Position numbers and translations under genes: made by a program
The notes under the pieces: model-generated
What the model was told of the DNA's origin: nothing
Seen by the model: only the letters and a program-made list of their open reading frames with translations
Databases searched by the model: none
Assembly: GCF_000786105.1 (NCBI RefSeq)
Contig: NZ_JTEV01000010.1
Span: 1 to 64,000 of the forward strand
From: Bdellovibrio sp. ArHS
GTDB lineage: Bacteria; Bdellovibrionota; Bdellovibrionia; Bdellovibrionales; Bdellovibrionaceae
Direction: 5' to 3'
DNA: 64,000 nucleotides
Shown here: piece after piece, positions 1 through 64,000 of the stretch
Layout of the letters: each line of letters opens with the position of its first letter
Position numbering within the stretch: the first letter of the stretch is position 1

Positions 1-102
1 AAGCCCCGGCGGCAGCCGGCAGAGCTGAAGCGCCGGCAGGCGGATAAGCTGAAGCCCCGGCGGCAGCCGGCAGAGCTGAAGCGCCGGCAGGCGCGCAAGC
101 TG
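1..102. repeat. Two tandem copies of a 51-bp GC-rich repeat
   Basis: Bases 1-51 and 52-102 are the same 51-bp unit, differing only at three adjacent positions near the end (GAT versus CGC). The unit itself contains two imperfect half-repeats built around AGCTGAAGCNCCGGC. A degenerate third start (AAGCAGCAAGAA) follows at 103. Because 51 is divisible by three, a change in copy number would keep the reading frame. The array runs off the left edge, so the total copy number is unknown. Confidence 0.9.
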
Positions 103-123
103 AAGCAGCAAGAAACTTTTTAG
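1..123 (+). CDS. C-terminal end of a flagellar-operon protein (possibly FliK-like), partial
   Basis: This frame is open from the window edge to the TAG at 121-123 and encodes about 40 residues of a very basic, repetitive tail (KPRRQPAELKRRQA, repeated twice). The stop lies directly before the flgD Shine-Dalgarno sequence, as expected for the upstream gene of a hook operon. In many bacteria the gene before flgD is fliK (hook-length control), whose sequence is poorly conserved and often low-complexity, so FliK is an inference from position only. The visible residues match no recognised FliK C-terminal domain. The DNA is much richer in G and C than its neighbours, and the tail could be a repeat-expanded or frameshifted extension of the real protein. 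Confidence 0.45.
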   Translation, partial: KPRRQPAELKRRQADKLKPRRQPAELKRRQARKLKQQETF

Positions 124-135
124 AAGGAGAATTCA

Positions 136-1140
136 ATGACGGTCATGAGTACCAAACTGGGAGTAAACGCATTCGGCGCGACACAAACAAAAGCCGAAAA
201 TGTCGGTGCTTCTAATATCAGTGCTCTCGATAAAGATAAACTTGGCGGCGAAAACGTCGGCGAAGTTTTAAATAAGATCGTAGATGCCAATTGGACTGAT
301 CCCGCTAAGAAGGCCCGTACAACGGGAAATCCCAACTTGGATAAAGATGCGTTCTTCAAGTTGATGCTGACCCAAATGAAAAATCAAGATCCGACGAATC
401 CAATGAAGAGTCACGAGATGGCTGCGCAGCTTGCGAACTTCTCGTCTCTGGAGCAGATGCAGAACATGAACAAAACCTTAGAAGAATTGAAGAATGCACA
501 AAAGCCTTCTGAAAGTTTCCAAGCGTTGAACTTGATCGGCAAGGCTGTGTCGGGAGATTCTTCGAAAGTCGTTCGTGGCGCGAATGATAAAGAACACGAT
601 TTCAAATTCAATCTGCCAATGGAAGCGGCGGAAGTGAGTGTGAAAGTTCGTGACTCCGAAGGCAACATAGTTCGCTCTTACACCCTCAAAGGTTTGAAGC
701 CAGGAGAAAACAAACTGACTTGGAACGGTGAGGATGAAAAAGCAATGAAAGCTCCTCCGGGAGAATATCAATTCATCGCCGAAGCAAAAACGGGCGATGG
801 AAAAAAGATGGGATTGAAAACAGACTTCGAAGGAATGATCACAGGTGTGAGTTATTCACCAGAAGGCCCTGTTCTTCACGTGGGAAATCAGGCGATTCGT
901 TTCTCTGATGTGAAGAAGATCACAGACCCTCGTCTTATGAGCAACGACCAGAAAGTAAATGATGTTACAAACCTAGACTTGAAGAATGATGATGCCCTAG
1001 GACAAACTAAAAAAGAGGGGAATGTTGTTCAACAAACATCTTCCACTGCTAGCGCTCCTGCGGCAAAATCGAATATCATGAAAAACGTGGGTTTGTCCCG
1101 CGACATGATGGAGAAAATCGCCAAGGAGACAGCGAAGTAA
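136..1140 (+). CDS. flgD: Flagellar hook-capping/scaffold protein FlgD
   Basis: FlgD caps the growing hook and permits polymerisation of FlgE after export by the flagellar type III apparatus. Residues 71-118 carry the family signature: FFKLMLTQMKNQDPTNPM followed by the NFSSLEQMQNMN region. Residues about 145-265 match the FlgD Ig-like/tudor-like hook-cap portion, including an LTWNGEDEKA stretch that resembles the usual WDGKD motif. At 334 residues it is longer than E. coli FlgD (231); the extra length is an N-terminal stretch of about 65 residues and a C-terminal tail of about 65 polar residues. The start is set by AAGGAGA at 124-130. It overlaps the next gene by one base (TAATG), implying translational coupling in a hook operon. 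Confidence 0.95.
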   Translation: MTVMSTKLGVNAFGATQTKAENVGASNISALDKDKLGGENVGEVLNKIVDANWTDPAKKARTTGNPNLDKDAFFKLMLTQMKNQDPTNPMKSHEMAAQLANFSSLEQMQNMNKTLEELKNAQKPSESFQALNLIGKAVSGDSSKVVRGANDKEHDFKFNLPMEAAEVSVKVRDSEGNIVRSYTLKGLKPGENKLTWNGEDEKAMKAPPGEYQFIAEAKTGDGKKMGLKTDFEGMITGVSYSPEGPVLHVGNQAIRFSDVKKITDPRLMSNDQKVNDVTNLDLKNDDALGQTKKEGNVVQQTSSTASAPAAKSNIMKNVGLSRDMMEKIAKETAK

Positions 1141-1571
1141 TGGTGGATTTAAAGAAGATACAAACATTCGATCAACTTGTTCCGAGCCAGCCAGGGAAGA
1201 TAAAACAACCTGACTTGGGCAAGGGACCTTCCTTCAAGGATACCCTGGACGGTATTTCGGGCGTGACGCCACAGAATATCGGACAAGTGAATCCTCAAGG
1301 CCTGGCCAAGGCTGCTGAAGGAGTGAAGTTCTCGAATCACGCGATTGAGCGGATGAGAACTCGGGGAATTAGTTATTCACCCGAGGACATCACGAAGCTG
1401 CAAGACGCGATCTCGAGAGCGGCGGCGAAAGGTTCCAAGGATTCATTAGTTTTAATGAATGATTCGGCACTGATCGTCAGCGTGAAGAACAACACGGTAG
1501 TAACTGTCATGGACAAGAATGCATTGAAAGAAAATGTGTTCACGAACATCGACTCTACAGTGGTTATCTAG
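1140..1571 (+). CDS. TIGR02530-type flagellar operon protein
   Basis: A 143-residue protein encoded between flgD and flgE, a position occupied in Firmicutes and several other phyla by the small flagellar operon protein family TIGR02530. The hallmark is the C-terminal half (residues about 63-143): FSNHAIERMRTRGI, then ALIVSVKNNTVVTVMDK and a final F-x-N-I-D-S-T-V-V-I. The N-terminal half is proline/glycine-rich and probably disordered. The molecular role of the family is not established; association with hook assembly is inferred from context. Its ATG overlaps the flgD stop codon. Confidence 0.85.
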   Translation: MVDLKKIQTFDQLVPSQPGKIKQPDLGKGPSFKDTLDGISGVTPQNIGQVNPQGLAKAAEGVKFSNHAIERMRTRGISYSPEDITKLQDAISRAAAKGSKDSLVLMNDSALIVSVKNNTVVTVMDKNALKENVFTNIDSTVVI

Positions 1572-1690
1572 CACGCTCGCGGACGCGGAGGAGGCTGAAG
1601 AGCGGAGCTCGAAGGCTGAGCGAGTTCGCAAAGAAGTTAACAGAGTGGACGGGCTTAGTTAGCTTTTGTTAGAAAAATTAAATAATTTTA

Positions 1691-1715
1691 GGGCTGGTCC
1701 TCGTAGAGGAGGCCC
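1691..1715 (+). promoter_or_regulatory. Hairpin in the flgE leader
   Basis: Inside the 191-bp gap before flgE, GGGC (1691-1694) can pair with GCCC (1712-1715), and TCCTC (1698-1702) with GAGGA (1706-1710) around a GTA loop. No T-run follows, so it does not look like a Rho-independent terminator. It may be an RNA processing or stability element, or simply chance. The rest of the gap (1572-1690) is purine-rich without a recognisable gene. Confidence 0.35.
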
Positions 1716-1762
1716 TCCAAACGGCGGATTCCGATTGAAGACGCCAACGACATGGAGGTCAC

Positions 1763-3046
1763 ATGGGTATTCTTTCATCTCTTTACACGGGTGTGTCTGG
1801 TATGACTGCGCAAGGCGAAGCTTTGGGCGTTATCGGGGACAACATCGCCAACGCGAACACTATCGGTTTCAAAGCAAGCCGTGCAGAATTCCAAGACATC
1901 ATTTCTAAAAACTTAAAAGGTATTCTTGGTGGTAACCAAATCGGTCGCGGTGTGAAGATCGGTGCAGTAAACCCAATCTTGACTCAAGGTAATATCGACG
2001 CCACAGAAAAAGTCACAGACTTGGCAATTTCTGGTGACGGTTACTTCAAAGTAAAAGGATCCGATGGTGAATCGTTCACTCGTGATGGTTCTTTCCACTT
2101 TGACCGTGAAGGTTACTTGGTAACGAACGATAACCAAAAAGTTCAAGGTTTCTCAACGGACGAAAAGGGCAATATCGTTAACAAAATGACAGATATCAAG
2201 TTCCCTCGCGCGTTGATTCCAGCAAAAGCGACGAAAGAATTGAAATTGGATCTGAACTTAGACTCGCGCATGGAAGCGACTAAGAAATTTGATATCAAAG
2301 ATCCATATTCCACTTCTCACTACTCTACAGGCGTAGAGATGTTTGACTCTCAAGGTAACAAACACTTGGTAAGCTTCTTCTTCAACAAAGTGGCTGACCG
2401 TGAATGGGAATTCAAAGGGTTGGTTGACGGTAAAGAAGTCACTGGTGGCGATGAAGGTGCATTGTCTCAGGTGGTTGCCGGTAAGTTGACATTCACTGTT
2501 GATGGTAAATTGGATTCTCAGGAAACGACAGAAACAAACTTTAACTTCAAGGGCGGTGCTCTTCAAGATCAACAAGTTAAAATCAACTTCGGTGACGCCA
2601 TTAAAGACGGCGGTAAAGGTTTGGAAGGTACTAAGCAGTACGGTAAGAATTCAGACCTGATCTCTTGGCACCAAGATGGCGCGGCGGCAGGAACAATCAC
2701 TGGTTTGTCATTCAATGACGAAGGTATTTTGACTGCGGTTTACTCGAATGGACAGGCCTCTGACCTTGCGCAGATCGCTCTTGCGAAATTCGAAAATCCG
2801 GAAGCTCTGTTCAAAGTTGGTAACAACCGTTTGAAAGAATCCAGAGATTCGGGCGCGGCTTCTTTGGGCGGACCGGGTTCTGCGGGTCGTGGTAAGTTAT
2901 TCGCAAAGTCTCTTGAGAGATCAACGGTAGACTTGGCTACGGAATTCGTAAACATGATTCAAAATCAACGTGGTTTCCAAGCCAATGCGAAGACAATCAC
3001 GACGACAGATGAGCTTTTAAACGAGGTTATCCAGCTTAAGAGATAA
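1763..3046 (+). CDS. flgE: Flagellar hook protein FlgE
   Basis: This is the structural subunit of the flagellar hook, exported by the flagellar type III system and polymerised under the FlgD cap. The N-terminus (MGILSSLYTGVSGMTAQGEA, then IGDNIANANTIGFK) is the coiled-coil D0 motif shared by rod and hook proteins. The C-terminus (NMIQNQRGFQANAKTITT, then ELLNEVIQLKR) is the matching D0 helix. Residues about 90-370 form the variable D1/D2 domains. The length of 427 is normal. GGAGGT at 1754-1759 sets the ATG. A perfect terminator follows, so this is the last gene of the block. Confidence 0.97.
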   Translation: MGILSSLYTGVSGMTAQGEALGVIGDNIANANTIGFKASRAEFQDIISKNLKGILGGNQIGRGVKIGAVNPILTQGNIDATEKVTDLAISGDGYFKVKGSDGESFTRDGSFHFDREGYLVTNDNQKVQGFSTDEKGNIVNKMTDIKFPRALIPAKATKELKLDLNLDSRMEATKKFDIKDPYSTSHYSTGVEMFDSQGNKHLVSFFFNKVADREWEFKGLVDGKEVTGGDEGALSQVVAGKLTFTVDGKLDSQETTETNFNFKGGALQDQQVKINFGDAIKDGGKGLEGTKQYGKNSDLISWHQDGAAAGTITGLSFNDEGILTAVYSNGQASDLAQIALAKFENPEALFKVGNNRLKESRDSGAASLGGPGSAGRGKLFAKSLERSTVDLATEFVNMIQNQRGFQANAKTITTTDELLNEVIQLKR

Positions 3047-3080
3047 TACTAATCTGAACTAAAACCTAATGACCATGTCG

Positions 3081-3116
3081 ACGGGCTTCCTGACCAGAAG
3101 CCCGTTTTTATTTTTG
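3081..3116 (+). terminator. Rho-independent terminator after flgE
   Basis: Perfect 9-bp stem ACGGGCTTC (3081-3089) / GAAGCCCGT (3097-3105) with a 7-base loop, followed by TTTTTATTTTT. It ends the hook operon. The remaining 210 bases up to 3326 contain no gene and presumably hold the promoter of the downstream regulator. Confidence 0.92.
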
Positions 3117-3326
3117 CAGCTCGCGTAAATGTGAAATCACTCTTTTGCAATCCTGATTACGGCATCGTTTGGTTTTATGTTTGCAATCCTCTCTAAGAAG
3201 TCCGTTAAATGTCTGTAATAATGGAGTGTTTTTAGGATTATATTACAAATACGACTTTTGTTTAGAGACAAAACTGATATATCCTTGGGCTCAGAAATAA
3301 CATGAACGTAACAAAGGTGACTCTGT

Positions 3327-4001
3327 ATGAGATGCTTAGTAGTTGAAGACGATAACGAAATCGCAACGATCGTGAAACAGGGCTTAGGGGAACTTGAAGG
3401 CGAAGTGGAAGTTGAATCAAACGGCCGCCGCGCTTACGAGAGAGCTTTGACAAATCATTACGACATCATCGTACTTGATCTAATGCTTCCCGAAATGGAC
3501 GGTTACACTTTCGCAAAGTCATTGCGTGAAAAAGAAGTGAATACGCCCATCCTGATCCTGAGTGCTTTGCGCGAGTTGGATGACCGCCTAAAAGGTTTGA
3601 GCATGGGTGGCGATGACTACCTGACGAAACCTTTTGCCATGGCGGAATTGCAGATTCGCGTAAAAAATCTTTTGAAGCGTGCGCAAAAGGCCTCTGAAGT
3701 GACGCAATTGGTTTTCCAAGACTTAAAGTTAAACCGATTGAATCGCGAAGTGGTTCGTGCAGGGCGCAAGTTGGATCTGCAAGAAAGAGAATTCGTTCTT
3801 CTAGATCTGTTCATGAGCAATCCCAATAAAATCATCGGAAAACAAACTATCTTAAAGGAAGTTTGGAATTATGATTTCGATCCACAAACAAACGTGGTAG
3901 ACGTATTGGTATGCCGTTTAAGAAACAAGTTAGAAAAAGACTTCCCTACACGACTTATCTATACGGTCAGAGGTGTAGGATATGTTCTTAAGTCGTCTTA
4001 A
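3327..4001 (+). CDS. OmpR/PhoB-family response regulator
   Basis: A 224-residue DNA-binding response regulator. The receiver domain (1-120) has the acidic pair E7-D8-D9, phospho-acceptor D51 in the IIVLDLMLPEMDG motif, S79 and K101 (LTKPF). Residues about 125-222 form the winged-helix DNA-binding domain, ending in the typical LIYTVRGVGYVL. It is probably phosphorylated by the kinase encoded next to it, whose start overlaps this gene by 20 bp. AAAGGTGA at 3314-3320 is a reasonable ribosome-binding site. The signal and target genes cannot be read from the sequence. Confidence 0.93.
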   Translation: MRCLVVEDDNEIATIVKQGLGELEGEVEVESNGRRAYERALTNHYDIIVLDLMLPEMDGYTFAKSLREKEVNTPILILSALRELDDRLKGLSMGGDDYLTKPFAMAELQIRVKNLLKRAQKASEVTQLVFQDLKLNRLNREVVRAGRKLDLQEREFVLLDLFMSNPNKIIGKQTILKEVWNYDFDPQTNVVDVLVCRLRNKLEKDFPTRLIYTVRGVGYVLKSS

Positions 4002-5394
4002 GCCGACTCTTTTCCGAATCAGCACTAAACTGACGCTCGCGTACTCTTTAGTGCTGATCCTTAGTTCGACCGTCATATTCAGCTTTTTATATTTCCAAAT
4101 CAGTCATGCCCTGCAAAATCAGGAGCGTCTGGTTTTGGGCGCCAAGCTTGAGGAGTACCGCAATCGTATCGAAATGAGCGGGCTGAAAGAGCTGACAAAC
4201 TATTTTTCTTACGTTCCTGACTATGATCCGAATGCGTCACTGCTGGTGGGACTGGTTTCGCCACGAGGAGAAATTCTTTTTCTGCATGAACCTGTGGCCG
4301 GTCTGTCAGTTGATTTTGAAGATCTGAAAACGGAAGTGATCAATCAAAGATCCCCGCATTTCGATTTCGCGATGCCTGAGAATAGAAGAAACGACAGTCT
4401 TTTGGTCTTCGGAAAAACTCTGAAAGAGGGGAACCGACTTTTCGTTGCGAAAAGCACAGAAGGGCTCGGCGTTCAATTGCGCAACTTACAGAAAATCTTC
4501 TGGTGGTTGTTATTGCCGGTTGCCCTGGTCGGTTTTCTGGGCGGATTATTTCTTTCGAATAACACCCTCAGCCCGGTCCGTGAACTACTGACGTCCATGA
4601 AAAAGATTGAAAGTGGTTCCTTGTCAACGCGTGTCCCGATTGGCGGCAGTGATGACGAACTTGAAGAGCTCAAAATTCTTTGCAACAAAATGCTCGATAA
4701 AATTGAAAACCTGGTGAACGGCCTGAAAGAGGCTTTTGATCACTTGGCGCATGATATTCGCACTCCGGTAACTCGACTGCGCGGTCGTGCGGAGCTGGCC
4801 TTGCAGGGCGAAGGGGATATAGAAACCTATCGTGAAGCTTTGCAAAGTTGTTTTGAAAATTCAGACAAAATTCTTAACTTCTTGCAAGTGCTTACAGATA
4901 TTACTGAAGCTGAAAACCGTAGTAAGAAACTAAAACTTGAAAAGAAATTCATCAGTCAGTTGGTCGAAGAAATGATGAGTTTGTATGAAATGGCTTTTGA
5001 GGAAAAAGATATTAAGATCACGCAAAAACTGGATGCCCATGACTGGGCGATGGTGGATGCGCGTCTCATCAGTCGGGTGATCGCGAATCTTTTGGATAAT
5101 GCTCATAAGTACACGCCTTCGGGTGGCGAAGTGAAGATCGAAACAATCAATCAAACTGAAAATGTCATTCTGCGAGTGACCGACACCGGTCCCGGAATCG
5201 CTGCTGAAGAACAAAGTGCGGTGTTTCAAAAGCTTTATCGCAGCGATAAAAGCCGTTCCGAGTACGGCATGGGCTTGGGGTTGACCTTCGTGAAAGCGGT
5301 TGTGGAGGCACACGATGGGAAGGTTTCTGTAAGAAGTCCGGTCAAAGATGGAAAAGGCACGGAATTTGAGGTTCTTTTACAAAAGATGTCCTAA
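3982..5394 (+). CDS. HAMP-containing membrane sensor histidine kinase
   Basis: A 470-residue kinase paired with the OmpR-type regulator. The order is: TM1 (about 17-40); a periplasmic sensor region of about 125 residues without a recognised fold; TM2 (about 172-192, KIFWWLLLPVALVGFLGGLF); HAMP linker (193-250); HisKA with phospho-acceptor H257 in LAHDIRTPVTRL; and an HATPase domain with N-box NLLDNAHKYTP, G1 DTGPGI and G2 GMGLGLTFVK. It overlaps the regulator by 20 bp, so the two are co-translated. All catalytic boxes are intact. Confidence 0.93.
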   Translation: MFLSRLKPTLFRISTKLTLAYSLVLILSSTVIFSFLYFQISHALQNQERLVLGAKLEEYRNRIEMSGLKELTNYFSYVPDYDPNASLLVGLVSPRGEILFLHEPVAGLSVDFEDLKTEVINQRSPHFDFAMPENRRNDSLLVFGKTLKEGNRLFVAKSTEGLGVQLRNLQKIFWWLLLPVALVGFLGGLFLSNNTLSPVRELLTSMKKIESGSLSTRVPIGGSDDELEELKILCNKMLDKIENLVNGLKEAFDHLAHDIRTPVTRLRGRAELALQGEGDIETYREALQSCFENSDKILNFLQVLTDITEAENRSKKLKLEKKFISQLVEEMMSLYEMAFEEKDIKITQKLDAHDWAMVDARLISRVIANLLDNAHKYTPSGGEVKIETINQTENVILRVTDTGPGIAAEEQSAVFQKLYRSDKSRSEYGMGLGLTFVKAVVEAHDGKVSVRSPVKDGKGTEFEVLLQKMS

Positions 5395-5421
5395 CAAAGC
5401 GCAGTCATTGCGCTTTGTTCT
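5394..5421 (+). terminator. Terminator after the two-component system
   Basis: Perfect 10-bp stem ACAAAGCGCA (5394-5403) / TGCGCTTTGT (5409-5418) with a 5-base loop, overlapping the kinase stop codon. The U-tract is short and broken (TTGTTCTGTT), so termination may be partial. Confidence 0.7.
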
Positions 5422-5538
5422 GTTAAGCCCATCTCATTTGGGTTATTATTAAGCAAATTCGAATACACCAAGGGTTTCGCTTTAATCGGCGAAAGTTTTT
5501 TGATGGTAGGGTCGCCATCCTTAAAGAAGGGTGCTCCT

Positions 5539-5688
5539 ATGGAACTTGGTGAAAAGCTTCTTAATCTGCTATTTATTTTTATTCCACTTGTCGTTTTTGT
5601 TTCTCTCTTCTTTTTCTTAGAAGCGAAAAGAAAAAGCAAAGAGATGGATTCTTCCAAACAGGTCCTTCATAAATCTAAAGGGCGTTGA
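5539..5688 (+). CDS. 49-residue single-pass membrane protein, unknown function
   Basis: The ATG at 5539 is preceded by AAAGAAGGG at good spacing, favouring it over an upstream in-frame ATG at 5500. The protein has a short N-terminus (MELGEKLLN), one strongly hydrophobic helix (about residues 10-27, LLFIFIPLVVFVSLFFFL) and a positively charged, lysine-rich tail, giving an expected N-out/C-in orientation. No family is recognised. It stands between a two-component system and the convergent liv operon and has about 120 bp of upstream DNA of its own. Confidence 0.6.
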   Translation: MELGEKLLNLLFIFIPLVVFVSLFFFLEAKRKSKEMDSSKQVLHKSKGR

Positions 5689-5696
5689 TACGCGAA

Positions 5697-6410
5697 CTAA
5701 ACACCTAAATAGGATTTCCGAACCTCGTCGTTATTCAAAAGATTCTGTGCGGAATCCTGCATAACGACGCGGCCGGTTTCTAAAACATAAGCGCGGTGGG
5801 ATATTTTTAAAGCCATACGGGCATTTTGCTCTACGAGAAGTACCGTCATGCCTTCTTTATTGAGTTTTTTTACAATCTCAAAGATCTGAGCGACGATCAA
5901 AGGAGCTAACCCCAAGGAAGGCTCATCCAAAAGAAGCAGTTTAGGTTTGGCCATCAATGCGCGGCTGATCGCTAACATTTGCTGCTCGCCACCCGAAAGT
6001 GTGCCAGCCATTTGCGCAATGCGCTCTTTCAGTCTGGGAAAAAGCTCAAAGCACATATCCAGGTCGCTCTTGATTTGCGTCTTGTCAGAACGGGTGTAGG
6101 CCCCCATTTCCAGATTTTCGTAGACGCTCATTTGCGGAAAGACGCCGCGGCCTTCGGGGGATTGGGCAATCCCCAGGTTCACCCTTTTAAAGGTAGGCAC
6201 TTTGTTTAAGTTCTGACTGGCAAAAGAAATCTGCCCCTGCACGGGCACCAGTCCTGATATCGCTCGTAAAGTCGTGGTTTTTCCGGCGCCATTGGCTCCG
6301 ATTAAAGATACGACCTCACCTTCATTTACATAAAAGCTGACGCCCTTCAGGGCCTGAATAGAGCCATAAAAGACTTCAAGATTCTCGACAGTTAAAAGAG
6401 GAGAAGTCAT
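5697..6410 (-). CDS. livF: Branched-chain amino-acid/amide ABC transporter ATPase LivF
   Basis: One of the two ATPases of a HAAT-family importer. The 237-residue protein has Walker A GANGAGKTT, the LivF-typical SPEGRGVFPQMSV segment, signature LSGGEQQML, Walker B LLLLDEPSLGLAP and an H-loop-region VEQNAR in place of the usual His, which is characteristic of LivF. It overlaps livG by 4 bp (ATGA) and is the last gene of the livKHMGF operon. Substrate (branched-chain amino acid, amide or urea) is not resolved by the ATPase. Confidence 0.94.
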   Translation of the reverse strand: MTSPLLTVENLEVFYGSIQALKGVSFYVNEGEVVSLIGANGAGKTTTLRAISGLVPVQGQISFASQNLNKVPTFKRVNLGIAQSPEGRGVFPQMSVYENLEMGAYTRSDKTQIKSDLDMCFELFPRLKERIAQMAGTLSGGEQQMLAISRALMAKPKLLLLDEPSLGLAPLIVAQIFEIVKKLNKEGMTVLLVEQNARMALKISHRAYVLETGRVVMQDSAQNLLNNDEVRKSYLGV

Positions 6411-7183
6411 TCTTTTTCCTCCACGCCCAAATAGGCCTCGATCACTTTTTGTGAACCTTGTATTTTTTGCGGACCGCCCTCTTCGATTTTTACACCGTGA
6501 TCTAGAACGATGATGTTTTCGCAGATTCCCATGACAAGTTTCATATCGTGTTCAATCAGAAGAACCGTTAGTTTAAACTGCTCGCGGATTTTTGCGATAG
6601 TCTCCATCAAGTGATGGGTTTCTGAATGATTCATGCCTGCGGCAGGTTCGTCCAAAAGAATGATCTTCGGGTCCGTCGCCAATGCGCGCACAATCTCAAG
6701 CTTGCGCTGCTCTCCATAAGGCAACGCTGACGCTGGTTTGTGCGCTTTTTCATCCAAATGGAAAATTTTAAGAAGGCTCATCGCCTTTTCCTGCAAATCT
6801 TGTTCAGCTTTACGGAAACGAGATGTTTGCAGAAGAGTATCAAAGATTCCATAGTGCATGTGTTGATGGCCAGCGATCAAGACGTTATCTAGAACCGTCA
6901 AACCTTTAAAAAGTCGAATATTCTGAAAGGTGCGAGTCACGCCTTGATGAGAGATCTCATAGGGCTTTAAACCCTTCAGGGATTTCCCTTCAAGGGCGAC
7001 GTCTCCGAATGTGGGTTGATAAACTCCGGTCAGCATGTTGAAGACAGTGGTTTTTCCGGCTCCGTTAGGACCGATCAGGCCGGCAAGCTGACCTTTGTGA
7101 ATTTTAAACTCTAAAGAGTCGACAGCTTTTAGGCCGCCAAACTGCATGGTGATCTTGCGTGCCTCAAGCAGAACGTCGGACAT
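6407..7183 (-). CDS. livG: Branched-chain amino-acid/amide ABC transporter ATPase LivG
   Basis: Second ATPase of the importer. Walker A is GPNGAGKTT; a LivG-type insertion includes TRTFQNIRLFKGLTVLDNV; a LPYGEQRKLEI signature and Walker B IILLDEPAAGMN with the LivG-typical MNHSE follow, and the H-loop is LIEHDMKLVM. The start at 7183 (MSDVLLEARK) is chosen because GGAGAAAAT lies directly upstream; the longest frame adds 12 unlikely residues. It overlaps the end of livM by 20 bp and livF by 4 bp, indicating coupled translation. Confidence 0.94.
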   Translation of the reverse strand: MSDVLLEARKITMQFGGLKAVDSLEFKIHKGQLAGLIGPNGAGKTTVFNMLTGVYQPTFGDVALEGKSLKGLKPYEISHQGVTRTFQNIRLFKGLTVLDNVLIAGHQHMHYGIFDTLLQTSRFRKAEQDLQEKAMSLLKIFHLDEKAHKPASALPYGEQRKLEIVRALATDPKIILLDEPAAGMNHSETHHLMETIAKIREQFKLTVLLIEHDMKLVMGICENIIVLDHGVKIEEGGPQKIQGSQKVIEAYLGVEEKE

Positions 7184-8138
7184 ATTTTCTCCAAACATCT
7201 GTGATCTCGTTGTCGCCAAAGAGGCCCTTGGGACGAAGGATCATAACTAGGATCAAAAGCAACGAATAGATGACCATGCGTAAATCAACACCCGTAATTT
7301 CTTGCAAGGGTCGCAAGGCTTCGGGAAGGATGGTCAGGAAGACAGCCGCAACGATCGATCCCGTCATTGATCCCATTCCCCCTAGAACCACCATGATGAC
7401 GGCATTCACGCTCAACAAAAAGGTGAACGAGGAAGGATTGATGAAATTCGTAAAGTGGGCAAACAAGGAGCCGGCGACTCCAGCAAAAAAACTGGAAAGA
7501 ACGAAAGAGCGTACCTTCATTCGGGTGGTATTAATGCCCATAGCTTCTGCCGCGATTTCATCTTCACGCACGCTTAAAAAACCACGACCGTATGTCGAAT
7601 GCATCACTCTCCAGATTGTGAAGAAACAGATGACCAGCCACACAGAAGCAAAAATGAATGAAAAAAGGAACGAACCAAAACCCGGAATCCCCGAATAGCC
7701 GCGAGGTCCGCCTAAGAAGTCCATATTAAGCAGGGCCACGCGGATAATTTCACCAAAGCCCAAAGTCACGATGGCCAGGTAGTCGCCTTTAAGTCTTAAA
7801 GAGGGCAGGCCGACTAAGAATCCCGCGACAGCCGCTAAAAGTCCTCCGCCAAGAGAATAAATGAAATATTCGATCGCTTGGAATGAAGGAGGAATAATAT
7901 CCCAGTGAGTGTTGGCGTAAGCGGAAAAGTAAGCGCCGATCGCCATGAAACCAGCATGTCCCAAAGAGAACTGCCCGGTGTAACCGTTTACAAGATTCAA
8001 GCTCATGGATAAAAGACAATTCACCAACGCAAAAAGCAGAATCAGTTGGAAGTAGGCATTGAGTCCGAAATCTAGAATGAAGCCTAAAAAACAAAGAGTG
8101 ATAAAAGCCAGAAGGGGAGATTTAACTGTTCTTATCAT
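7164..8138 (-). CDS. livM: Branched-chain amino-acid ABC transporter permease LivM
   Basis: A 324-residue inner-membrane permease with about 8-10 hydrophobic segments. Family motifs are LNLVNGYTGQFSLGHAGFMA near residue 50 and LRLKGDYLAIVTLGFGEI near 120. Near 245-260 comes VVLGGMGSMTGSIVAAV, the cytoplasmic coupling region that contacts the ATPases. It shares one base with the livH stop codon. It pairs with LivH to form the channel. Confidence 0.94.
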   Translation of the reverse strand: MIRTVKSPLLAFITLCFLGFILDFGLNAYFQLILLFALVNCLLSMSLNLVNGYTGQFSLGHAGFMAIGAYFSAYANTHWDIIPPSFQAIEYFIYSLGGGLLAAVAGFLVGLPSLRLKGDYLAIVTLGFGEIIRVALLNMDFLGGPRGYSGIPGFGSFLFSFIFASVWLVICFFTIWRVMHSTYGRGFLSVREDEIAAEAMGINTTRMKVRSFVLSSFFAGVAGSLFAHFTNFINPSSFTFLLSVNAVIMVVLGGMGSMTGSIVAAVFLTILPEALRPLQEITGVDLRMVIYSLLLILVMILRPKGLFGDNEITDVWRKYVRRSA

Positions 8139-9040
8139 TAAACCTTCTCCACGGAGTATTTACCTAACAGACCTGCAGGCTTGAAAATCAAAATCACAAT
8201 TAAAATGCCGAACGCCAGGGCGTCGCGATAGGTGCTGGAAAGATAGGCGACAACCATTTCTTCTGAAAGCCCCATAATCAAGGCTCCCAAAACCGCACCG
8301 CCCAAATTGCCGATGCCGCCCAGAACGGCGGCAACGAAAGCTTTCATGCCGATCATCATTCCCATCAAGGGATCAATTTTAGGGTATTTCATGCCGACCA
8401 GAACGCTGCCGACACCCGCGAGGGCCGAGCCGACAACGAACGTGAAAGCAATGATTCGATCCGGGTTGACGCCCATAAGGCTAGCGACCGAAGCGTTGCT
8501 GCTGACCGCGCGCATGGCGCGACCGATTTTGGTTTTAAAAATAAGAAACTGCAAAGCCACCATGGCAATAATGCTGACCACAAGCACAGTGACGTCGAAA
8601 GATTTAAGTTCGACGTTGCCGATATTAAAAAGAACGAAGTCGTTGATGACGGAAGGAAAGACTTTGGGATCTGCACCAAAAACGACCTGACCCGAATATT
8701 CCAAAAACAAACTGACACCGATGGCGGTAATCAGAATATTCAATTTCGGTGCATTTCTTAGGGGTCGATAAGCCAAACGTTCGATGACCAGTCCTAAAAG
8801 ACTGCAGCAAACCATAGAAACAAGAAGAAGAGTGATCAAAGAGGAAATGCCCGGGTTGTTTTCGATTCCCATCCAACGGGCAAAATAATAGGCGGCAAAA
8901 GCGCCCACCATGTAAACATCAGAGTGGGCGAAGTTGATCATTTTCAGGATTCCATACACCATCGTGTAACCAAGGGCGATCAGTGCGTAAATAGAACCAA
9001 GACTGATACCGTTGATAATGTGTTGTATGAAATCCTGCAT
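8138..9040 (-). CDS. livH: Branched-chain amino-acid ABC transporter permease LivH
   Basis: A 300-residue integral membrane permease. The N-terminal ISLGSIYALIALGYTMVYGI and MINFAHSDVYM are LivH hallmarks. GMKAFVAAVLGGIGNLGGA (about residues 228-246) is the coupling-loop motif. The gene starts 9 bp after the livK stop and ends overlapping livM. Partner of LivM in the membrane. Confidence 0.94.
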   Translation of the reverse strand: MQDFIQHIINGISLGSIYALIALGYTMVYGILKMINFAHSDVYMVGAFAAYYFARWMGIENNPGISSLITLLLVSMVCCSLLGLVIERLAYRPLRNAPKLNILITAIGVSLFLEYSGQVVFGADPKVFPSVINDFVLFNIGNVELKSFDVTVLVVSIIAMVALQFLIFKTKIGRAMRAVSSNASVASLMGVNPDRIIAFTFVVGSALAGVGSVLVGMKYPKIDPLMGMMIGMKAFVAAVLGGIGNLGGAVLGALIMGLSEEMVVAYLSSTYRDALAFGILIVILIFKPAGLLGKYSVEKV

Positions 9041-9049
9041 GCACCGTCC

Positions 9050-10171
9050 TTATGGCGTGATTGTCGTAATGTATTTTCGGTTGTTTCCGTCAACTTGGAT
9101 GATCACCGCGCTTTTCACCGCGTCCCGATTTTCATTCAAGGTGATTTTGCCTGTCACGCCCGCAAAATCTTTCGTCTTTGCTAGTTCATCACGAATAGAC
9201 TTGCCTGACAAGTCGGGAGCACGTTCAATCGCTGCCGCAAGAATTTTTCCTGCATCGTAGCCCAGAGCCGCCAAGGCATCGGGAGTCTCGTTGTATTTTG
9301 CTTTGAATTTTTTGATAAATTCAGTCACGGAAGGATCTGTTGATTCGGTTGTGTAGTGATTGGAATAGTAATTTCCGTTCACGGCCTCTTTGCCGATTTC
9401 TGATAACTTGTCGCTATCCCAGCCGTCGCCGCCCATCAGGGGAACTTTGATACCCAACTGACGAGCTTGTTGAGAAATCAATCCTACTTCTGTGTAGTAA
9501 CCCGGAACATAAATGCCTTCTGGATTTTTTGAGCGGATCTGAGTGAGCTGAGCTTTAAAATCGATATCGCCGGCTTGGTAGCTTAAGTCGTTAGTGATTT
9601 CTCCGCCGCGTTTTTTAAACTCTTCAGCGAAAACGTCCGCCAGGCCGACACTGTAATCATTTTTCACGTCACGTAGAATCGCCACTTTTTTAAGTTTTAA
9701 GTTTTCACTGGCAAATTTCGCCATCACGAAACCTTGGAAAGGGTCGATGAAGCAGATGCGAAAGACGTAATCGCCGATTTTAGTCACATCGGGATTTGTC
9801 GAAGCGGGAGAAAGAAATGGAACTTTGGCATTTTGGGCGATAGGACCTGCCGCTTTGGAGCGACCACTGGCAACACCGCCGATGATAGCGACAACTTTGT
9901 TTTGGTTGATCAGACGGGTCACCGCCGCAGCGGCTTCTTCGTTTTTGCCTTGGTCATCCAAAGTCACCAAGGAAATTTTCTTTCCTTTGATGCCCCCGGC
10001 AGCATTCACCTCATCTAGGGCCAAGCGAACGCCTTTATTTGAACTCAACCCAAAAGTGGCATCACTTCCGGTCAAAGAGTCATATTCACCAATAACAATT
10101 TCATTTTCTTTTTTCGTACATCCCGCAACCAGCGGAAGCACCAAAGCCAAAGTTAATAGCAGGCGTTTCAT
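9050..10171 (-). CDS. livK: ABC transporter substrate-binding lipoprotein LivK-like
   Basis: Type I periplasmic binding protein of the HAAT family; it delivers the ligand to LivHM. The start at 10171 (MKRLLLTLALVLPLVAGC) is supported by GAGG upstream and gives a lipoprotein signal with lipobox LVAGC; the longer frame adds 38 residues without signal features. The mature domain begins with ENEIVIGEYDSLTGSDATFG and contains GVRLALDEVNAAGG and VVAIIGGVASGRSKA, typical for the family. First gene of the operon, 103 bp downstream of pfkA. The ligand class cannot be set from sequence alone. Confidence 0.92.
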   Translation of the reverse strand: MKRLLLTLALVLPLVAGCTKKENEIVIGEYDSLTGSDATFGLSSNKGVRLALDEVNAAGGIKGKKISLVTLDDQGKNEEAAAAVTRLINQNKVVAIIGGVASGRSKAAGPIAQNAKVPFLSPASTNPDVTKIGDYVFRICFIDPFQGFVMAKFASENLKLKKVAILRDVKNDYSVGLADVFAEEFKKRGGEITNDLSYQAGDIDFKAQLTQIRSKNPEGIYVPGYYTEVGLISQQARQLGIKVPLMGGDGWDSDKLSEIGKEAVNGNYYSNHYTTESTDPSVTEFIKKFKAKYNETPDALAALGYDAGKILAAAIERAPDLSGKSIRDELAKTKDFAGVTGKITLNENRDAVKSAVIIQVDGNNRKYITTITP

Positions 10172-10249
10172 CGGAACCTCATTTCTCAGTGTGCAAAATA
10201 GATACACTCTAGAATTCAAGTTCCGAAAACTCTGGTCAAGATAAAAAGG

Positions 10250-10276
10250 CAGAAGAAAGGCTTCGGAGGAAGCCTT
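10250..10276 (-). terminator. Probable weak terminator after pfkA
   Basis: Perfect 8-bp stem AAGGCTTC (10257-10264) / GAAGCCTT (10269-10276) overlapping the pfkA stop codon. On the minus strand it is followed by TTCTTCTG, a poor U-tract, and later by CCTTTTT. Some read-through into liv is possible. Confidence 0.5.
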
Positions 10277-11264
10277 AAGTCGCAAGAATATTTGCTAAAG
10301 AAAGCAGATCCAACTGGGTCTTCTTTTCATTCTTAGTCACAAGATCCAAAGGCACTTGCACCAGGCGTTCACCCTCAGTGCCGATCATAATGTCGCAATA
10401 TCCTTTAAGCAGTGAATCGACTGCGGCAGCTCCCATGCGGCTGGCCAGTATTCGATCCGCGGCTGTCGGTGAGCCGCCACGCTGTTGATGACCTAAAATA
10501 CAGACTTTCGCATCCATGCCTGATTTTTTGCGAATGGCATCAGCAAGATCATAGGCGCGGCCCGGCTTTTGCCCTTCCGCCGTGATAAGAATACTGCTGG
10601 TTTTTCCGCGAGCGATGGCATCTTTGATACGGTCCAAAGCCTTTTCCACCGTCGTATTACCCTCAGGCGTGAAGATTTCCTCGGCTCCTCCCGCAAGACC
10701 CACATGTGATGCGATAAAGCCCGAATTGCGCCCCATCACCTCAACAATAAAAAGTCGATCGTGGGAGGCTGCGGTGTCACGAATGCGGTCAATAGCCTCT
10801 AAAGCCGTGTTCACTGCGGTATCAAAACCAATTGTTTTGTCGCTGCCGTAAATGTCATTGTCGATGGTTCCAGGCACACCCACGATTGGAATTTGGTGTT
10901 CTTCCCACAGGGCGTGTGCTCCGCGAAAAGATCCGTCGCCACCAATACACACCAAGGCGTCAATGCCGGCGGCTTTGAGATGTTGTGCTGCTTTAGCTCG
11001 GCCCTCAGGCTTCATAAATTCGGTAGAGCGGCCTGTTTTTAAAATAGTGCCGCCACGTTGAATGATGTTCGCCATATCACGCAGATGCAGTTGCGAAATT
11101 TTATTTTCCATCATTCCGACGTAGCCATTTTGGATGCCATAGACCTCGAGGTGTTGGGCAATCCCAACGCGAACAACCGCACGAATCGCGGCATTCATTC
11201 CCGGGGCGTCGCCACCGCTTGTATAGACACCGATCTTTTGAATTTTTTTGCTAAACTGAGCCAT
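10275..11264 (-). CDS. pfkA: ATP-dependent 6-phosphofructokinase
   Basis: Phosphorylates fructose 6-phosphate to fructose 1,6-bisphosphate, the committed step of glycolysis. The protein has 329 residues. GGDAPGMNAAIRA (17-29) is the nucleotide-binding loop, GGDGS spans 108-112 and PGTIDND 131-137 with catalytic base D135. MGRNSGFIA and GGAEEI complete the sugar-phosphate site. Glycines at the two specificity positions (GGDGS and PGTIDND) predict ATP rather than pyrophosphate as donor. It is transcribed toward the liv operon. No sign of truncation. Confidence 0.95.
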   Translation of the reverse strand: MAQFSKKIQKIGVYTSGGDAPGMNAAIRAVVRVGIAQHLEVYGIQNGYVGMMENKISQLHLRDMANIIQRGGTILKTGRSTEFMKPEGRAKAAQHLKAAGIDALVCIGGDGSFRGAHALWEEHQIPIVGVPGTIDNDIYGSDKTIGFDTAVNTALEAIDRIRDTAASHDRLFIVEVMGRNSGFIASHVGLAGGAEEIFTPEGNTTVEKALDRIKDAIARGKTSSILITAEGQKPGRAYDLADAIRKKSGMDAKVCILGHQQRGGSPTAADRILASRMGAAAVDSLLKGYCDIMIGTEGERLVQVPLDLVTKNEKKTQLDLLSLANILAT

Positions 11265-11323
11265 GGAGTAAGGCTACCGATCTGCGTTCGAAAAGCCAAG
11301 TTCATTTGGGAGAGGGGAAATAA

Positions 11324-11350
11324 AAAAGGCGTTCCGATGGAACGCCTTTT
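11324..11350 (-). terminator. Strong terminator between hup and pfkA
   Basis: Perfect 12-bp stem AAAAGGCGTTCC (11324-11335) / GGAACGCCTTTT (11339-11350) with a 3-base GAT loop. On the minus strand it is followed by a run of Ts (CCTTTTTTATTT), so it ends the hup transcript. Confidence 0.92.
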
Positions 11351-11375
11351 AATGATCGGAATCGTTTTTAAACGA

Positions 11376-11648
11376 TTACTTCACCATTGATTTGAATTCT
11401 GCGCCAGCGCGGAATTTTGGAGCCCAAGCAGCTGGAATTTTGATTGCTTTACCAGTTTGTGGGTTGCGACCAGTGCGAGCTTTGCGTTTTGCTTTAGTGA
11501 AAGTACCGAAGCCAACAAGTTTAACGTCGTCGCCTTTTTTAACTGATTTTTTGATGTTTTCTACTGCGCAATCAAGGATCATTTCAGCTTGAGCTTTAGA
11601 AACTTTTGTTTCAGTAGCGATTTTTTCGATAAGTTGAGCTTTGTTCAT
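11376..11648 (-). CDS. hup: HU-family nucleoid DNA-binding protein
   Basis: A 90-residue histone-like protein that bends and compacts DNA as a dimer. The start at 11648 (MNKAQLIEKIATETKVSK) is the conserved HU N-terminus; the longer frame adds seven spurious residues, and GAGG lies upstream of this ATG. The DNA-binding arm carries the family signature GFGTFTKAKRKARTGRNPQTG (about residues 46-66). It is a single-gene unit closed by a strong terminator. Confidence 0.95.
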   Translation of the reverse strand: MNKAQLIEKIATETKVSKAQAEMILDCAVENIKKSVKKGDDVKLVGFGTFTKAKRKARTGRNPQTGKAIKIPAAWAPKFRAGAEFKSMVK

Positions 11649-11807
11649 GTGAACTCCTCTTTGAGACACCTTTGTGTGTCCGTCGTTGTAAATAAAAATC
11701 GTGATGATAACTCTTCGTCATCCAATGACATCGTCATGAAAATGCAAAATCTGAAATTCGTCAATAGCAAAATGTGAAAACGACTCTGAGTGCGCGTTTC
11801 AGCCGCA

Positions 11808-12026
11808 TCAGTGCATGTCTTCAGAAGAATCTTCGTCGTCCATACTTAAAGCATCACTTGAAGAATCTTTGACGGGAATTTTGTATTCTTCGCTGGCCCA
11901 CGCGCCAAGATCGATGATGCGGCATCGTTCTGAGCAGAAGGGACGAAAAGGATTTTCTGGTGAGTACAACGCTAAACGCCCGCACTGCGGGCATTTAACT
12001 TGTCTTGGTTTTTGAGGTTCTGTCAT
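11808..12026 (-). CDS. yacG: YacG-type zinc-binding protein (DNA gyrase inhibitor family)
   Basis: A 72-residue protein. The zinc-ribbon is formed by CPQC (12-15) and CSERC (31-35), with the family pattern [23 protein letters not shown]. In E. coli YacG binds the GyrB C-terminal domain and inhibits gyrase; that role is taken from the family and not shown here. The tail (about 53-72) is serine- and acid-rich ([15 protein letters not shown]), a common YacG feature. Hup, encoded just upstream, is also a DNA-topology factor, but they are separate units. Confidence 0.9.
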
Positions 12027-12071
12027 AAGTGAATCTTTGCTGAGTCTTGCCGCGAGTGCAAGACGCAGAGC

Positions 12072-12794
12072 TTAGTATCTTTTAAATTTACCTGTTGCGA
12101 ACTTCGTTGCGACGTTGTTGTACGGGTAATAAAGATCATAGGTGAAGTAACCGTCTTGCAAAGTTCCCTGAAGAACTTGGATTTGGATCAAGCGTAAACC
12201 GCCGCCGTTCCAGTAAGAACCCTGCGCACGGATCTCAAAACCTTTACTGTTATTGATCAAGCTGAATGTGTTGTTCGAGTTCAAAACAAGCGGATTGAAC
12301 GCAACGCCACCGGCATCCCAACCCAAGCTGAAGTTCCATTGGAAGAAACTTGGAGCCGGATAAGCTTCGAAGCGCACCGCTGGTCGCATCGAACTGTCCA
12401 TGGAAAATGCAACTTTGAATGAACCAGAAACCCAGTTGTTACAATCTGAAAGACCGCCATTCCAGCCCCAGATGTTTCTGTCACACACAGCCATCGCTTC
12501 TTTAAGGAATTGTTTGTAGGCGCCCGAATTTACGATCGTCATGTCGCCATTGACAGTGGATACTCCGCCCCAATTGTTCACGTAGGAACGATTGAAGTCA
12601 TAATATTGTACAGGGCCTGTGATAGTTCCGGTTCCAGGGTTTGAACCATTCACCCACACGCAGTAGGCGCCGTTGTACACATAGCCAGTAGGGCAGGTGT
12701 AAGTTGTGGTTCCACCCCCATCACCATTGCTACAGCCAGCCATCACCGCCGCGACAGACATCATCGCAACTAAGGATGCTAAGAGCTTTTTCAT
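12072..12794 (-). CDS. Predicted outer lipoprotein, unknown function
   Basis: The start at 12794 (MKKLLASLVAMMSVAAVMAGC) follows GAGG and yields a clear lipoprotein signal with lipobox VMAGC at residues 17-21. After the cysteine come a Gly/Thr-rich linker and a short Cys pair segment (CPTGYVYNGAYC). A domain of about 180 residues rich in Trp, Asn and Tyr then runs to the C-terminus (YNNVATKFATGKFKRY). I recognise no family. The aromatic/Asn-rich composition suggests a beta-structured, possibly carbohydrate-facing surface domain, which is speculative. Confidence 0.75.
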   Translation of the reverse strand: MKKLLASLVAMMSVAAVMAGCSNGDGGGTTTYTCPTGYVYNGAYCVWVNGSNPGTGTITGPVQYYDFNRSYVNNWGGVSTVNGDMTIVNSGAYKQFLKEAMAVCDRNIWGWNGGLSDCNNWVSGSFKVAFSMDSSMRPAVRFEAYPAPSFFQWNFSLGWDAGGVAFNPLVLNSNNTFSLINNSKGFEIRAQGSYWNGGGLRLIQIQVLQGTLQDGYFTYDLYYPYNNVATKFATGKFKRY

Positions 12795-13060
12795 AACAAA
12801 CCTCTTTCTAAATAAACTTCTACATCTAATCTGCAATACAGAAGTCATGCCACATAAGTGTGTCGATGAGTCCGCGCTATTTTCGTGCTGAAGGCGGGGC
12901 AAGTGTTTAAACCTTAGTGAGCGGGGTCAATTTGTGTCACATCAGGAAAATCTCAAAATGAGACAAGCTTATTTTCACTCGGAAAAGCGCCGTTTTTAGG
13001 AATACCAATTGGAATCTTTTCCGTCGAGAAAACAGCAGATCTGTGATAAGGTGCCCCGTT

Positions 13061-13870
13061 ATGATCCAGCGAAAGTATTTACCTTACATTCTTGGAGCTG
13101 TTCTTCTGATGGCTCTTCTGGCGATGGCGCAGTCGCCGCGCGTTTTATTTAAAAGCAAAACTGGTCAACGTGTGCAAGTACAAGAATCCACGTCAGGATA
13201 CTTCTATCTTCCGGTGGGCTCCAAGAACGTCTCTGGTCTGACCGAGATTGATTATGCGCAGTTGCTTGGCCAGTTTCTGGTAAAAAATATGGCCAAAGTG
13301 CAAGATGCGACAGGAAAAAAGCTGATCATCCCCTACGAGTGGCAAAGTCCTTACTTCGCGGCGTTCGCGCAGCAAAAAGAAGATTTTATGCAGATCTCTG
13401 TTTGGGGTGGAATGGTGCGCGCGCCCGGAGCAACTAAAGCGGCTTTAGCGGCGATTCTTTGTCATGAGCTCGGTCATATTCTTGGCGGCGAGCCCCGCCA
13501 AACTATTCCGGGCTCGGACTGGGCTTCGATTGAAGGCCAGTCGGACTATTACGCCGCTTCTGTGTGTTTACCGGAATTACTAAGTGCCTACCCTGACCTC
13601 GTGTCATCCATCGACGAAGACGTAAAAAAGGTGTGTGAGCAAAACGAGCTGTGCGAAAAGACCTTGCAGGCTGGCGTAGAAATGGTGCGACTGCTGCAAA
13701 AATACTCCTACCGGGAATATACGCCGGTCAGTCTGTTCACTCCCGCGCCGGCTGCTTCAGAGCTGATTCGTAACACCTATCCTTCGGATCAATGTCGTAT
13801 GGATAGCTTTGTGCAAGGCAGTCTTTGTCAATTAGGAGCTTGTCGTGCTCCGGTGTGTTGGCTTCCGTAA
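13061..13870 (+). CDS. Exported M48-like zinc metallopeptidase
   Basis: A 269-residue protein with an N-terminal hydrophobic segment (about 7-24) acting as signal or anchor. The zinc-binding HELGH motif lies at 135-139 within AAILCHELGHILGG; E158 in SIEGQSDYYA is the probable third ligand, as in gluzincins that use EGxxD. The C-terminal part has several cysteines (CEKT, CRMD, CQLGACRAPVCW) suggesting disulfides in the periplasm. The ATG at 13061 follows AAGGTG and is preferred to the upstream in-frame ATG at 13043. Its 3' end overlaps lgt convergently by 39 bp. Substrate unknown. Confidence 0.8.
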   Translation: MIQRKYLPYILGAVLLMALLAMAQSPRVLFKSKTGQRVQVQESTSGYFYLPVGSKNVSGLTEIDYAQLLGQFLVKNMAKVQDATGKKLIIPYEWQSPYFAAFAQQKEDFMQISVWGGMVRAPGATKAALAAILCHELGHILGGEPRQTIPGSDWASIEGQSDYYAASVCLPELLSAYPDLVSSIDEDVKKVCEQNELCEKTLQAGVEMVRLLQKYSYREYTPVSLFTPAPAASELIRNTYPSDQCRMDSFVQGSLCQLGACRAPVCWLP

Positions 13871-14572
13871 AAGAAAATAAAATCCCAACGCGATAATCAA
13901 GAAGCTGATCCAACTTGAAATGGACATTCCTAAAGAAGGGCCGCGGAAGTCGTCGCGGAAGAATTCCATAATCAGGCGTCCAATCGCATGCAGAATCATC
14001 CAGATATAAAAAACAGCTCCGACTCGTTTTCGAGGAGCTTTTTCCAGACCTAAAAGAATAAATAAAACGCCCAGCTCCCAAGCGGCGGCGTAAGCTTGTG
14101 TGGGGTGTCGTCCCCCATAGGCCCATGGCAGTTCGCAGTATTTTCCGAAGCAACATCCCGCCAACAGGCAAGCGATGCGACCCATGACGTAAGAAAACGA
14201 AAGGACCGGAGCAAACATATCCAGATAGTTTTCAAGCTGGGATTTGTTTTTAAGAAACAAATAAATGATGGCCGCAAATCCTGCGAGCAGCGCCCCGCCA
14301 TAAAAGACAAATCCGCCATTCCATATTTGCAGGACGCGAGTTGGTTCTTCACGATAGTAAGGAAAGTCTTCGTAAAACACGTGAAAAAGACGGCCCCCGA
14401 TGAACCCCGAGACCATCACGATAAGACTTAAGTCTAGCGTCAACCGTCGCGAAAGCCCCAATGAGTGCGATCGCTGCACCAGCCACCAAAGGCAAATACT
14501 CACCGTCATACTTAAAATTAAGTAGTAGGTGGGAACTGCAAAATGGGATGAAAGAGGAATCACAGGATACAA
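13832..14572 (-). CDS. lgt: Prolipoprotein diacylglyceryl transferase
   Basis: Lgt transfers diacylglycerol from phosphatidylglycerol to the lipobox cysteine, the first step of lipoprotein maturation. Motifs are GRLFHVFYEDF, GGFVFYGG, GRIACLLAGCCFG and GRHPTQAYAAAWE, with about seven membrane helices. At 246 residues it is shorter than E. coli Lgt (291). The frame begins with TTG at 14572, four bases after GGAGG; a GTG at 14563 is an alternative. Many predicted lipoproteins in this window depend on it, and lspA lies 8 kb away. The 3' end overlaps the convergent metallopeptidase gene. Confidence 0.9.
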   Translation of the reverse strand: MYPVIPLSSHFAVPTYYLILSMTVSICLWWLVQRSHSLGLSRRLTLDLSLIVMVSGFIGGRLFHVFYEDFPYYREEPTRVLQIWNGGFVFYGGALLAGFAAIIYLFLKNKSQLENYLDMFAPVLSFSYVMGRIACLLAGCCFGKYCELPWAYGGRHPTQAYAAAWELGVLFILLGLEKAPRKRVGAVFYIWMILHAIGRLIMEFFRDDFRGPSLGMSISSWISFLIIALGFYFLLRKPTHRSTTSS

Positions 14573-14677
14573 AAAACCTCCGCCTACACCGACGATAGAC
14601 TTAATTTTCTTTTATTCCCTAAAATATTCAACTCGATTCTGGTCAAGCCCTGACAACTAATTACATAATGACAATAT

Positions 14678-16108
14678 ATGAAGTTGCACCCTGCCGAAAT
14701 TGCTAAGGAAATTAAAAGTTTCTCGTTCTTCAAATCGTTCAGTGAGGATTTGCTTCTACAGGCCTCAGCAATGATTCATTTGGAAACTATTCCGGCGGGA
14801 AGCCTTATTCTTCAAGAAGGAAAAAAGAACACATCTCTTTTTTTTCTTAGAGCGGGTTCTGTCGAAGTCGCGCTGGCGGGCGAAGTGATCGCGACTTTAA
14901 GCACACCCGGCGAAGTTTTTGGTGAAATGAGTGTCATCACTTCAAATCTGACCTCCACGACGGTGAAGGCTTTGACTCCGGTCGAATGCTTTGTCATTCG
15001 CTCTGAGGATTTTGGCCATGTTCATCCGAAAGACAAAGATCGTTTCCAGGCTCTTTTGTATCAGATCTACTGTTTCATTTTGACCGAGCGACTGATGCGA
15101 ACCAACGAAAAAGCCCGCCTTTTTGAGATTCTCAATCGAGAATTGCATGAGGCACAAAGCGCCATTGAACAAAGTGGTGGAGGACGGGTTCTTTTGGTTG
15201 AACCCGATAAAAAGCAGCAGTTACCGATCCGCATGGCTTTGGGTGGCACCGGTGTGCAGTTGGATATCGCCAGCGACTCGGCGATGGGACACTCTTTCTT
15301 GACCGAAAATAAGTATGACATCGTTCTTTGTGAAGAAGACTGCGTGGACGTGCTGAAGGATGTGCAGGATAAAAAATCCGCTCCCTATGCTGTTTTGCTT
15401 ACTAATAAGAATGTGCAGGGTAATCTGCAAGTCCTGGAGAAAAATCGTTTCGTCGAACACATTATCTCTCGCGATGCGGAAGATAGAAATGCGACGATAC
15501 GCTATGTTCTTACGGCTTTAAGTAAATTGTTGAATAAAGATCTTTTTGGTATTGAAAAATACCTGACCTGGGGAGTAGAGGTGCAGAGTCGCGCCGTGAC
15601 CCATTCTGGGCAGCGGGAAGCACTTCGTGAAGATATTTACGCCTATTTTAAGAAGATGGGTATTCGCAGCACAGTGCTTGATCGCGTAAATACTGTGGTT
15701 GAAGAAATGCTGATGAATGCCATCTATGATGCGCCTGTGGATGCGCAGGGAAAGTCCATCTTCAATCACATTTCCCGTAAAGAAGAAGTTAAACTGGACA
15801 CCCACCAGCAGTCCTTACTGACCTTTGCCAGTGACGGCGTTTTGTTGGCAGTGTCGGTGAAAGATCCATTTGGTTCGTTAACAAAAAACATCATCGTGGA
15901 CTATCTTTTAAGCTGTTATAACGGCCAAGCCGGCAGTATGAATAAAGAAAAAGGTGGGGCCGGTCGAGGATTGCATCAGATTATTGAGAATGCGGATCTG
16001 ACGGTGTTCAACGTGAAAAAAGGCGTGCGCACCGAAGTGATCTGTTTGTTTAATGTTGACGGTCAAAAGCGCGAAGCTCAGCCTTCATTCCACTATTTCT
16101 TCGTGTAA
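14678..16108 (+). CDS. Cyclic-nucleotide-binding / degenerate receiver / GHKL ATPase fusion protein
   Basis: A 476-residue cytoplasmic protein with three parts. Residues 10-130 form a cNMP-binding beta-roll (GSLILQEGKKNTSLFFLRAGSV, GEVFGEMSVI). After a helical linker (about 135-165), residues 169-285 resemble a receiver domain: VLLVEPDKKQ replaces the usual acidic pair, and the phosphorylation region reads IVLCEEDCVD, so it is probably not phosphorylated. Residues about 315-462 resemble a GHKL ATPase of anti-sigma/SpoIIAB type, with N-box VVEEMLMNAIYDA, a D-box KDPFGSLT and a G-box GGAGRGLHQI; no HisKA dimer domain is present. It may be a nucleotide-gated switch or anti-sigma-like factor, which is inference. 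Confidence 0.8.
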   Translation: MKLHPAEIAKEIKSFSFFKSFSEDLLLQASAMIHLETIPAGSLILQEGKKNTSLFFLRAGSVEVALAGEVIATLSTPGEVFGEMSVITSNLTSTTVKALTPVECFVIRSEDFGHVHPKDKDRFQALLYQIYCFILTERLMRTNEKARLFEILNRELHEAQSAIEQSGGGRVLLVEPDKKQQLPIRMALGGTGVQLDIASDSAMGHSFLTENKYDIVLCEEDCVDVLKDVQDKKSAPYAVLLTNKNVQGNLQVLEKNRFVEHIISRDAEDRNATIRYVLTALSKLLNKDLFGIEKYLTWGVEVQSRAVTHSGQREALREDIYAYFKKMGIRSTVLDRVNTVVEEMLMNAIYDAPVDAQGKSIFNHISRKEEVKLDTHQQSLLTFASDGVLLAVSVKDPFGSLTKNIIVDYLLSCYNGQAGSMNKEKGGAGRGLHQIIENADLTVFNVKKGVRTEVICLFNVDGQKREAQPSFHYFFV

Positions 16109-16905
16109 CTTAAAAAGCCGATCAGCATTTGCCCGATCAATATACAAGGCACCGTGGGTAATTCCGTGGATGCCAGCGAAACCGCAAATCCCAAAACACT
16201 TCCCAAAGAGGCAATGACAACAACCTTTGTTGTATAAGACTGAAGATTTTTGCTTCGCAAAGACGCAAAGCTGGTCGCAATGAACAATGATCCCATGGTG
16301 TAAAGATATCCCATGCTCTGCACCGCCACCGTCGTTAAAATCAATGTTCCAATATCAAAGATCTTATTTCTATGATTGCGATGAATGAAGCTGTGATTAA
16401 CCAACTGAAAGGAAATCATCGAGAGCTCTTGCCAACGCCAGAAAAGAAAGGCGCCAAAGGCGGCTCCCGCCACCAGGCTCATTTGCGCAGCCTTGTCACT
16501 CATGACGGCAATGTCTCCGAAATAGGCGGCCGCCATATGTGACTCTAATGCGGGAGTGATCGAGGTGATAAGATAGGTCAAAGACAGAAAGAATACGAAA
16601 AGAGTCAAATAAATATGATTACGATCGGCTCGGGACTCAATCCAGAAGTCCGAAATAAGCAAAGTAATCCAACCCAAGCAAAGACCCAGAATAAGATTCA
16701 GACTATGAAAGTCCGTCCCTAAAATTAAATTAAGAACAAACCCAAGCACGATGCCTAATGAAGAACCTTGCCCCAGGACAAAGATTTGCGTGCTCTTGGC
16801 TCGCGCTGTCCACTGGCCTCCGATCAGCGCCAGGACCGTCGCCATAACCACACTAGCTGGAAGCGCCCACTGATAGATTTTTAGTAAGTCCAGGAATGAG
16901 CTCAT
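16093..16905 (-). CDS. znuB: Metal ABC transporter permease (ZnuB family)
   Basis: A 270-residue membrane protein of the ABC-3 family with about eight hydrophobic helices. The order of helices and the N-terminal region (WALPASVVMATVLALIGGQW), QGSSLGIVLG and the LTTVAVQSMGYLYTMGSLF segment fit ZnuB/MntB permeases. It is the last gene of the uptake operon, overlaps the ATPase gene by 4 bp and overlaps the convergent cNMP gene by 16 bp. Zinc rather than manganese is suggested only by the neighbouring solute-binding protein and the His-rich proteins. Confidence 0.85.
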   Translation of the reverse strand: MSSFLDLLKIYQWALPASVVMATVLALIGGQWTARAKSTQIFVLGQGSSLGIVLGFVLNLILGTDFHSLNLILGLCLGWITLLISDFWIESRADRNHIYLTLFVFFLSLTYLITSITPALESHMAAAYFGDIAVMSDKAAQMSLVAGAAFGAFLFWRWQELSMISFQLVNHSFIHRNHRNKIFDIGTLILTTVAVQSMGYLYTMGSLFIATSFASLRSKNLQSYTTKVVVIASLGSVLGFAVSLASTELPTVPCILIGQMLIGFLSYTKK

Positions 16906-17471
16906 CGGATCTCCACAAACTTAACCGTGGGCCAGCTTTGCACGAAGGCACGGTGAGAAACGATGATTAAAGAACTCTGGGGATTCTTCGTTAAAAATTG
17001 CGCCAAAGCTTCTTCCAGAGTTTGAATCGAATCTTTATCGACATGGTTGAAGGGCTCATCCAAAACTAAAATTTTTGGATTTTTTGCGATAACGGCGGCC
17101 AATAGAACTTTCTGACGTTCACCACCACTGGCCGTGTTCCACTTTTTACTGAGGTCAAGTCCCTTAAGAACAGAAAGATCGCGCGCGGGTTCTGGAAGCA
17201 TGTCCTGCAAGGTCAAAGGCAAATGGAAATTCAAACTTCCTAGCTGCGGAAGATATTGGATTTCCTGTTCGGAAATAGAAAATTGAAAGCGTCCTTCATA
17301 GTGTTTGTGCAAGCCTAAGAGGGTCTTTAAAACAGAACTTTTTCCCGAGCCGTTGTCGCCGCGTAAGAAAAGCACGTCTCCCTCTTGAAGATCAAAATCC
17401 ACCGACGGAGAAAGAGAACTTCCTTCTCGGCTGAGCGCCTTTAAATTTCGAACTTCAAGAACTTTTCTCAT
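16902..17471 (-). CDS. znuC: Metal ABC transporter ATPase (ZnuC-like, short)
   Basis: A 189-residue ABC ATPase. Walker A is GDNGSGKSSVLK, Q-loop YLPQLG, signature ASGGERQKVLL, Walker B ILVLDEPFNHVD and H-loop VSHR, so all catalytic elements are present. It is about 50-60 residues shorter than E. coli ZnuC (251), lacking the C-terminal extension. Overlaps of 4 bp on both sides (ATGA) show tight translational coupling with ZnuA and ZnuB. Confidence 0.87.
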   Translation of the reverse strand: MRKVLEVRNLKALSREGSSLSPSVDFDLQEGDVLFLRGDNGSGKSSVLKTLLGLHKHYEGRFQFSISEQEIQYLPQLGSLNFHLPLTLQDMLPEPARDLSVLKGLDLSKKWNTASGGERQKVLLAAVIAKNPKILVLDEPFNHVDKDSIQTLEEALAQFLTKNPQSSLIIVSHRAFVQSWPTVKFVEIR

Positions 17472-18349
17472 GGAAGAGATTTTACCAACAATTTTTGCAG
17501 ACCTTCAATCGTCTTAGCTGCTGAACTGCCGGAAGTTTGCACGTACGACGGAACTGTCACCACGGGGATACCGGAAAGTTCCGTAAATCTTTCCAAAGCT
17601 TTGTGAGGTGCCGACGGCGTGGCAAATAAAATGGCAACATGGTTTTCTTTCGCAAGTTTTGCCACCTGGGCCAGGCGGGCCGCGGAAGGGGGGACTCCGG
17701 GTTTTTCTTCCAACGACCCCAAAGATTCAATGCCGTAGACATTGAAAAAATATGTGAACTCCTTGTGGTATTCCATGACCTTTATCTTTTTCACGGATTT
17801 TTGCAGCTCCGTCTGCAAATTAGTCATCGTTTTTTTAAATGAATCATAATTTTTCGAAAACTCTGTGGCTTTTGCGGGCTCTAGCGCCGAAAGAACACGC
17901 AGCACTTCAGCACCAGCTTCGATCAGTTTTGCCGGAGACAGATTAAAGTGTGGATTCCCTTGCGCGTGCACATCCCCCAGGGATCGGTTGATTACTCCCA
18001 CGGGAACATCCAGGGGTTTCACGGCGTTGCCTAAAACACAGAATCCTTTTCCACCTTGCTGTACTTGCGCATTTCCGGCTTTCTCAAGAACTTTGGGAAG
18101 CCAGCCGACTTCCAGGTCCAATCCCATCGAGCAAACAACGTCGGCTCGATTGACCTTAAGAATATAATCGGGACGAGCTTCTGCGTAGTGCGCATCTTCA
18201 CGGCCTGTCAGAAGAGATTGCGTTTCGACCTCGTTTCCGCCGATGGTTTGCACGACTTCGGCAATTTCAGGAAGTGTGGTAACGACTTTGATTTTTGCCA
18301 GCGAAATGGAAGCACAGAAGACGCCCATCGCAAAAATAAAACTTTTCAT
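17468..18349 (-). CDS. znuA: Periplasmic zinc/manganese-binding protein (ZnuA-like)
   Basis: A 293-residue cluster A-I solute-binding protein with a signal peptide (1-18). Family features are VVTTLPEIAEVVQTIGG, a metal-ligand His in REDAHYAEARPDY (H54), H134 in GNPHFNLSPA and H195 in MEYHKEFTYFFNVYG, followed by EKPGVPPSAARLA. These match the three-histidine set of zinc-specific ZnuA proteins, so zinc is the best guess. It lacks the internal His-rich loop of E. coli ZnuA; an unusually His-rich exported protein encoded first in the same operon could take that role. Confidence 0.87.
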   Translation of the reverse strand: MKSFIFAMGVFCASISLAKIKVVTTLPEIAEVVQTIGGNEVETQSLLTGREDAHYAEARPDYILKVNRADVVCSMGLDLEVGWLPKVLEKAGNAQVQQGGKGFCVLGNAVKPLDVPVGVINRSLGDVHAQGNPHFNLSPAKLIEAGAEVLRVLSALEPAKATEFSKNYDSFKKTMTNLQTELQKSVKKIKVMEYHKEFTYFFNVYGIESLGSLEEKPGVPPSAARLAQVAKLAKENHVAILFATPSAPHKALERFTELSGIPVVTVPSYVQTSGSSAAKTIEGLQKLLVKSLP

Positions 18350-18357
18350 AGAACCTC

Positions 18358-19416
18358 CTAGAATGAGTGGGCCGGGTGTGCCCCTAAGATCGAGACCAGT
18401 TGGAACTCAATGCGTTGGTTTAAATCATCGGATTCGCCTTTATAAGTCTGCACGTCATAGGTATAGGCCACGCGAAACCACGTGAATTCACTATGTCTGT
18501 AAGTCAATGTTGGCACCAAGCCGTACTCCAGGTTGTCCTGCTTTGAACCATCCGATTGGAAGGTGCGCGACAGTTCCGAAAACAAATCCACCCGCAGGCC
18601 TAAGAACAATCGTTCATTAAGGGACATTTGTGGAAAAATATAAGCGCCGACTTCCTCTTGGCGGTCCGCCTCGGGCGCCTTCAGATTGCGATACCAGATT
18701 TCAGATTGCAAAAGAAAGCGCAGAAGTTTGCCTTCCATCTTTTTGAAGACAAAATCCAAACCATAAAGCTGTGTTTGTACACCTTGGCCATCGGTGCGGC
18801 CTAAGTAGTTCATGCCCCATTGCAAAGCTCCGGTTTCGCCGAAGTCGACGAAGTTCACAGGATGCAGGTAATGAGTCGGTACGTGCGGTTTTTCTCCAGC
18901 GTCATGTGCATGTCCATAGGTGTAACCGTTGGTGACGCCTAAAGTGATATCCCAATAAGAGTCTGTTGGTAAAAGAGTGGAAAATTCGGCGCCCGTATCC
19001 GCCACACCTTCTTCATCGAAAAACTCTCTTTGCACGCGTGGTGCAGAGACGAAGGCCCAATCATGTTGATGAAACTGATTCAGACGTCCAACACCCAAGA
19101 AGAATTTTCCAAGTTTAAAGCGCGAGGAGGGGATCAATTTATTGGAAGAAACATAGGCCTCATGCACTTCAAAAACGAACTCGCCTTCTTCGTTGTGAGC
19201 GGCCGCATTTAAATTGGCGTCGAAAGTGGGATCTAAGGGTCCAAAGAAAGCCAGCTCGACCGCGCGGATATCGAGTTTATTGTCCTCGGATTGTTCAAAG
19301 TCAAACGGGGCAACAATATCAATGGCTGCGGCCGTTTGGATGTTTTGCAAAAGATTTTGGGCCATGGCTGAATAGCCCGAAATAAGAATAAGAAAACCGG
19401 GGATAAATCGTTTCAT
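18358..19416 (-). CDS. Outer-membrane beta-barrel protein of the zinc-uptake operon
   Basis: A 352-residue protein with a signal peptide (MKRFIPGFLILISGYSAMAQ). It has alternating beta-strand patterns (LGVTNGYTYGHA, FTWFRVAYTYDVQTY) and ends in a phenylalanine (LGAHPAHSF), the usual signal for insertion by the BAM machinery. It contains many histidines, including loops reading YGHAHDAGEKPHVPTHYLH. Located directly upstream of znuA and overlapping the lipoprotein gene by 4 bp, it probably serves as a metal-related porin; that function is inferred from operon context. Confidence 0.8.
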   Translation of the reverse strand: MKRFIPGFLILISGYSAMAQNLLQNIQTAAAIDIVAPFDFEQSEDNKLDIRAVELAFFGPLDPTFDANLNAAAHNEEGEFVFEVHEAYVSSNKLIPSSRFKLGKFFLGVGRLNQFHQHDWAFVSAPRVQREFFDEEGVADTGAEFSTLLPTDSYWDITLGVTNGYTYGHAHDAGEKPHVPTHYLHPVNFVDFGETGALQWGMNYLGRTDGQGVQTQLYGLDFVFKKMEGKLLRFLLQSEIWYRNLKAPEADRQEEVGAYIFPQMSLNERLFLGLRVDLFSELSRTFQSDGSKQDNLEYGLVPTLTYRHSEFTWFRVAYTYDVQTYKGESDDLNQRIEFQLVSILGAHPAHSF

Positions 19417-20027
19417 TCGTGTGCTTCCTGTGGCTCTGAAAGTAGAGCTTTTATAAGTCGGGCTTTATGAATTTTAAATCCCCAATTTCGGCCGAAGCCG
19501 TTGCCGGGGCTGTTATCATAATTCAAATCCAAGCTGTCTTCGGCTGAATTGTACAAAGTATTGCGGTGGTTGAGTGACGTTCTCTTCGGCCCTTCCCACA
19601 GCAAGATATGTCCGGGGCGCTCGTTATTATGAACGTCAAAAGTAAAGGTCAAAACCGCTGAAGCATCTAGACTTGCAAAAAGCACGGACCAATCTTGGGT
19701 GTGCCCTTGCGCGGAACTAAAGACTAAAAGCTTCGAACCTTGTCTTTGGAAAATAAATTCGATGCCATTTTTAAGAAGACTGTCCGCGAAGGTAAAGAAC
19801 GACAGAGTCCCGCCATCCTCGATAGAAAAACTCACCTCAAAGTTTGCCCCCGAGGCGACTGAAGAAACAGTGTCTGCCATGATTCCGGTGTCTTTAGAAA
19901 TCTCAAAATAAGCCTGGTCGCCAATTTTCTGCGCTTGTTGCTGCAGTTTTTCTTGGTCAGGATTGTGTCCGCCTCCGCAAGCCGACAACATCCCGAAAGT
20001 GCAAAATAGAAAAAGAATGCGCTTCAC
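19413..20027 (-). CDS. Predicted lipoprotein of the zinc-uptake operon
   Basis: A 204-residue lipoprotein. The GTG at 20027 follows AGGAG and gives MKRILFLFCTFGMLSACGGG with lipobox LSAC; the longer frame adds residues that overlap the upstream gene and lack signal character. The mature part is beta-rich (SFSIEDGGTLSFFTFADSLL, VLTFTFDVHNNERPGHILLWEG) and has no recognised family. It lies between the His-rich protein and the outer-membrane protein, so periplasmic or outer-membrane metal handling is likely but unproven. Confidence 0.78.
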   Translation of the reverse strand: MKRILFLFCTFGMLSACGGGHNPDQEKLQQQAQKIGDQAYFEISKDTGIMADTVSSVASGANFEVSFSIEDGGTLSFFTFADSLLKNGIEFIFQRQGSKLLVFSSAQGHTQDWSVLFASLDASAVLTFTFDVHNNERPGHILLWEGPKRTSLNHRNTLYNSAEDSLDLNYDNSPGNGFGRNWGFKIHKARLIKALLSEPQEAHE

Positions 20028-20035
20028 GGTTGCTC

Positions 20036-20620
20036 CTAAAAAGACGGTTCGTCGGGGCCCGCGTTGCGAGTGCGATGGCAATCGATTTCGCTGCCACTAT
20101 GAATGTGACACATAAAATAGGATTTTGACTCAACGCCATTGAGGACGGACGTTAACGCCACAGACATCTCCGAAGTCGCTTGCCACATTTTGATGGCCCG
20201 GAGGTTGTCTAAAGATGACACCTTTCTTTCAAAGATATCCAGAGAGGATGCTAAGGCTTCAAGAAAGGAATCGACGTTGAAGCTTAAAGAAGGAGCTGAC
20301 GAAGGCATAGAAGGCAATTCGGGGCCTTCGTGGCAGTGAGCTTCTTGCACATTGTCGTGAGTATGAAAATGGCAGTCATAAGAGGCCGACTTTACGGTGT
20401 TCTGCGCGACATAATAGATTTTTGCCGTCGCGTCCTCTTGCACACTTTCCGTTTGGAAGCTGTAAATCAATCCGATTCCAGAGGTCTCAAACATTTCCAG
20501 AGCGGCCGCCGTCGCCGCACCGACTTTGGAGCGATTAAGAATTCCTAAGTCCGTGGTGTGATCGTGAGCAAACACAAGGGGGGAGAATATAAGAATGATC
20601 GAGATTAGAAGCTTCTTCAT
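20036..20620 (-). CDS. Exported His/Cys-rich protein, putative periplasmic metal-binding protein
   Basis: The ATG at 20620 follows AAGGAG and opens a signal peptide (MKKLLISIILIFSPLVFA) cleaved before HDHTTD. The mature protein of about 176 residues holds two metal-ligand-like clusters: CHFHTHDNVQEAHCHE and CHIHSGSEIDCH. These His and Cys patterns, first position in the operon with ZnuABC homologues, and export suggest a zinc chaperone or sensor in the periplasm. No named family is recognised. The longest frame adds 57 upstream residues that overlap the divergent promoter region and is rejected. Confidence 0.8.
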   Translation of the reverse strand: MKKLLISIILIFSPLVFAHDHTTDLGILNRSKVGAATAAALEMFETSGIGLIYSFQTESVQEDATAKIYYVAQNTVKSASYDCHFHTHDNVQEAHCHEGPELPSMPSSAPSLSFNVDSFLEALASSLDIFERKVSSLDNLRAIKMWQATSEMSVALTSVLNGVESKSYFMCHIHSGSEIDCHRTRNAGPDEPSF

Positions 20621-20665
20621 TGGACTCCTTTGCTTTATAGGCGTTCTAGCACCCTGATTTTTTAG

Positions 20666-20682
20666 ATGCAAGTAATTTGCAT
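20666..20682. promoter_or_regulatory. Candidate operator dyad between the zinc operon and the RegBA-like operon
   Basis: ATGCAA (20666-20671) and TTGCAT (20677-20682) form a perfect 6-bp dyad with a 5-base spacer; a further AATGCAA follows at 20689. Two more dyads lie closer to the kinase gene: GCAAC/GTTGC at about 20693-20707 and GTTGCGGCAAC at about 20722-20732. The 137-bp divergent gap is the only place for both promoters. A Fur/Zur-type metal repressor site is possible, but the sequence does not match a consensus I can name with certainty. Confidence 0.45.
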
Positions 20683-20757
20683 TTAAAAAATGCAACGAAT
20701 GGTTGCGTAAGAGAGAGACTTGTTGCGGCAACGCCCTCTGTCCGCTATCTAAAGGCC

Positions 20758-21978
20758 ATGCCTGGGTTGATTCGTTTTCGCTGGATCGCAATATTTTGTC
20801 TTACGTTGGGGTTGATTCCTCTTATTCACTGGCACGTGCTTCAGAAACGGGACATTTTTTATTTTGTCGCTGTGCTGGCTTTACTTGCGACTTTCAATGT
20901 TGTGTCACAGGGTTTGTGGCCTCGTGAAGAACAGGCCCGCCAAAAACATACGTTGGTACATCTATGGGTGGACCTTTTGGCGGCGGCAGGTCTGCTTTTT
21001 GTGAGCGGTTCAGCGCAAAATCCGTTTGTCAGTATCTTGTGCATTCATTCTTTTCTGGGCGGGATGTTGTTACGACAGCGAGCCTCCTATCTTTTCGGAA
21101 TTTCCGTGTTGTTGCTCTTGGGGCTTTTACAACTAGAGACCTATCTGGATGCGAAGATCACTTTGGGGGCGGACCTCACGGATCTGTGGCTCAGCTTCCT
21201 TTCCCAATGGGTGCTCGTCACGGCCTCTTGGTTTGTCAGTCATTATTTCTCTGGCTTGTTGAAAAAGAATGAAATGCGCATTCGTCTTTTGCAGGATCGT
21301 CAGCATCAAGCAGATCGCCTGAAGTCTTTAGGCGCTTTAACGGCGGGATTTTCTCATCAATTGGCAACGCCCATGAACTCTTTGAAGTTACGGATGGAGC
21401 GGGGACTTAGAAAGCTTTCCGATCAGGAAGTGGCTGCGCGCGAAGAGCTGGAAAAGGCGAAAAGCTCTTTAGACGAATGCGTTCAGGTGTTCCAACACAT
21501 GGCTTCGGTTTTTTCCCAGTCGGCCGAGGCGGAACTTCAGACCGTCGAGATTCAGAAACTGTGTGAGGATCTTTTAAAAGTCTGGGAAAAAGAAAACAAC
21601 ACGATCACCGTTGAAAAACATTTTATGGCCGAGCCGTTGAATTGTCGTCTTCAGGTGTTGGCATTTTCGAACACCTTCTTTGACCTTTTGAATAACGCCG
21701 TCGAAGCATCTTCGGCAGGCTCGAAAATTTATGTTCGTCTTTTTAAATTGGATTCCTGGATTTATCTGGAAGTCACAGATTTGGGTGAAGGGCTTTCCGA
21801 AGAGACTCTTTCCCGACTTGGCGAGCCCTTTGTCACAACAAAAGTAGACGGCAACGGCTTGGGACTTTATTCTGCCTCTATGATGGCGCAAGCCGCAGGC
21901 GGTGAATTCAGAATCTTCAACAACACCTCGGGAAGAGGCGCAACGGCGGAAATTCGTCTTCCCCTAGAGGAGGCCTAA
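20758..21978 (+). CDS. RegB/PrrB-like redox-sensing histidine kinase
   Basis: A 406-residue membrane kinase with about five to six N-terminal hydrophobic segments (residues 8-165). Residues 84-90 read GSAQNPF, matching the GGxxNPF quinone-binding motif of RegB/PrrB/ActS kinases at the expected place between membrane helices. The HisKA motif is AGFSHQLATPMNSL with phospho-acceptor H200; RegB proteins have a very similar GxxHxLxTPL. The ATPase domain has NNAVEAS, DLGEGLSEE and GNGLGLYSA. The start at 20758 gives a membrane segment right after MPGLIRFRW; an in-frame ATG at 20677 lies within the dyad region. The stop abuts the regulator start. Confidence 0.85.
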   Translation: MPGLIRFRWIAIFCLTLGLIPLIHWHVLQKRDIFYFVAVLALLATFNVVSQGLWPREEQARQKHTLVHLWVDLLAAAGLLFVSGSAQNPFVSILCIHSFLGGMLLRQRASYLFGISVLLLLGLLQLETYLDAKITLGADLTDLWLSFLSQWVLVTASWFVSHYFSGLLKKNEMRIRLLQDRQHQADRLKSLGALTAGFSHQLATPMNSLKLRMERGLRKLSDQEVAAREELEKAKSSLDECVQVFQHMASVFSQSAEAELQTVEIQKLCEDLLKVWEKENNTITVEKHFMAEPLNCRLQVLAFSNTFFDLLNNAVEASSAGSKIYVRLFKLDSWIYLEVTDLGEGLSEETLSRLGEPFVTTKVDGNGLGLYSASMMAQAAGGEFRIFNNTSGRGATAEIRLPLEEA

Positions 21979-22503
21979 ATGGATATCAAAGGCAAAAAAC
22001 TTTTACTGATCGAGGATGATCGCAACCTTCGCGAAGTGCTCACGGAAGAACTTCAGGATCGTGGCATGACCGTCACGAGTTTTGCACATACGCCCTCTTT
22101 GGAAGAAATTCATGAGGCCGAGTGGGCCCTCTTGGATTTGCGCGTGGGTTCTGAAAATGGTCTAGAGTTTTTGAAGGGATTGAAGGAAAAATTCCCTCAA
22201 GCCAAAGTCATCATGATGAGCGGTTTCGGCAGTGTCGCCTCTGCCGTCAAAGCAATGCAATTGGGGGCGCACAGCTTTATCAGCAAACCCGTGACGCCGG
22301 ATATGATTATCAAAGCCTTTACCGATCAGAATATCGGTGAGGAAGTGCCGGAACAGGAAATTTCTTTGGCCCGCATGGAGCGCGAGTATATTGATTACGT
22401 TCTGCAAAGTTCTGATGGAAATATCACTCAGGCAGCAAAGAAGCTGGGTTTGCATCGCCAAAGTCTGCAAAGAAAGCTTCGCAAAAACATCCCGAATAAA
22501 TAA
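21979..22503 (+). CDS. RegA/PrrA-like response regulator with Fis-type HTH
   Basis: A 174-residue protein with a receiver domain (acidic pair E12-D13-D14, phospho-acceptor D53 in ALLDLRVGSENG, K103 in ISKPV). The C-terminal Fis/NtrC-like helix-turn-helix spans about 135-172 (YVLQSSDGNITQAAKKLGLH, then RQSLQRKLRK). This two-domain layout without an AAA+ module is typical of RegA/PrrA/ActR. The HTH reads NITQAAKKLGLHRQSLQRKL, very close to the RegA family. The ATG follows the kinase stop immediately, with AGGAGG overlapping that stop. A terminator follows. Confidence 0.88.
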   Translation: MDIKGKKLLLIEDDRNLREVLTEELQDRGMTVTSFAHTPSLEEIHEAEWALLDLRVGSENGLEFLKGLKEKFPQAKVIMMSGFGSVASAVKAMQLGAHSFISKPVTPDMIIKAFTDQNIGEEVPEQEISLARMEREYIDYVLQSSDGNITQAAKKLGLHRQSLQRKLRKNIPNK

Positions 22504-22508
22504 TAAAA

Positions 22509-22528
22509 AAGGCGCTAAACCGCGCCTT
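22509..22528. terminator. Bidirectional terminator between the regA-like gene and lspA
   Basis: Stem AAGGCGC (22509-22515) / GCGCCTT (22522-22528) with a 6-base loop. T-rich tracts follow in both directions (CCTTTTCTTTTT on plus, CCTTTTTTATTATT on minus). It overlaps the lspA stop codon. Confidence 0.85.
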
Positions 22529-23024
22529 CCTTTTCTTTTTCTTTCTTTTTATTTTCTATAAACATCAGAAGCAAGAGCAGTCCTACACCGCCGACAATAG
22601 CCATATCGGCGATATTGAAGGCTGGCCAGCTCCAGCGGTTGTAGATGTGGAAGTCCAAAAAGTCGATCACATAGCGGAAACGAATGCGATCAATGTAGTT
22701 TCCGATGGCGCCTCCGAAAATGCTTGAAAGAGCAAGAATCTGCTTGGTGTCTTCATCTTTCACGCCGCGAAGAATGCCCAGGATGATGATCAAAGCGATC
22801 GGTGGCATAGCCAAAAAGAAAATCTCGCGGAAGTCCGGATGGCTTTCTGCCAAAAATCCGAAAGCGGCCCCAAAGTTTCTAACGTAAGTGATGTTGAAGA
22901 AATTCGGAATCACAGAGATGGATTCACCCAGATGAAAGTGCGTGTGAACATAGACCTTAATAACTTGATCTAAAGCCACAAGAAAAGCAGAGATGAGTAC
23001 AAGCCAGATATATTTACGTTTCAT
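22515..23024 (-). CDS. lspA: Lipoprotein signal peptidase (signal peptidase II)
   Basis: Aspartic membrane protease that removes the signal peptide of diacylated prolipoproteins. Four membrane helices are visible. The family motifs are NFFNITYVRNFGAAFG, GNYIDRIRFRYVIDF with catalytic D121, and FNIADMAI with catalytic D140. The start at 23024 (MKRKYIWLVL) places the first helix at the N-terminus; no strong Shine-Dalgarno sequence is visible, and the longer frame adds 11 residues. Together with lgt at 13.8 kb it supplies lipoprotein maturation. Confidence 0.93.
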   Translation of the reverse strand: MKRKYIWLVLISAFLVALDQVIKVYVHTHFHLGESISVIPNFFNITYVRNFGAAFGFLAESHPDFREIFFLAMPPIALIIILGILRGVKDEDTKQILALSSIFGGAIGNYIDRIRFRYVIDFLDFHIYNRWSWPAFNIADMAIVGGVGLLLLLMFIENKKKEKEKEGAV

Positions 23025-23064
23025 GCAGGGGAGTATAGCGCAATTGTTGCGGACCAAGCAAAGA

Positions 23065-23613
23065 CTACTTAAGAAGCACCTTGGAACGGCTGTAACCGAC
23101 CTTTATCAACATACGAAGGGCTTCCAAGTCGGAACTCAAATTGAATTCATCTTTGACTTCCTGAATCATGCCTTGAGAGCAGGAATCCAAGAGACTCATT
23201 AAATCCGGCTGAAGAGTCGTCGCGGTGACGGTTTTCTCGGTATAAGAAACCTGAGTTTGTGTCGCTGTGGCCGCTGCCGGAGTTGGAACTACATGAACCT
23301 GTTGAACCTGCTGGACTTGCTGAACTGGCGTAACCACTTGTGACTGACGAGAAGTCATCGCGGGGCGAGAAGACGGACCGTCCAGTTCACCCATCATTCC
23401 TGCGAGGCTTTTTAGTTCATTTTTGAAGTTTTGAATGCTGGGGCGATCCAGGGCGTGGTCGCCATCGCGAGTGGCCTTCAGGTACAGGCTCACCAGAATA
23501 TCCGGAGTCGTTGCCATTTCCTTGATCGAAGAGTTTTGCACAGTCAGCCATTGATAGGCTTTTAGCAACGTCTCTTTCGTGTATGCCTGTGGTGGCAACG
23601 GGTTCATGGTCAT
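23065..23613 (-). CDS. Conserved-looking protein of unknown function
   Basis: A 182-residue soluble protein without signal peptide or membrane helix. The N-terminal about 75 residues are helical (YTKETLLKAYQWL, IQNFKNELKSLAGMMGELDG). The middle (about 85-125) is low-complexity, with VQQVQQVQQVHVV and TPAAATATQTQ, probably a flexible linker. The C-terminal about 50 residues (LMSLLDSCSQGMIQEVKDEF and LSSDLEALRMLIKVGYSRSK) form a compact helical segment. GGAGAACTTT lies upstream. I recognise no family. It sits 40 bp upstream of lspA in the same direction. Confidence 0.7.
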   Translation of the reverse strand: MTMNPLPPQAYTKETLLKAYQWLTVQNSSIKEMATTPDILVSLYLKATRDGDHALDRPSIQNFKNELKSLAGMMGELDGPSSRPAMTSRQSQVVTPVQQVQQVQQVHVVPTPAAATATQTQVSYTEKTVTATTLQPDLMSLLDSCSQGMIQEVKDEFNLSSDLEALRMLIKVGYSRSKVLLK

Positions 23614-23849
23614 CGATTAAAGTTCTCCGGCAGGTGAGGGACTGAAACTACAGAACCCATTACTGTGAGTCAATGTAGCTCACGACAAAATCCTAATATT
23701 TCTATGCTCAAAAAATATGCAAATCTAGATGCAGGGGGTGTCTTTCAATTACAAAACTAGAGGCATCGCGAAAAACGAAATGAAGGACGGAGGTTTTTCT
23801 TGATTTTTTCTTTTCAAGATCTGCTCTGCCCCCGTTAGAGCAAATAAAA

Positions 23850-23879
23850 AAGCCCACAAAGCTTTCACCTTGTGGGCTT
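23850..23879 (-). terminator. Terminator of the CHASE2-kinase/NtrC operon
   Basis: Perfect 10-bp stem AAGCCCACAA (23850-23859) / TTGTGGGCTT (23870-23879) with a 10-base loop; on the minus strand it is followed by TTTTTTATTTG. The rest of the 286-bp gap 23614-23899 has no convincing gene. Confidence 0.9.
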
Positions 23880-23899
23880 CTAAATTCTGTTAAATTCGT

Positions 23900-25426
23900 T
23901 TAGTTGGCGTAGTCTTTCGCCACGATTCCGTACTTCTCGATTTTGCGCAGAAGTGTCTTTTTCGGAATATTGGCGTGGAGGGCCGTTTGATTGATCCGTC
24001 CACGGAACGTCTTAAGAGCCTTGATAATAAACTCTTTTTCGAAGGCTTCTTTCTGGGCGTTGAAGTCCAGATTTTCAGTGCCGTTGTAAGGCAGAATTTC
24101 TTCGCTATCTAGATCTTCAGAATCAGCACCCAGATCAGAATCTTCATCGTCACCCAAAGATGCATGGGCTTGAGTAGCCGACGCAATTCCTGCAGAAGCC
24201 ACGCTTTGAGCCGTTTCCATCACTGGCGGAACATCAATCAAGTTAGTGCCCGTCGCAATCAATAAAGATTCGGGTAAAGAAGCAATCGTAATGATGTTCG
24301 ACATTTCCAAAACGAAGGCATGTTCAATCACGTTTTCAAGTTCTCGAATATTGCCCGGCCAAGTGTGCTTTTTCAAAACGGCCATTGCATCCGGAGCGAT
24401 GCCATTGATGCGTTTACCGTGGGCCTGATTGAACTTCTTGATGAAGATGTTCACCATGTGTTCCATGTCGTCTTTTCGTTCTGCCAAAGCGGGCAAGAAG
24501 ATGGGCACGACATTCAAACGATAGAACAGATCTTCACGGAAGGTGCCCGCTTTGATCATATCTTCAAGGGGTCTGTTCGTCGCGGCAATGATTCTGACGT
24601 TTGTGGGGAACTCACGGTTAGAGCCCACGGGAGTGAACAGTTTTTCTTGCAGAACACGCAGGATTTTCACCTGCATCAGTTGTGGCATATCGCCCACTTC
24701 GTCCAGGAACAAAGTGCCGCCTTCTGCGAACTGGAATTTTCCGATTTTACGTTGGTCTGCGCCGGTGAAAGAGCCCTTCTCGTGACCGAAAAGTTCAGAT
24801 TCAAAAAGATTCTCTGGAATGGCCGAACAGTTGATGGCTACGAATTTTTCATCTTTACGAGCTGAATTGTAGTGAATCGCTTTGGCAACAAGTTCTTTAC
24901 CCGTTCCGGAAGCACCACGAATCAAAACGGGCGTATCCACTTTCGCCAGGCGGTGAATAATATTAAACACCTTTTGCATCTGGGACGTGTGACCGATGAT
25001 TTTACGACCGGCTTCGTGCATGACGGGTGCGGAAGCGGCGATATTTGAAATCAAATTGTGGGCATTGACGGCTTTGTCGATCAGCTCAAGCAGTTGCTCA
25101 CTGCCGACTGGTTTAGGAAGATAGTTGTAAGCACCATCTTTGACGGCCTGGATGGCATCATTCAAGGTTGCGTGCGCGGTCATAATAATCGCGATGATAC
25201 CTGGATCGAACTCTTTAATTTGGCGAAGGGCTTCAAGACCGTTCATGCGAGGCATGTCGACATCAAGAATCACAAGATCGTATTTTTTGTCTCCGCCTTT
25301 GATCTTTTCCATGGCATTGACACCATCGAAAGCCTCGTCAACCTCAAATCTTTGAGTGACTGCGAGTGCGGATTTAACTGAGAGTCTTAAGCCCTGATCG
25401 TCGTCTACAACCAAAACCTTAAGCAT
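23900..25426 (-). CDS. NtrC-family sigma-54-dependent response regulator
   Basis: A 508-residue enhancer-binding activator. The receiver domain (1-125) has D8-D9-D10, phospho-acceptor D55 (LVILDVDMPRMNG) and K105 (YLPKPV). The AAA+ domain (about 145-390) has Walker A GASGTGKE, the sigma-54 contact loop GSFTGA (the usual GAFTGA with Ser, a tolerated variant), Walker B GTLFLDEVGDMP and the R-finger region. An acidic linker (about 425-455, DDEDSDLGADSEDLDSEE) leads to a Fis-type HTH at the C-terminus (FRGRINQTALHANIPKKTLL). It overlaps its kinase by 8 bp, is the last gene before a strong terminator, and requires RpoN for output. Confidence 0.93.
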   Translation of the reverse strand: MLKVLVVDDDQGLRLSVKSALAVTQRFEVDEAFDGVNAMEKIKGGDKKYDLVILDVDMPRMNGLEALRQIKEFDPGIIAIIMTAHATLNDAIQAVKDGAYNYLPKPVGSEQLLELIDKAVNAHNLISNIAASAPVMHEAGRKIIGHTSQMQKVFNIIHRLAKVDTPVLIRGASGTGKELVAKAIHYNSARKDEKFVAINCSAIPENLFESELFGHEKGSFTGADQRKIGKFQFAEGGTLFLDEVGDMPQLMQVKILRVLQEKLFTPVGSNREFPTNVRIIAATNRPLEDMIKAGTFREDLFYRLNVVPIFLPALAERKDDMEHMVNIFIKKFNQAHGKRINGIAPDAMAVLKKHTWPGNIRELENVIEHAFVLEMSNIITIASLPESLLIATGTNLIDVPPVMETAQSVASAGIASATQAHASLGDDEDSDLGADSEDLDSEEILPYNGTENLDFNAQKEAFEKEFIIKALKTFRGRINQTALHANIPKKTLLRKIEKYGIVAKDYAN

Positions 25427-27299
25427 GTGTACCCCCTTGCTCGATAGGTAGTTCTACCGTAAATGTGGAACCATTACCATGGGAAGATTCTACAAAAAGA
25501 CGTCCATGATGGAGTTCTGTAAAGTATTTAGCCAGATAAAGCCCCAATCCTGACCCCTTGATCGGCGAGCTTTTGGCGTTCTTGGATCTGAAAAACTTCA
25601 TGAAAATATTTGGCAGCTCATCGGCGGGTATGCCAGGGCCTTGATCGGCGACCTGGACAACGACTTTGGTGGCAGACTCTTCGCTGGAAACCATGATTTT
25701 GGTGTCTTCCGGGCTGTATTTAATGGCGTTTTCGACCAGGTTCGAGAACACTTGTTTCATCAGATCGGCATCGACCGGAATGGGAAACATGGGTTCTAGT
25801 TCGGAAACAATTTGGATGCGTTTCAGTTTCGCAAGAAACTCGTGCTTGCGAATGACTTCTTGAAGCAGGTTGTTGATATCCTTGCTTTGTAAATTAAGCT
25901 GTACGCCCTGGCTTTCGATTTTTCCGTAATTCAGAATCGCATTGATAAACTTCAAAAGATCGTCGGAAGAGTGTCGGATGGTGTCGACAGCTTCACGCTG
26001 TTGCGGACTCAGCGTCACCGGGTCCGCCAAAATCATGTCCGTCATTCCCTGAATGCGCGCAATCGGCGTTTTTAGGTCGTGAGACATCATCGAAATGAAA
26101 TTCGTTTTAAGTTCTTCAACCTGACTTAAAAGTCTGTTCTTCTGGTAATATTCCCAGCTACGTCGATTTTCGACGATCAGGCGATACGGAATGAAGAAGT
26201 AGTAGCAAAGGAAGATTGTTAAAAGCGGTGCCGCCATGGGCAACCACAGGCCACCCACCCAGAACGCTAGTGAGCTTATACCCACAAAACCGATAAGAGT
26301 GCCGCCCAAGACCATAAGACCCTGAGCGGGCTTCATGGTCAGAACAACGTGAGTCGTTAACAAAGAAGCTATCAGGATTAAAAACCAGTTTACGTATTTG
26401 CTAGCTCGTATCGGTGCCGAGTCGGTGATCAGAGTATCAATGGCGTTGGCCTGCAATTCAATCCGGGTCATGGCCATGGCATCCCGGTTGTAGGGGCTTT
26501 GAATATATTCCGCCTCATTTAAGCCAAGATCCGTACCAATCAGGACAATTTTATCTTTGAATCTTTCGGGATTCACATCTCCTTGCAGTAAGGATTCAAA
26601 AGAGGTTGAGGGAAATGATTTAGCAGGATGAAAATTAATATAAGCTTGATCGGTTCCGTAAAAATCAAAAACCCCACGGATGCTTTTTACGTTTTGAATT
26701 CCCGAGTTGAAAAGACCCGCCAAGTGTGTGGAAAGCAACGGGCGATCTTGGTAGGTTAAAATCATTCGTCGGGTGACGCCGTCTTTCGCAAAATTGACGA
26801 GATCTGTTGTCTTTGGCGACGGCGAAAGAGAGATCTGCTCAAAAGGTTGTTGTAGAACCAACTGGTTTTCTTCCCCTTTCAAAGGGGTCGAACGTCCCGC
26901 CACAAAGACATTTTTGTCAGAAACGATGTTCGATTCCCAAATGTCCTTTTCACTCGTCGCTCCAGGAGTCTCGTTGAGATCGAAGTCATAAACGACGGCT
27001 TTGGGGCTTTGGGCCTTTAGCAAACGTAAAAGTTTCGTTTGTTCGGTCGCGGACGGAAAGCCTTTATAGGTTTGAATAGTTTTTGGCGTGATATAGACGA
27101 GTTCGATATTTCCCGATGTCGAGTTGAAAAGCTTTGTGCGATTTCTAAGGTCATAAAGATAGGACTCGATGTATTCCAGGTTCGTTTGCGCTAAAAGAAT
27201 AGAAATCCCCACCGCGAATAAGACCCGCAGCGCAAGTGCTTGATAGTTGCCCTTTTTAGAGGGAACTGATTTCTCTTCGGGGGAGGGAGGAAGAGGCAT
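25419..27299 (-). CDS. CHASE2-domain sensor histidine kinase
   Basis: A 626-residue membrane kinase. TM1 lies at about 22-38. A CHASE2 extracytoplasmic sensor spans about 40-300, ending in FKDKIVLIGTDLGL, SPYNRDAM and RIELQANAIDTLI. Three adjacent membrane helices (about 304-372) follow, the standard CHASE2 layout. HisKA has H407 in SMMSHDLKTPIARI, and the ATPase domain has NLVENAIKYSP, DQGPGIP and GSGLGLYLAKYF. AAGGACTT precedes the ATG. The gene starts 28 bp after the 37-residue peptide gene and overlaps the NtrC-type regulator, so kinase and regulator form one pathway. CHASE2 ligands are generally unknown. Confidence 0.9.
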   Translation of the reverse strand: MPLPPSPEEKSVPSKKGNYQALALRVLFAVGISILLAQTNLEYIESYLYDLRNRTKLFNSTSGNIELVYITPKTIQTYKGFPSATEQTKLLRLLKAQSPKAVVYDFDLNETPGATSEKDIWESNIVSDKNVFVAGRSTPLKGEENQLVLQQPFEQISLSPSPKTTDLVNFAKDGVTRRMILTYQDRPLLSTHLAGLFNSGIQNVKSIRGVFDFYGTDQAYINFHPAKSFPSTSFESLLQGDVNPERFKDKIVLIGTDLGLNEAEYIQSPYNRDAMAMTRIELQANAIDTLITDSAPIRASKYVNWFLILIASLLTTHVVLTMKPAQGLMVLGGTLIGFVGISSLAFWVGGLWLPMAAPLLTIFLCYYFFIPYRLIVENRRSWEYYQKNRLLSQVEELKTNFISMMSHDLKTPIARIQGMTDMILADPVTLSPQQREAVDTIRHSSDDLLKFINAILNYGKIESQGVQLNLQSKDINNLLQEVIRKHEFLAKLKRIQIVSELEPMFPIPVDADLMKQVFSNLVENAIKYSPEDTKIMVSSEESATKVVVQVADQGPGIPADELPNIFMKFFRSKNAKSSPIKGSGLGLYLAKYFTELHHGRLFVESSHGNGSTFTVELPIEQGGTHA

Positions 27300-27327
27300 A
27301 AGTCCTTAATGTCTTTTTTAAAAAAGT

Positions 27328-27441
27328 TTAGCGAACAGGGATGCAGCCTTCACCAGTTCCAGAACCGCCACCTTTAATGGCAGGATTTGGCAGAACAGGC
27401 TTTAGAGGCTTTACTTTTTTAATATGTGTTTTCTTTGTCAT
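27328..27441 (-). CDS. 37-residue candidate RiPP precursor peptide
   Basis: ATG at 27441, TAA at 27328-27330. The Shine-Dalgarno AGAGGA overlaps the stop codon of the upstream radical SAM gene, and only 9 bases separate that stop from this ATG, so translation is probably coupled. The N-terminal part is basic (seven lysines up to residue 23), with prolines at 12, 15, 18 and 20. The C-terminal part reads GGGSGTGEGCIPVR (24-37), with one cysteine at 33. A glycine/serine-rich core with a single Cys next to a SPASM radical SAM enzyme is a common arrangement for ribosomally made, modified peptides. The modification is unknown. No protease or exporter is seen beside it. Confidence 0.72.
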   Translation of the reverse strand: MTKKTHIKKVKPLKPVLPNPAIKGGGSGTGEGCIPVR

Positions 27442-27450
27442 AAGTTCCTC

Positions 27451-28737
27451 TTAGCAGGATTCCCTGCTGATTTTATAATATAATAATGCAGTACTAATCA
27501 AGCTGCGGGTGCGATAGCAAAACTGACCGTCTTTTTGATGTTTATTGCCCGTACTTTGTTTATGTATAAACATGCAGCCGCCGCCGCAAAGATAACGCGC
27601 CCAGCAGCTTTGACAGCTATTCTTTTCGATTAACGGGCTCTGATATTGTTCTAGTTTCTCAAGGTCTAAATGCGATCCTTGACCGACCTGTTCGGCCTTG
27701 TTGCCCACTTCCCAAGGACAGGTGAACAGATTGTTTTTCGCATCTACCATAAGGAAAGACTTTCCCGCGCCACAATAGTTTTCCGTTTGTTGTTGATTAT
27801 CCAATGCGGAAAAGTACTGGTCGAAGGCGCCTATTTTTCTGAGCTCCGTTTCGCCACCAAGAGTAAAAGCCTTCTTGGCAATGTGATTCATTTGCTGAAC
27901 GAATTCCTTGTTGCTGGCTTCGTCATTGTCTGCCACTGAATATGTGAATTCATATTTATCCACGTCAAATTCACGGTAGAAGTCGTAAGCCGAAACAAGA
28001 TTCATGTTATCACTGTTAAACACGCCGTGCAGAGTGAGGCGTCCTAAAGACTCTCGGGCCGTACTAAGAAGTTTAAGGCCTTCGATAACGAGTTCGGTGC
28101 TACCTGTCCCGTTTTTGGTTGGACGAGCTTTATCATTTATGCTTGCCGGCCCATCAAGGCTGATAGTGATGTTGGCTTTGATATTTTTTAGAACACTTAA
28201 TGTTTTCTCATTCATTAAAGTGCCGTTAGTGACAATTGAAAACTGCGGACGAATATTTCGACCTGCAGCCATCAGTCTTACGTAGTTTGCAATTTCTTGA
28301 ATTCCTTCTGGATAAAGCAAGGGCTCACCGCCCAAGAAGGTAATCCTGAAATTGCTATTTGCAGGAAGTCTTTCCAAAAAGAACTGCAACTGGGGCAGGG
28401 TTTTTTCGACATTTATTTTGGTTTGGGCTTCGCCGTAAGTTCCGTCGCCACCGGCTGCACAATAGGTGCATTTGAGATTGCAGATTTGAGTGACGTTAAT
28501 AGTGAGGCTGCGGATGCCGGGCTCTAGTTTACCTGATTTGACGTCGGGATTGGCGTCACTTTCCCAGATCGCCAGTTCATGGCCCGCCTCAGTCGATTTC
28601 GCGGCGTCTTCCATTGAGGCCCAAGTGTCTTCTGAAATTTCAGCGACTTCCAGATTGCGAGCATGGAACGCCAAGGGAGCGTTTTGTCCCCATTTAAATG
28701 CTACAATGTCTTTGTATCGTCGTTGTTCCATGCGCAT
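27451..28737 (-). CDS. Radical SAM/SPASM peptide-modifying enzyme
   Basis: A 428-residue protein. After an N-terminal region of about 75 residues, the radical SAM cluster motif is CNLKCTYC (C86, C90, C93). LGGEPLLYPEG and IVTNGT are SAM-binding elements. The C-terminal SPASM region has C322 and C340, then C375, C378, C384, C388 (CQSCWARYLCGGGC) and C407, which fits two auxiliary 4Fe-4S clusters as in peptide maturases. A last Cys is the final residue. The immediately following small gene is the likely substrate. The start at 28737 has weak Shine-Dalgarno support; an ATG at 28731 is an alternative. Confidence 0.88.
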   Translation of the reverse strand: MRMEQRRYKDIVAFKWGQNAPLAFHARNLEVAEISEDTWASMEDAAKSTEAGHELAIWESDANPDVKSGKLEPGIRSLTINVTQICNLKCTYCAAGGDGTYGEAQTKINVEKTLPQLQFFLERLPANSNFRITFLGGEPLLYPEGIQEIANYVRLMAAGRNIRPQFSIVTNGTLMNEKTLSVLKNIKANITISLDGPASINDKARPTKNGTGSTELVIEGLKLLSTARESLGRLTLHGVFNSDNMNLVSAYDFYREFDVDKYEFTYSVADNDEASNKEFVQQMNHIAKKAFTLGGETELRKIGAFDQYFSALDNQQQTENYCGAGKSFLMVDAKNNLFTCPWEVGNKAEQVGQGSHLDLEKLEQYQSPLIEKNSCQSCWARYLCGGGCMFIHKQSTGNKHQKDGQFCYRTRSLISTALLYYKISRESC

Positions 28738-28965
28738 TAAGGTAATGCAATAACTGTTCCAAAATGAGACGCCTGGGTAATTTTAATTAACTCAATAATT
28801 TCATGATCTTATGGGAATTAATATGGTGTGTTTTTGGCTCTATCGCCAGGGGCGTGGGAGCAAAAGGTAACTAATACAAGGTAGGACAATGTATAGACAC
28901 AGTGAGGACAAATCAGCTTCTTGTTTTGCAAGGCGGGGGCTTGAAGTGAAAGCCCCTGTTGCCGG
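28738..28965. other. 228-bp intergenic region upstream of the radical SAM operon
   Basis: No gene is visible on either strand. It must hold the promoter of the radical SAM gene and the 3' end of the J-domain gene transcript. A GGGGCTT/AAGCCCC hairpin lies at 28936-28956, without a clear U-tract. The part nearest the radical SAM gene is AT-rich (AATTTTAATTAACTCAATAATTT). Confidence 0.6.
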
Positions 28966-29856
28966 TTACATCATCGTATCGATCACACTTTTATAGAATC
29001 CGCGCCCACAGCGGGAGACATTCTCATAAAGATCAGTCGCTTTTTTTGCCTGTCTGGCTCCGGGAGAATACGAAGACCCAGCTTGAGTACGAGGCATATC
29101 AGGCTCGGGAGCTGAAGTGGTGGAGGTTCTTGGCGATTCCGTCGGCCCGGCAGCAGAGGATCGTTGCGACGTTTCCCGGTAAGACGACTCTGAGTTTGGG
29201 GAAGTCTGTGAACGATTCTGTCCAGAAGAGGAACTTCTACCTTTGGGTTCTTCGGCATCGCTAAATTCTTGGGGATTCCAGGCCTTCTCCTGACCTCTTT
29301 CCCAAGTGCCCCAGCCTTCTGATTTTTTGTGGGGGTTCACGGAGGGCTCTTCAAATTCAGGAGGCGTCCATTTGCTACTCGTTCCTGAAGTTCCTTTGGA
29401 ACTGGTGTCAAAGTCCTCAAAGTTATAGGGGCGTTCGGAAGACTGCCGCGAAGACGATGAAGATGAAGATGAAGATGAATAAGAGTAAGAAGTCCCTTTG
29501 CCCGCAGAGGATGACGAACTTTGTGAGCGCGTGTTTTGGCTTGGCTTATTGCGAAGGGTTGAATCGTAATTTCGTTTTGCGACGGGGTCAGTTAAAACTT
29601 CTCGACTGCGATTCAGTTTCTGCATCACATCTGTCGAAATTCTTGATCTTGTCGGATCTGTTGCATGCAAGTCTGGGTGAAAAATGCGCGCCATTCGTCG
29701 ATAGGCTTTGCGTATTTCGTCATCAGTTGCCTGGGGGCTGACCTCTAACAAATCATAGAAAGTTTTCGAGTTGCGAAGTCTGTCGATCTGCGCAGAAAAC
29801 TCATCGCCATAGGATAACGAGGACCATATAAGAACGAAGAAAAAAATTATTTTCAT
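28966..29856 (-). CDS. Exported J-domain protein with Ser-rich linker
   Basis: A 296-residue protein whose first 17 residues (MKIIFFFVLIWSSLSYG) look like a signal peptide. Residues about 32-98 are a J-domain with the HPD tripeptide at 60-62 (TFYDLLEVS, RKAYRRMARIFHPDLHATD, LNRSREVLTDPVAKRNYD). Residues about 100-265 are serine/threonine-rich and low-complexity (SYSSSSSSSSSSRQSS), followed by a short C-terminal segment (CGRGFYKSVIDTMM). The ATG at 29856 overlaps the stop of the upstream gene (ATGA) and follows TGGAG. J-domains normally recruit cytosolic Hsp70, so export or membrane tethering is unusual. Its partner is unknown. Confidence 0.82.
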   Translation of the reverse strand: MKIIFFFVLIWSSLSYGDEFSAQIDRLRNSKTFYDLLEVSPQATDDEIRKAYRRMARIFHPDLHATDPTRSRISTDVMQKLNRSREVLTDPVAKRNYDSTLRNKPSQNTRSQSSSSSAGKGTSYSYSSSSSSSSSSRQSSERPYNFEDFDTSSKGTSGTSSKWTPPEFEEPSVNPHKKSEGWGTWERGQEKAWNPQEFSDAEEPKGRSSSSGQNRSQTSPNSESSYRETSQRSSAAGPTESPRTSTTSAPEPDMPRTQAGSSYSPGARQAKKATDLYENVSRCGRGFYKSVIDTMM

Positions 29857-31385
29857 CGACAAACTCCAGGTTTCGTAGATTCGCGAATGGCTTTCGCCAG
29901 GCTGTCAGGTTTTTCTTTGGCCAGTTTTAAAATTTCCTGCTGTTGGTGAGCCGGGAGCTGAGACAGCACCCCTAAAAATTCGCCCATTTCTTCGTTGCTG
30001 ACCTTTTTTTGCGCCTTCTCGAAGACTTCTAAAGCAACCTTATCATTGGCCACTTCTTTCAAAGTGCCGGACAGGGCTTTCGTGGCTGCAACTTCACTCA
30101 TCTGTGCCGCCCGTGAAGCTTTTGCGGCATTTTTCATGACTTTAAATCCGGCTCCGAATGGAATCATTGAAGCCGCGGATAGGCTTGCAGAGATGAGTTC
30201 CTCATTAGCTTCAGACTCTAAATTTTGCATTTGCGAAAAACGATCACGAGATCCGGTTTCAGCGAAAGCGGATGCCCGGGCGGTTTGCGCTTCAATGAAT
30301 AGTTGGTGCGCTCGACTGGAAGAGTAGACCGTTTCCGCAGCCCCTAAGGCTGTTCCCGCGATCGCAGATCCTGCGGCCACAGTGGCTAAAGTCCCCGCCG
30401 CTGCGGTCCCCGACAGCACGAGGGCTCCGGCTCCGGCACCAATGCCTGTCGCCAGAAGAACGCCGCCGACAACAAGACCTCCCCAGAAGACGACTTTTTC
30501 CAACTTTTCATTACGCTGGGCGCGTTTGTCGTAATCTTGGAGGGTTTTGCAAATCAAGTCGAAAGAGTCTGGATTTTCCATTAGAAATCGCGCCGCTGCC
30601 GCTGGATTCGAAACGATCAAATTTTGCAAATTTTCATCAACATCGTTTTCGCCAGAGATATCGTTAAGATAGTTTTGATGAGTTTGCAGCTCCCCCTGAA
30701 CTTCCTTCAGGGCTTCTTTAACATCTTTGGCTCTAATGAACTTCTTGTCGCTTCGCTTGGTGATAGCTTTTGTATAGAAGAGAAGATCGACGCCCTCGGA
30801 AGGCGGATTGATATCTAAGTCTTTTTCCCGAACCGTGAGATCTACGGCAATATCCACGGCACTTTTTTTCTTCGCGATATCTTCCCAATATGTTTTCGTA
30901 GTATTTAATTGCGCCTGAGCATAGGAAAGAATCTTTTCTTTGGCTTTCTGCTTTCGATCTTCTTCGACGTGGCGAGCGACCTTCCCAAGATCCTGAGCGG
31001 AAGAACGAGGTGTATTTTCGGTCACGCAATTATTGCTATCCAAGGCATGAGCAGCCAAAGAGGCATCTAGATTATTTAGCGCAGCCATCGCCTTTGCATG
31101 GCCGACGGGGCACTGATTGAGCCTTTCCTTAAGCTTGAGAACCCCCATAAGGTTTTCGCTTTGCCGTAAGAGTTTTTTGCCTTCTGAACTGTCAAATTCA
31201 GGATATTGTGCGGGGCTGTTTAAAATACTTTGGTAAGTTCCGTGAAATGCACGAGTCACTTCAGTGCTATTGATATTTGCGGCTGTCCAGGCCAACTTTT
31301 TCGCGTAGCTCTCTAGGGATTCACCTCGGCCTTGAATCGAAAGAAGCAGTAGTGCGGTCACCGTAATGTAGGAAAGTGCTGACAT
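29853..31385 (-). CDS. Exported helical protein with glycine/alanine-rich hydrophobic hairpin
   Basis: A 510-residue protein with an N-terminal signal sequence (about 1-21). It is largely charged and helical (VEEDRKQKAKEKILSYAQ, EALKEVQGELQTH). Residues about 295-355 are a long Gly/Ala-rich hydrophobic stretch (VVFWGGLVVGGVLLATGIGA, then GALVLSGTAAAGTLATVAAG), resembling a membrane-inserting hairpin. No family is recognised. It is co-translated with the J-domain protein (4-bp overlap), so the two probably act together at the envelope. The ATG at 31385 has AGAAGGA upstream, inside a possible hairpin. Confidence 0.72.
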   Translation of the reverse strand: MSALSYITVTALLLLSIQGRGESLESYAKKLAWTAANINSTEVTRAFHGTYQSILNSPAQYPEFDSSEGKKLLRQSENLMGVLKLKERLNQCPVGHAKAMAALNNLDASLAAHALDSNNCVTENTPRSSAQDLGKVARHVEEDRKQKAKEKILSYAQAQLNTTKTYWEDIAKKKSAVDIAVDLTVREKDLDINPPSEGVDLLFYTKAITKRSDKKFIRAKDVKEALKEVQGELQTHQNYLNDISGENDVDENLQNLIVSNPAAAARFLMENPDSFDLICKTLQDYDKRAQRNEKLEKVVFWGGLVVGGVLLATGIGAGAGALVLSGTAAAGTLATVAAGSAIAGTALGAAETVYSSSRAHQLFIEAQTARASAFAETGSRDRFSQMQNLESEANEELISASLSAASMIPFGAGFKVMKNAAKASRAAQMSEVAATKALSGTLKEVANDKVALEVFEKAQKKVSNEEMGEFLGVLSQLPAHQQQEILKLAKEKPDSLAKAIRESTKPGVCR

Positions 31386-31387
31386 GA

Positions 31388-31410
31388 GATATCCTTCTAA
31401 ATGGGATATC
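31388..31410 (-). promoter_or_regulatory. Hairpin overlapping the Shine-Dalgarno of the 510-residue gene
   Basis: GATATCC (31388-31394) and GGATATC (31404-31410) are perfectly complementary with a 9-base spacer. In the minus-strand mRNA the Shine-Dalgarno AGAAGGA falls in the loop and 3' arm, three bases before the ATG. The fold could limit ribosome access; this is inferred from sequence only. Confidence 0.4.
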
Positions 31411-31545
31411 GGAACGAAATCAAAATATATTTAGTGCGCCTGGAGGGGCTGGCTTCTGAATCTTCCCATAATGAGGCGATTTTAAGGACGGGGTCGGTGA
31501 TCCAGTCTAAGAATTTCCGTGGTCGCTGATGATGTGGATGACATA

Positions 31546-31573
31546 AAAAAACCCGCGTTAAAGCGGGTTTTTT
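31546..31573 (-). terminator. Terminator of the 652-residue gene
   Basis: Perfect 11-bp stem AAAAAACCCGC (31546-31556) / GCGGGTTTTTT (31563-31573) with a 6-base loop. It is U-rich in both directions; in place it ends the minus-strand gene whose stop is at 31595. Confidence 0.92.
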
Positions 31574-31594
31574 ATTCTTGATGGGCTGTTCTTC

Positions 31595-33553
31595 TTAAGG
31601 CGCTGTTGCCGTCGTGCGGAATTCGCCATTCGAGTCTGTATACAGACGTAAATCGAAAGAACGGTTGTTGATGATATTTTGGATATACATCAATGAGCGA
31701 TACAGCTTTTCTTCGGCAAAAGTCCCGAAGCTGTATTGAATTCCTTTTGTCCCCTTAGCGGACAAAATCATTTCGTAGCGAAGAAACTTCGGACGATCTT
31801 CTTCAGAGATAAAAGAGATCAAAAAGCCGATGCCGCGTTCTTTCCAGATGGGCATTTGTTGTAAGTCTTCGAAAGCATCGAATCGCTCTTGCACTGTTCT
31901 CTTTGGATCCGTCACGATTTTCAGGCGTGCAGCCACTCGGTTGACGTCGCCAGTAAAGGCCGCCAGCCAGTTTGTAAGATAATCAATCGGGCTGTTGCCA
32001 CCAACGAAGGGGCGAGAGCGAGGGCGACCTTTTTCGCTGATATATTGCTTAAAGCGGACTGCCAAAGCTTTCTCGGTCATGTATGGCAAGACATTCAAGG
32101 CCTCAGGATTGAAAAACACCTCTTGCTTGAAGTATCCGTTTACATGCTTTTTCGCACCATCATCCCAATTGTGCCAAGGAATTTTATTAAATTCTTCTTC
32201 GCCGATAGTTTCCTTTACCAAGCGTTGAATTTCAGCCACGTCACGTCTGGAAACATCACGCATCTTCATTTCCGCAGCGGAAGTCAAAGTCACAAAGCGC
32301 TGTGGAACCCAATTCGAGTCTGCCGTGAACAGCAAGTTGGAAGTCATCAAAGTCTCTTCGCCGAAAAGACCGAAAAAGATTTTGGTCTTTTTATAGCGCG
32401 ACAAGGTGTCCAGTAAGAAATACTGCTCTTTATCTTGTTTATCGTAACTTAAAACCTTGTTTTCACCATAAGCTTTGCCGGCTTCAAACTTCCAAAGACT
32501 TAGACCGAATTTCATTCGTGCATCTTTGTTAAAGCCCTCGGAAGAACCTTTGAAAACGCGATCAATACGACGTTGTTCCGGCGGCAACAAGCCGTCTTCT
32601 AAAGCGATGTTTTCGATGTCTGTTAAGTCTGCCAAAAGTTCTTGGGTCAAATCTTTACGAGTCACCAAAGGATTTGCGACTTTAATATCCTTGAGCTGCA
32701 CTTTATATAGCATCAAGCTGTCGTAAGCTTTGGCGGCGTCCGGGTTTCTTAGGTCAAAGACGTAGTCCAACATGACGACGTCATTTTTATTAAGACCCGC
32801 ACCTAAATTGAGCGGCGTGATGCTTAACCATTTTTGGATACGATCGTCGATGATGCTGACGCCAAGAACTTCAAGTTCATCGGCAAGATCGATGCCCGCA
32901 TTGGCTCCGACGCCTTTGCCACGAACGGCGATCAATTTGACCCGGATCTTATCATCGGCCATGCGGAAAACATGGACCATGAATTCACCCGAGATGAGAG
33001 CGTGCGTAGAGGCGCCCGCAGTGAATTCTCCCTTAAGTATGTCATGACTTAATGAAACAACGAAGGCAAGGCGGCCTTCAAAAGCCACGAAGTCGCCCGG
33101 TTCAAGACGCTCAAGGGCCTTTTCGGCTGTGAACGGAAGATTTCTAGGTGTGTAGGGCAAAGCCAACAAAGAATCTTTTTGGCTTTTAAACTGACGGGCG
33201 AAAATGATCTCGGAACCTTTTTCCAAACTCATGCCGATCGGTGTATCCAAGTCGTCAATGAAGTCCCCTGGGTTAAGGCCAAAGTTCAAAGAATATTTGT
33301 CAATGCGAGTGTAGAAGCCATTGACGTAAGAGGGCTCGGATTCGATTTTGTATCGCAGAGATGTCGAAATACCTTCCAGGATTTCAGCATTCACCAAACT
33401 AACGCTTGCACCGATGTCTTGCTTGGCAACTTCCTTTTGGATTCTTTCCCAAATGTTAGCGGGTTTTAAAACTTCCCAGCCTGCGTGAGCAGGGGCAACA
33501 TTGAACAAGAAACCCGATGCCAAAAGCAGCGTGAACCAATGTCTTTTAATCAT
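31595..33553 (-). CDS. Large exported protein of unknown function
   Basis: A 652-residue protein. The start at 33553 (MIKRHWFTLLLASGFLFNVAPAHA) follows AAGGGA and gives a clean signal peptide cut before GWEVLK; the longer frame adds 12 residues. The mature protein is mixed alpha/beta and soluble-looking, with segments such as ALERLEPGDFVAFEGRLAFV and KIFFGLFGEETLMTSNLLFT. The C-terminal about 120 residues contain SYSFGTF-like strands and end in FRTTATAP. I recognise no domain. It is a single-gene unit between a strong terminator and a divergent ferredoxin gene. Confidence 0.7.
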   Translation of the reverse strand: MIKRHWFTLLLASGFLFNVAPAHAGWEVLKPANIWERIQKEVAKQDIGASVSLVNAEILEGISTSLRYKIESEPSYVNGFYTRIDKYSLNFGLNPGDFIDDLDTPIGMSLEKGSEIIFARQFKSQKDSLLALPYTPRNLPFTAEKALERLEPGDFVAFEGRLAFVVSLSHDILKGEFTAGASTHALISGEFMVHVFRMADDKIRVKLIAVRGKGVGANAGIDLADELEVLGVSIIDDRIQKWLSITPLNLGAGLNKNDVVMLDYVFDLRNPDAAKAYDSLMLYKVQLKDIKVANPLVTRKDLTQELLADLTDIENIALEDGLLPPEQRRIDRVFKGSSEGFNKDARMKFGLSLWKFEAGKAYGENKVLSYDKQDKEQYFLLDTLSRYKKTKIFFGLFGEETLMTSNLLFTADSNWVPQRFVTLTSAAEMKMRDVSRRDVAEIQRLVKETIGEEEFNKIPWHNWDDGAKKHVNGYFKQEVFFNPEALNVLPYMTEKALAVRFKQYISEKGRPRSRPFVGGNSPIDYLTNWLAAFTGDVNRVAARLKIVTDPKRTVQERFDAFEDLQQMPIWKERGIGFLISFISEEDRPKFLRYEMILSAKGTKGIQYSFGTFAEEKLYRSLMYIQNIINNRSFDLRLYTDSNGEFRTTATAP

Positions 33554-33744
33554 AATCCATTCCCTTCTTAAAAAGCTTCCAAGCTTCAATATCCAGAACG
33601 TCCGTTCAGGGCGACACGAAGGCTTACCAAGGAATCCTAAGAATACAAAAGCAAAAAATACGAAATTAGAGCGAATTACCGGTAAATGTCGCTAGATACC
33701 ATAAACAGGTTGTACGGGATTTCCCGGAGTGTTCGAATAGACGC

Positions 33745-34005
33745 ATGAAAGTAAAATTTATCATCGGAGATCAAACGACAGAGGTTGTTGCTGAAGAAGG
33801 GCGCACTCTTTTAGACCTTGCTTTGATTGCTCAACTCACTCCCCCTTACAGTTGTATGGAAGGTCGTTGTGGAACGTGCGAGGCTCTGATCGAAGAAGGC
33901 AAAACCAGTCAGGATGTGGAGGGGGCTCGCATCGTTAGGACCTGTCAGGCCGTACCATGGTCTGATTATGTCGTTGTGAACTATAATAAAAAGTCCAGCT
34001 CCTAA
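33745..34005 (+). CDS. [2Fe-2S] plant/adrenodoxin-type ferredoxin
   Basis: An 86-residue electron carrier. The cluster ligands follow the plant-type pattern: C37, C42, C45 (CMEGRCGTC) and C67 (VRTCQAV). The beta-grasp fold is suggested by VKFIIGDQTTEVVAEEG and TLLDLALIAQ. No strong Shine-Dalgarno is seen directly upstream. It lies 42 bp before a metallo-hydrolase gene in the same direction. The redox partner is not identifiable; plausible clients are the iron-sulfur enzymes elsewhere in the genome. Confidence 0.92.
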   Translation: MKVKFIIGDQTTEVVAEEGRTLLDLALIAQLTPPYSCMEGRCGTCEALIEEGKTSQDVEGARIVRTCQAVPWSDYVVVNYNKKSSS

Positions 34006-34047
34006 TATGTATTTGATTCGTTTTTATAAATCCGTATCCTGATTGAT

Positions 34048-35028
34048 ATGTCGCTCACGATAAAATTTTGGGGAGTGCGGGGATCTCTTCCGTCAGCGCC
34101 GCCGCCAACGGATTGGACTTATCATATAGAAGGAGTTCTTCGTAACTTCTTCTCTATGGGCTATCGTGACCCCTCGCAGATTTCTAAGTACATTCAGACC
34201 GCCGAAGTTCCCAGTATTGGCGGCTATGGCGCAGCTACGACCTGCGTAGAGATTCAAAGCAATAAGGCGCAATTAATTATCGACGGTGGTAGCGGTATTC
34301 GTAATCTCAGTGAGCGCATTATGACCGGCACTACCGGCCGTTCCAAAGGGGCCTTCCATATATTCATGACTCATTTTCACTGGGATCATGTCATTGGATT
34401 GCCCTTCTTCACACCGCATTTTATTCCGGGCTGTGAAGTGCACTATTACGCCGTTCAACCCGAACTTGAAAAATTAATTCGGGGCATTTTCAGTCGACCT
34501 TACTTTCCTGTTCCCTTTGAAGCGTTGAAGGCGAAGGTGGTGTTTCATACATTGGAACCACGGAAGCCCTTTCACCTTGAGGACATGACTTTGACACCCT
34601 ATCAACTAGACCATCCGGATCCTTGTTGGGGCTTGAAAGTCGAAAGCGAAGGGAAGGTTTATGCCCATTGTGTTGATACCGAAGGCACGCGGGTCACTCG
34701 TGAAGAGCTGGCCGATGACCTGCCACTGTATCAAAACGTGGACTTGATGTATTTCGATGCGCAATACACTCTTCCTGAATTGGCGGAAAAGGCGAACTGG
34801 GGGCACAGTGCGGCTCAAGTGGGCTTGGACATTGCTTTGCGTGAGGGAATTAAGCGCATTTTGTTTGCGCATCATGATCCCGGTGCGCGCATTGAACAGG
34901 TCTTAGAACTTAAAAGACAGACGCGTGAATACTACGAATCTCGCGAAAAATTCGCCGCCAGAAATGGTGAAACTCTGGCGCCGATTCCATGGGACTTTGC
35001 CTACGAAGGCTTAGAAATTAAACTTTAA
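34048..35028 (+). CDS. Metallo-beta-lactamase-fold hydrolase
   Basis: A 326-residue cytoplasmic protein. Zinc ligands are seen in THFHWDHVIG (H109, H111, D113, H114), in LDHPDPCWG, in CVDTEG (bridging Asp) and in FAHHDPG near the C-terminus. The N-terminus (LTIKFWGVRGSLPS, then YGAATTCVEI) and the IDGGSGIR loop are typical of the phosphodiesterase-like branch of the superfamily that includes cyclic phosphodiesterases acting on nucleotide or ribose substrates. The substrate is not known. It overlaps the convergent PBP gene by 4 bp. Confidence 0.85.
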   Translation: MSLTIKFWGVRGSLPSAPPPTDWTYHIEGVLRNFFSMGYRDPSQISKYIQTAEVPSIGGYGAATTCVEIQSNKAQLIIDGGSGIRNLSERIMTGTTGRSKGAFHIFMTHFHWDHVIGLPFFTPHFIPGCEVHYYAVQPELEKLIRGIFSRPYFPVPFEALKAKVVFHTLEPRKPFHLEDMTLTPYQLDHPDPCWGLKVESEGKVYAHCVDTEGTRVTREELADDLPLYQNVDLMYFDAQYTLPELAEKANWGHSAAQVGLDIALREGIKRILFAHHDPGARIEQVLELKRQTREYYESREKFAARNGETLAPIPWDFAYEGLEIKL

Positions 35029-37343
35029 AATCCTTCAGGCGCTTTGTTGGCGTCAAAGATCAGTTCGACCTGGGCTGGATCGTTTTCTTTATAAGCATTC
35101 AAAGATTCCAAGGTGCTTTGATCTAAAACAACTTTTTTGGTGTTTTCTGGCCAAGTAAAGTCGTCGGCAGGGAAGCGTGTGCCAATCTTCTTCATAAAAG
35201 AGGTCCATACGGGAACAGCGCCACTGGAACCTGTCAGGCGGTGGGGAATATTATTGTCGTAGCCCACCCAAACAACGGATGTCAGATAGGGTGTGAATCC
35301 TGCGAACCAGGCGTCTTTATTATCGCTGGTCGTGCCCGTTTTGCCAGCGGCTGGGTTTTGAAAGCCGCTCAGAGTGATAGATCGGGCCGTTCCTGACAGC
35401 ACCGTTTGTTTCATCATACCCACAAGGCTTGCAACGGCCGCAGAATCCACTGTCGGTTCGGTGCTTATCTTGTGAACAAAGACTTCGGTCCCTTCCGAAT
35501 TCACCGCTCGTCTTACGAAAGAGATCGGTTGCTTCTGTCCCATTTTGGCCAAAGTCATATAGCTTTGCAGCACTTCTTTCGGATACATTTCAAAGGCCCC
35601 TAAAGTCATCGCAGGAAACGACTTCAGTTCTGAGGTGACGCCCATCGTATGAGTGACATCAACGACATTCCCAAGTCCAACCGCAATGCCTAAAGAGGCT
35701 GTCGCGGCATTGAGAGAATTCTTCAATGCATAGAACATCGGAACCGAACCGAAATACTGCTTGCCGTAATTCACCGGAGACCACGTTTGCCCCTCGTACT
35801 TATAGTTGAATTTTTCATCATTTAGCAAAGTGATCGGCGTGTAGGGATGTCCTTCGGGGGTTTCGTTTAAAAGTGCGGTCAAATAAACGAAGGGCTTCAT
35901 GATCGAGCCGATCTGGCGATGACCGTCGATAGCGCGATTGAACTGAGTCATTCGGTAATTGCGACCGCCGACAACAACGCTGACCAACCCGGTAGAGTTA
36001 TTGGCGACTAAAACGCTGCCTTCAAGATTGTGACCCTTGTCGTGCAGACCCTTGATGTATTTATTGTTTTTTTCCAGATTGTCCAGGTGGTTGCTCAGTG
36101 ACATCTGCGCCACCTCTTGCGCTTCCAAATCCAACGCCGTGAAAATTTTAAGACCTTCTGGATTGATGTTTTGTGAAAGCAACTGCTTGCGAACCGCATC
36201 CAGATAATAAGGCGCCGTTTCGGAAGCCTGAGTGCGTGGTTCTCCGGGAAGAGGCATGCGATCCGCGATGTCTGCCTCTTCTTTAGAGACAAATTTCAGT
36301 CCTTGCATCTTCTCCAGCACCAGATGGCGGCGGCGTTCAGCATTGACGGGTTTACGGAAAGGGTTGTAAAGGCCGGGGCTGTTGACGATGGCAGCCATTA
36401 ATGAACATTCGCTAAGATTTAAATCTGCGATGTCTTTGCCGAAGTAATAACGGGCGGCGGAACCATAACCTCGAACTTGAAAGGCGCCGTTTTGTCCCAT
36501 GTAAATCACGTTGAGATAGGTTTCCAAAATCTGATCTTTGGAAAAACGGGACTCCAACAAAATGGACATCACAAACTCTTGAAGCTTGCGTTTCAGAGTG
36601 CGTTCGCTGGTTAAGAAGTAATTCTTCACAAGCTGTTGCGTGATCGTGCTGCCACCTTGGGCGCGGCGTCCGGCTGCGATATTTTTAAGCAATGCGCGGA
36701 AGATGCCTTTGATGCTGACTCCGCCGTGTTCTAAAAACTGCGCATCTTCGATGGCCATGATGGCATTCAGGCACATGGGCGGCACTTCACCCAAAGTCAC
36801 TGTTCTTTGCATGAGCGGTTCGTTGCCGATGTATTGAGCAAGAAGAGGAGCTTCGGCGTAGGCCTCACTCACTTCGGTAAAAGGGGCCCCTTTGAAAACC
36901 TGAGAAACCAAATGATCCTTTTGCACGACCAAAACCTGCAGGGAGCTGTCCACATCGACGGTAGAGGTTTCTTGCGTCACCCAGCCGATACAGACTTCTT
37001 GATTTTCGTTAAGTCCTATCTGAAGGCGGGCCGCACATTGTTCCCGATTTGCAATAAAATAATCCCCGGGAAGAATGCGTTGGTCATATTCGCGACGGCG
37101 ATAGTTTTGGCGCAGAAGTTGTTTTTCCACGTCAGAAATCTGGATAACACTGTTGGCATAAAATGTGGGAGGTGCGGCGTAGAATTCAGTCGGAATTATG
37201 AACTTTTTGGATTCCAATTTTTCGGTCAGTTCTTTTTCCAGTGCAAAGTAAGCATAGACGCCAACACCAAGGCCAGAGATGATTACAAGCGTCACAAGGA
37301 TTGTAAAAGCAACTAAAATAGTCTTTAATCGTGGTCGCAACAT
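35025..37343 (-). CDS. Bifunctional class A penicillin-binding protein (PBP1b-like)
   Basis: A 772-residue inner-membrane enzyme that polymerises and cross-links peptidoglycan. TM helix at about 9-33. The transglycosylase (GT51) domain has EDAQFLEHGGVSIKGIFRA, RRAQGGSTITQQLVKNYFL, RKLQEFVMSILLESRFSKDQ and NVIYMGQ. The transpeptidase domain has SxxK in GSIMKPF, SxN in KNSLNAATA and KTGT in AAGKTGTTSDNKDAWFAG. All catalytic motifs are present. Length and a UvrB-like intermediate region are PBP1b-like. It is convergent with the metallo-hydrolase gene. Confidence 0.94.
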   Translation of the reverse strand: MLRPRLKTILVAFTILVTLVIISGLGVGVYAYFALEKELTEKLESKKFIIPTEFYAAPPTFYANSVIQISDVEKQLLRQNYRRREYDQRILPGDYFIANREQCAARLQIGLNENQEVCIGWVTQETSTVDVDSSLQVLVVQKDHLVSQVFKGAPFTEVSEAYAEAPLLAQYIGNEPLMQRTVTLGEVPPMCLNAIMAIEDAQFLEHGGVSIKGIFRALLKNIAAGRRAQGGSTITQQLVKNYFLTSERTLKRKLQEFVMSILLESRFSKDQILETYLNVIYMGQNGAFQVRGYGSAARYYFGKDIADLNLSECSLMAAIVNSPGLYNPFRKPVNAERRRHLVLEKMQGLKFVSKEEADIADRMPLPGEPRTQASETAPYYLDAVRKQLLSQNINPEGLKIFTALDLEAQEVAQMSLSNHLDNLEKNNKYIKGLHDKGHNLEGSVLVANNSTGLVSVVVGGRNYRMTQFNRAIDGHRQIGSIMKPFVYLTALLNETPEGHPYTPITLLNDEKFNYKYEGQTWSPVNYGKQYFGSVPMFYALKNSLNAATASLGIAVGLGNVVDVTHTMGVTSELKSFPAMTLGAFEMYPKEVLQSYMTLAKMGQKQPISFVRRAVNSEGTEVFVHKISTEPTVDSAAVASLVGMMKQTVLSGTARSITLSGFQNPAAGKTGTTSDNKDAWFAGFTPYLTSVVWVGYDNNIPHRLTGSSGAVPVWTSFMKKIGTRFPADDFTWPENTKKVVLDQSTLESLNAYKENDPAQVELIFDANKAPEGF

Positions 37344-37427
37344 ATATGTAAAGAGTAGTGCAAAACTCTCTGTGAAGCAAATGAGCGAATTATTTTCTGA
37401 AAGCTTGTTTGAATGAAAGGATTGGTT

Positions 37428-38048
37428 GTGGCTAAGAAGAAAGCTTCTGCTAAAAAAGCCAATGTAAAAAAGGTCGTCAAAAAGACCGCTTCTAAAAAAA
37501 CTCCAAAAAAAGTCGCAAAAAAATCAGCACCGGTTAAGAAAAGTTCTGCGAAAAAAAGCGCAGGAAAAAAAGCTCCTGTGAAGAAGGCCGCCGTAAAAAA
37601 AGCGGCCGTCAAGAAGACGGCTGCTAAGAAAACGGTGAAATCGGCCGCGGCGAAAAAAACGGCGAAGGCTCCGGTCAAAAAGACGGCGGCTGCTCCGAAG
37701 GCTTCTCATTTGGTCAAAGAAACAAAAGCGGTGAAGAATTTGGATCTCAGCGGTTTCGTCACTCCTTTGGATGATCGTTTGATTGTGCAACTTTCTGGTG
37801 CAGAAAAAATGACTCCAGGGGGATTATACATTCCCGACACCGTTGCTGACACGTCCGGCAATCTTCAGGGAAGTGTGGTTGCTGTTGGTCGCGGTCACAT
37901 GACAAAAAAAGGTCATTTGAAGCCGATGGACGTGCAGGTCGGTGATAAAGTGATTTTTTCTGAATACGCGGGCAATAAAATAGAAATTCAAAACGAAGAC
38001 CTCATCATCCTTCGCGAGGGGGATGTCCTTGGCGTGGTCGCAAAATAA
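37428..38048 (+). CDS. GroES-like co-chaperonin with lysine/alanine-rich histone-H1-like N-terminus
   Basis: A 206-residue fusion. The first about 95 residues are built of KKxA/KKTAAKK-type repeats (for example KKAAVKKAAVKKTAAKKT), like the tails of histone H1-like bacterial proteins. Residues about 107-205 are a Cpn10 domain (LDDRLIVQ, MTPGGLYIPDT in the mobile-loop position, GSVVAVGRG, VGDKVIFSEYAGNKI, LREGDVLGVV). The GTG at 37428 follows AAAGGA and gives MAKKKAS; the ATG at 37413 lacks a ribosome site. No groL is adjacent; a barrel protein gene follows after 10 bp. A nucleic-acid-binding or otherwise specialised co-chaperonin is plausible but untested. Confidence 0.87.
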   Translation: MAKKKASAKKANVKKVVKKTASKKTPKKVAKKSAPVKKSSAKKSAGKKAPVKKAAVKKAAVKKTAAKKTVKSAAAKKTAKAPVKKTAAAPKASHLVKETKAVKNLDLSGFVTPLDDRLIVQLSGAEKMTPGGLYIPDTVADTSGNLQGSVVAVGRGHMTKKGHLKPMDVQVGDKVIFSEYAGNKIEIQNEDLIILREGDVLGVVAK

Positions 38049-38058
38049 AGGAATAAAA

Positions 38059-39465
38059 ATGAATAAGAATCTTTTGAAAGCATTGGGTCTTTCTGTGGCG
38101 CTTTTGTCCACATCAGCCCACGCCATGAGTTTGGATTGGAGCGGTGGTTACCGCGCGGAATGGACAGAGATCGACAAGCCATCATTGGGATCGCCATCTG
38201 AAAGAAAAGCCTACGGTTTGAACTATCTTTACCTAAGCCCGAAAATCATCGCGGCGGATGGTGTGAACATCATTTCGCGTATTGATGTTTTAAACAGCAC
38301 TCAATATCCGAACTCGCAAGTAGGCGAAATCTGGGGATTGAATGCAAACACAGAGGTAGCCACTTCTTCTAATCAGGGTTCTGCTGATTTGAAAGTCAGT
38401 CAACTTTACCTTAACGTAAATCAGGAATACGGAGCCTTGATCGTCGGCCGTGCACCTTTCGAATTCGGCTTGGGCATGACGTACAACGCGGGCAAAGGTC
38501 TTTTCGATCACTGGTATGATACACGCGATATGATCGCTTACAAGATCGTCGTGGGTGACTGGTTCTTCATGCCGCAATTGAGCCGTAGACAATCTAATGG
38601 GTACGGTCAAGGTGGCACCATCTCGACAACGGGTTTCCAACTTCAATATGAAAGCGAAGAAAATAGATCTTTGCTTGGCGTTTATCAGGAAAATGTTAAA
38701 GGCGTAAAAGAAGTTTTGGGATATGACGCTGGTCAGATCGTTGCCATGGGTGGCGATGCCGTCAATTCTGATTTGAATATTCAAAGAACAAACTTTGTTT
38801 TGGGTCGTGGTTTCGACGCTTTCGGTTTCAAATTGGAAGCTGGTTTTCAAAGTGGTGAATCTGGCGTGACAAAAGGCACAGAAGACGTCAGCGTCAACGG
38901 TTTCGGTATCGCTGCGGAAATCTACAGCCAGAAAAATGAATCCAAATGGGATTACAAATTGATGCTGGGGATGGCGACCGGTGATGACCCTTCATCAACC
39001 GAGTTCAGCGGTTATGCGTTCAATCGCAACTACGGACCGGCGATGCTTTTGTTCAATCACCGTCTGGGAAAAAAAGATTTCTTGAACACCAATGCCTATC
39101 GCACAGGTGTTGATGCCGCGAATTCCACAGTTCTTCCTGGTGTTGGCAACTCTGCGGATGATGAACTCGTGAGCAACACGATCTATGTTGCACCATCAGT
39201 GAATTACTTATGGAATGAAAAAGTAGACGTTCGCAACACACTCGTGTGGGCACAAATTTCGAATGTCGTAAAAAACTCTGTTGATTCTTCAAAAGATCTG
39301 GGCCTAGAATGGGATATCGAAGTGATTTACAAACCATCTGAAAAAATTCAATGGGTAAATCAGCTTGGTCTTCTCTTCCCCGGCAGCGCCTTTAAAAATG
39401 GCAACGACGGTTTAGAGAATAGTTTTACATTTGGATTTGCATCTAAAGCCGCCATCAGCTTTTGA
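38059..39465 (+). CDS. Outer-membrane beta-barrel protein
   Basis: A 468-residue protein with a signal peptide (KNLLKALGLSVALLSTSAHA). Long alternating strand patterns (YGALIVGRAPFEFGLGMTYN, FGFKLEAGFQSGESG, WDYKLMLGMATGD) and a C-terminal phenylalanine (SKAAISF) indicate a barrel of perhaps 16-18 strands. The AAGGAA before 38059 sets the start. It lies 10 bp after the GroES-like gene and is closed by a strong terminator, so the two are probably co-transcribed. The substrate of this possible porin is unknown. Confidence 0.8.
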   Translation: MNKNLLKALGLSVALLSTSAHAMSLDWSGGYRAEWTEIDKPSLGSPSERKAYGLNYLYLSPKIIAADGVNIISRIDVLNSTQYPNSQVGEIWGLNANTEVATSSNQGSADLKVSQLYLNVNQEYGALIVGRAPFEFGLGMTYNAGKGLFDHWYDTRDMIAYKIVVGDWFFMPQLSRRQSNGYGQGGTISTTGFQLQYESEENRSLLGVYQENVKGVKEVLGYDAGQIVAMGGDAVNSDLNIQRTNFVLGRGFDAFGFKLEAGFQSGESGVTKGTEDVSVNGFGIAAEIYSQKNESKWDYKLMLGMATGDDPSSTEFSGYAFNRNYGPAMLLFNHRLGKKDFLNTNAYRTGVDAANSTVLPGVGNSADDELVSNTIYVAPSVNYLWNEKVDVRNTLVWAQISNVVKNSVDSSKDLGLEWDIEVIYKPSEKIQWVNQLGLLFPGSAFKNGNDGLENSFTFGFASKAAISF

Positions 39466-39537
39466 TAACAACTTGATTGCAACTTGTACGACAGCTTGAT
39501 GACTTACTGAATACATCTTGTTTGGTGGTGAGCAGGG

Positions 39538-39570
39538 CCCGGGGGGCGAAAGTCCCCCGGGATTTTTTTT
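39538..39570 (+). terminator. Strong terminator after the outer-membrane protein gene
   Basis: GC-rich stem CCCGGGGG (39538-39545) / CCCCCGGG (39554-39561), 8-base loop, then ATTTTTTTT. The 290-bp gap 39466-39755 also contains a second terminator for the opposite strand and a CCGCCA/TGGCGG hairpin at 39652-39666, but no convincing gene. Confidence 0.93.
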
Positions 39571-39707
39571 GCCGAGGGGCAAGCCGTTCGCAGCAAACGT
39601 CCATGCTAAAAAAGAACTTTTAAAAAATCATATACTTCACCGGGTCTTTGACCGCCACTATGGCGGCAAGCTTTTGCGTCATCATCGGGGTTGTTCGGAA
39701 AAAAGGA

Positions 39708-39730
39708 AACGGGCTCGTCGTGAGCCCGTT
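39708..39730 (-). terminator. Terminator of the minus-strand exported-protein gene
   Basis: Perfect 9-bp stem AACGGGCTC (39708-39716) / GAGCCCGTT (39722-39730) with a 5-base loop. On the minus strand it is followed by TCCTTTTTTCC. Confidence 0.85.
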
Positions 39731-39755
39731 GGAGGATTGGTTGTCATTTCTGTTC

Positions 39756-41132
39756 TTAGAATCTTCCGCGGATGTCCAGTCTTTGCTGAAGAGACTGCGG
39801 AGAGATAGGACTGACCGGACCGAAACTAACGCCACTGTTATTCTGAGGCATGAAGTTTGGTAAAGTGCCGGGTGCCATTTGTTGAGCCGAGAAGGTTTGT
39901 GGCACGATGCCCGGAGACACAGTCACCTGAGGAGCACCCGTTCTGTTAGAAATTCCCGGATTTACGACTGCACCTGGAACCAAACCGCGGCCGGGATTAG
40001 CAAGGCGAGCATTCAAATCCAAAGTGGGAGTCGTTACGACGCCGTTCAATGCGGATCCATTATTGAAGATGGCTTGAGTCAAGGATGTGTTGAACTCATT
40101 CAATAGTCGGTAGTACTGATTTTCTTGCTCTGTAGTGATGAAACCTTTGGAAGCCGCACCTTGAAGACCCAAAGTCGTATTCTGGTGGAAAGTTTGGAAG
40201 ATGCTTTCCAAGTTTTCACCTTGTTTCATGCGAGCATATTGTAGATAGGGGTATTCTTGTGTGTTCGTTGTTGTCAATTCGCGATTCAACGCTGTTTTAT
40301 ATTGAGCGGCCTCAAATTTAATGATGTCCGTGTGTGCAGACAACAAAGCTTTTCTGACCGATTCATATTTACCTGGAACCTGTTCAATCAATTCACGAAC
40401 TGACTTGGAAAGTTCGTCAACGATGTCCTGAGAGCTCGACATCAAACCATCCGAAGACTCTAGCGAGTTCAAAGCGTCTTGACCCATGGAAACGCGCAAA
40501 GATCTTTCGTAGCTTCTGCGCGCCTCAGCGGCTTTGGAAAGAAGACGTGGTTTGATTTCTTCGTTATAAAAATCCAAAGCTTCTTCGGTGGTGATATTTT
40601 TGGATTTGTCTTTGCTCTTTAGAGCGGCGACGAACTTTGTCGACAAGCAGTTGTAAACGCGGTTTTCTTTTAAAGAATGGCAAGATTCCGCAATCTGATC
40701 CAGAATGCCTTTCTTCTCGGCATCTGAGTCCGCAACGACTTCTTCGCCTTTCTTTTCTTCTTGAGGCTTTGCCGTCGTCAGACGAGCACTGATGGCCTTC
40801 ATCAAGGCCACATTCAAGCTGTCGATGTCTTCTTTATTTTGAACACTCAGTGGATAAGACTCATATCCGCACGTATCGCAGACTTTACCTTCAGTCATTT
40901 TTTTGGGAACCAAGGCGAGGACTCTGTCTTCACCGTTATCAATGTATTTAACCGGCACCACACCTTCAGCGGTGTAGATTTTTGAAGGCGTTATACCCGG
41001 ACCTTCAGTGGAAGCGAAGTCCGCGGAAGCAACTCCGTCTTTGTGCATGTTGAAAGATACATTTAAACCTAAAACTGCGAGCAGTGTCGCCGTTAAGACC
41101 CATTTTTGTGTTGGGTAAGTGAAAGTTTTCAT
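39756..41132 (-). CDS. Exported or membrane-anchored protein of unknown function
   Basis: A 458-residue protein. The start at 41132 (MKTFTYPTQKWVLTATLLAV) follows GAGGACTT and provides a signal/anchor helix. The mature part begins with a short domain holding CDTCGYESYPL (possible metal or disulfide pair). A long, charged helical middle (VALMKAISARL, AARRSYERSLRVSMG, DELSKSVRELIEQVPGK) follows. The last about 100 residues are rich in Pro, Asn, Gln and Gly (NPGRGLVPGAVVNPGISNRT) and probably disordered. No family is recognised. Confidence 0.68.
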   Translation of the reverse strand: MKTFTYPTQKWVLTATLLAVLGLNVSFNMHKDGVASADFASTEGPGITPSKIYTAEGVVPVKYIDNGEDRVLALVPKKMTEGKVCDTCGYESYPLSVQNKEDIDSLNVALMKAISARLTTAKPQEEKKGEEVVADSDAEKKGILDQIAESCHSLKENRVYNCLSTKFVAALKSKDKSKNITTEEALDFYNEEIKPRLLSKAAEARRSYERSLRVSMGQDALNSLESSDGLMSSSQDIVDELSKSVRELIEQVPGKYESVRKALLSAHTDIIKFEAAQYKTALNRELTTTNTQEYPYLQYARMKQGENLESIFQTFHQNTTLGLQGAASKGFITTEQENQYYRLLNEFNTSLTQAIFNNGSALNGVVTTPTLDLNARLANPGRGLVPGAVVNPGISNRTGAPQVTVSPGIVPQTFSAQQMAPGTLPNFMPQNNSGVSFGPVSPISPQSLQQRLDIRGRF

Positions 41133-41451
41133 AAGTCCTCCTAATATATGGATCATCCAGACCCTATTTCCTATCCCTTTATAAAGCGAGAGGCGCGCCA
41201 ACCGCAGGGAACAAGGCCAAGAGGTCTAAGTGATGGAAATCTAAAAGGCTTCTCGTATTGAGAATGAACGCTTCGCAAGGTCTCTCTGTAAAACTTCTGG
41301 TGTCCCAGCCTGAGAAGTATATAAAATGACCTAATATCAATAGCTTAAGTCCGCCGGCGGCGCTAAGGGGAAAAACACCCGGAAAAGCCCAATCACGTCA
41401 CCGGTGAAGACCTTCTTGCCTAATATCTTTGTTTCATTCATAACCACGACG
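41133..41451. other. 319-bp gap between divergent genes
   Basis: Must hold the promoters of the minus-strand exported protein gene and of kamA. I see no convincing small gene, no strong dyad and no recognisable promoter consensus. A GC-rich GCCGGCGGC patch lies near 41355. Confidence 0.6.
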
Positions 41452-42648
41452 ATGAAGTTTTCTTTCCCGCCAAGCCCCAAGCCAGAACATATCTCTCAGT
41501 CCGATTGGAATAATTGGACCTGGCAGCTTCGTCACAGCCTGAAAACCCAAAATGATTTCGCCAAGCACTTCGTCCTTACTGACGACGAAAAGGCGGCGTT
41601 TGACGGCGGCAAAGAACTCTTTAATGTGCGTACGACGCCTTACTACGCGAGCTTGGCGGGGGAGGCTGGCGAGTCTATCCGACAGATTTTAATGCCTCAT
41701 CGCTATGAAATCGAAGAGGGGTTGCAGCAGATGGTCGATCCCTTAGGGGAAAAGAAAAACAACCCCGCGCCGCGTGTGATTCACCGATATTCCGATCGAG
41801 CCTTATTTTTAATCACAGACATTTGCAGCGTTTACTGCCGTTTTTGCACGCGCAAACACTTCACGGGCCAAGAACAGGCGTTTATACGAAACGACGAATA
41901 TGAACAGGCGTTGAACTATATTCGTCAACATTCGGGGCTTCGGGAGGTGATTCTTTCAGGTGGTGATCCGTTGACAGTCAGCGATGCGCAGTTGGATCGT
42001 GTTCTGACGGATTTAAGAAATATCGAACACATTGAAATCATTCGCATCGGTTCGCGGATGCCGGTGGTGTGCCCGATGCGTGTGACGGATGATCTTGTGC
42101 GAATACTTAAAAAACACAAACCCGTCTTCTTGATGTCCCACTTCAATCATCCTCGCGAGCTGACGGCGGAAGCCGTCGCGGCGCTGGAAAGATTCGTAGA
42201 CAATGGTATTCCAGTGATGAACCAGATGGTTCTGCTCAACGGAATCAACAATCATCCGGCGATTGTGCAAGCTTTGAATCGCCGACTTCTGTATTTACGC
42301 GTGAAACCTTATTACATGTTTCAATGTGATCCTTCGATTGGCACTGATCACCTAAGAACCTCGGTCGAGGACTCGCTGCAAATTCAGAAAGAATTGTGGG
42401 GCCATCTTTCGGGATTGGCGATGCCGAATTTATCTTTGGATATTCCCAATGGTGGAGGCAAAACCTATCTTGTTCCAAATTTTGAAGTCGGGCAGGAGGG
42501 GTTGACCCGCCATTACGTCGGCTGGGACGGAGTCAAAGCGGAATACGTAAGCCCGGCCCCAGAAAAGATCAAAAAGCCCGATGCCTCGCTCTATGAAGAC
42601 GAGTGGCGCGCCCTAAAAAATTCGAAATCTCAGCTCGAAACACTTTAG
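41452..42648 (+). CDS. kamA: Lysine 2,3-aminomutase family enzyme
   Basis: Radical SAM, PLP-dependent enzyme that interconverts L-lysine and beta-lysine. With the ATG at 41452 it has 398 residues. The cluster motif CSVYCRFC covers C125, C129 and C132, and the PLP lysine is K337 in DIPNGGGKTYLVP, the same number as in the clostridial enzyme. SDWNNWTWQLRHSL near the N-terminus is also family-typical. The longest frame starts at a GTG (41404); neither start has a clear ribosome site. The size fits KamA rather than the shorter EpmB that modifies elongation factor P, but no beta-lysine pathway gene lies nearby. Confidence 0.88.
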   Translation: MKFSFPPSPKPEHISQSDWNNWTWQLRHSLKTQNDFAKHFVLTDDEKAAFDGGKELFNVRTTPYYASLAGEAGESIRQILMPHRYEIEEGLQQMVDPLGEKKNNPAPRVIHRYSDRALFLITDICSVYCRFCTRKHFTGQEQAFIRNDEYEQALNYIRQHSGLREVILSGGDPLTVSDAQLDRVLTDLRNIEHIEIIRIGSRMPVVCPMRVTDDLVRILKKHKPVFLMSHFNHPRELTAEAVAALERFVDNGIPVMNQMVLLNGINNHPAIVQALNRRLLYLRVKPYYMFQCDPSIGTDHLRTSVEDSLQIQKELWGHLSGLAMPNLSLDIPNGGGKTYLVPNFEVGQEGLTRHYVGWDGVKAEYVSPAPEKIKKPDASLYEDEWRALKNSKSQLETL

Positions 42649-42727
42649 TGAATCAATATTGCGCAGGACTCGTCTTTTGCAACAAAGACGTGTTTGCGTT
42701 CGGAGCGAAAATTATCCCATAGTCTTG

Positions 42728-42754
42728 TGAAGTTCCGTGGCTTGTTACCGAAAA
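42728..42754 (+). promoter_or_regulatory. Candidate sigma-28 (FliA) promoter of the flagellin gene
   Basis: TGAAGTTC (42728-42735) and ACCGAAAA (42747-42754) are separated by exactly 11 bases. They match the enterobacterial sigma-28 consensus TAAAGTTT-N11-GCCGATAA at six of eight positions each. It is placed 26 bp upstream of the flagellin ATG with GAGGAA between, as expected for a class-3 flagellar gene. Confidence 0.65.
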
Positions 42755-42780
42755 AAATAACGAGTCACTTCGAGGAATTT

Positions 42781-43614
42781 ATGGGAATGAGAGTAACAAC
42801 AAACATTGCGGCGTTGAATGCACAAAGAAATTTGGTGGGTTCACAAAGAGCCGTCAATGATTCGATGGCAAAGCTGGCATCTGGCAGTCGCATCAATAAA
42901 GCGGCCGATGATGCCGCCGGTTTGGCTATTTCTGAAAGATTGAAAGCTCAGATTCGTTCTGCATCGCAGGCGCAAAGAAACGCGAATGATGGAATTTCGC
43001 TCATTCAGACAGCCGAAGGCGGATTGAATGAGATCGGCAACATCATTGTTCGTCTGCGTGAGCTGGGCATCCAAGCGGCTTCTGACACTGTTGGCGAAAC
43101 AGAACGTGGGATGCTCAATAAAGAGGTCACACAGTTGAAAGACGAAATGCAGCGTATCGCGAAGTCGACGACTTGGGGAACGACGAAACTTTTGGATGGT
43201 TCAGCCCCAAAGTTTGATTTTCAAGTTGGAATTGGCAACGATGCTTTTGCAGATCGCATTTCCTTCGATGCAGGCGCGCACGCCGCGACTACAGATGCTC
43301 TTGGCTTGGATGGTCTCGACTATTCCTCGAAAGAAGGGGCGCAAGAGGCGTTGGCGCGTTTGGATGCAGCACAAACCAACGTCAGTGGAACGCGCGCCTA
43401 TCTGGGAGCCTTGCAGAATCGTCTGACTTCCACTGTCGATAATCTGGGAGTGACTCAGGAAAACCTTTCAGCGGCGAACAGTCGTATTCGGGATACTGAT
43501 GTTGCGGCGGCTTCAAGCGAAATGATTCGAAATAATATTTTATTGCAGGCGGGAACCTCGGTGTTGGCGCAGGCAAACCAAGCAAACCAATTGGCTCTCA
43601 AATTGATTGGTTGA
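42781..43614 (+). CDS. fliC: Flagellin
   Basis: Filament subunit of 277 residues. The N-terminal D0/D1 segment (MRVTTNIAALNAQRNL, LASGSRINKAADDAAGLAIS) and C-terminal D1/D0 segment (NRLTSTVDNLG, LSAANSRIRDTDVAAAS, ILLQAGTSVLAQANQ) are canonical. The hypervariable D2/D3 region is nearly absent. The start at 42781 follows GAGGAATTT; the longer frame adds 29 residues. Predatory Bdellovibrio carry several flagellin genes with sheath-enclosed filaments; this one stands alone with its own promoter and terminator. Confidence 0.95.
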   Translation: MGMRVTTNIAALNAQRNLVGSQRAVNDSMAKLASGSRINKAADDAAGLAISERLKAQIRSASQAQRNANDGISLIQTAEGGLNEIGNIIVRLRELGIQAASDTVGETERGMLNKEVTQLKDEMQRIAKSTTWGTTKLLDGSAPKFDFQVGIGNDAFADRISFDAGAHAATTDALGLDGLDYSSKEGAQEALARLDAAQTNVSGTRAYLGALQNRLTSTVDNLGVTQENLSAANSRIRDTDVAAASSEMIRNNILLQAGTSVLAQANQANQLALKLIG

Positions 43615-43634
43615 TTGAATTTCTCCGTTAGGGG

Positions 43635-43662
43635 TGGCCCGGCTTTTCGGGCCATCTCTTTT
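43635..43662 (+). terminator. Terminator after the flagellin gene
   Basis: Perfect 7-bp stem TGGCCCG (43635-43641) / CGGGCCA (43648-43654), 6-base loop, then TCTCTTTTTT. Confidence 0.9.
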
Positions 43663-44124
43663 TTAGGGAGTGAGCTCCACCGTCAGATAGGCGTAATCAT
43701 TCTCGACTCCTTGACTGAAGCTCAGACGCTCCAAGTTTGAAGGATTGTTGAACTGAATCCATGACGACGTGGAAGCAAAAGCCTTGTTCATCGGTTGATC
43801 GCGATCAATCACCCAATACAAAACTTCATAAGCAGATTTTGGTTCCGTCTTTCCTTGATATTTTCTTACCAGAAAATGCACGCGGAACTGACGCAACCAC
43901 TTTGTTCCCTTGCCGCACCAGACATCCCAATCGTGCGCATCGGGCTTGTCAAAGAGATGCGTGCACTTCAGGTCTAAAGTGCCATCATTGGAAAGATAAT
44001 GAAAACGAACCATGTCTTCGGTGATTTCTTTAGTGCCGGTAAGAAAGAAGCCCGCGGGTGCCGAGAACGAAAGCGCGGGATATAAAACGAAAATCGAAAG
44101 CAAGACGTACTTGAATGTGTTCAT
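43663..44124 (-). CDS. Small exported protein, unknown function
   Basis: A 153-residue protein with a signal peptide (MNTFKYVLLSIFVLYPALSFSA). The mature part of about 130 residues has one Cys pair (C in LKCTHLF and in DVWCGKG, likely a disulfide), several tryptophans and strand-like segments (YLTVELTP at the end). No family recognised. It is convergent with fliC, its stop lying in the flagellin terminator region. Confidence 0.65.
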   Translation of the reverse strand: MNTFKYVLLSIFVLYPALSFSAPAGFFLTGTKEITEDMVRFHYLSNDGTLDLKCTHLFDKPDAHDWDVWCGKGTKWLRQFRVHFLVRKYQGKTEPKSAYEVLYWVIDRDQPMNKAFASTSSWIQFNNPSNLERLSFSQGVENDYAYLTVELTP

Positions 44125-44358
44125 ACTTAAACACTACAAGCGTCACAATCCCAGGGCAACGCTCGCAGAAATTCTTCAAGACCTTGCGCGGGTTCGTGAG
44201 GGAACCATGTCGATATTTTTGACATAGAACCGCGACGGGCGTCTGGAATAGCAGACCAAAGTGATGACGGCTAATTAATTGCGACTAGGCCATGGATTTC
44301 TTTGGCCAGGCCTTTGCAAAACGCAGTTCTAGAATCTTTGTCTGGCGAGGAGGCCTCT

Positions 44359-44856
44359 GTGCTTAAAATTCTGGGATCTGCTTTATTCATATTTATGATC
44401 GGAAGCTCAGCGGCCCTGGCGCAAAGCACGGACTATTGGGATGCCGACAAACTTCAGGAAAACAAAGAGTGTCTTTTAAAAGTGGTTCGCAAGCACATGC
44501 GCAGTCAGGGAACGAGCAGTCCCGGCTTAAAAATTGAAAGCCAAACGGATTTGATCGTTTTTCAAGATGCGATGGAAAAGTGGTGGGGACTTCGTCCTGA
44601 CTTCTTTCTTAACGTTTTTGACGGCAACACTAATACGATTTATTTAATGAATAAACGCACGTCTTACAAACATCCCCGCACGCCCGTGGATTCGCTGGTT
44701 CACGAGTTGGTTCACTACATTCAGGTTGTCGAGCAAGATGGTGCCTTGGGTGATGGAGATATTTTGGAAGGGGATGCTGTGCGGATACAGACCTGGTTCC
44801 GAGAAACCCGCGGTCATCTGATTCAAAATGACCTTTATGAAGGACCTTGTGAATAA
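44359..44856 (+). CDS. Small secreted HExxH protein (putative metallopeptidase)
   Basis: A 165-residue protein. The GTG at 44359 follows GAGGAGG at five bases and begins a signal peptide (MLKILGSALFIFMIGSSAALA). HELVH at 115-119 (SLVHELVHYIQV) is a zinc motif and E138 in LEGDAVRIQTW is a probable third ligand. The domain is small, with little beyond the catalytic core, and has a terminal Cys (EGPCE) plus one near residue 38. Classification into a peptidase family is not possible by eye, and activity is not proven. The longer frame adds 19 residues without signal character. Confidence 0.72.
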   Translation: MLKILGSALFIFMIGSSAALAQSTDYWDADKLQENKECLLKVVRKHMRSQGTSSPGLKIESQTDLIVFQDAMEKWWGLRPDFFLNVFDGNTNTIYLMNKRTSYKHPRTPVDSLVHELVHYIQVVEQDGALGDGDILEGDAVRIQTWFRETRGHLIQNDLYEGPCE

Positions 44857-44859
44857 ATA

Positions 44860-44889
44860 AAAAAAGCCCAGCAGATGCCGGGCTTTTTT
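44860..44889. terminator. Bidirectional terminator
   Basis: Stem AAAAAAGCCC (44860-44869) / GGGCTTTTTT (44880-44889). U-rich in both directions, it serves the plus-strand HExxH gene and the minus-strand barrel gene that ends at 44911. Confidence 0.9.
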
Positions 44890-44910
44890 GTTTCAATTTC
44901 AATTTCAAAT

Positions 44911-45414
44911 TTAGAAGTTGAAAGTGTAAACAGCTGAAGTGATCGCAGCAGAACCTACAGAGTCGCTGTCGAACCAGTTCCAGATTTCCATACGCTCAAG
45001 ACCCAAAGCGCCTGCGCCGCGAGGCAACTTGATTTGACCGCCATAACGGAAGCTTGGACCAACGACAGTTTTATCGTCAGCTCCGTCCATTTTGGTCATA
45101 GAGATGCCGATACCAGGAGCGATGAACGCGCTGACATTAGAAGCATCAACAAGCTTGATCAAAGAGTGACCGCCGAAAGACAAGATTTGCGGTACTTGCG
45201 CATCTTTCTTTTCAGTTTGCAAGAACACGTAACCACCGAAGGCGCCTTGTTCGTTGCTAAATTCCATTCTGCCGCCAATGTTAAGCGCAGAACTTGTCAT
45301 GCCCAAACTGATGCTGGCTGCTTTGTCGCCATAAGAAGCTACAGTGCGTGCCGGTCTTTGAGCAAAAGAAACAGAAGAAACCAATAAACATGCTACAACA
45401 AAATACTTTTTCAC
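44911..45414 (-). CDS. Small outer-membrane beta-barrel protein
   Basis: A 167-residue protein starting at a GTG with GGAGG four bases upstream. The signal peptide is MKKYFVVACLLVSSVSFA. Strand pattern (ISLGMTSSALNIGGRMEFS, GAFGGYVFLQTEK, VSAFIAPGIGISMTKM) and the final YTFNF suggest an eight-stranded barrel with phenylalanine end. Function unknown. Confidence 0.75.
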   Translation of the reverse strand: MKKYFVVACLLVSSVSFAQRPARTVASYGDKAASISLGMTSSALNIGGRMEFSNEQGAFGGYVFLQTEKKDAQVPQILSFGGHSLIKLVDASNVSAFIAPGIGISMTKMDGADDKTVVGPSFRYGGQIKLPRGAGALGLERMEIWNWFDSDSVGSAAITSAVYTFNF

Positions 45415-45501
45415 AGAACCTCCTCAGGTAGCCGAACTAGATTTGTCAGGAACCAATATTTTGGCAACACAAAAATACAAATTGTGCTCAATATCAATAT
45501 C

Positions 45502-47796
45502 CTAAATGCGCTCCAATCGCGCGTATTTCACCACAAACTTCTTCACGGTGTTATCCGTGAACATGACGCTGACTTTAAAGTTTTCACCAGTTCCCTCTGT
45601 CGCATACACAGTGCCTGCTCCAAACGTGGGATGGCGGACCCGCATGCCTTTCGTGAATTGGCCCCCATGTGGAGCTCCTTCGTTTTCATAGTCAGGAAAG
45701 GCCTGGCCATCGTCAAAACCGGAAGGGCGGGCTTTGTTGCGATCGGATGCTAAAGAACCCCAGCGAGGACTATCAAAAGCACTGTCGGCATCGTAAGAGC
45801 TTGAGCCATAGCGGGAAACAAAGCGAGGCCCTTCTGCTGCGGCTTTGAAATCGATGAACTCTTTGGGAATCTCTTTGATAAAGCGCGAAGGAGGATTCAT
45901 TTGTTCCTGACCCCACACCCGGCGCATTTTCGCATAGGTCAGCCATAGCTTTTGGCGCGCACGAGTCATACCCACGTAGGCAAGACGACGTTCTTCTTCC
46001 ACGTCCTCTTCGCCATCGCTGTCCAGACTGCGCCCACTGGGGAATAAGTTTTCCTCCATGCCGACGACGAAGACATAGGGGTATTCCAAACCTTTGGAAA
46101 TATGCAATGTCATCAACGTGACGGAGTTCTGTTCCTGATCCAAGGAATCGACGTCACTCACCAAAGCCATCTCTTCAAGAAAGCTTGTCAGTGTGGATTC
46201 TTCGCCGCGTTCCTTGGCAAATTGAGCGATCGCGTTGTCAAGTTCTTCCAAGTTTTCGATACGAGCCTGCGCCTCTGGAGATTCATCTTTCTTCAGATTC
46301 AGAAGATACTCGGTGCGATCCAGAACGATGTGATAAAAATCGACGATCTTGAAGTTCAAGGCGTTGGTCTGCAATTCATCCATCAGTTCAAGGAAACGGC
46401 GGATTTTTCCAGTTGTCCCCGCATTAAAAAGGCGTTCATCACAGGCTTTGCCCGCTGCCTGGTACATATTGAGATTCTTCTGAGCCGCAAACTCTTCGAT
46501 CTTTTCAATAGTAGTTTTACCGATTCCCCGCGCGGGAACATTGATGATTCGTTTCAAAGCGATATCATCAGCGGGATTGATGGCTAGCTTCATGTAAGAA
46601 AGAATGTCTTTAATCTCCATGCGCTCATAAAAGCGCACGCCGCCGACCAGACGGTAAGGAATTGCCAGTGTACGCAGTTGTTCTTCCAAAACCCGAGACT
46701 GCGCATTGGTACGATAGAAAACCGCGTAATCATTGTACGAGCCTTCGCCTTCGTTCATCATGGTCTGAATCGTTTTTGCGACAAACTTCGCCTCGTCATA
46801 TTCGTTCTTTTCTTCACGAACATGGATGAGATCGCCAGGATTGTTGGAAGTGAAAAGAGTTTTATCTTTTCGTTGCGAATTATTTTTGATCACCGCCGTT
46901 GCGGCATTCACGATGTTTGCTGATGAGCGATAGTTTTCTTCAAGTTTGACGACTTTGGCTTCGCGAAAGTCTTTCTCGAAATCCAAAATGTTTTTGATGT
47001 CAGCGCCACGCCAGCTATAGATGGATTGATCCTCGTCGCCGACGACGCAAAGATTGCGATGTGCCTTTGCCAGCATTTGTACCAAAAGATACTGAATGTG
47101 GTTCGTGTCTTGATACTCGTCCACCATGATGTAACGGAATTTTTCCTGATACATTTTCAAGACATCCGGATACATGCGGAAAAGTTCATAGGTTTTCATC
47201 AGTAAGTCATCGAAATCCAGGCTGTTGGCCTTTTTCATTTCGACTTCATAAGCTTTGTAGACCTCGACGGTCTTGGCGTCCATCAGGCGCTTGGCATTTT
47301 TTTCGAAAGCCTCCGGGGATAGTCCCATCATCTTCGCACTGCTGATGCGGCTTTGGAAATTCTTCGCCGGATACATCTTGTCGTTGATGTTTAACGCCGT
47401 CATGACCTTCTTGATCTGACTTAGCTGATCCGAAGAATCGTAAATACCGAAGAACGGTTTGTAGTCGAGCAAGGTGATGTGCTGACGAAGGACGCGAACA
47501 CAAAAGCTATGAAAGGTATTGATCCACAACTGCGAGCGCACGTGCGCCCCCATGTCCGAAAGGATTTTATAAATACGATGTTCCATCTCTTTGGCGGCCT
47601 TGTTGGTAAAGGTCACACAAAGAATTTCATCGGGGGCGGCGACCCCTTGGCCGATAATATTTGCCATCCGGTGCGTAAGAACCCGAGTCTTTCCAGAGCC
47701 CGCGCCCGCCAAAATCAACAAAGGCCCCTCTAAAGTTTCGACAGCGTCTTTTTGCGGAGGGTTTAAATCTTTCGTAACAAAATCAAGTACATCCAT
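45502..47796 (-). CDS. pcrA: PcrA/UvrD-type ATP-dependent 3'-5' DNA helicase
   Basis: A 764-residue SF1A helicase for DNA repair and replication fork processing. Motif I is GAGSGKTRVLTHR (32 onward), Ia is FTNKAAKEM, II is VDEYQDTNHIQY, III is GDEDQSIYSWRGAD, IV is LEENYRSS, V is LMTLHISKGLEYPYVF and VI is VEEERRLAYVGMTRARQ. The C-terminal about 55 residues (GMRVRHPTFGAGTVYATEG) form the conserved PcrA Tudor-like domain that contacts RNA polymerase. GAGGAAAA precedes the ATG. Length is normal for the family. Confidence 0.95.
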   Translation of the reverse strand: MDVLDFVTKDLNPPQKDAVETLEGPLLILAGAGSGKTRVLTHRMANIIGQGVAAPDEILCVTFTNKAAKEMEHRIYKILSDMGAHVRSQLWINTFHSFCVRVLRQHITLLDYKPFFGIYDSSDQLSQIKKVMTALNINDKMYPAKNFQSRISSAKMMGLSPEAFEKNAKRLMDAKTVEVYKAYEVEMKKANSLDFDDLLMKTYELFRMYPDVLKMYQEKFRYIMVDEYQDTNHIQYLLVQMLAKAHRNLCVVGDEDQSIYSWRGADIKNILDFEKDFREAKVVKLEENYRSSANIVNAATAVIKNNSQRKDKTLFTSNNPGDLIHVREEKNEYDEAKFVAKTIQTMMNEGEGSYNDYAVFYRTNAQSRVLEEQLRTLAIPYRLVGGVRFYERMEIKDILSYMKLAINPADDIALKRIINVPARGIGKTTIEKIEEFAAQKNLNMYQAAGKACDERLFNAGTTGKIRRFLELMDELQTNALNFKIVDFYHIVLDRTEYLLNLKKDESPEAQARIENLEELDNAIAQFAKERGEESTLTSFLEEMALVSDVDSLDQEQNSVTLMTLHISKGLEYPYVFVVGMEENLFPSGRSLDSDGEEDVEEERRLAYVGMTRARQKLWLTYAKMRRVWGQEQMNPPSRFIKEIPKEFIDFKAAAEGPRFVSRYGSSSYDADSAFDSPRWGSLASDRNKARPSGFDDGQAFPDYENEGAPHGGQFTKGMRVRHPTFGAGTVYATEGTGENFKVSVMFTDNTVKKFVVKYARLERI

Positions 47797-47982
47797 GGCT
47801 TTTCCTCGTCACAAGGGGGGTCCTTTGGGGGGACTTCCTGCTGTCGAACCTTTAGTGGGACTGACAAAGTTTGTCTATCCCTAAGTTTTCATTGAGTTTT
47901 TCGACCATTTTAACTATAACTATAACGCATTTAGTCAATAGGCCTGAGGCACCTTCCGTTTATAGTGCTTAGAGAGGACTTT

Positions 47983-49332
47983 GTGAAGAACGTTTTCAGT
48001 CGGTTCATAGCAGCAATTTCAGTATCTGCGCTAGCCGCGTGCTCGCCGCAAACCGATGCGGTGACCGAGACCGGTTCTGTCCGAGTTCTGGCACCTATGA
48101 GCAATTCCAAGGGTTCTTACTCCTTGGATATTTTCGAGCTGAGGGGCATTACCGATCTTCAGACCGTCGCGGGAAAATTCGTCAAGTTTTTCATGAGTCC
48201 CCGGATTACCAACAATCGTTTGCAGGGATCAGCCCCGCAGGCGCGTTTTATTAAAAACTCGGATGGGGATTTCATTCCCGCGAATGAACTGAGCCAGCAA
48301 CTGGTCACAATCTATGCGCACACGCAAAGACTGGCTCTTTTGGATGAAGAACTCGGAGCCGGGGGAGTCAATCACTGGCCTCGCGATGTGGGCGTTGCCG
48401 TCAAAGTTCGTGGCGGTCTGACTAACAATGCTTTCTATGACGGCAATACGGATTCAATGCTGCTGGTTCCTTATTCGTCTGAAGGCCTGCCGATTCCTAT
48501 TAACGGCGGTATTTTGGCACACGAACACTTTCACTCTTTGTTTTATAAGTTGGTGACCAGTGATGAAAGCGCGCAAATTCATAATCGTGAAACATTCCTG
48601 AACAAAGCCATCGTTGAAGATCTTTCCGTTCGTCATCGCCGTTTGTTGCCGATCAGCACGGGTGAGGAAATGAGTGAAGAACAAATGCACATCTACTACC
48701 ACCTTGCCATCATTCGCGGCCTGAATGAAGGTCTGGCAGATTATTGGGGATGGATGTACACGGGCGATCCCGACTTTATCGCGCAATCCCTGCCGTCGGA
48801 AAAAGCCACTCGGTCTTTGAAGGTGCGCGATGAAAATTCCGTCAACTCGCTTCCTTCAGTCGAAAACATTAAAAGATCTCTGAATATCTTCTATTCGGGA
48901 GCATCCGATAAAGCGCGCTTCTCTGATTACGTGACGGGTTATGCCTATTCTTTGGGAACTCAGTTTTCACGCATGCTAAAGCGTTACACGGATATTTATG
49001 GCAAGGCTCGAAACATCGAAGATTTGCAAGCTCGTAAGGACATTGCGAAGCTAATTGTTAAAGTTCTTCCAAAAATAAAAGTCGATTTCGATAAGCTCGA
49101 CACCAGCTATTATTCGGCCGACCAATTTATAAAATCAATGTTTGCGATGAATGAATCCTACCGCGAAGAGGAATGTCAGTTCTTGGCCGCCGTGATTTCC
49201 TCTTCTGCAGCATCCCCGGAAGAAGCTGTGAGCTGCGAAAAAATCGGAGAAGCCGATTTTAAGATGGTTCCTAAAATAGAGACAGCCCCCGCTACGCCAG
49301 TGACTCCAGTTGCGGAAGGCCACGCGCAATGA
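47983..49332 (+). CDS. HEHFH-motif lipoprotein, putative metallopeptidase
   Basis: A 449-residue lipoprotein. The GTG at 47983 follows GAGGACTTT; the signal ends with lipobox LAAC (about residue 20). HEHFH in GGILAHEHFHSLFYKLV fits HExxH, and NEGLADYWGW offers a downstream glutamate as third ligand. The protein is long, with low-complexity end residues (ETAPATPVTPVAEGHAQ). No family is assigned. It overlaps the following barrel gene by 4 bp, suggesting a joint outer-membrane unit. Confidence 0.75.
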   Translation: MKNVFSRFIAAISVSALAACSPQTDAVTETGSVRVLAPMSNSKGSYSLDIFELRGITDLQTVAGKFVKFFMSPRITNNRLQGSAPQARFIKNSDGDFIPANELSQQLVTIYAHTQRLALLDEELGAGGVNHWPRDVGVAVKVRGGLTNNAFYDGNTDSMLLVPYSSEGLPIPINGGILAHEHFHSLFYKLVTSDESAQIHNRETFLNKAIVEDLSVRHRRLLPISTGEEMSEEQMHIYYHLAIIRGLNEGLADYWGWMYTGDPDFIAQSLPSEKATRSLKVRDENSVNSLPSVENIKRSLNIFYSGASDKARFSDYVTGYAYSLGTQFSRMLKRYTDIYGKARNIEDLQARKDIAKLIVKVLPKIKVDFDKLDTSYYSADQFIKSMFAMNESYREEECQFLAAVISSSAASPEEAVSCEKIGEADFKMVPKIETAPATPVTPVAEGHAQ

Positions 49333-49931
49333 GATTTTTGATTTTTATTTCTTTGATACTTTCAGCCTCTTTGAGCTGGGCGCAAGAGTCCCGTGCAAAA
49401 ATCGCCAAACTAGCACCGGAAACACCCGCTTTTTTAAGTCTTTACCTGCTTAATTCGGAAATGCGCTATGAACGCGCGAACTCTCAAGAGATCGAAAACG
49501 TGCATCCCTTAAGCTTGTCTTTTGGATTGCAAAAAAAACGTCTGAGCCTTATGGGCGAATACGCGCGCTATTCTGAAGATACGGGGAATGCGACGTCATC
49601 CATCGCACGTACGCATCAAGAATTGCTTCTCTGGGGCCGTTATCATCTGGTCAGCAAAACTCAAGATGAATACTCCGGATCTTTGTATGGCGGACTGGGC
49701 CTGGGTGGATATCAGGAAGAGGTCAAAACGACTCTGATGGGTGACAGCCGGACCGACAAGGAAAATCTGAAAATGCTCTCCGGTTTGGCCGTCGGCGCCG
49801 AGGCCGCCTATCAGATGCAAAACTTTGGTTTTGTCGCGGGTTTAGAAGGAAGAGCCTTGATTGCTTCGGACTTCGACCCAAATCCTGTGTGGAGTATCGT
49901 CCTGCGCTTTGGATTTCGTATCCCCCTCTAA
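49329..49931 (+). CDS. Outer-membrane barrel partner of the HEHFH lipoprotein
   Basis: A 200-residue protein with a signal peptide (MRFLIFISLILSASLSWA) and barrel strands (LSLSFGLQKKRLSLMGEYAR, YSGSLYGGLGLGGYQEE, GFVAGLEGRALIA, SIVLRFGFRIPL). Its ATG overlaps the lipoprotein stop codon (ATGA), implying co-translation. Function unknown. Confidence 0.75.
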   Translation: MRFLIFISLILSASLSWAQESRAKIAKLAPETPAFLSLYLLNSEMRYERANSQEIENVHPLSLSFGLQKKRLSLMGEYARYSEDTGNATSSIARTHQELLLWGRYHLVSKTQDEYSGSLYGGLGLGGYQEEVKTTLMGDSRTDKENLKMLSGLAVGAEAAYQMQNFGFVAGLEGRALIASDFDPNPVWSIVLRFGFRIPL

Positions 49932-49969
49932 CCATCGTCCAATGTTAACAAAGTTGTTTTCTGAAGTCG

Positions 49970-49992
49970 TATTCTCGCGAAAAATGAGAATA
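49970..49992 (+). promoter_or_regulatory. Hairpin covering the start of the Notum-like gene
   Basis: TATTCTC (49970-49976) is complementary to GAGAATA (49986-49992). The 3' arm contains the Shine-Dalgarno-like GAGAA and the first base of the ATG, so the fold would occlude initiation. Confidence 0.35.
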
Positions 49993-51038
49993 TGAAAACA
50001 CAACTTCTATTCATTCTTATTATTCTTTTTTCTTCCCTGACCCAAGCAAGAACCTGGCAAAAGATAGACATTCCCGGAGCCCATTGCGGAAACGGAGAAG
50101 TTTACAGTGTTTATCTTAGCCACAAAGACAGCGATAAACTTCTTATCGAGTTTATGGGCGGGGGGGCGTGTTGGTCTGAAGGAACTTGTTATGGCTCTAG
50201 CCCTCTGACGCGTTTAACGCCGCTACCTGGAGATCCACAGACGACGGTTCTGGCGCAAGAAAGCTCGAAGAATCCTTGGAGTAGACATTCGGCGCTTTTC
50301 TTTCCTTATTGCACCGGTGATGTCTTTGCGGGCACTCATGAAGCTCATTATAAACCAGGGGTTACGTTGTATCATACGGGCTACACCAATGTAGAAGCTG
50401 CTTTGGCACATTTAAGCTATCAAGGACTGATTTCGTTTCAAGATCTTCGCGATGTCACAGTATGGGGGTGGTCAGCGGGAGCTATCGGAGCCTTTTTGCA
50501 CACGGAAACTCTTCGTCCTTATTTGAATTCCAATACGCGCCGAACACTTATTGCAGACAGTCCCGGGCTGCACTTTGGAAAGAATTTCTGGAGGAAATTT
50601 ACGCCTCAGTTGACTCAGGACTATCTCAATCAATTCGCGAAAATTGGTTTGTTGGCCTCTGTGGATGATGGCTTCATTGCACCGTTGATGGGCCCGGTTT
50701 TTCTGCGCTTAGATCAATGGGAACTGGGCATACTGCAGTCGACGAAAGATATGGTGATGTCGATGGTGTTCGGCAATATCACTCCTGAAGCGCATCGCAG
50801 TTTGGTTTTAGGTCCATCGGGCATCGCCGCGATCGCGGCCCCTTATAGTAATGTGAAAACCTGGATTGCGGATGTGGTCACCCACACCTTTTTGCAACGA
50901 GAGCAAACGGCCTCCGTCAAAGATATGAAGGGTGAAACCGCCTGGGATTTCGCTTTACGAGTTTATATGGGAGAAAAGAAAAACCCCGCCGTTTCCAGCG
51001 GGGTTTTATCAGGAATTGAAAACCAAGTTGTGCCGTGA
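49992..51038 (+). CDS. Exported pectin acetylesterase/Notum-family carboxylesterase
   Basis: A 348-residue alpha/beta hydrolase with a signal peptide (about 1-19). KLLIEFMGGGACWSEGTCYG is the oxyanion-hole motif of the family, and GWSAGAIGAF contains the nucleophile serine in GxSxG. Cysteines near positions 30, 60 and 66 may form the conserved disulfides. The family includes plant pectin acetylesterases and animal Notum. The bacterial substrate here is unknown; deacylation of prey polymers or lipids is conceivable. The 3' end carries the terminator of the convergent gene. Confidence 0.85.
   Translation: MKTQLLFILIILFSSLTQARTWQKIDIPGAHCGNGEVYSVYLSHKDSDKLLIEFMGGGACWSEGTCYGSSPLTRLTPLPGDPQTTVLAQESSKNPWSRHSALFFPYCTGDVFAGTHEAHYKPGVTLYHTGYTNVEAALAHLSYQGLISFQDLRDVTVWGWSAGAIGAFLHTETLRPYLNSNTRRTLIADSPGLHFGKNFWRKFTPQLTQDYLNQFAKIGLLASVDDGFIAPLMGPVFLRLDQWELGILQSTKDMVMSMVFGNITPEAHRSLVLGPSGIAAIAAPYSNVKTWIADVVTHTFLQREQTASVKDMKGETAWDFALRVYMGEKKNPAVSSGVLSGIENQVVP
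50980..51007 (-). terminator. Terminator of the SPOR gene inside the Notum-like coding region
   Basis: Perfect 10-bp stem AAAACCCCGC (50980-50989) / GCGGGGTTTT (50998-51007). On the minus strand it is followed by TTTTTCTTTTC. It overlaps the last codons of the convergent gene. Confidence 0.85.
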
Positions 51039-51836
51039 CTATTCTGTGATCTTTTGCACGATCGCAGAGCCGACTTTGCTTTTCGCAAGAAGTTCAGTGC
51101 GATAAGACTGAGCTTCTTTTTGCGTCGCAAATTGACCAACGCTGACACGGTAATACTGTTTACCTTTGATATTCGCAGGAACATAGAAGGCACTATAACC
51201 TTTGCCTTTAAGATCTGACGCCAATTTTTGCGCTTCCGCTTCATCCGTGTAAGAGGCCACTTGGACGGTGAATTTTCCAACAGTGTATTGCGCCACATCT
51301 TTCGGTAGTGATGAAGGCAAGCGTTCTTCTTTGGTAGCCGTCACGTGTTCAGCTGTTTCATGAGTTGTCGGAGTCTTCCCGGCAACCATGTTTTTAGCCG
51401 CTGCAGAGGGCTCTTCCGTCGCCGTTACTGGAGAATGTTTGTCACCTTTAGGATTGGCAGGTTTTGCGGTTTCAGCTTTAGGTTCTGCGTGTGTCTTAGT
51501 CTCGGCAGCAACTTCGCCATGAGGAGCCGCTTCACCGTGGCCTTCCTCTGCGTGAGGAGCGGCGGGAACGGGAGCCACGTCGTCAGCGACAAATTCTTCC
51601 GCAAGTTTTGCGATTTCTTCATCCGTCATCTGGCCTGACTTCGTCTCGCTGTGCGTGCCGTTGACAGAAGCCACTTCGCGTTCACCATGTGCATTGTTTT
51701 TCTGAGGTTCAAGAGCCGCCAACTGATGTTGGTTGTCACTGTACTTTTTGCCAACGAATGTTCCTACTGAGAAGAACAACAAAGAAACAAAGAATACTAT
51801 CGAAAGTTTCACAACCGCATCTGTTTTTGAACTCAT
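51039..51836 (-). CDS. SPOR-domain membrane protein
   Basis: A 265-residue protein. ATG at 51836 (MSSKTDAVVKLSIVFFVSLL) follows GAGGATTG. One TM helix (about 10-30) is followed by a long, low-complexity Ala/Pro/His/Glu-rich periplasmic linker (about 35-185, for example PHAEEGHGEAAPHGEVAAET). A C-terminal SPOR domain (about 190-265: YTVGKFTVQVASYTDEAEA, GYSAFYVPANIKGKQYYRVS) ends the protein. SPOR domains bind denuded septal peptidoglycan, so a division or cell-wall role is likely. Two upstream in-frame ATGs exist but fit less well. Confidence 0.88.
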   Translation of the reverse strand: MSSKTDAVVKLSIVFFVSLLFFSVGTFVGKKYSDNQHQLAALEPQKNNAHGEREVASVNGTHSETKSGQMTDEEIAKLAEEFVADDVAPVPAAPHAEEGHGEAAPHGEVAAETKTHAEPKAETAKPANPKGDKHSPVTATEEPSAAAKNMVAGKTPTTHETAEHVTATKEERLPSSLPKDVAQYTVGKFTVQVASYTDEAEAQKLASDLKGKGYSAFYVPANIKGKQYYRVSVGQFATQKEAQSYRTELLAKSKVGSAIVQKITE

Positions 51837-51992
51837 TTTTTCAATCCTCATGTTTAAACTCACTTGAGTTATCATGCTCTGGTTTCCCACAGCATCTCTA
51901 AAGTTTAAGGCCCTTCCTTTGACCCTTCAATCATGTTAGCTTTAAGTCTCGGAACTGGTCAATAATCAGAAGAATTGTTCAAAGGGAAACCC

Positions 51993-52844
51993 GTGGAAAA
52001 TGGCGCAAAATCAATGGATTGGAAGCAGGTCTTAGGTACGGCTATCAAGGCGGTGAGCTTGGGACGGGAAGTGCTTCTTAGTTATTTCGGTAACTTAGAA
52101 CACATTGAAGAGAAGTTTCAGGCGGGTCTAGTCAGTGAAGCCGACAAAGAGTCAGAGCGAGTCATTGCGGAGCATCTTAAGAAAAATTTTCCGACTATTG
52201 AGTTCTTGGGCGAAGAAACCTTTGCCGCGAAAAGCGCTCCCGGGGCGAAGGTCGAGGTGACCCCCGCGGGTCCGGAGGGACGTTGGATCGTGGACCCTCT
52301 TGATGGAACCACAAATTATATTCATCGCTTTCCTATTTTTTGCATCAGCCTTGCTTTGGAAATGAATGGAAATATTCAGTTGGCAGTCATTGATGTTCCT
52401 ATGCTCAATGAAACCTACACCGCGATTCGCGGCCAAGGTGCTTTCGTCAACGGTCGGCGTTTGAAAGTTTCCACCAATCCAGAATTAAAAAAAGCGTTGT
52501 TAGCAACAGGATTTGTGGCAGAGCACGAGCATGTAATTTCTGAACAGCTGAAAATTTTTGACGAGATGGTACGCAAATGTCGTGGGGTTCGTCGTCCGGG
52601 CGCTGCTGCTTATGATCTCACTCAGGTCGCGCGCGGAGTTTTTGATGGCTACTGGGAGCGTAACATTCAACCATGGGATGCGGCGGCCGGTATTCTTCTA
52701 GTCGAAGAGGCGGGTGGAATCGTGCAGACTTACAAAGGCGATAAATACAATCCGTATAAAAACTCCATCGTTGCTGGTAATGCTGAAATTGTTAAAGAGA
52801 TTCAAAACATTTGTCAGAAGCACAGTCAACCACTCACAAATTAA
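51993..52844 (+). CDS. suhB: Inositol monophosphatase family protein (SuhB)
   Basis: A 283-residue Mg2+-dependent phosphatase. Conserved metal-binding motifs are LGEET, the WIVDPLDGTTNYIHRFP signature and WDAAAGILLVEEAGG near the C-terminus. The GTG at 51993 follows AAAGGG; the frame also reaches an ATG at 51975. E. coli SuhB is an inositol phosphatase and an antitermination factor; which activity applies here is unknown. Confidence 0.92.
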   Translation: MENGAKSMDWKQVLGTAIKAVSLGREVLLSYFGNLEHIEEKFQAGLVSEADKESERVIAEHLKKNFPTIEFLGEETFAAKSAPGAKVEVTPAGPEGRWIVDPLDGTTNYIHRFPIFCISLALEMNGNIQLAVIDVPMLNETYTAIRGQGAFVNGRRLKVSTNPELKKALLATGFVAEHEHVISEQLKIFDEMVRKCRGVRRPGAAAYDLTQVARGVFDGYWERNIQPWDAAAGILLVEEAGGIVQTYKGDKYNPYKNSIVAGNAEIVKEIQNICQKHSQPLTN

Positions 52845-52956
52845 GCGTTTTTCACTCGACATGCTTTTGATGAATAATAAATCGCATAAGTGTGCTATTT
52901 AAAAAATCTTAAGTTTAAGATAAACAGTGCTTCATTCAATAACAAAGGATGAAGTT

Positions 52957-53280
52957 ATGAAAGTGATCGCTGTTTTTGCTCTCGTAAGTCTGGTGATGTC
53001 GCAGTCTTTTGCCGCAGATGTCTGTAAAGTGAAAGTTCGCAAAGCGGTGGTGCAAAAAGCCCAGCTGGATTATGAAGCTTCGGCAATTCAAACGCCTGAA
53101 ATTGAATTGCTGACGAGTGAGATTCAAGGAAAACGTCTGATTTCTGTCTATGAGGCTTCTGTTCTTCATTGTGACCCTGCGGATTTTGAAGCTTGCGGAA
53201 GCCTGACTTATGAAATCGTGACTGCCACAACAAATTCTTCTTGCCGAGTTTTACGCGTTTATATGACAGGTGAGGAATAG
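52957..53280 (+). CDS. Small exported protein, unknown function
   Basis: A 107-residue protein. ATG at 52957 follows AAGGATGAAG and gives a signal peptide (MKVIAVFALVSLVMSQSFAA). The mature about 87 residues have four cysteines (CKVKVR, HCDPADFEACG, SSCRVL), suggesting two disulfides. No family recognised. The stop is immediately adjacent to the convergent amine oxidase stop. Confidence 0.7.
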   Translation: MKVIAVFALVSLVMSQSFAADVCKVKVRKAVVQKAQLDYEASAIQTPEIELLTSEIQGKRLISVYEASVLHCDPADFEACGSLTYEIVTATTNSSCRVLRVYMTGEE

Positions 53281-54588
53281 TCAGAGCCTTTTTAAAAGCG
53301 ACATGGCGACTCGCTGCCCGGTCTGCATCGCACCATGAACGGTTCCCTGAGCGGAGTGTTTCGCAAACGCTTCGCCAGCCAGCCAGATTCTTCCCTGAAT
53401 AGGCATGGTGATCCGTCTTCGCGATTTGGTTCTTTCGACACCCGTATAGCTATAAGCTCCTAAACTAAACGGATCGCGGCTCCAGTTGTAAGTGTAATAA
53501 TTTTTGAGATGATCCAGTAGAAAAGAGCGTGACTTGCCAGTGAGCGCAGAGAGTGTCGTCAGGGCCTGATGGACGCGGTCTTTTTCGCTCCACGTGGCCA
53601 TCTCCCAGGCTTTGGGACCTCCTTGCCAGGCGACGAGGATCGTGTTGTGAATAGGCTTCTTGGTCCACCAGGTGGGAAAGTAGTATTCGGGGCCGGCGCG
53701 CATAAAGACGACGGGTCCTTGCGATAAGGTCTCCCAGAAACGGTCTTTAAATTCAAAGACAATTCGTTGAACATGCCCCATGTGAAGACCGTTCAAAGTG
53801 TTACCGACTTCAACCAGTGGGGGAACAAATTCGATCCGCGATGTCGGTTGATTATTCTGGAGTACAGCCAGAGGCACGGTTAGCACGACGTGTTTTCCGT
53901 GGAACGCGATCTTGCGGCGTCCCTTGGATATTGTTGAGACCACGACCCCTTGCTTTGACCATTCGATTCTTTTAGCGACGTGTTGCAGATGTAAGATTTT
54001 GTGGAGGTGGGGGCCTAGCATGTTCTCAAAAAAGCCGGCGTATCTTTGCAGAGGTCGAAATGCACCGTCCTCGCCAATCGTGCCTTCGTCTTGGCTTTCT
54101 GCTAAGGCCAAAGATTTTTCCCCAATCAGCTCCAAATCGGCTCCTTGAAAGCCCTCGACGTAAGCGACGAAGGATTGTCTGTATTCCGTCGGCGTGTCCT
54201 TCAAGGTCTTTAAGAAATCCGCGACACTGCGGTCTGTTTTGGGATTTCTGTTTAATCTTTTGGATATCTTTGCAAATTCTTTTTCAAAGTTTTTTAGGGG
54301 AATAAGGGAACGACCTTGTAAAAACAAATGCTCCTCTGGTGCGGTGACGAAGGTGCCATTTTGTTCTTCTATAAGTTGTAATAGAAGCTGAGGGGTGCCA
54401 TGCAGAAACTCTGCGCCCAGTTCAATGGGCTCAATGTGGTGAGGTTGCGAATAAATGCGGCCGCCGACACGCTCCCGCGCTTCTACCAGACAGACTTTTT
54501 TACCCGCCCGCAAAAGCTGTCGGGCGCATGTCAAACCTGCGGCTCCCGCGCCAACAATGATGACGTCGTATTTCTTATTCGTAGGCAT
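53281..54588 (-). CDS. FAD-dependent amine oxidase family protein
   Basis: A 435-residue flavoprotein. The N-terminal dinucleotide fold has VIIVGAGAAGLTCARQL with E36 in VEARERVGGRI. The C-terminal FAD motif is GRIWLAGEAFAKHSAQGTVH (about 402-421). ELGAEFLHGTP (57-67) matches polyamine and L-amino acid oxidases. The substrate is unknown. It may be exported or cytosolic; no signal peptide is visible. Confidence 0.88.
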   Translation of the reverse strand: MPTNKKYDVIIVGAGAAGLTCARQLLRAGKKVCLVEARERVGGRIYSQPHHIEPIELGAEFLHGTPQLLLQLIEEQNGTFVTAPEEHLFLQGRSLIPLKNFEKEFAKISKRLNRNPKTDRSVADFLKTLKDTPTEYRQSFVAYVEGFQGADLELIGEKSLALAESQDEGTIGEDGAFRPLQRYAGFFENMLGPHLHKILHLQHVAKRIEWSKQGVVVSTISKGRRKIAFHGKHVVLTVPLAVLQNNQPTSRIEFVPPLVEVGNTLNGLHMGHVQRIVFEFKDRFWETLSQGPVVFMRAGPEYYFPTWWTKKPIHNTILVAWQGGPKAWEMATWSEKDRVHQALTTLSALTGKSRSFLLDHLKNYYTYNWSRDPFSLGAYSYTGVERTKSRRRITMPIQGRIWLAGEAFAKHSAQGTVHGAMQTGQRVAMSLLKRL

Positions 54589-54659
54589 GAAGAAATTTTA
54601 AAAGAAGCGAAATCGAAGGACAGGGAAATTAACGAAGAAGTGTCGAATCTCAGGATGAA

Positions 54660-54682
54660 GACGACAGCGCAGCGCTGTCGTC
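54660..54682. terminator. Long hairpin without a U-tract
   Basis: Perfect 10-bp stem GACGACAGCG (54660-54669) / CGCTGTCGTC (54673-54682) with a 3-base loop, in the gap between the two minus-strand genes. No T-run follows in either direction, so it may act as a transcript stabiliser or weak terminator for the exported protein gene. Confidence 0.5.
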
Positions 54683-54694
54683 TGAAAGAAGATA

Positions 54695-55240
54695 CTATTT
54701 TTGAATACGAAGACGGTAAGAACCGAAGTTTCTGACTTCTTTTTGATAATAACCATTGGAAGCCCGTACTTCAACAGTCGCACGCACGATCACTTCAAGG
54801 TCCTGAGGGTTTTCCGCAGTCTTATTCACGCTTAAAGATTGTGTCTGCGCGCTTTGGGATTCGACATCACCCAGGTTAAGAACAGACACGACTTGGTAGT
54901 CTTTATCCACGATTAAAGCTTCATAATTAGAATACTTAACTTCCACGGAAACGTTATTATCGGCGATATAAGTCTCACGTGCGGGATTGTTGTCCATCAC
55001 CCAACGGGAATCTTGGCAACGAACGACAGACACCTTCAAAGAGGCATCTAAGTTCTTTTGAGAACTTGCCGGGTTGATCAGTTCAACCTGAATGGCCTTG
55101 CTTCCTACTGCATTAAGGGATTTTTGATCGCCTTGGCAGTGAACCATAGAACCATCGAAAGTTTTAAAAAGATTCGCCGTTTCCGCAGAGGCTGCATGAG
55201 TTCCCAATAAAGCGGCAAGAGTGACGATTAGCGTTTTCAC
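54695..55240 (-). CDS. Exported protein, unknown function
   Basis: A 181-residue protein starting at a GTG with AAAGGAG upstream and a signal peptide (MKTLIVTLAALLGTHAASA). The mature part has two Cys (MVHCQGD, VVRCQDS; likely one disulfide) and alternating strand segments (VSVEVKYSNYEALIV, VIVRATVEVRASNG). No family recognised. Confidence 0.7.
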   Translation of the reverse strand: MKTLIVTLAALLGTHAASAETANLFKTFDGSMVHCQGDQKSLNAVGSKAIQVELINPASSQKNLDASLKVSVVRCQDSRWVMDNNPARETYIADNNVSVEVKYSNYEALIVDKDYQVVSVLNLGDVESQSAQTQSLSVNKTAENPQDLEVIVRATVEVRASNGYYQKEVRNFGSYRLRIQK

Positions 55241-55354
55241 GAAAGCTCCTTTGTGTGAGGCGATAGTGATAGCAAATCCTCATCTCAAAATAAAGAAGTG
55301 TTCGCTCAGCGATGAAAGGTTTTTAGAAGTGTCTAAGAATTGGTCTTTTTTAAA

Positions 55355-55374
55355 AGGGGCGAGCCATCACCCCT
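55355..55374 (-). terminator. Probable terminator of the CsbD-like gene
   Basis: Stem AGGGG (55355-55359) / CCCCT (55370-55374) with a 10-base loop; on the minus strand it is followed by TTTTAAAA. The stem is short. Confidence 0.45.
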
Positions 55375-55395
55375 CTTAAAATCATGAGATATTTT

Positions 55396-55668
55396 TCAAT
55401 GGCGAGATAGCTTATCCTTCATTTTATCAATACCCTGATTCACCTTATCCGCGCCTTCACGGTATTTCTCTTCCATGGACGACATAAGGTCGTTCACTTG
55501 GCGGGAAGCTTCTTCTTTTGTTAAGCCCATTTTTTGTTGAACTAGACCACTCAGGGCTTCCGAGTTGCCCTTAGTTCTTTGGATTTCATCGTCCGTGAGT
55601 TCGCCCCATTTTTTGCGAATTTCGCCAGAAATTTCTTTGATTTTTCCTTGGAAGATATCCTTATTCAT
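55396..55668 (-). CDS. CsbD-like stress protein
   Basis: A 90-residue, highly charged protein. ATG at 55668 follows AGGAGGTCG. MNKDIFQGKIKEISGEIRKK and KWGELTDDEI match the CsbD pattern (NKDQxxGxxKExxGxxKxxWGxLTDDDL), though CsbD proteins are usually about 60-70 residues. The remainder is helical (GLTKEEASRQVNDLMSSMEEKY). CsbD-family genes are commonly part of the general stress response; the biochemical role is unknown. Confidence 0.82.
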   Translation of the reverse strand: MNKDIFQGKIKEISGEIRKKWGELTDDEIQRTKGNSEALSGLVQQKMGLTKEEASRQVNDLMSSMEEKYREGADKVNQGIDKMKDKLSRH

Positions 55669-55884
55669 AACGACCTCCTGGTTGTGTTTGTCTTCGTTCA
55701 GGAGATCGTGCGACAGACCAACAGTCAAATCTTCGTGCCAAAACTTTGACTGCTGTCAGAGAATTTCTTCTCGGTAACATTTTCCTGGGCGGCAAAATTT
55801 GCCTTAGATCAAATATGTTGGTTGCGGTCTCCTGGACCTCGACCATAGTTGCGTTGGCATCTTAGTTGCTTTGTTTTCTGTCAG

Positions 55885-55899
55885 GACCACTCTGTGGTC
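55885..55899 (+). promoter_or_regulatory. Hairpin in the leader of the fliL operon
   Basis: GACCAC (55885-55890) / GTGGTC (55894-55899) around a TCT loop, followed by TTTCATC and then the GGAGG ribosome site at 55909. Short U-tract; could be an attenuator-like or processing element, or chance. The flagellar operon promoter must lie in the 249-bp gap 55669-55917. Confidence 0.35.
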
Positions 55900-55917
55900 T
55901 TTCATCATGGAGGATGA

Positions 55918-56451
55918 ATGGCTGAAGAAAAAGCGGCAGCAGCGGAAGTGTCAGCTCCGAGCGGGGGATCTGGACAAAAGCCTATTCTACTTATCGCCCT
56001 AGCGGTTATCAATATGTTGGTGGTCGCCGGGGTGGGCTTTATGCTTTATCAAGGCAGAAAAAAAGAAGCCGCAGAACCTAAAATTGAACAAGTCATTAAG
56101 GGTGAAGCCGAAGCACAACATAAAGAAGCCACGGAAGAAAAAGAAGTCGTGGGCAAGGTTGTGCCTTTGGAAACTTTCATCGTCAATCTAGCCGGATCTA
56201 AAGGCCGTAAAGTCGCGAAAGTAAACATGGAATTAGAGGTCAAAGGCGACCACGTTCTTGATGAAATCGAAAAGCGTAAAGCGCAAATCCGCGACATCAT
56301 CATTATCATACTTTCTTCAAAGACTTATGAAGACGTTGCAAGTCGTGAAGGTAAAGACGGTTTAAGAAACGAAATCAAGGATACGATCAATTCTTTCCTA
56401 GTGCAGGGAAAGATCTCGAATGTGTTCTTCACTGAATTTATCTACAACTAA
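55918..56451 (+). CDS. fliL: Flagellar basal body-associated protein FliL
   Basis: A 177-residue inner-membrane protein that surrounds stators and supports torque. One TM helix (about 22-44, PILLIALAVINMLVVAGVGF) follows a short cytoplasmic N-terminus. The periplasmic domain has VVPLETFIVNLAGSKGRKVA and IIIIILSSKTYEDVASREGK, then LRNEIKDTIN and VFFTEFIYN at the end, all FliL-typical. First gene of the fliLMNOPQR-flhBAF operon, with GGAGG upstream. Confidence 0.95.
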   Translation: MAEEKAAAAEVSAPSGGSGQKPILLIALAVINMLVVAGVGFMLYQGRKKEAAEPKIEQVIKGEAEAQHKEATEEKEVVGKVVPLETFIVNLAGSKGRKVAKVNMELEVKGDHVLDEIEKRKAQIRDIIIIILSSKTYEDVASREGKDGLRNEIKDTINSFLVQGKISNVFFTEFIYN

Positions 56452-56460
56452 GGCAGGACT

Positions 56461-57465
56461 ATGAATCAGGTTCTTTCGCAAAGTGAAGTGGATGCTCTGT
56501 TAGCCGCGGTCTCTGATGGGGATGTCGCGTCGGCGGATACGTCCAAGCCGGAAGCGCAGAACGTCGGTAAGGTGGATGAGCGTAAGATTGTTTCTTACGA
56601 CCTCACCAGCCAAGACCGTATTATTCGCGGCCGCCTTCCCCAGTTGGAAGTTATTTACGAAAAATTCATGCGCGCCTTCCGCGTTTCTCTGTCGTCTGCG
56701 CTTCGGAAAATCGCTTCTATCACCTTAACTTCGACAGAGTTTTTGAAGTTCGGTGAGTTTATTAATACCCTTCCGATGCCCACCTGCATGAGCGTTTTGC
56801 GTTTCGGTAACTTGCGTGGTTCCGCTTTGTTCGTGATCGAAAGTAAATTGGCCTATGCCTTGGTGGACAGCTTCTTCGGCGGTGCAGATCGCCCTTATAC
56901 TAAAATTGACGGTAAAGATTTTACTCCAATTGAACTTTCTATCGTTCAGAAAGTCGTGGGTCTGGCGATCAATGATCTGGAAATGGCCTGGGCTTCTATC
57001 GAAAAGATCGGCTGTTCTTTTGTGCGTACCGAAGTCAATCCTCAGTTCGTAGGGATCGTGCCGCCCACTGACGTGGTGATCGCGTCGACATTCGACGTTG
57101 AGCTGGAAAATGCGACTGGCACGATTTCCATCGTGATTCCGTATGCGACGATCGAGCCCATCAAACAAAAACTTTCCACGGGCTTCCAGGTTGAGTCGGA
57201 TCAGACGGATAAAAAACTTTGGACATCAATTATTCAGGAACAACTTCTCGAGACTGATATGGAAATCAAAGTAAACCTGGGTGAAACAGAAATTAAACTT
57301 CGCGACATGATGAGTTTAAAAGTCGGAGACGTGATTCCATTGGATCAAGACGCTTCCGGAGAATTCGACGTGACTGTTGAAGGCGTTAAAAAATTTAAAG
57401 GTTATTACGGAATTCATCACGGAACTGTGGCAGTCCAAGTGACTCGACCGGTGACAAAGGGGTAG
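56461..57465 (+). CDS. fliM: Flagellar motor switch protein FliM
   Basis: C-ring subunit that binds phospho-CheY and switches rotation. The N-terminal LSQSEVDALL is the CheY-binding motif. The middle domain has NLRGSALFVIE and VDSFFGGADRPY (GGXG-type loop). The C-terminal SpoA domain (about 250-330) has VNLGETEIKLRDMMSLKVGD. It has 334 residues, normal for FliM, and lies 9 bp after fliL. Confidence 0.96.
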   Translation: MNQVLSQSEVDALLAAVSDGDVASADTSKPEAQNVGKVDERKIVSYDLTSQDRIIRGRLPQLEVIYEKFMRAFRVSLSSALRKIASITLTSTEFLKFGEFINTLPMPTCMSVLRFGNLRGSALFVIESKLAYALVDSFFGGADRPYTKIDGKDFTPIELSIVQKVVGLAINDLEMAWASIEKIGCSFVRTEVNPQFVGIVPPTDVVIASTFDVELENATGTISIVIPYATIEPIKQKLSTGFQVESDQTDKKLWTSIIQEQLLETDMEIKVNLGETEIKLRDMMSLKVGDVIPLDQDASGEFDVTVEGVKKFKGYYGIHHGTVAVQVTRPVTKG

Positions 57466-57474
57466 GGGGATATA

Positions 57475-57843
57475 ATGAGTGACGATACATTGGACAACTT
57501 GGCGGATCAGTTGGTTGCGGAAGCAGCCGGTATCGCTGACGGCGGAGCGAAAAAATCTTCTGCGGCTCCGACAGCTCAAAGCGATCGCAACTTGAATTTG
57601 ATCCTGGATATTCCACTGAAAGTATCTGTGGAATTAGGCCGTACGAAAATGCCGGTGAGTGAGCTTTTAAATCTGACTCAAGGAAGCGTTATCGAACTGA
57701 ATAAATTGGCTGGTGAGCCCATGGAAGTGTACGTGAACGACAAGTTGATCGCTCGCGGTGAAGCCGTGGTGGTCAACGAGAAGTTCGGTGTGCGTTTGAC
57801 GGATATTATTTCTCCGGCTGAGCGTGTGGAACAACTTAAATAG
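57475..57843 (+). CDS. fliN: Flagellar motor switch protein FliN
   Basis: A 122-residue C-ring protein. The SpoA domain (about 40-120) reads LILDIPLKVSVELGRTKMPV, VIELNKLAGEP and GEAVVVNEKFGVRLTDI. The N-terminal about 35 residues are variable. The ATG overlaps no gene; it starts 9 bp after fliM. FliN and FliM assemble the lower C-ring and dock the export ATPase complex. Confidence 0.96.
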   Translation: MSDDTLDNLADQLVAEAAGIADGGAKKSSAAPTAQSDRNLNLILDIPLKVSVELGRTKMPVSELLNLTQGSVIELNKLAGEPMEVYVNDKLIARGEAVVVNEKFGVRLTDIISPAERVEQLK

Positions 57844-57856
57844 GTTGAGGTTTTAG

Positions 57857-58507
57857 ATGCGTTTGTTGCTTTCTTTACTTTTTGTGTTCTCAGTTTCTGC
57901 TCAGGCGGCGGAAACCACAGCGCCATCCAGTGTTACCGCGGAAGTTTCTGCCACAGCGGAAGCACCGGCGGGAATTTCTGAAAGTGCTAAAATTGACAAT
58001 CGTAAAGAATCCGAGATTCCTTTGAACTTGGAAGGCAACAAGAAGGCGACTTCTGAAGGCAGCGGATTGTTCCGTATTCTTTTTACTCTTTCCATCTTAG
58101 GTCTGGTGGGAACGGGTGCTTTCATCTTTCTTCGCAAATACTCAATTCCCAAAGCCAAACAACATCAGACTCAGATCAAGGTGCTTCAGCAGCACTATCT
58201 AGGTCCGAAAAAGAGTCTGGCGATTGTGCGGGTCGCCGGCGAATCCATTCTTGTCGGGATCACGGACCATAATATTTCGATGATCAAATCTTTGTCGCTA
58301 TTGGATGACGAGATGCCGGAAGAAGTCCCGCAAAGCTTCGGCAAAGTCTTGGGTTCTAAGGCTTCCTTCGATGAAGGAACTCAAGAACCGGAAGCGCCCG
58401 CTTCGCGAAAGAAGGCGTCGGCACTTGAAACGGATGACGATTTTGCGATCAGTGGTATTAAGGACATCGTTTCCAAACGTCTTAAAGGAATGAGGTCTCT
58501 TCAGTGA
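57857..58507 (+). CDS. fliO: Flagellar biosynthesis protein FliO
   Basis: A 216-residue protein with a signal-like N-terminus, a Ser/Ala-rich linker, one TM helix (about 71-92, LFRILFTLSILGLVGTGAFI) and a conserved FliO-type cytoplasmic beta segment (KVLQQHYLGPKKSLAIVRVA, ILVGITDHNISMI). FliO helps assemble the FliP-containing export gate. The order FliN-FliO-FliP supports the assignment; FliO proteins are poorly conserved. Stop overlaps the fliP start by 4 bp (GTGA). Confidence 0.88.
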   Translation: MRLLLSLLFVFSVSAQAAETTAPSSVTAEVSATAEAPAGISESAKIDNRKESEIPLNLEGNKKATSEGSGLFRILFTLSILGLVGTGAFIFLRKYSIPKAKQHQTQIKVLQQHYLGPKKSLAIVRVAGESILVGITDHNISMIKSLSLLDDEMPEEVPQSFGKVLGSKASFDEGTQEPEAPASRKKASALETDDDFAISGIKDIVSKRLKGMRSLQ

Positions 58508-59262
58508 GAAAATGGAATTGGACTCTTTGCAGTCTTTTACTTTTGCCCCTTGTTCTTCTGATCAGTTCCTCTGCTTTTGCACAAGTGACATTGCCCACGG
58601 TGAATCTGGGTTTTAAGACGACGGACAACCCAAATGAGGTTGTGAATGCGGTGAAATTGATCCTGATCATGACGGTGCTGACTTTAGCACCGGCGATCTT
58701 GATTATGATGACGGGCTTTACCCGTATCATCATCGTGTTGTCATTCTTAAGACAGGCGATGGGTGTTCAACAAATGCCACCCAATCAATTGTTGGTGGGG
58801 CTGGCTTTATTTTTGACTTTCTTTGTGATGCAACCGGCCTTCAACGAAATGAACCAAAACGGAATTCAACCCTATTTGGCGGGAAAGATTTCTCAGGACG
58901 CGGCCATTGAAAACACGCTCGCTCCTTTGCGTAAGTTCATGTTTCATCAGACCCGGGATGCCGACTTGGCTCTCTTCATTAAACTTTCTAAGGTAGAAGC
59001 CCCTAAAACGCGAGCCGACGTTCCCACCATGGTTCTGGTGCCCGCATTTGTTGTGTCTGAATTGAAAACCGCATTTCAGATTGGTTTTATTATTTTCCTT
59101 CCTTTCCTGGTCATCGATATCGTGGCTTCCAGTGTCTTGATGGCGATGGGGATGATGATGCTTCCTCCAGTAGTTATTTCGTTACCCTTTAAGATCATGC
59201 TTTTCGTCCTAGTGGATGGATGGGGTCTGCTTATTGGCTCCATGGTTAAGAGCTTTGGGTAG
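58504..59262 (+). CDS. fliP: Flagellar export gate protein FliP
   Basis: A 252-residue component of the FliPQR export gate. The first about 27 residues form a signal peptide (LCSLLLLPLVLLISSSAFAQ), as is typical for FliP. Conserved are MMTGFTRIIIVLSFLRQAMG, MPPNQLLVGLALFLTFFVM and MGMMMLPPVVISLPFKIMLF. The GTG start overlaps fliO by 4 bp with GAGG upstream. Confidence 0.96.
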   Translation: MRKWNWTLCSLLLLPLVLLISSSAFAQVTLPTVNLGFKTTDNPNEVVNAVKLILIMTVLTLAPAILIMMTGFTRIIIVLSFLRQAMGVQQMPPNQLLVGLALFLTFFVMQPAFNEMNQNGIQPYLAGKISQDAAIENTLAPLRKFMFHQTRDADLALFIKLSKVEAPKTRADVPTMVLVPAFVVSELKTAFQIGFIIFLPFLVIDIVASSVLMAMGMMMLPPVVISLPFKIMLFVLVDGWGLLIGSMVKSFG

Positions 59263-59271
59263 AGGTGAAAG

Positions 59272-59544
59272 ATGACAGACGAATTAGTAATTAGACTTGG
59301 ACAGGATGCCCTTAGAACGACAGCGATGCTGGCGGCGCCGCTTTTGATCAGTACGCTGGTTGTGGGTTTGGCAGTCAGTATTTTCCAGGCCCTGACTCAG
59401 ATCAACGAAGCGACTTTGACCTTCATTCCGAAGATGATTGTTGTGGCTTTGGTTTTCGTGCTGGCCGGGCCATGGATGATGGATGTGATGAGCACTTACA
59501 CCGTGAATCTTTTTGAAAATATAGCCGTGATGGTAAGGGAATAG
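59272..59544 (+). CDS. fliQ: Flagellar export gate protein FliQ
   Basis: A 90-residue protein with two TM helices (about 18-40 and 55-76) and family motifs LLISTLVVGLAVSIFQALTQ, INEATLTFIPKMI and VFVLAGPWMM. FliQ packs around FliP/FliR in the export gate. It starts 9 bp after fliP; its stop codon is followed immediately by the fliR ATG. Confidence 0.96.
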   Translation: MTDELVIRLGQDALRTTAMLAAPLLISTLVVGLAVSIFQALTQINEATLTFIPKMIVVALVFVLAGPWMMDVMSTYTVNLFENIAVMVRE

Positions 59545-60324
59545 ATGATTAACTGGAGTACGATGACCGAGGCTCAGATTCTGCTTTTTGCGCTGGTGTT
59601 CCTGCGCATGATCGCCTTTGTCATCTCTTCAGCGGTTTTTGGCTCTCCCAGTATTACGGTTTCTATTAAAGTCCTTCTTGCCATTGTATTAAGCGTTCTT
59701 TTGTTCCCTTTGGTTAAAGTGGGGAACGTTGACTACTCTTTAGTTTCCAATGAAATCATAGGTTTAGCCGTCCGCGAGTTGATTGTCGGATTAAGCCTGG
59801 GATTTTTAACCCGACTGTTCTTCTTTATCGTCACAATGACAGGGGATTTGGTTTCCATGTCTGTGGGTTTAAGTGCCTCTCAGATGTACAACCCGATGTT
59901 GGGCAGTAACGGAAACGTGATAGACCAATTCTATTCAACTTTAGGAACCTTGGTTTTTTTAGCTATCAATGGCCACCACATGCTTATCGGCGCAATTGCG
60001 CAAAGCTACGATCTGATTCCTGTCAGCTCGCTTTCTCTGAATGTGGGGCCTTTCGCCGAAATGGCCGCTTACGGCCAAGACGTTATGATTATGGCAATTA
60101 AGATGTGTGCGCCGGTGATGGTGACCATCTTGTTAGTAAACGTAGCGATGGGGATTCTTGGCCGAGCCGTTCCCCAGATCAACGTCTTGGTAACGAGCAT
60201 GCCAGTGACAATCATGATCGGTATGGCCGTGGTTTTCCTGTGCCTGCCTTTGATGACCATGGAAATGCAAAGTGTAGTGGATATCACTGCTAGCAAATTG
60301 TTCGCAGTGATGAAACACTTATAG
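59545..60324 (+). CDS. fliR: Flagellar export gate protein FliR
   Basis: A 259-residue membrane protein with six predicted TM helices. LVFLRMIAFVISSAVFGSPS, REL(I)VGLSLGFLTRLFFFIV and GDLVSMSVGLSASQMYNPML are characteristic of FliR. It completes the FliP5-Q4-R1 core. The next gene, flhB, follows after 32 bp with AAGGAACG upstream. Confidence 0.95.
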   Translation: MINWSTMTEAQILLFALVFLRMIAFVISSAVFGSPSITVSIKVLLAIVLSVLLFPLVKVGNVDYSLVSNEIIGLAVRELIVGLSLGFLTRLFFFIVTMTGDLVSMSVGLSASQMYNPMLGSNGNVIDQFYSTLGTLVFLAINGHHMLIGAIAQSYDLIPVSSLSLNVGPFAEMAAYGQDVMIMAIKMCAPVMVTILLVNVAMGILGRAVPQINVLVTSMPVTIMIGMAVVFLCLPLMTMEMQSVVDITASKLFAVMKHL

Positions 60325-60356
60325 TAACAGGCTTTTAAGTTCTAGGAAGGAACGAG

Positions 60357-61418
60357 ATGGCTGAAGAAAACGGCGAAAAGACCGAACAGGCGACGGATGC
60401 GAGACGGGAAGAGTTTCGCAAAAAAGGGAACGTCGCACATACAAAGGAACTGGCGTCAGCGGCACTTTTGCTTGCGGCGGCTGGTGGCGTGTATGTTTTG
60501 GGTCGCTTTTTCTTCAAAAACTTCTACGAACTATTCCAGTATTCATTCGGCCAGGACATGGTCACGCTCGTGCGTGAAGGTAAATTCACGGAAGCGTTCC
60601 GTTTTAACGGAGAAAAAGCTTTGATCCTGATTGCACCAGTGGCGGGAATCGCAGGTCTGATCGGCGCGGCGTCTTCTTTAGCGCAAGTGGGGTTTCTTCA
60701 AGTGGAAGATGCTCTTTCCCCCAATTTCGAAAAATTAAATCCGGTCGAGGGTGCCAAACGTATCTTCAGTCTTCGCGCCATTGTCGAGGCTTTGAAGTCG
60801 ATCCTAAAAATGGCTGCCGTCGGCATTGTGCTTTACTTCCTTTTGCGCGGAGAAGTCCGTCAGATTCCTTATATGCTGACTTACTCGGTCGAGCAGATCT
60901 TTATGTACCTAGGTGGCATCGTCGTAAAACTTTTGGGCGGCGTCGGAGGTGTCATGCTCGTGATCGCCTTGGCGGACTACTTCTATCAGCGCTGGGATCT
61001 TGAAAAGAAAATGATGATGACCAAACAGGAAGTCAAAGAAGAGCACAAGCAGCGTGAGGGTGATCCCATGATCAAATCACGCATTCGTCGTATTCAACGT
61101 GAAATGGCGAGCAAGCGCATGATGTCTGAGATTCCTAAAGCCGACGTGGTTATCACCAATCCCACGCACATTGCCGTGGTCTTAAAATACTCAGACAATC
61201 TACCGGCTCCGCAGTTGATCGCCATGGGCGCCGATCACGTCGCGGAAAAAATCAAAGAGATCGCACGCGAGCACAACATTCCCATCGTGGAAAATAAGCC
61301 TCTGGCTCGTACGATCTTTAAAACACTTAAAATTGGTCAGGTTATTCCTCGAGAGCTTTTTGTCGCCGTCGCGGAAGTGCTTTCGTATGTTTATCGTTTG
61401 CGTAGGAAGAAAAGATAA
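60357..61418 (+). CDS. flhB: Flagellar export substrate-switch protein FlhB
   Basis: A 353-residue export component. Four TM helices lie in the N-terminal half. The autocleavage site NPTH is at 268-271 in DVVITNPTHIAVVLKY. TEQATDARREEFRKKGNV at the N-terminus and the RIFSLRAIVEALKSILK segment are also typical. Cleavage at NPTH switches export from hook to filament proteins, in cooperation with FliK. Its stop shares one base with the flhA start. Confidence 0.96.
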   Translation: MAEENGEKTEQATDARREEFRKKGNVAHTKELASAALLLAAAGGVYVLGRFFFKNFYELFQYSFGQDMVTLVREGKFTEAFRFNGEKALILIAPVAGIAGLIGAASSLAQVGFLQVEDALSPNFEKLNPVEGAKRIFSLRAIVEALKSILKMAAVGIVLYFLLRGEVRQIPYMLTYSVEQIFMYLGGIVVKLLGGVGGVMLVIALADYFYQRWDLEKKMMMTKQEVKEEHKQREGDPMIKSRIRRIQREMASKRMMSEIPKADVVITNPTHIAVVLKYSDNLPAPQLIAMGADHVAEKIKEIAREHNIPIVENKPLARTIFKTLKIGQVIPRELFVAVAEVLSYVYRLRRKKR

Positions 61419-63517
61419 TGGATCAACTGTTTCAGTTCTTAAAGCGGTTTGATAAAATTACCAAGAACACGGACTTGTTCATCGCGTTCGGTCTCTTGGC
61501 TATTTTAGCGGTGATGATCATCCCGTTGCCGCCATTCATGTTGGACATCACGTTGACGTTTTCTTTGGCGATCAGTGTTCTGATTCTTCTGGTCAGTATT
61601 TATACCGATCGCGCCTTGGACTTTACTTCATTTCCATCCCTGCTTTTAATGACGACCTTATTCCGCCTGTCCTTGAACGTGGCGACGACTCGTCTGATTT
61701 TGACTCACGGGCATGAAGGCGAAAAGGCGGCGGGAACGGTTATCGCGTCGTTTGCGAACTTCGTTGTCGGCGGAAACTACGTTATCGGTTTTGTGATGTT
61801 CATCATCTTGATGGTCATCAACTTCATGGTCATCACCAAAGGTTCGGGCCGTGTGGCGGAAGTCGCAGCTCGTTTCACTTTGGATGCGATGCCTGGTAAG
61901 CAAATGTCGATCGATGCCGAGTTGAACTCGGGTCATATAACCGAGGCAGAAGCCCGCAAACGTCGTAAACAAATCGAAGGTGAAGCAGATTTTTACGGAG
62001 CCATGGATGGTGCCTCGAAGTTCGTTCGTGGTGATGCAATCGCCGGTATTATCATCACCATGATCAACATCCTGGGTGGTTTAGCCATCGGTGTGATTCA
62101 AAAAGGTTTGGATGTCGGCACGGCTGCAAAATACTATACGATGTTAACCATCGGTGACGGTCTGTTGGCTCAGATTCCGGCGCTTGTGATCTCGACGGCG
62201 GCCGGTATTATCGTCACCCGTACTTCTAACTCTGACAAAGATGTCGGTGAAGAAGTCACGGGTCAACTATTCGTCAAGCCTCGCGCCGTGATGATTTCCG
62301 GCGGTGTTTTGATTCTTTTAGGACTTGTTCCGGGACTTCCCACATTGCCTTTCCTGTTGATGGGTGGTCTTTTGTGCGGAACTGCCTGGATTATTAAGAA
62401 AGCTCGTTTCGAAAAAGCCGAGTCAGAAAAGAAGCAGGCCGATGCGGCTTTGGCTGCGCCAAAAAAAGAAAACATCGAAACGATGTTGCCACTGGATATG
62501 GTGGAATTGGAAGTGGGCTACGGCCTTATCAATATTGTCGAGTCTGATTCCAGCGGAGATCTGCTTGAACGTATCGTCAGTATTCGCAAACAATTTGCGT
62601 TGGATTTAGGAATCGTAGTGCCAAGTATTCACATCCGGGACAACTTGCAGTTGGCTCCGGGTGAATATCGCGTCTTGATCAAGGGTAATAAAGTAGGTGG
62701 CGGAATTCTTCGTCCTGAATCTTTGTTGGCGATGGATCCGGGCAATGTGGCAGAACGCATTGAAGGTATTGCGACGAAAGAACCTGCATTCGGCCTGGAT
62801 GCGTTGTGGATTTCTCCAGTTCGTAAGGAAGATGCGGAAATCGCCGGTTATACGGTGGTCGACTTGCCAACTGTCATGGCGACTCACTTAACAGAAATCA
62901 TCCGCGGTCATGCGCATGAACTTCTCGGTCGTCAAGAAGCGTCTACGTTGATTGAAAACTTCAAGAAGTCTCATCCCAAAGTGGTCGAAGAGCTTATCCC
63001 TGACATGTTGTCGTTGGGTTCCGTGGTTCGCGTCTTGCAAAATCTGTTAAAAGAACAGGTCTCGATTCGCGATCTTTTAACGATCTTTGAGACGTTGGCC
63101 GATGAAGCTCCGCGCACGAAAGACATTGAAGTATTAACAGAGCAGGTTCGTCGAAATCTGGCTCGTGGTATCACGGCAAAATACACAACAGATCAAGGCA
63201 ACATTCCGGTCATGACGTTGCATCCTGTAATTGAAGAACTGATTGCGAACTCGCTTTTGCAGACAGAACAAGGAGTTCAGTTGGTGATGGACCCCAATAC
63301 CGCACATCGTTTGATCAATGAGATCGCACGCACTGTGGAAAACCATCCGGAAGTGGCCAGTCAGCCTATCCTTCTGACAAGTCCGACTTCCCGTCGTCAT
63401 TTATATAAGCTTACGTCCCGTTTTATTCCTCAACTAGTGGTGCTTTCGCACAATGAGTTGACGTCAGATGCGGATGTTCAATCGGTTGCACTCGTGGAGA
63501 TGAGCCATGCAGGTTAA
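61418..63517 (+). CDS. flhA: Flagellar export protein FlhA
   Basis: A 699-residue export gate protein with about eight TM helices (1-330), followed by a cytoplasmic domain that docks chaperone-substrate complexes. The FHIPEP signature is ITKGSGRVAEVAARFTLDAM, and PGKQMSIDAELNSG follows. The cytoplasmic part (about 360-699) includes VRVLQNLLKEQVSIRDLLTI. It overlaps flhB by one base and flhF by 11 bp. Confidence 0.97.
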   Translation: MDQLFQFLKRFDKITKNTDLFIAFGLLAILAVMIIPLPPFMLDITLTFSLAISVLILLVSIYTDRALDFTSFPSLLLMTTLFRLSLNVATTRLILTHGHEGEKAAGTVIASFANFVVGGNYVIGFVMFIILMVINFMVITKGSGRVAEVAARFTLDAMPGKQMSIDAELNSGHITEAEARKRRKQIEGEADFYGAMDGASKFVRGDAIAGIIITMINILGGLAIGVIQKGLDVGTAAKYYTMLTIGDGLLAQIPALVISTAAGIIVTRTSNSDKDVGEEVTGQLFVKPRAVMISGGVLILLGLVPGLPTLPFLLMGGLLCGTAWIIKKARFEKAESEKKQADAALAAPKKENIETMLPLDMVELEVGYGLINIVESDSSGDLLERIVSIRKQFALDLGIVVPSIHIRDNLQLAPGEYRVLIKGNKVGGGILRPESLLAMDPGNVAERIEGIATKEPAFGLDALWISPVRKEDAEIAGYTVVDLPTVMATHLTEIIRGHAHELLGRQEASTLIENFKKSHPKVVEELIPDMLSLGSVVRVLQNLLKEQVSIRDLLTIFETLADEAPRTKDIEVLTEQVRRNLARGITAKYTTDQGNIPVMTLHPVIEELIANSLLQTEQGVQLVMDPNTAHRLINEIARTVENHPEVASQPILLTSPTSRRHLYKLTSRFIPQLVVLSHNELTSDADVQSVALVEMSHAG

Positions 63518-64000
63518 GAAATTTGAAGCCCGTACGATGAAAGAAGCCTTGGAAATGGTGAAGACCCAATTGGGACCTGACGCCATTATTCTTTCAGCCC
63601 GCGATAACAACAAGAGCTTTGGTCTGGTCGGCGAGGGCAGTGTCGAGATCACGGCGGCAGTTTCCGAAGAGACTTTACAAAAGAAAAAGTTTGCGGAATC
63701 CCGTCTGCGTGAACAGGATCGTGAAAAATTCTTGAAAAGCCCAGCGCGCCAGCAAAAGGAACTCATCCACAAGATGGTGGAAAAACATGTGCAAAAGAAC
63801 CAGCCGCCAGCGCCCATCACGCAGCGTCGTTATATCGATATTGAGGACGAGGCAGAACAACGTCAAAGAATGATGGCGGAAGAGCGGGTTCGTTCGGCAG
63901 CCCAAAGGGCCTTGAACGCTTTCCAAGAACAAGATGAAATTTTCTCTAGCAAAGGCACGATGACGAAGAAGACGCCGCAACAGACGGCGGCTCCGGCTCC
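63507..64000 (+). CDS. flhF: Flagellar biosynthesis GTPase FlhF, N-terminal part
   Basis: The frame from ATG 63507 stays open to the window end (about 165 residues). The N-terminal B-domain motif MQVKKFEARTMKEALEMVKT and QLGPDAIILSARD is the FlhF signature. A charged, disordered linker follows. The SRP-type GTPase (NG) domain lies beyond the window. FlhF sets the polar position and number of flagella, matching a polar-flagellated organism. It overlaps flhA by 11 bp. Confidence 0.92.
   Translation, partial: MQVKKFEARTMKEALEMVKTQLGPDAIILSARDNNKSFGLVGEGSVEITAAVSEETLQKKKFAESRLREQDREKFLKSPARQQKELIHKMVEKHVQKNQPPAPITQRRYIDIEDEAEQRQRMMAEERVRSAAQRALNAFQEQDEIFSSKGTMTKKTPQQTAAPA

Follow-up and report, generated by a model that had tools for sequence, protein, structure and literature searches.

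In streptococci, Rgg/SHP loci encode a radical SAM-modified peptide beside the regulator that senses the peptide. A further described arrangement is the ComQXPA system of Bacillus, in which a modifying enzyme, a pre-peptide, a sensor kinase and a response regulator follow each other on one strand and in which the N-terminus of the kinase is variable and its cytoplasmic part conserved (PMC4008528). Trees of comQ are incongruent with the gyrA housekeeping tree in Bacillus (PMC4408185).

Here we analyzed a locus in a window of Bdellovibrio sp. ArHS, i.e. the whole stretch of 64,000 nucleotides. The original prediction held that an overlooked peptide gene is coupled to a radical SAM (rSAM) gene. 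This coupling was retained, but the pair turned out to be part of a four-gene unit in which the sensor of the neighboring kinase is coupled to the peptide and the rSAM enzyme, an aspect that the prediction had missed. The features of the cassette are as follows.

23900..25426, minus strand: sigma54-dependent (NtrC-like) response regulator, 508 aa, directly 3' of the kinase in 39/39 first-set loci
25419..27299, minus strand: CHASE2 sensor histidine kinase, 626 aa (Pfam CHASE2 2.9e-26, HisKA, HATPase_c), next after the peptide
26361..27203, minus strand: CHASE2 sensor domain, kinase residues 33-313 (Pfam range), inside the exchanged block
27328..27441, minus strand: 37-aa precursor-like peptide with conserved HIKKVKP start and GEGCIPVR end, orthologs in 78/78 assessable loci
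27446..27451, minus strand: ribosome site AGAGGA, read from the sequence, overlapping the rSAM stop codon
27451..28737, minus strand: radical SAM/SPASM enzyme, 428 aa (Pfam Radical_SAM 1.4e-16; seven invariant Cys in the SPASM region; nearest structure 5WGG)
28746..28761, minus strand: sigma54-type -24/-12 box TGGAACAGTTATTGCA a short distance 5' of the rSAM gene, score of at least 12.5 in most loci
28856..28872, minus strand: conserved upstream element, AGTTACCTTTTGCTCCC in the window, a possible activator site

As in ComQXPA, the genes are ordered enzyme, peptide, kinase, regulator, the kinase combines a variable sensor half with a conserved kinase half, and the enzyme tree is discordant with housekeeping genes. 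In contrast, the enzyme is of the radical SAM/SPASM type whereas ComQ is an isoprenyl transferase, the peptide core is devoid of the Trp which is modified in ComX, and a CHASE2 kinase instead of ComP is combined with a sigma54 regulator in Gram-negative predators. By analogy, the cassette appears to work like ComQXPA, of which it is not a member, because only generic kinase and receiver domains are common to both. With the streptococcal loci the cassette shares an rSAM-peptide pair beside a putative peptide sensor; Rgg, however, is a cytoplasmic protein of Gram-positives, whereas the CHASE2 kinase of the cassette is a membrane protein and is combined with a sigma54 regulator.

The peptide gene and its conservation

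The peptide frame at 27328-27441 (minus strand), which is unannotated, comprises 37 codons with the translation MTKKTHIKKVKPLKPVLPNPAIKGGGSGTGEGCIPVR. With the rSAM stop codon TAA located at 27453-27451 and the peptide ATG at 27441, the coordinates confirmed the predicted complete short frame, the ribosome site AGAGGA over the rSAM stop and the gap of 9 bases. Altogether 79 rSAM loci were examined, in 78 of which the region 3' of the rSAM gene was readable. A short ORF follows directly 3' in each of the 39 first-set loci and in all but one of the 40 second-set loci, the contig of the remaining one ending 31 nt past the rSAM stop, and in all assessable loci (78/78) it encodes a Cys close to the C-terminus. 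The common form of the peptide combines HIKKxKP close to the N-terminus with C-x-P close to the C-terminus. At the C-terminus C-x-P was found in about 71 of 78 loci, C-P-E in six loci of family f4 and C-E in one; the leader motif is weak in L058 and in some f4 members. The half of the peptide that had been described as lysine/proline-rich and leader-like corresponds to this conserved HIKKxKP half. The likewise predicted single core Cys stood insofar as the near-C-terminal Cys is the only reactive residue that is invariant, but one member (L221 of G244) contains two Cys.

Comparison of close pairs yielded dN values of 0.035-0.22 versus dS values of 0.43-1.5 (dN/dS ~0.06-0.2), i.e. the peptide frame is under purifying selection. 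Both observations named beforehand as counter-evidence, loss of the peptide from relatives which keep the rSAM gene and missing codon-level conservation, are contradicted by the presence of the peptide in 78/78 assessable loci and by dS values far above dN among close relatives. Neither Pfam nor NCBIfam provided a match to a named family, in agreement with the statement that the peptide could not be placed in a known precursor family. On comparative grounds, i.e. conserved pairing, purifying selection, a conserved leader and an invariant Cys, the proposed role of the peptide as substrate of the rSAM enzyme appears well supported.

A chance ORF was ruled out as a reading of the frame by its conservation and dN/dS. 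An antisense ORF of 37 aa (27341-27454, plus strand) overlaps the peptide gene and gives no sign of being a gene; as the synonymous pattern and the conserved protein both sit on the minus strand, the peptide is favored over it. In L192, two tandem, differing peptide genes ending in ...GLSCIPIG and ...GLACIPSGLPNSSSN are located between +17 and +251 from the rSAM stop.

Enzyme, sensor kinase and regulator

Alignment of the orthologs suggests the ATG at 28731 as the probable start of the rSAM gene. Among 38 orthologs the residues C86, C90 and C93 of the CxxxCxxC motif as well as C322, C340, C375, C378, C384, C388 and C407 are invariant, and this combination with the seven-Cys SPASM pattern identifies a radical SAM/SPASM enzyme. 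The nearest solved structure is 5WGG (CteB, E 1e-46). The best NCBIfam match is PapB with 189.6 bits versus a cut-off of 340, and the protein stays below every NCBIfam cut-off. With the PapB/ScfB/CteB enzymes (ranthipeptide/SCIFF) it shares the SPASM Cys pattern and a short, adjacent, Cys-bearing peptide; it differs from them in its sub-threshold scores and its linkage to a kinase, and the cassette peptides mostly carry a single core Cys within C-x-P whereas ranthipeptide precursors contain several Cys in a C-x3-D/E pattern. Assignment to the PapB/ranthipeptide maturases or their precursors is consistent neither with these scores nor with these peptides. Because CteB is closer than any other solved relative and PapB scores highest in NCBIfam, though below the cut-off, formation of a thioether at the core would be the preferred chemistry. 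Pfam gave no match to a PqqD-like RRE domain within the first 75 residues of the enzyme, and the AlphaFold model (pLDDT 64) was too weak for conclusions. Orthologs were detected in 39 of 60 relatives, the own genome included (E < 1e-80), and, across the phylum, in 81 of the 369 genomes (E <= 1e-60), all of them belonging to one order, Bdellovibrionales (family codes f1, f10 and f4).

The kinase contains CHASE2, HisKA and HATPase_c domains, as expected for a CHASE2 sensor kinase, and is the next gene after the peptide in all assessable loci. The regulator was assigned to the NtrC type from its sequence (receiver, AAA+ with GAFTGA, HTH). It follows the kinase in 39/39 first-set and in most second-set loci, several second-set contigs being too short to show it; it was not found in L197, and in L223 it was found only elsewhere. 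The order of the cassette genes is kept across three families, and the genes upstream of the rSAM gene vary between loci. Furthermore, the kinase was found in 117/369 genomes (E <= 1e-115), including families without the rSAM gene; kinase and regulator predate the rSAM-peptide pair. Immediately 5' of the cassette the window encodes a DnaJ-domain protein with a long Ser-rich tail (28966-29862, minus strand), and no such gene was found at this site in the relatives examined.

Exchange of enzyme, peptide and sensor between species

The rSAM gene, the peptide gene and the sensor half of the kinase are exchanged between species as one block, and the kinase half and the regulator follow the species tree. 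The loci L053 (genome G001) and L031 (G018) stem from genomes which are sisters on the gyrB+rpoB tree. Most bins of the flanks, the kinase and the regulator show 81-100% DNA identity between the two loci, and identity is only ~50% (36-63%) from ~2.85 kb upstream to ~1.2 kb downstream of the rSAM stop, the stretch of low identity ending inside the kinase gene at about codon 350. Comparing the window with L053, kinase residues 391-626 are 96-100% and residues 1-320 29-46% identical, and the first two bins of the regulator are 98-100% identical. The break in kinase identity thereby lies between residues ~345 and 390.

The class B genomes (G001, G005, G017 and G019) are scattered on the gyrB+rpoB tree, requiring 4 changes, and are united in a single clade by the rSAM tree (100/100) as well as by the sensor tree (100/99). 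With all p-values being nominal, as classes and groups were set after inspecting the data, this clade is rejected by kinase+regulator (p 1.9e-5; 9e-14 with a smaller set and a quick tree) and by gyrB+rpoB (p 2e-7), and the G001+G018 pair is in turn rejected by the rSAM gene (p 2e-50) and the sensor (p 3e-50). The class B peptides follow the block and have HIKKV[TA]PKKT and a CxPL end in common. In a possible second group G004 forms one clade with G009, G010, G021 and G022 for rSAM+sensor; in the same nominal sense, it is weakly rejected by the species genes (p 0.014) and not rejected by kinase+regulator (p 0.22). Given the species distance, rSAM and sensor distances correlate with 0.95, and either of them with kinase or regulator with 0.36-0.47. 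A second genus shows a weaker trend with 0.78 for rSAM-sensor, 0.45 for sensor-kinase and 0.65 for rSAM-kinase (comparison range 0.37-0.65). Such a discordance, in which enzyme, peptide and sensor disagree with the housekeeping genes and the kinase core agrees with them, resembles that of pherotypes at the ComQXPA pheromone locus; peptide pheromone systems serve bacteria to tell their own kind from others.

Linkage of adjacent genes is the main confounder of the co-exchange, which does not prove contact between the parts, because neighbors also move together by linkage and crossovers favor the conserved kinase regions. Linkage alone is made less likely by where the breakpoints lie and by the fact that rSAM and sensor match repeatedly.

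In five genomes (G018, G001, G017, G015 and G014) the rSAM gene and the gene of a second CHASE2-type kinase (~730 aa) are divergently transcribed; the Pfam CHASE2 match of this kinase is weak or absent in some of these genomes.

L031:2589-4793 and L053:2613-4790, minus strand: second CHASE2-type kinase, divergent, with exchanged sensor half and conserved kinase half, no known receiver domain found in the C-terminal ~120 residues

Between both loci the first 360 residues of this kinase are 15-38% identical and the remainder 73-100%, mostly 86-100%. From this matching split in identity it follows that the exchanged L031/L053 block spans from the core of one kinase to that of the other and contains both sensors, the rSAM gene and the peptide gene.

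Promoter, proposed signaling and rival readings

A sigma54 box with a score of at least 12.5 precedes the rSAM gene in 37 of the 39 first-set loci versus 2.9% of shuffled sequences, and a box of such a score was also found in 29 of 34 further loci versus 3.2% of shuffles. As 20 of 32 kinase-only operons also have it ahead of the kinase, the box is probably ancestral. Judged from its domain type, the cassette regulator may activate its own operon via this box. The upstream element, possibly the activator site, reads AGTTTCCTTTTGnCCC in many relatives and, in Bdellovibrio genomes, precedes the sigma54 box by ~110 bp, near -136; the copy in the window deviates and is not a strict match. Genus-wide, the strict pattern has 10 matches, 9 at the cassette operon and the other one in G007. 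A wider regulon via this element was dismissed, the strict pattern occurring at the own operon only, apart from the G007 match. In the window, the short distance between the sigma54 box and the rSAM start (28731-28761) would leave a class A transcript nearly leaderless; a class B rSAM transcript has a longer leader than class A.

With a probability of roughly 0.6, we consider the cassette to be a peptide signaling system that follows the logic of ComQXPA and is assembled from unrelated components. Gene order, purifying selection on the peptide, the sigma54 box and the co-exchange were computed in support of this reading; what we infer is the chemistry of the modification, the export, the binding of the ligand and the feedback. 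The radical SAM/SPASM enzyme would bind the HIKKxKP leader and modify the core around its single Cys, preferably via a thioether. After trimming, the modified peptide would leave the cytoplasm by an unspecified route and be detected outside the cytoplasm by the CHASE2 domain of the neighboring kinase, which would signal to the sigma54 activator, acting on at least its own operon. Several points speak against signaling: no transporter or protease was found within the cassette, the peptide is without an evident signal sequence, and kinase and regulator occur without the rSAM gene in many genomes. Furthermore, no CHASE2 structure or ligand was found, a Foldseek search with the sensor fold gave no usable match, and the strict upstream element is almost confined to its own operon. 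More tentatively, and with slightly less than even odds, the product could be a pheromone of predatory Bdellovibrionales, i.e. an rSAM-modified peptide which defines communication groups, is read by CHASE2 (by two kinases in some species) and feeds back on its sigma54 operon.

Alternatively, the peptide could be a true substrate that gives rise to an antimicrobial, a cofactor or a small molecule of another kind, with the kinase sensing something else and the genes moving together as neighbors. Some peptide-derived cofactors are likewise encoded by loci that consist of a single enzyme and a short peptide and have no transporter; the cassette genes are contiguous, and the greater age of kinase and regulator and their presence without the rSAM gene would fit as well. 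Nevertheless, we regard this as rather unlikely, as the order is kept in three families, the block boundary falls between sensor and kinase, and the rSAM-sensor distances are tightly matched in several lineages. Far less likely still is a leader ORF which couples translation of the rSAM and kinase genes and whose product does nothing. The position between both genes, the good ribosome site and the short gaps would suit such an ORF, but both ends of the peptide are conserved at the amino-acid level over three families with dN/dS ~0.06-0.2, and L192 carries a tandem duplicate.

Conversion of the core Cys to formylglycine, as performed by anaerobic sulfatase maturases at C-x-P-x-R, is improbable too. 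The enzyme shares the SPASM architecture of these maturases, which are found among its relatives (NCBIfam 3e-26; PDB 4k37 7e-22), and the window core CIPVR fits the motif. On the other hand, Pro341, which follows C340 in the window enzyme, aligns with the position of Asp277, which we take to be the catalytic base of anSMEcpe, the anaerobic sulfatase maturase; with this Asp missing, a sulfatase-maturase type was discarded for the enzyme. The Arg is absent from class B and many other cores, the substrate would be a 37-aa peptide with no sulfatase, and the thioether enzyme CteB is the closer relative (E 1e-46).

In the part of the literature that was searched, neither a paper on this operon nor a description of CHASE2 receptor ligands or Bdellovibrio peptide signals was found, and both kinds of molecules appear to be undescribed. 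If true, the pheromone reading would provide an independently built, Gram-negative counterpart of ComQXPA and the first natural ligand for a CHASE2 domain. In a predator amenable to genetics, the conserved modifying enzyme, peptide and receptor constitute a concrete, testable ligand-receptor pair and offer a possible way into communication or kin recognition during predation. The missed 37-codon gene is to be entered into annotations.

No conserved HIKK...CxP peptide was found in genomes which keep the kinase without the rSAM gene. One sequence-conserved peptide across all CHASE2 kinase operons was rejected, with a short ORF in only some rSAM-less loci and these sequences being unalike. In the kinase-only loci L069, L072, L074, L076 and L078 a short ORF preceded by a good ribosome site lies between a sigma54 box and the kinase, the putative peptides being without Cys, given an internal GTG start in L078. 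Provided that these ORFs are real, the kinase may be accompanied by a peptide also where the rSAM enzyme is missing; they are possible unmodified counterparts of the cassette peptide and, since their sequences are unalike, a lead. The genome of L070 contains the CHASE2 kinase and no rSAM ortholog, and a different radical SAM protein (499 aa, CNFKCSHC) is encoded 3070 to 1571 bases upstream of the kinase match on the opposite strand.
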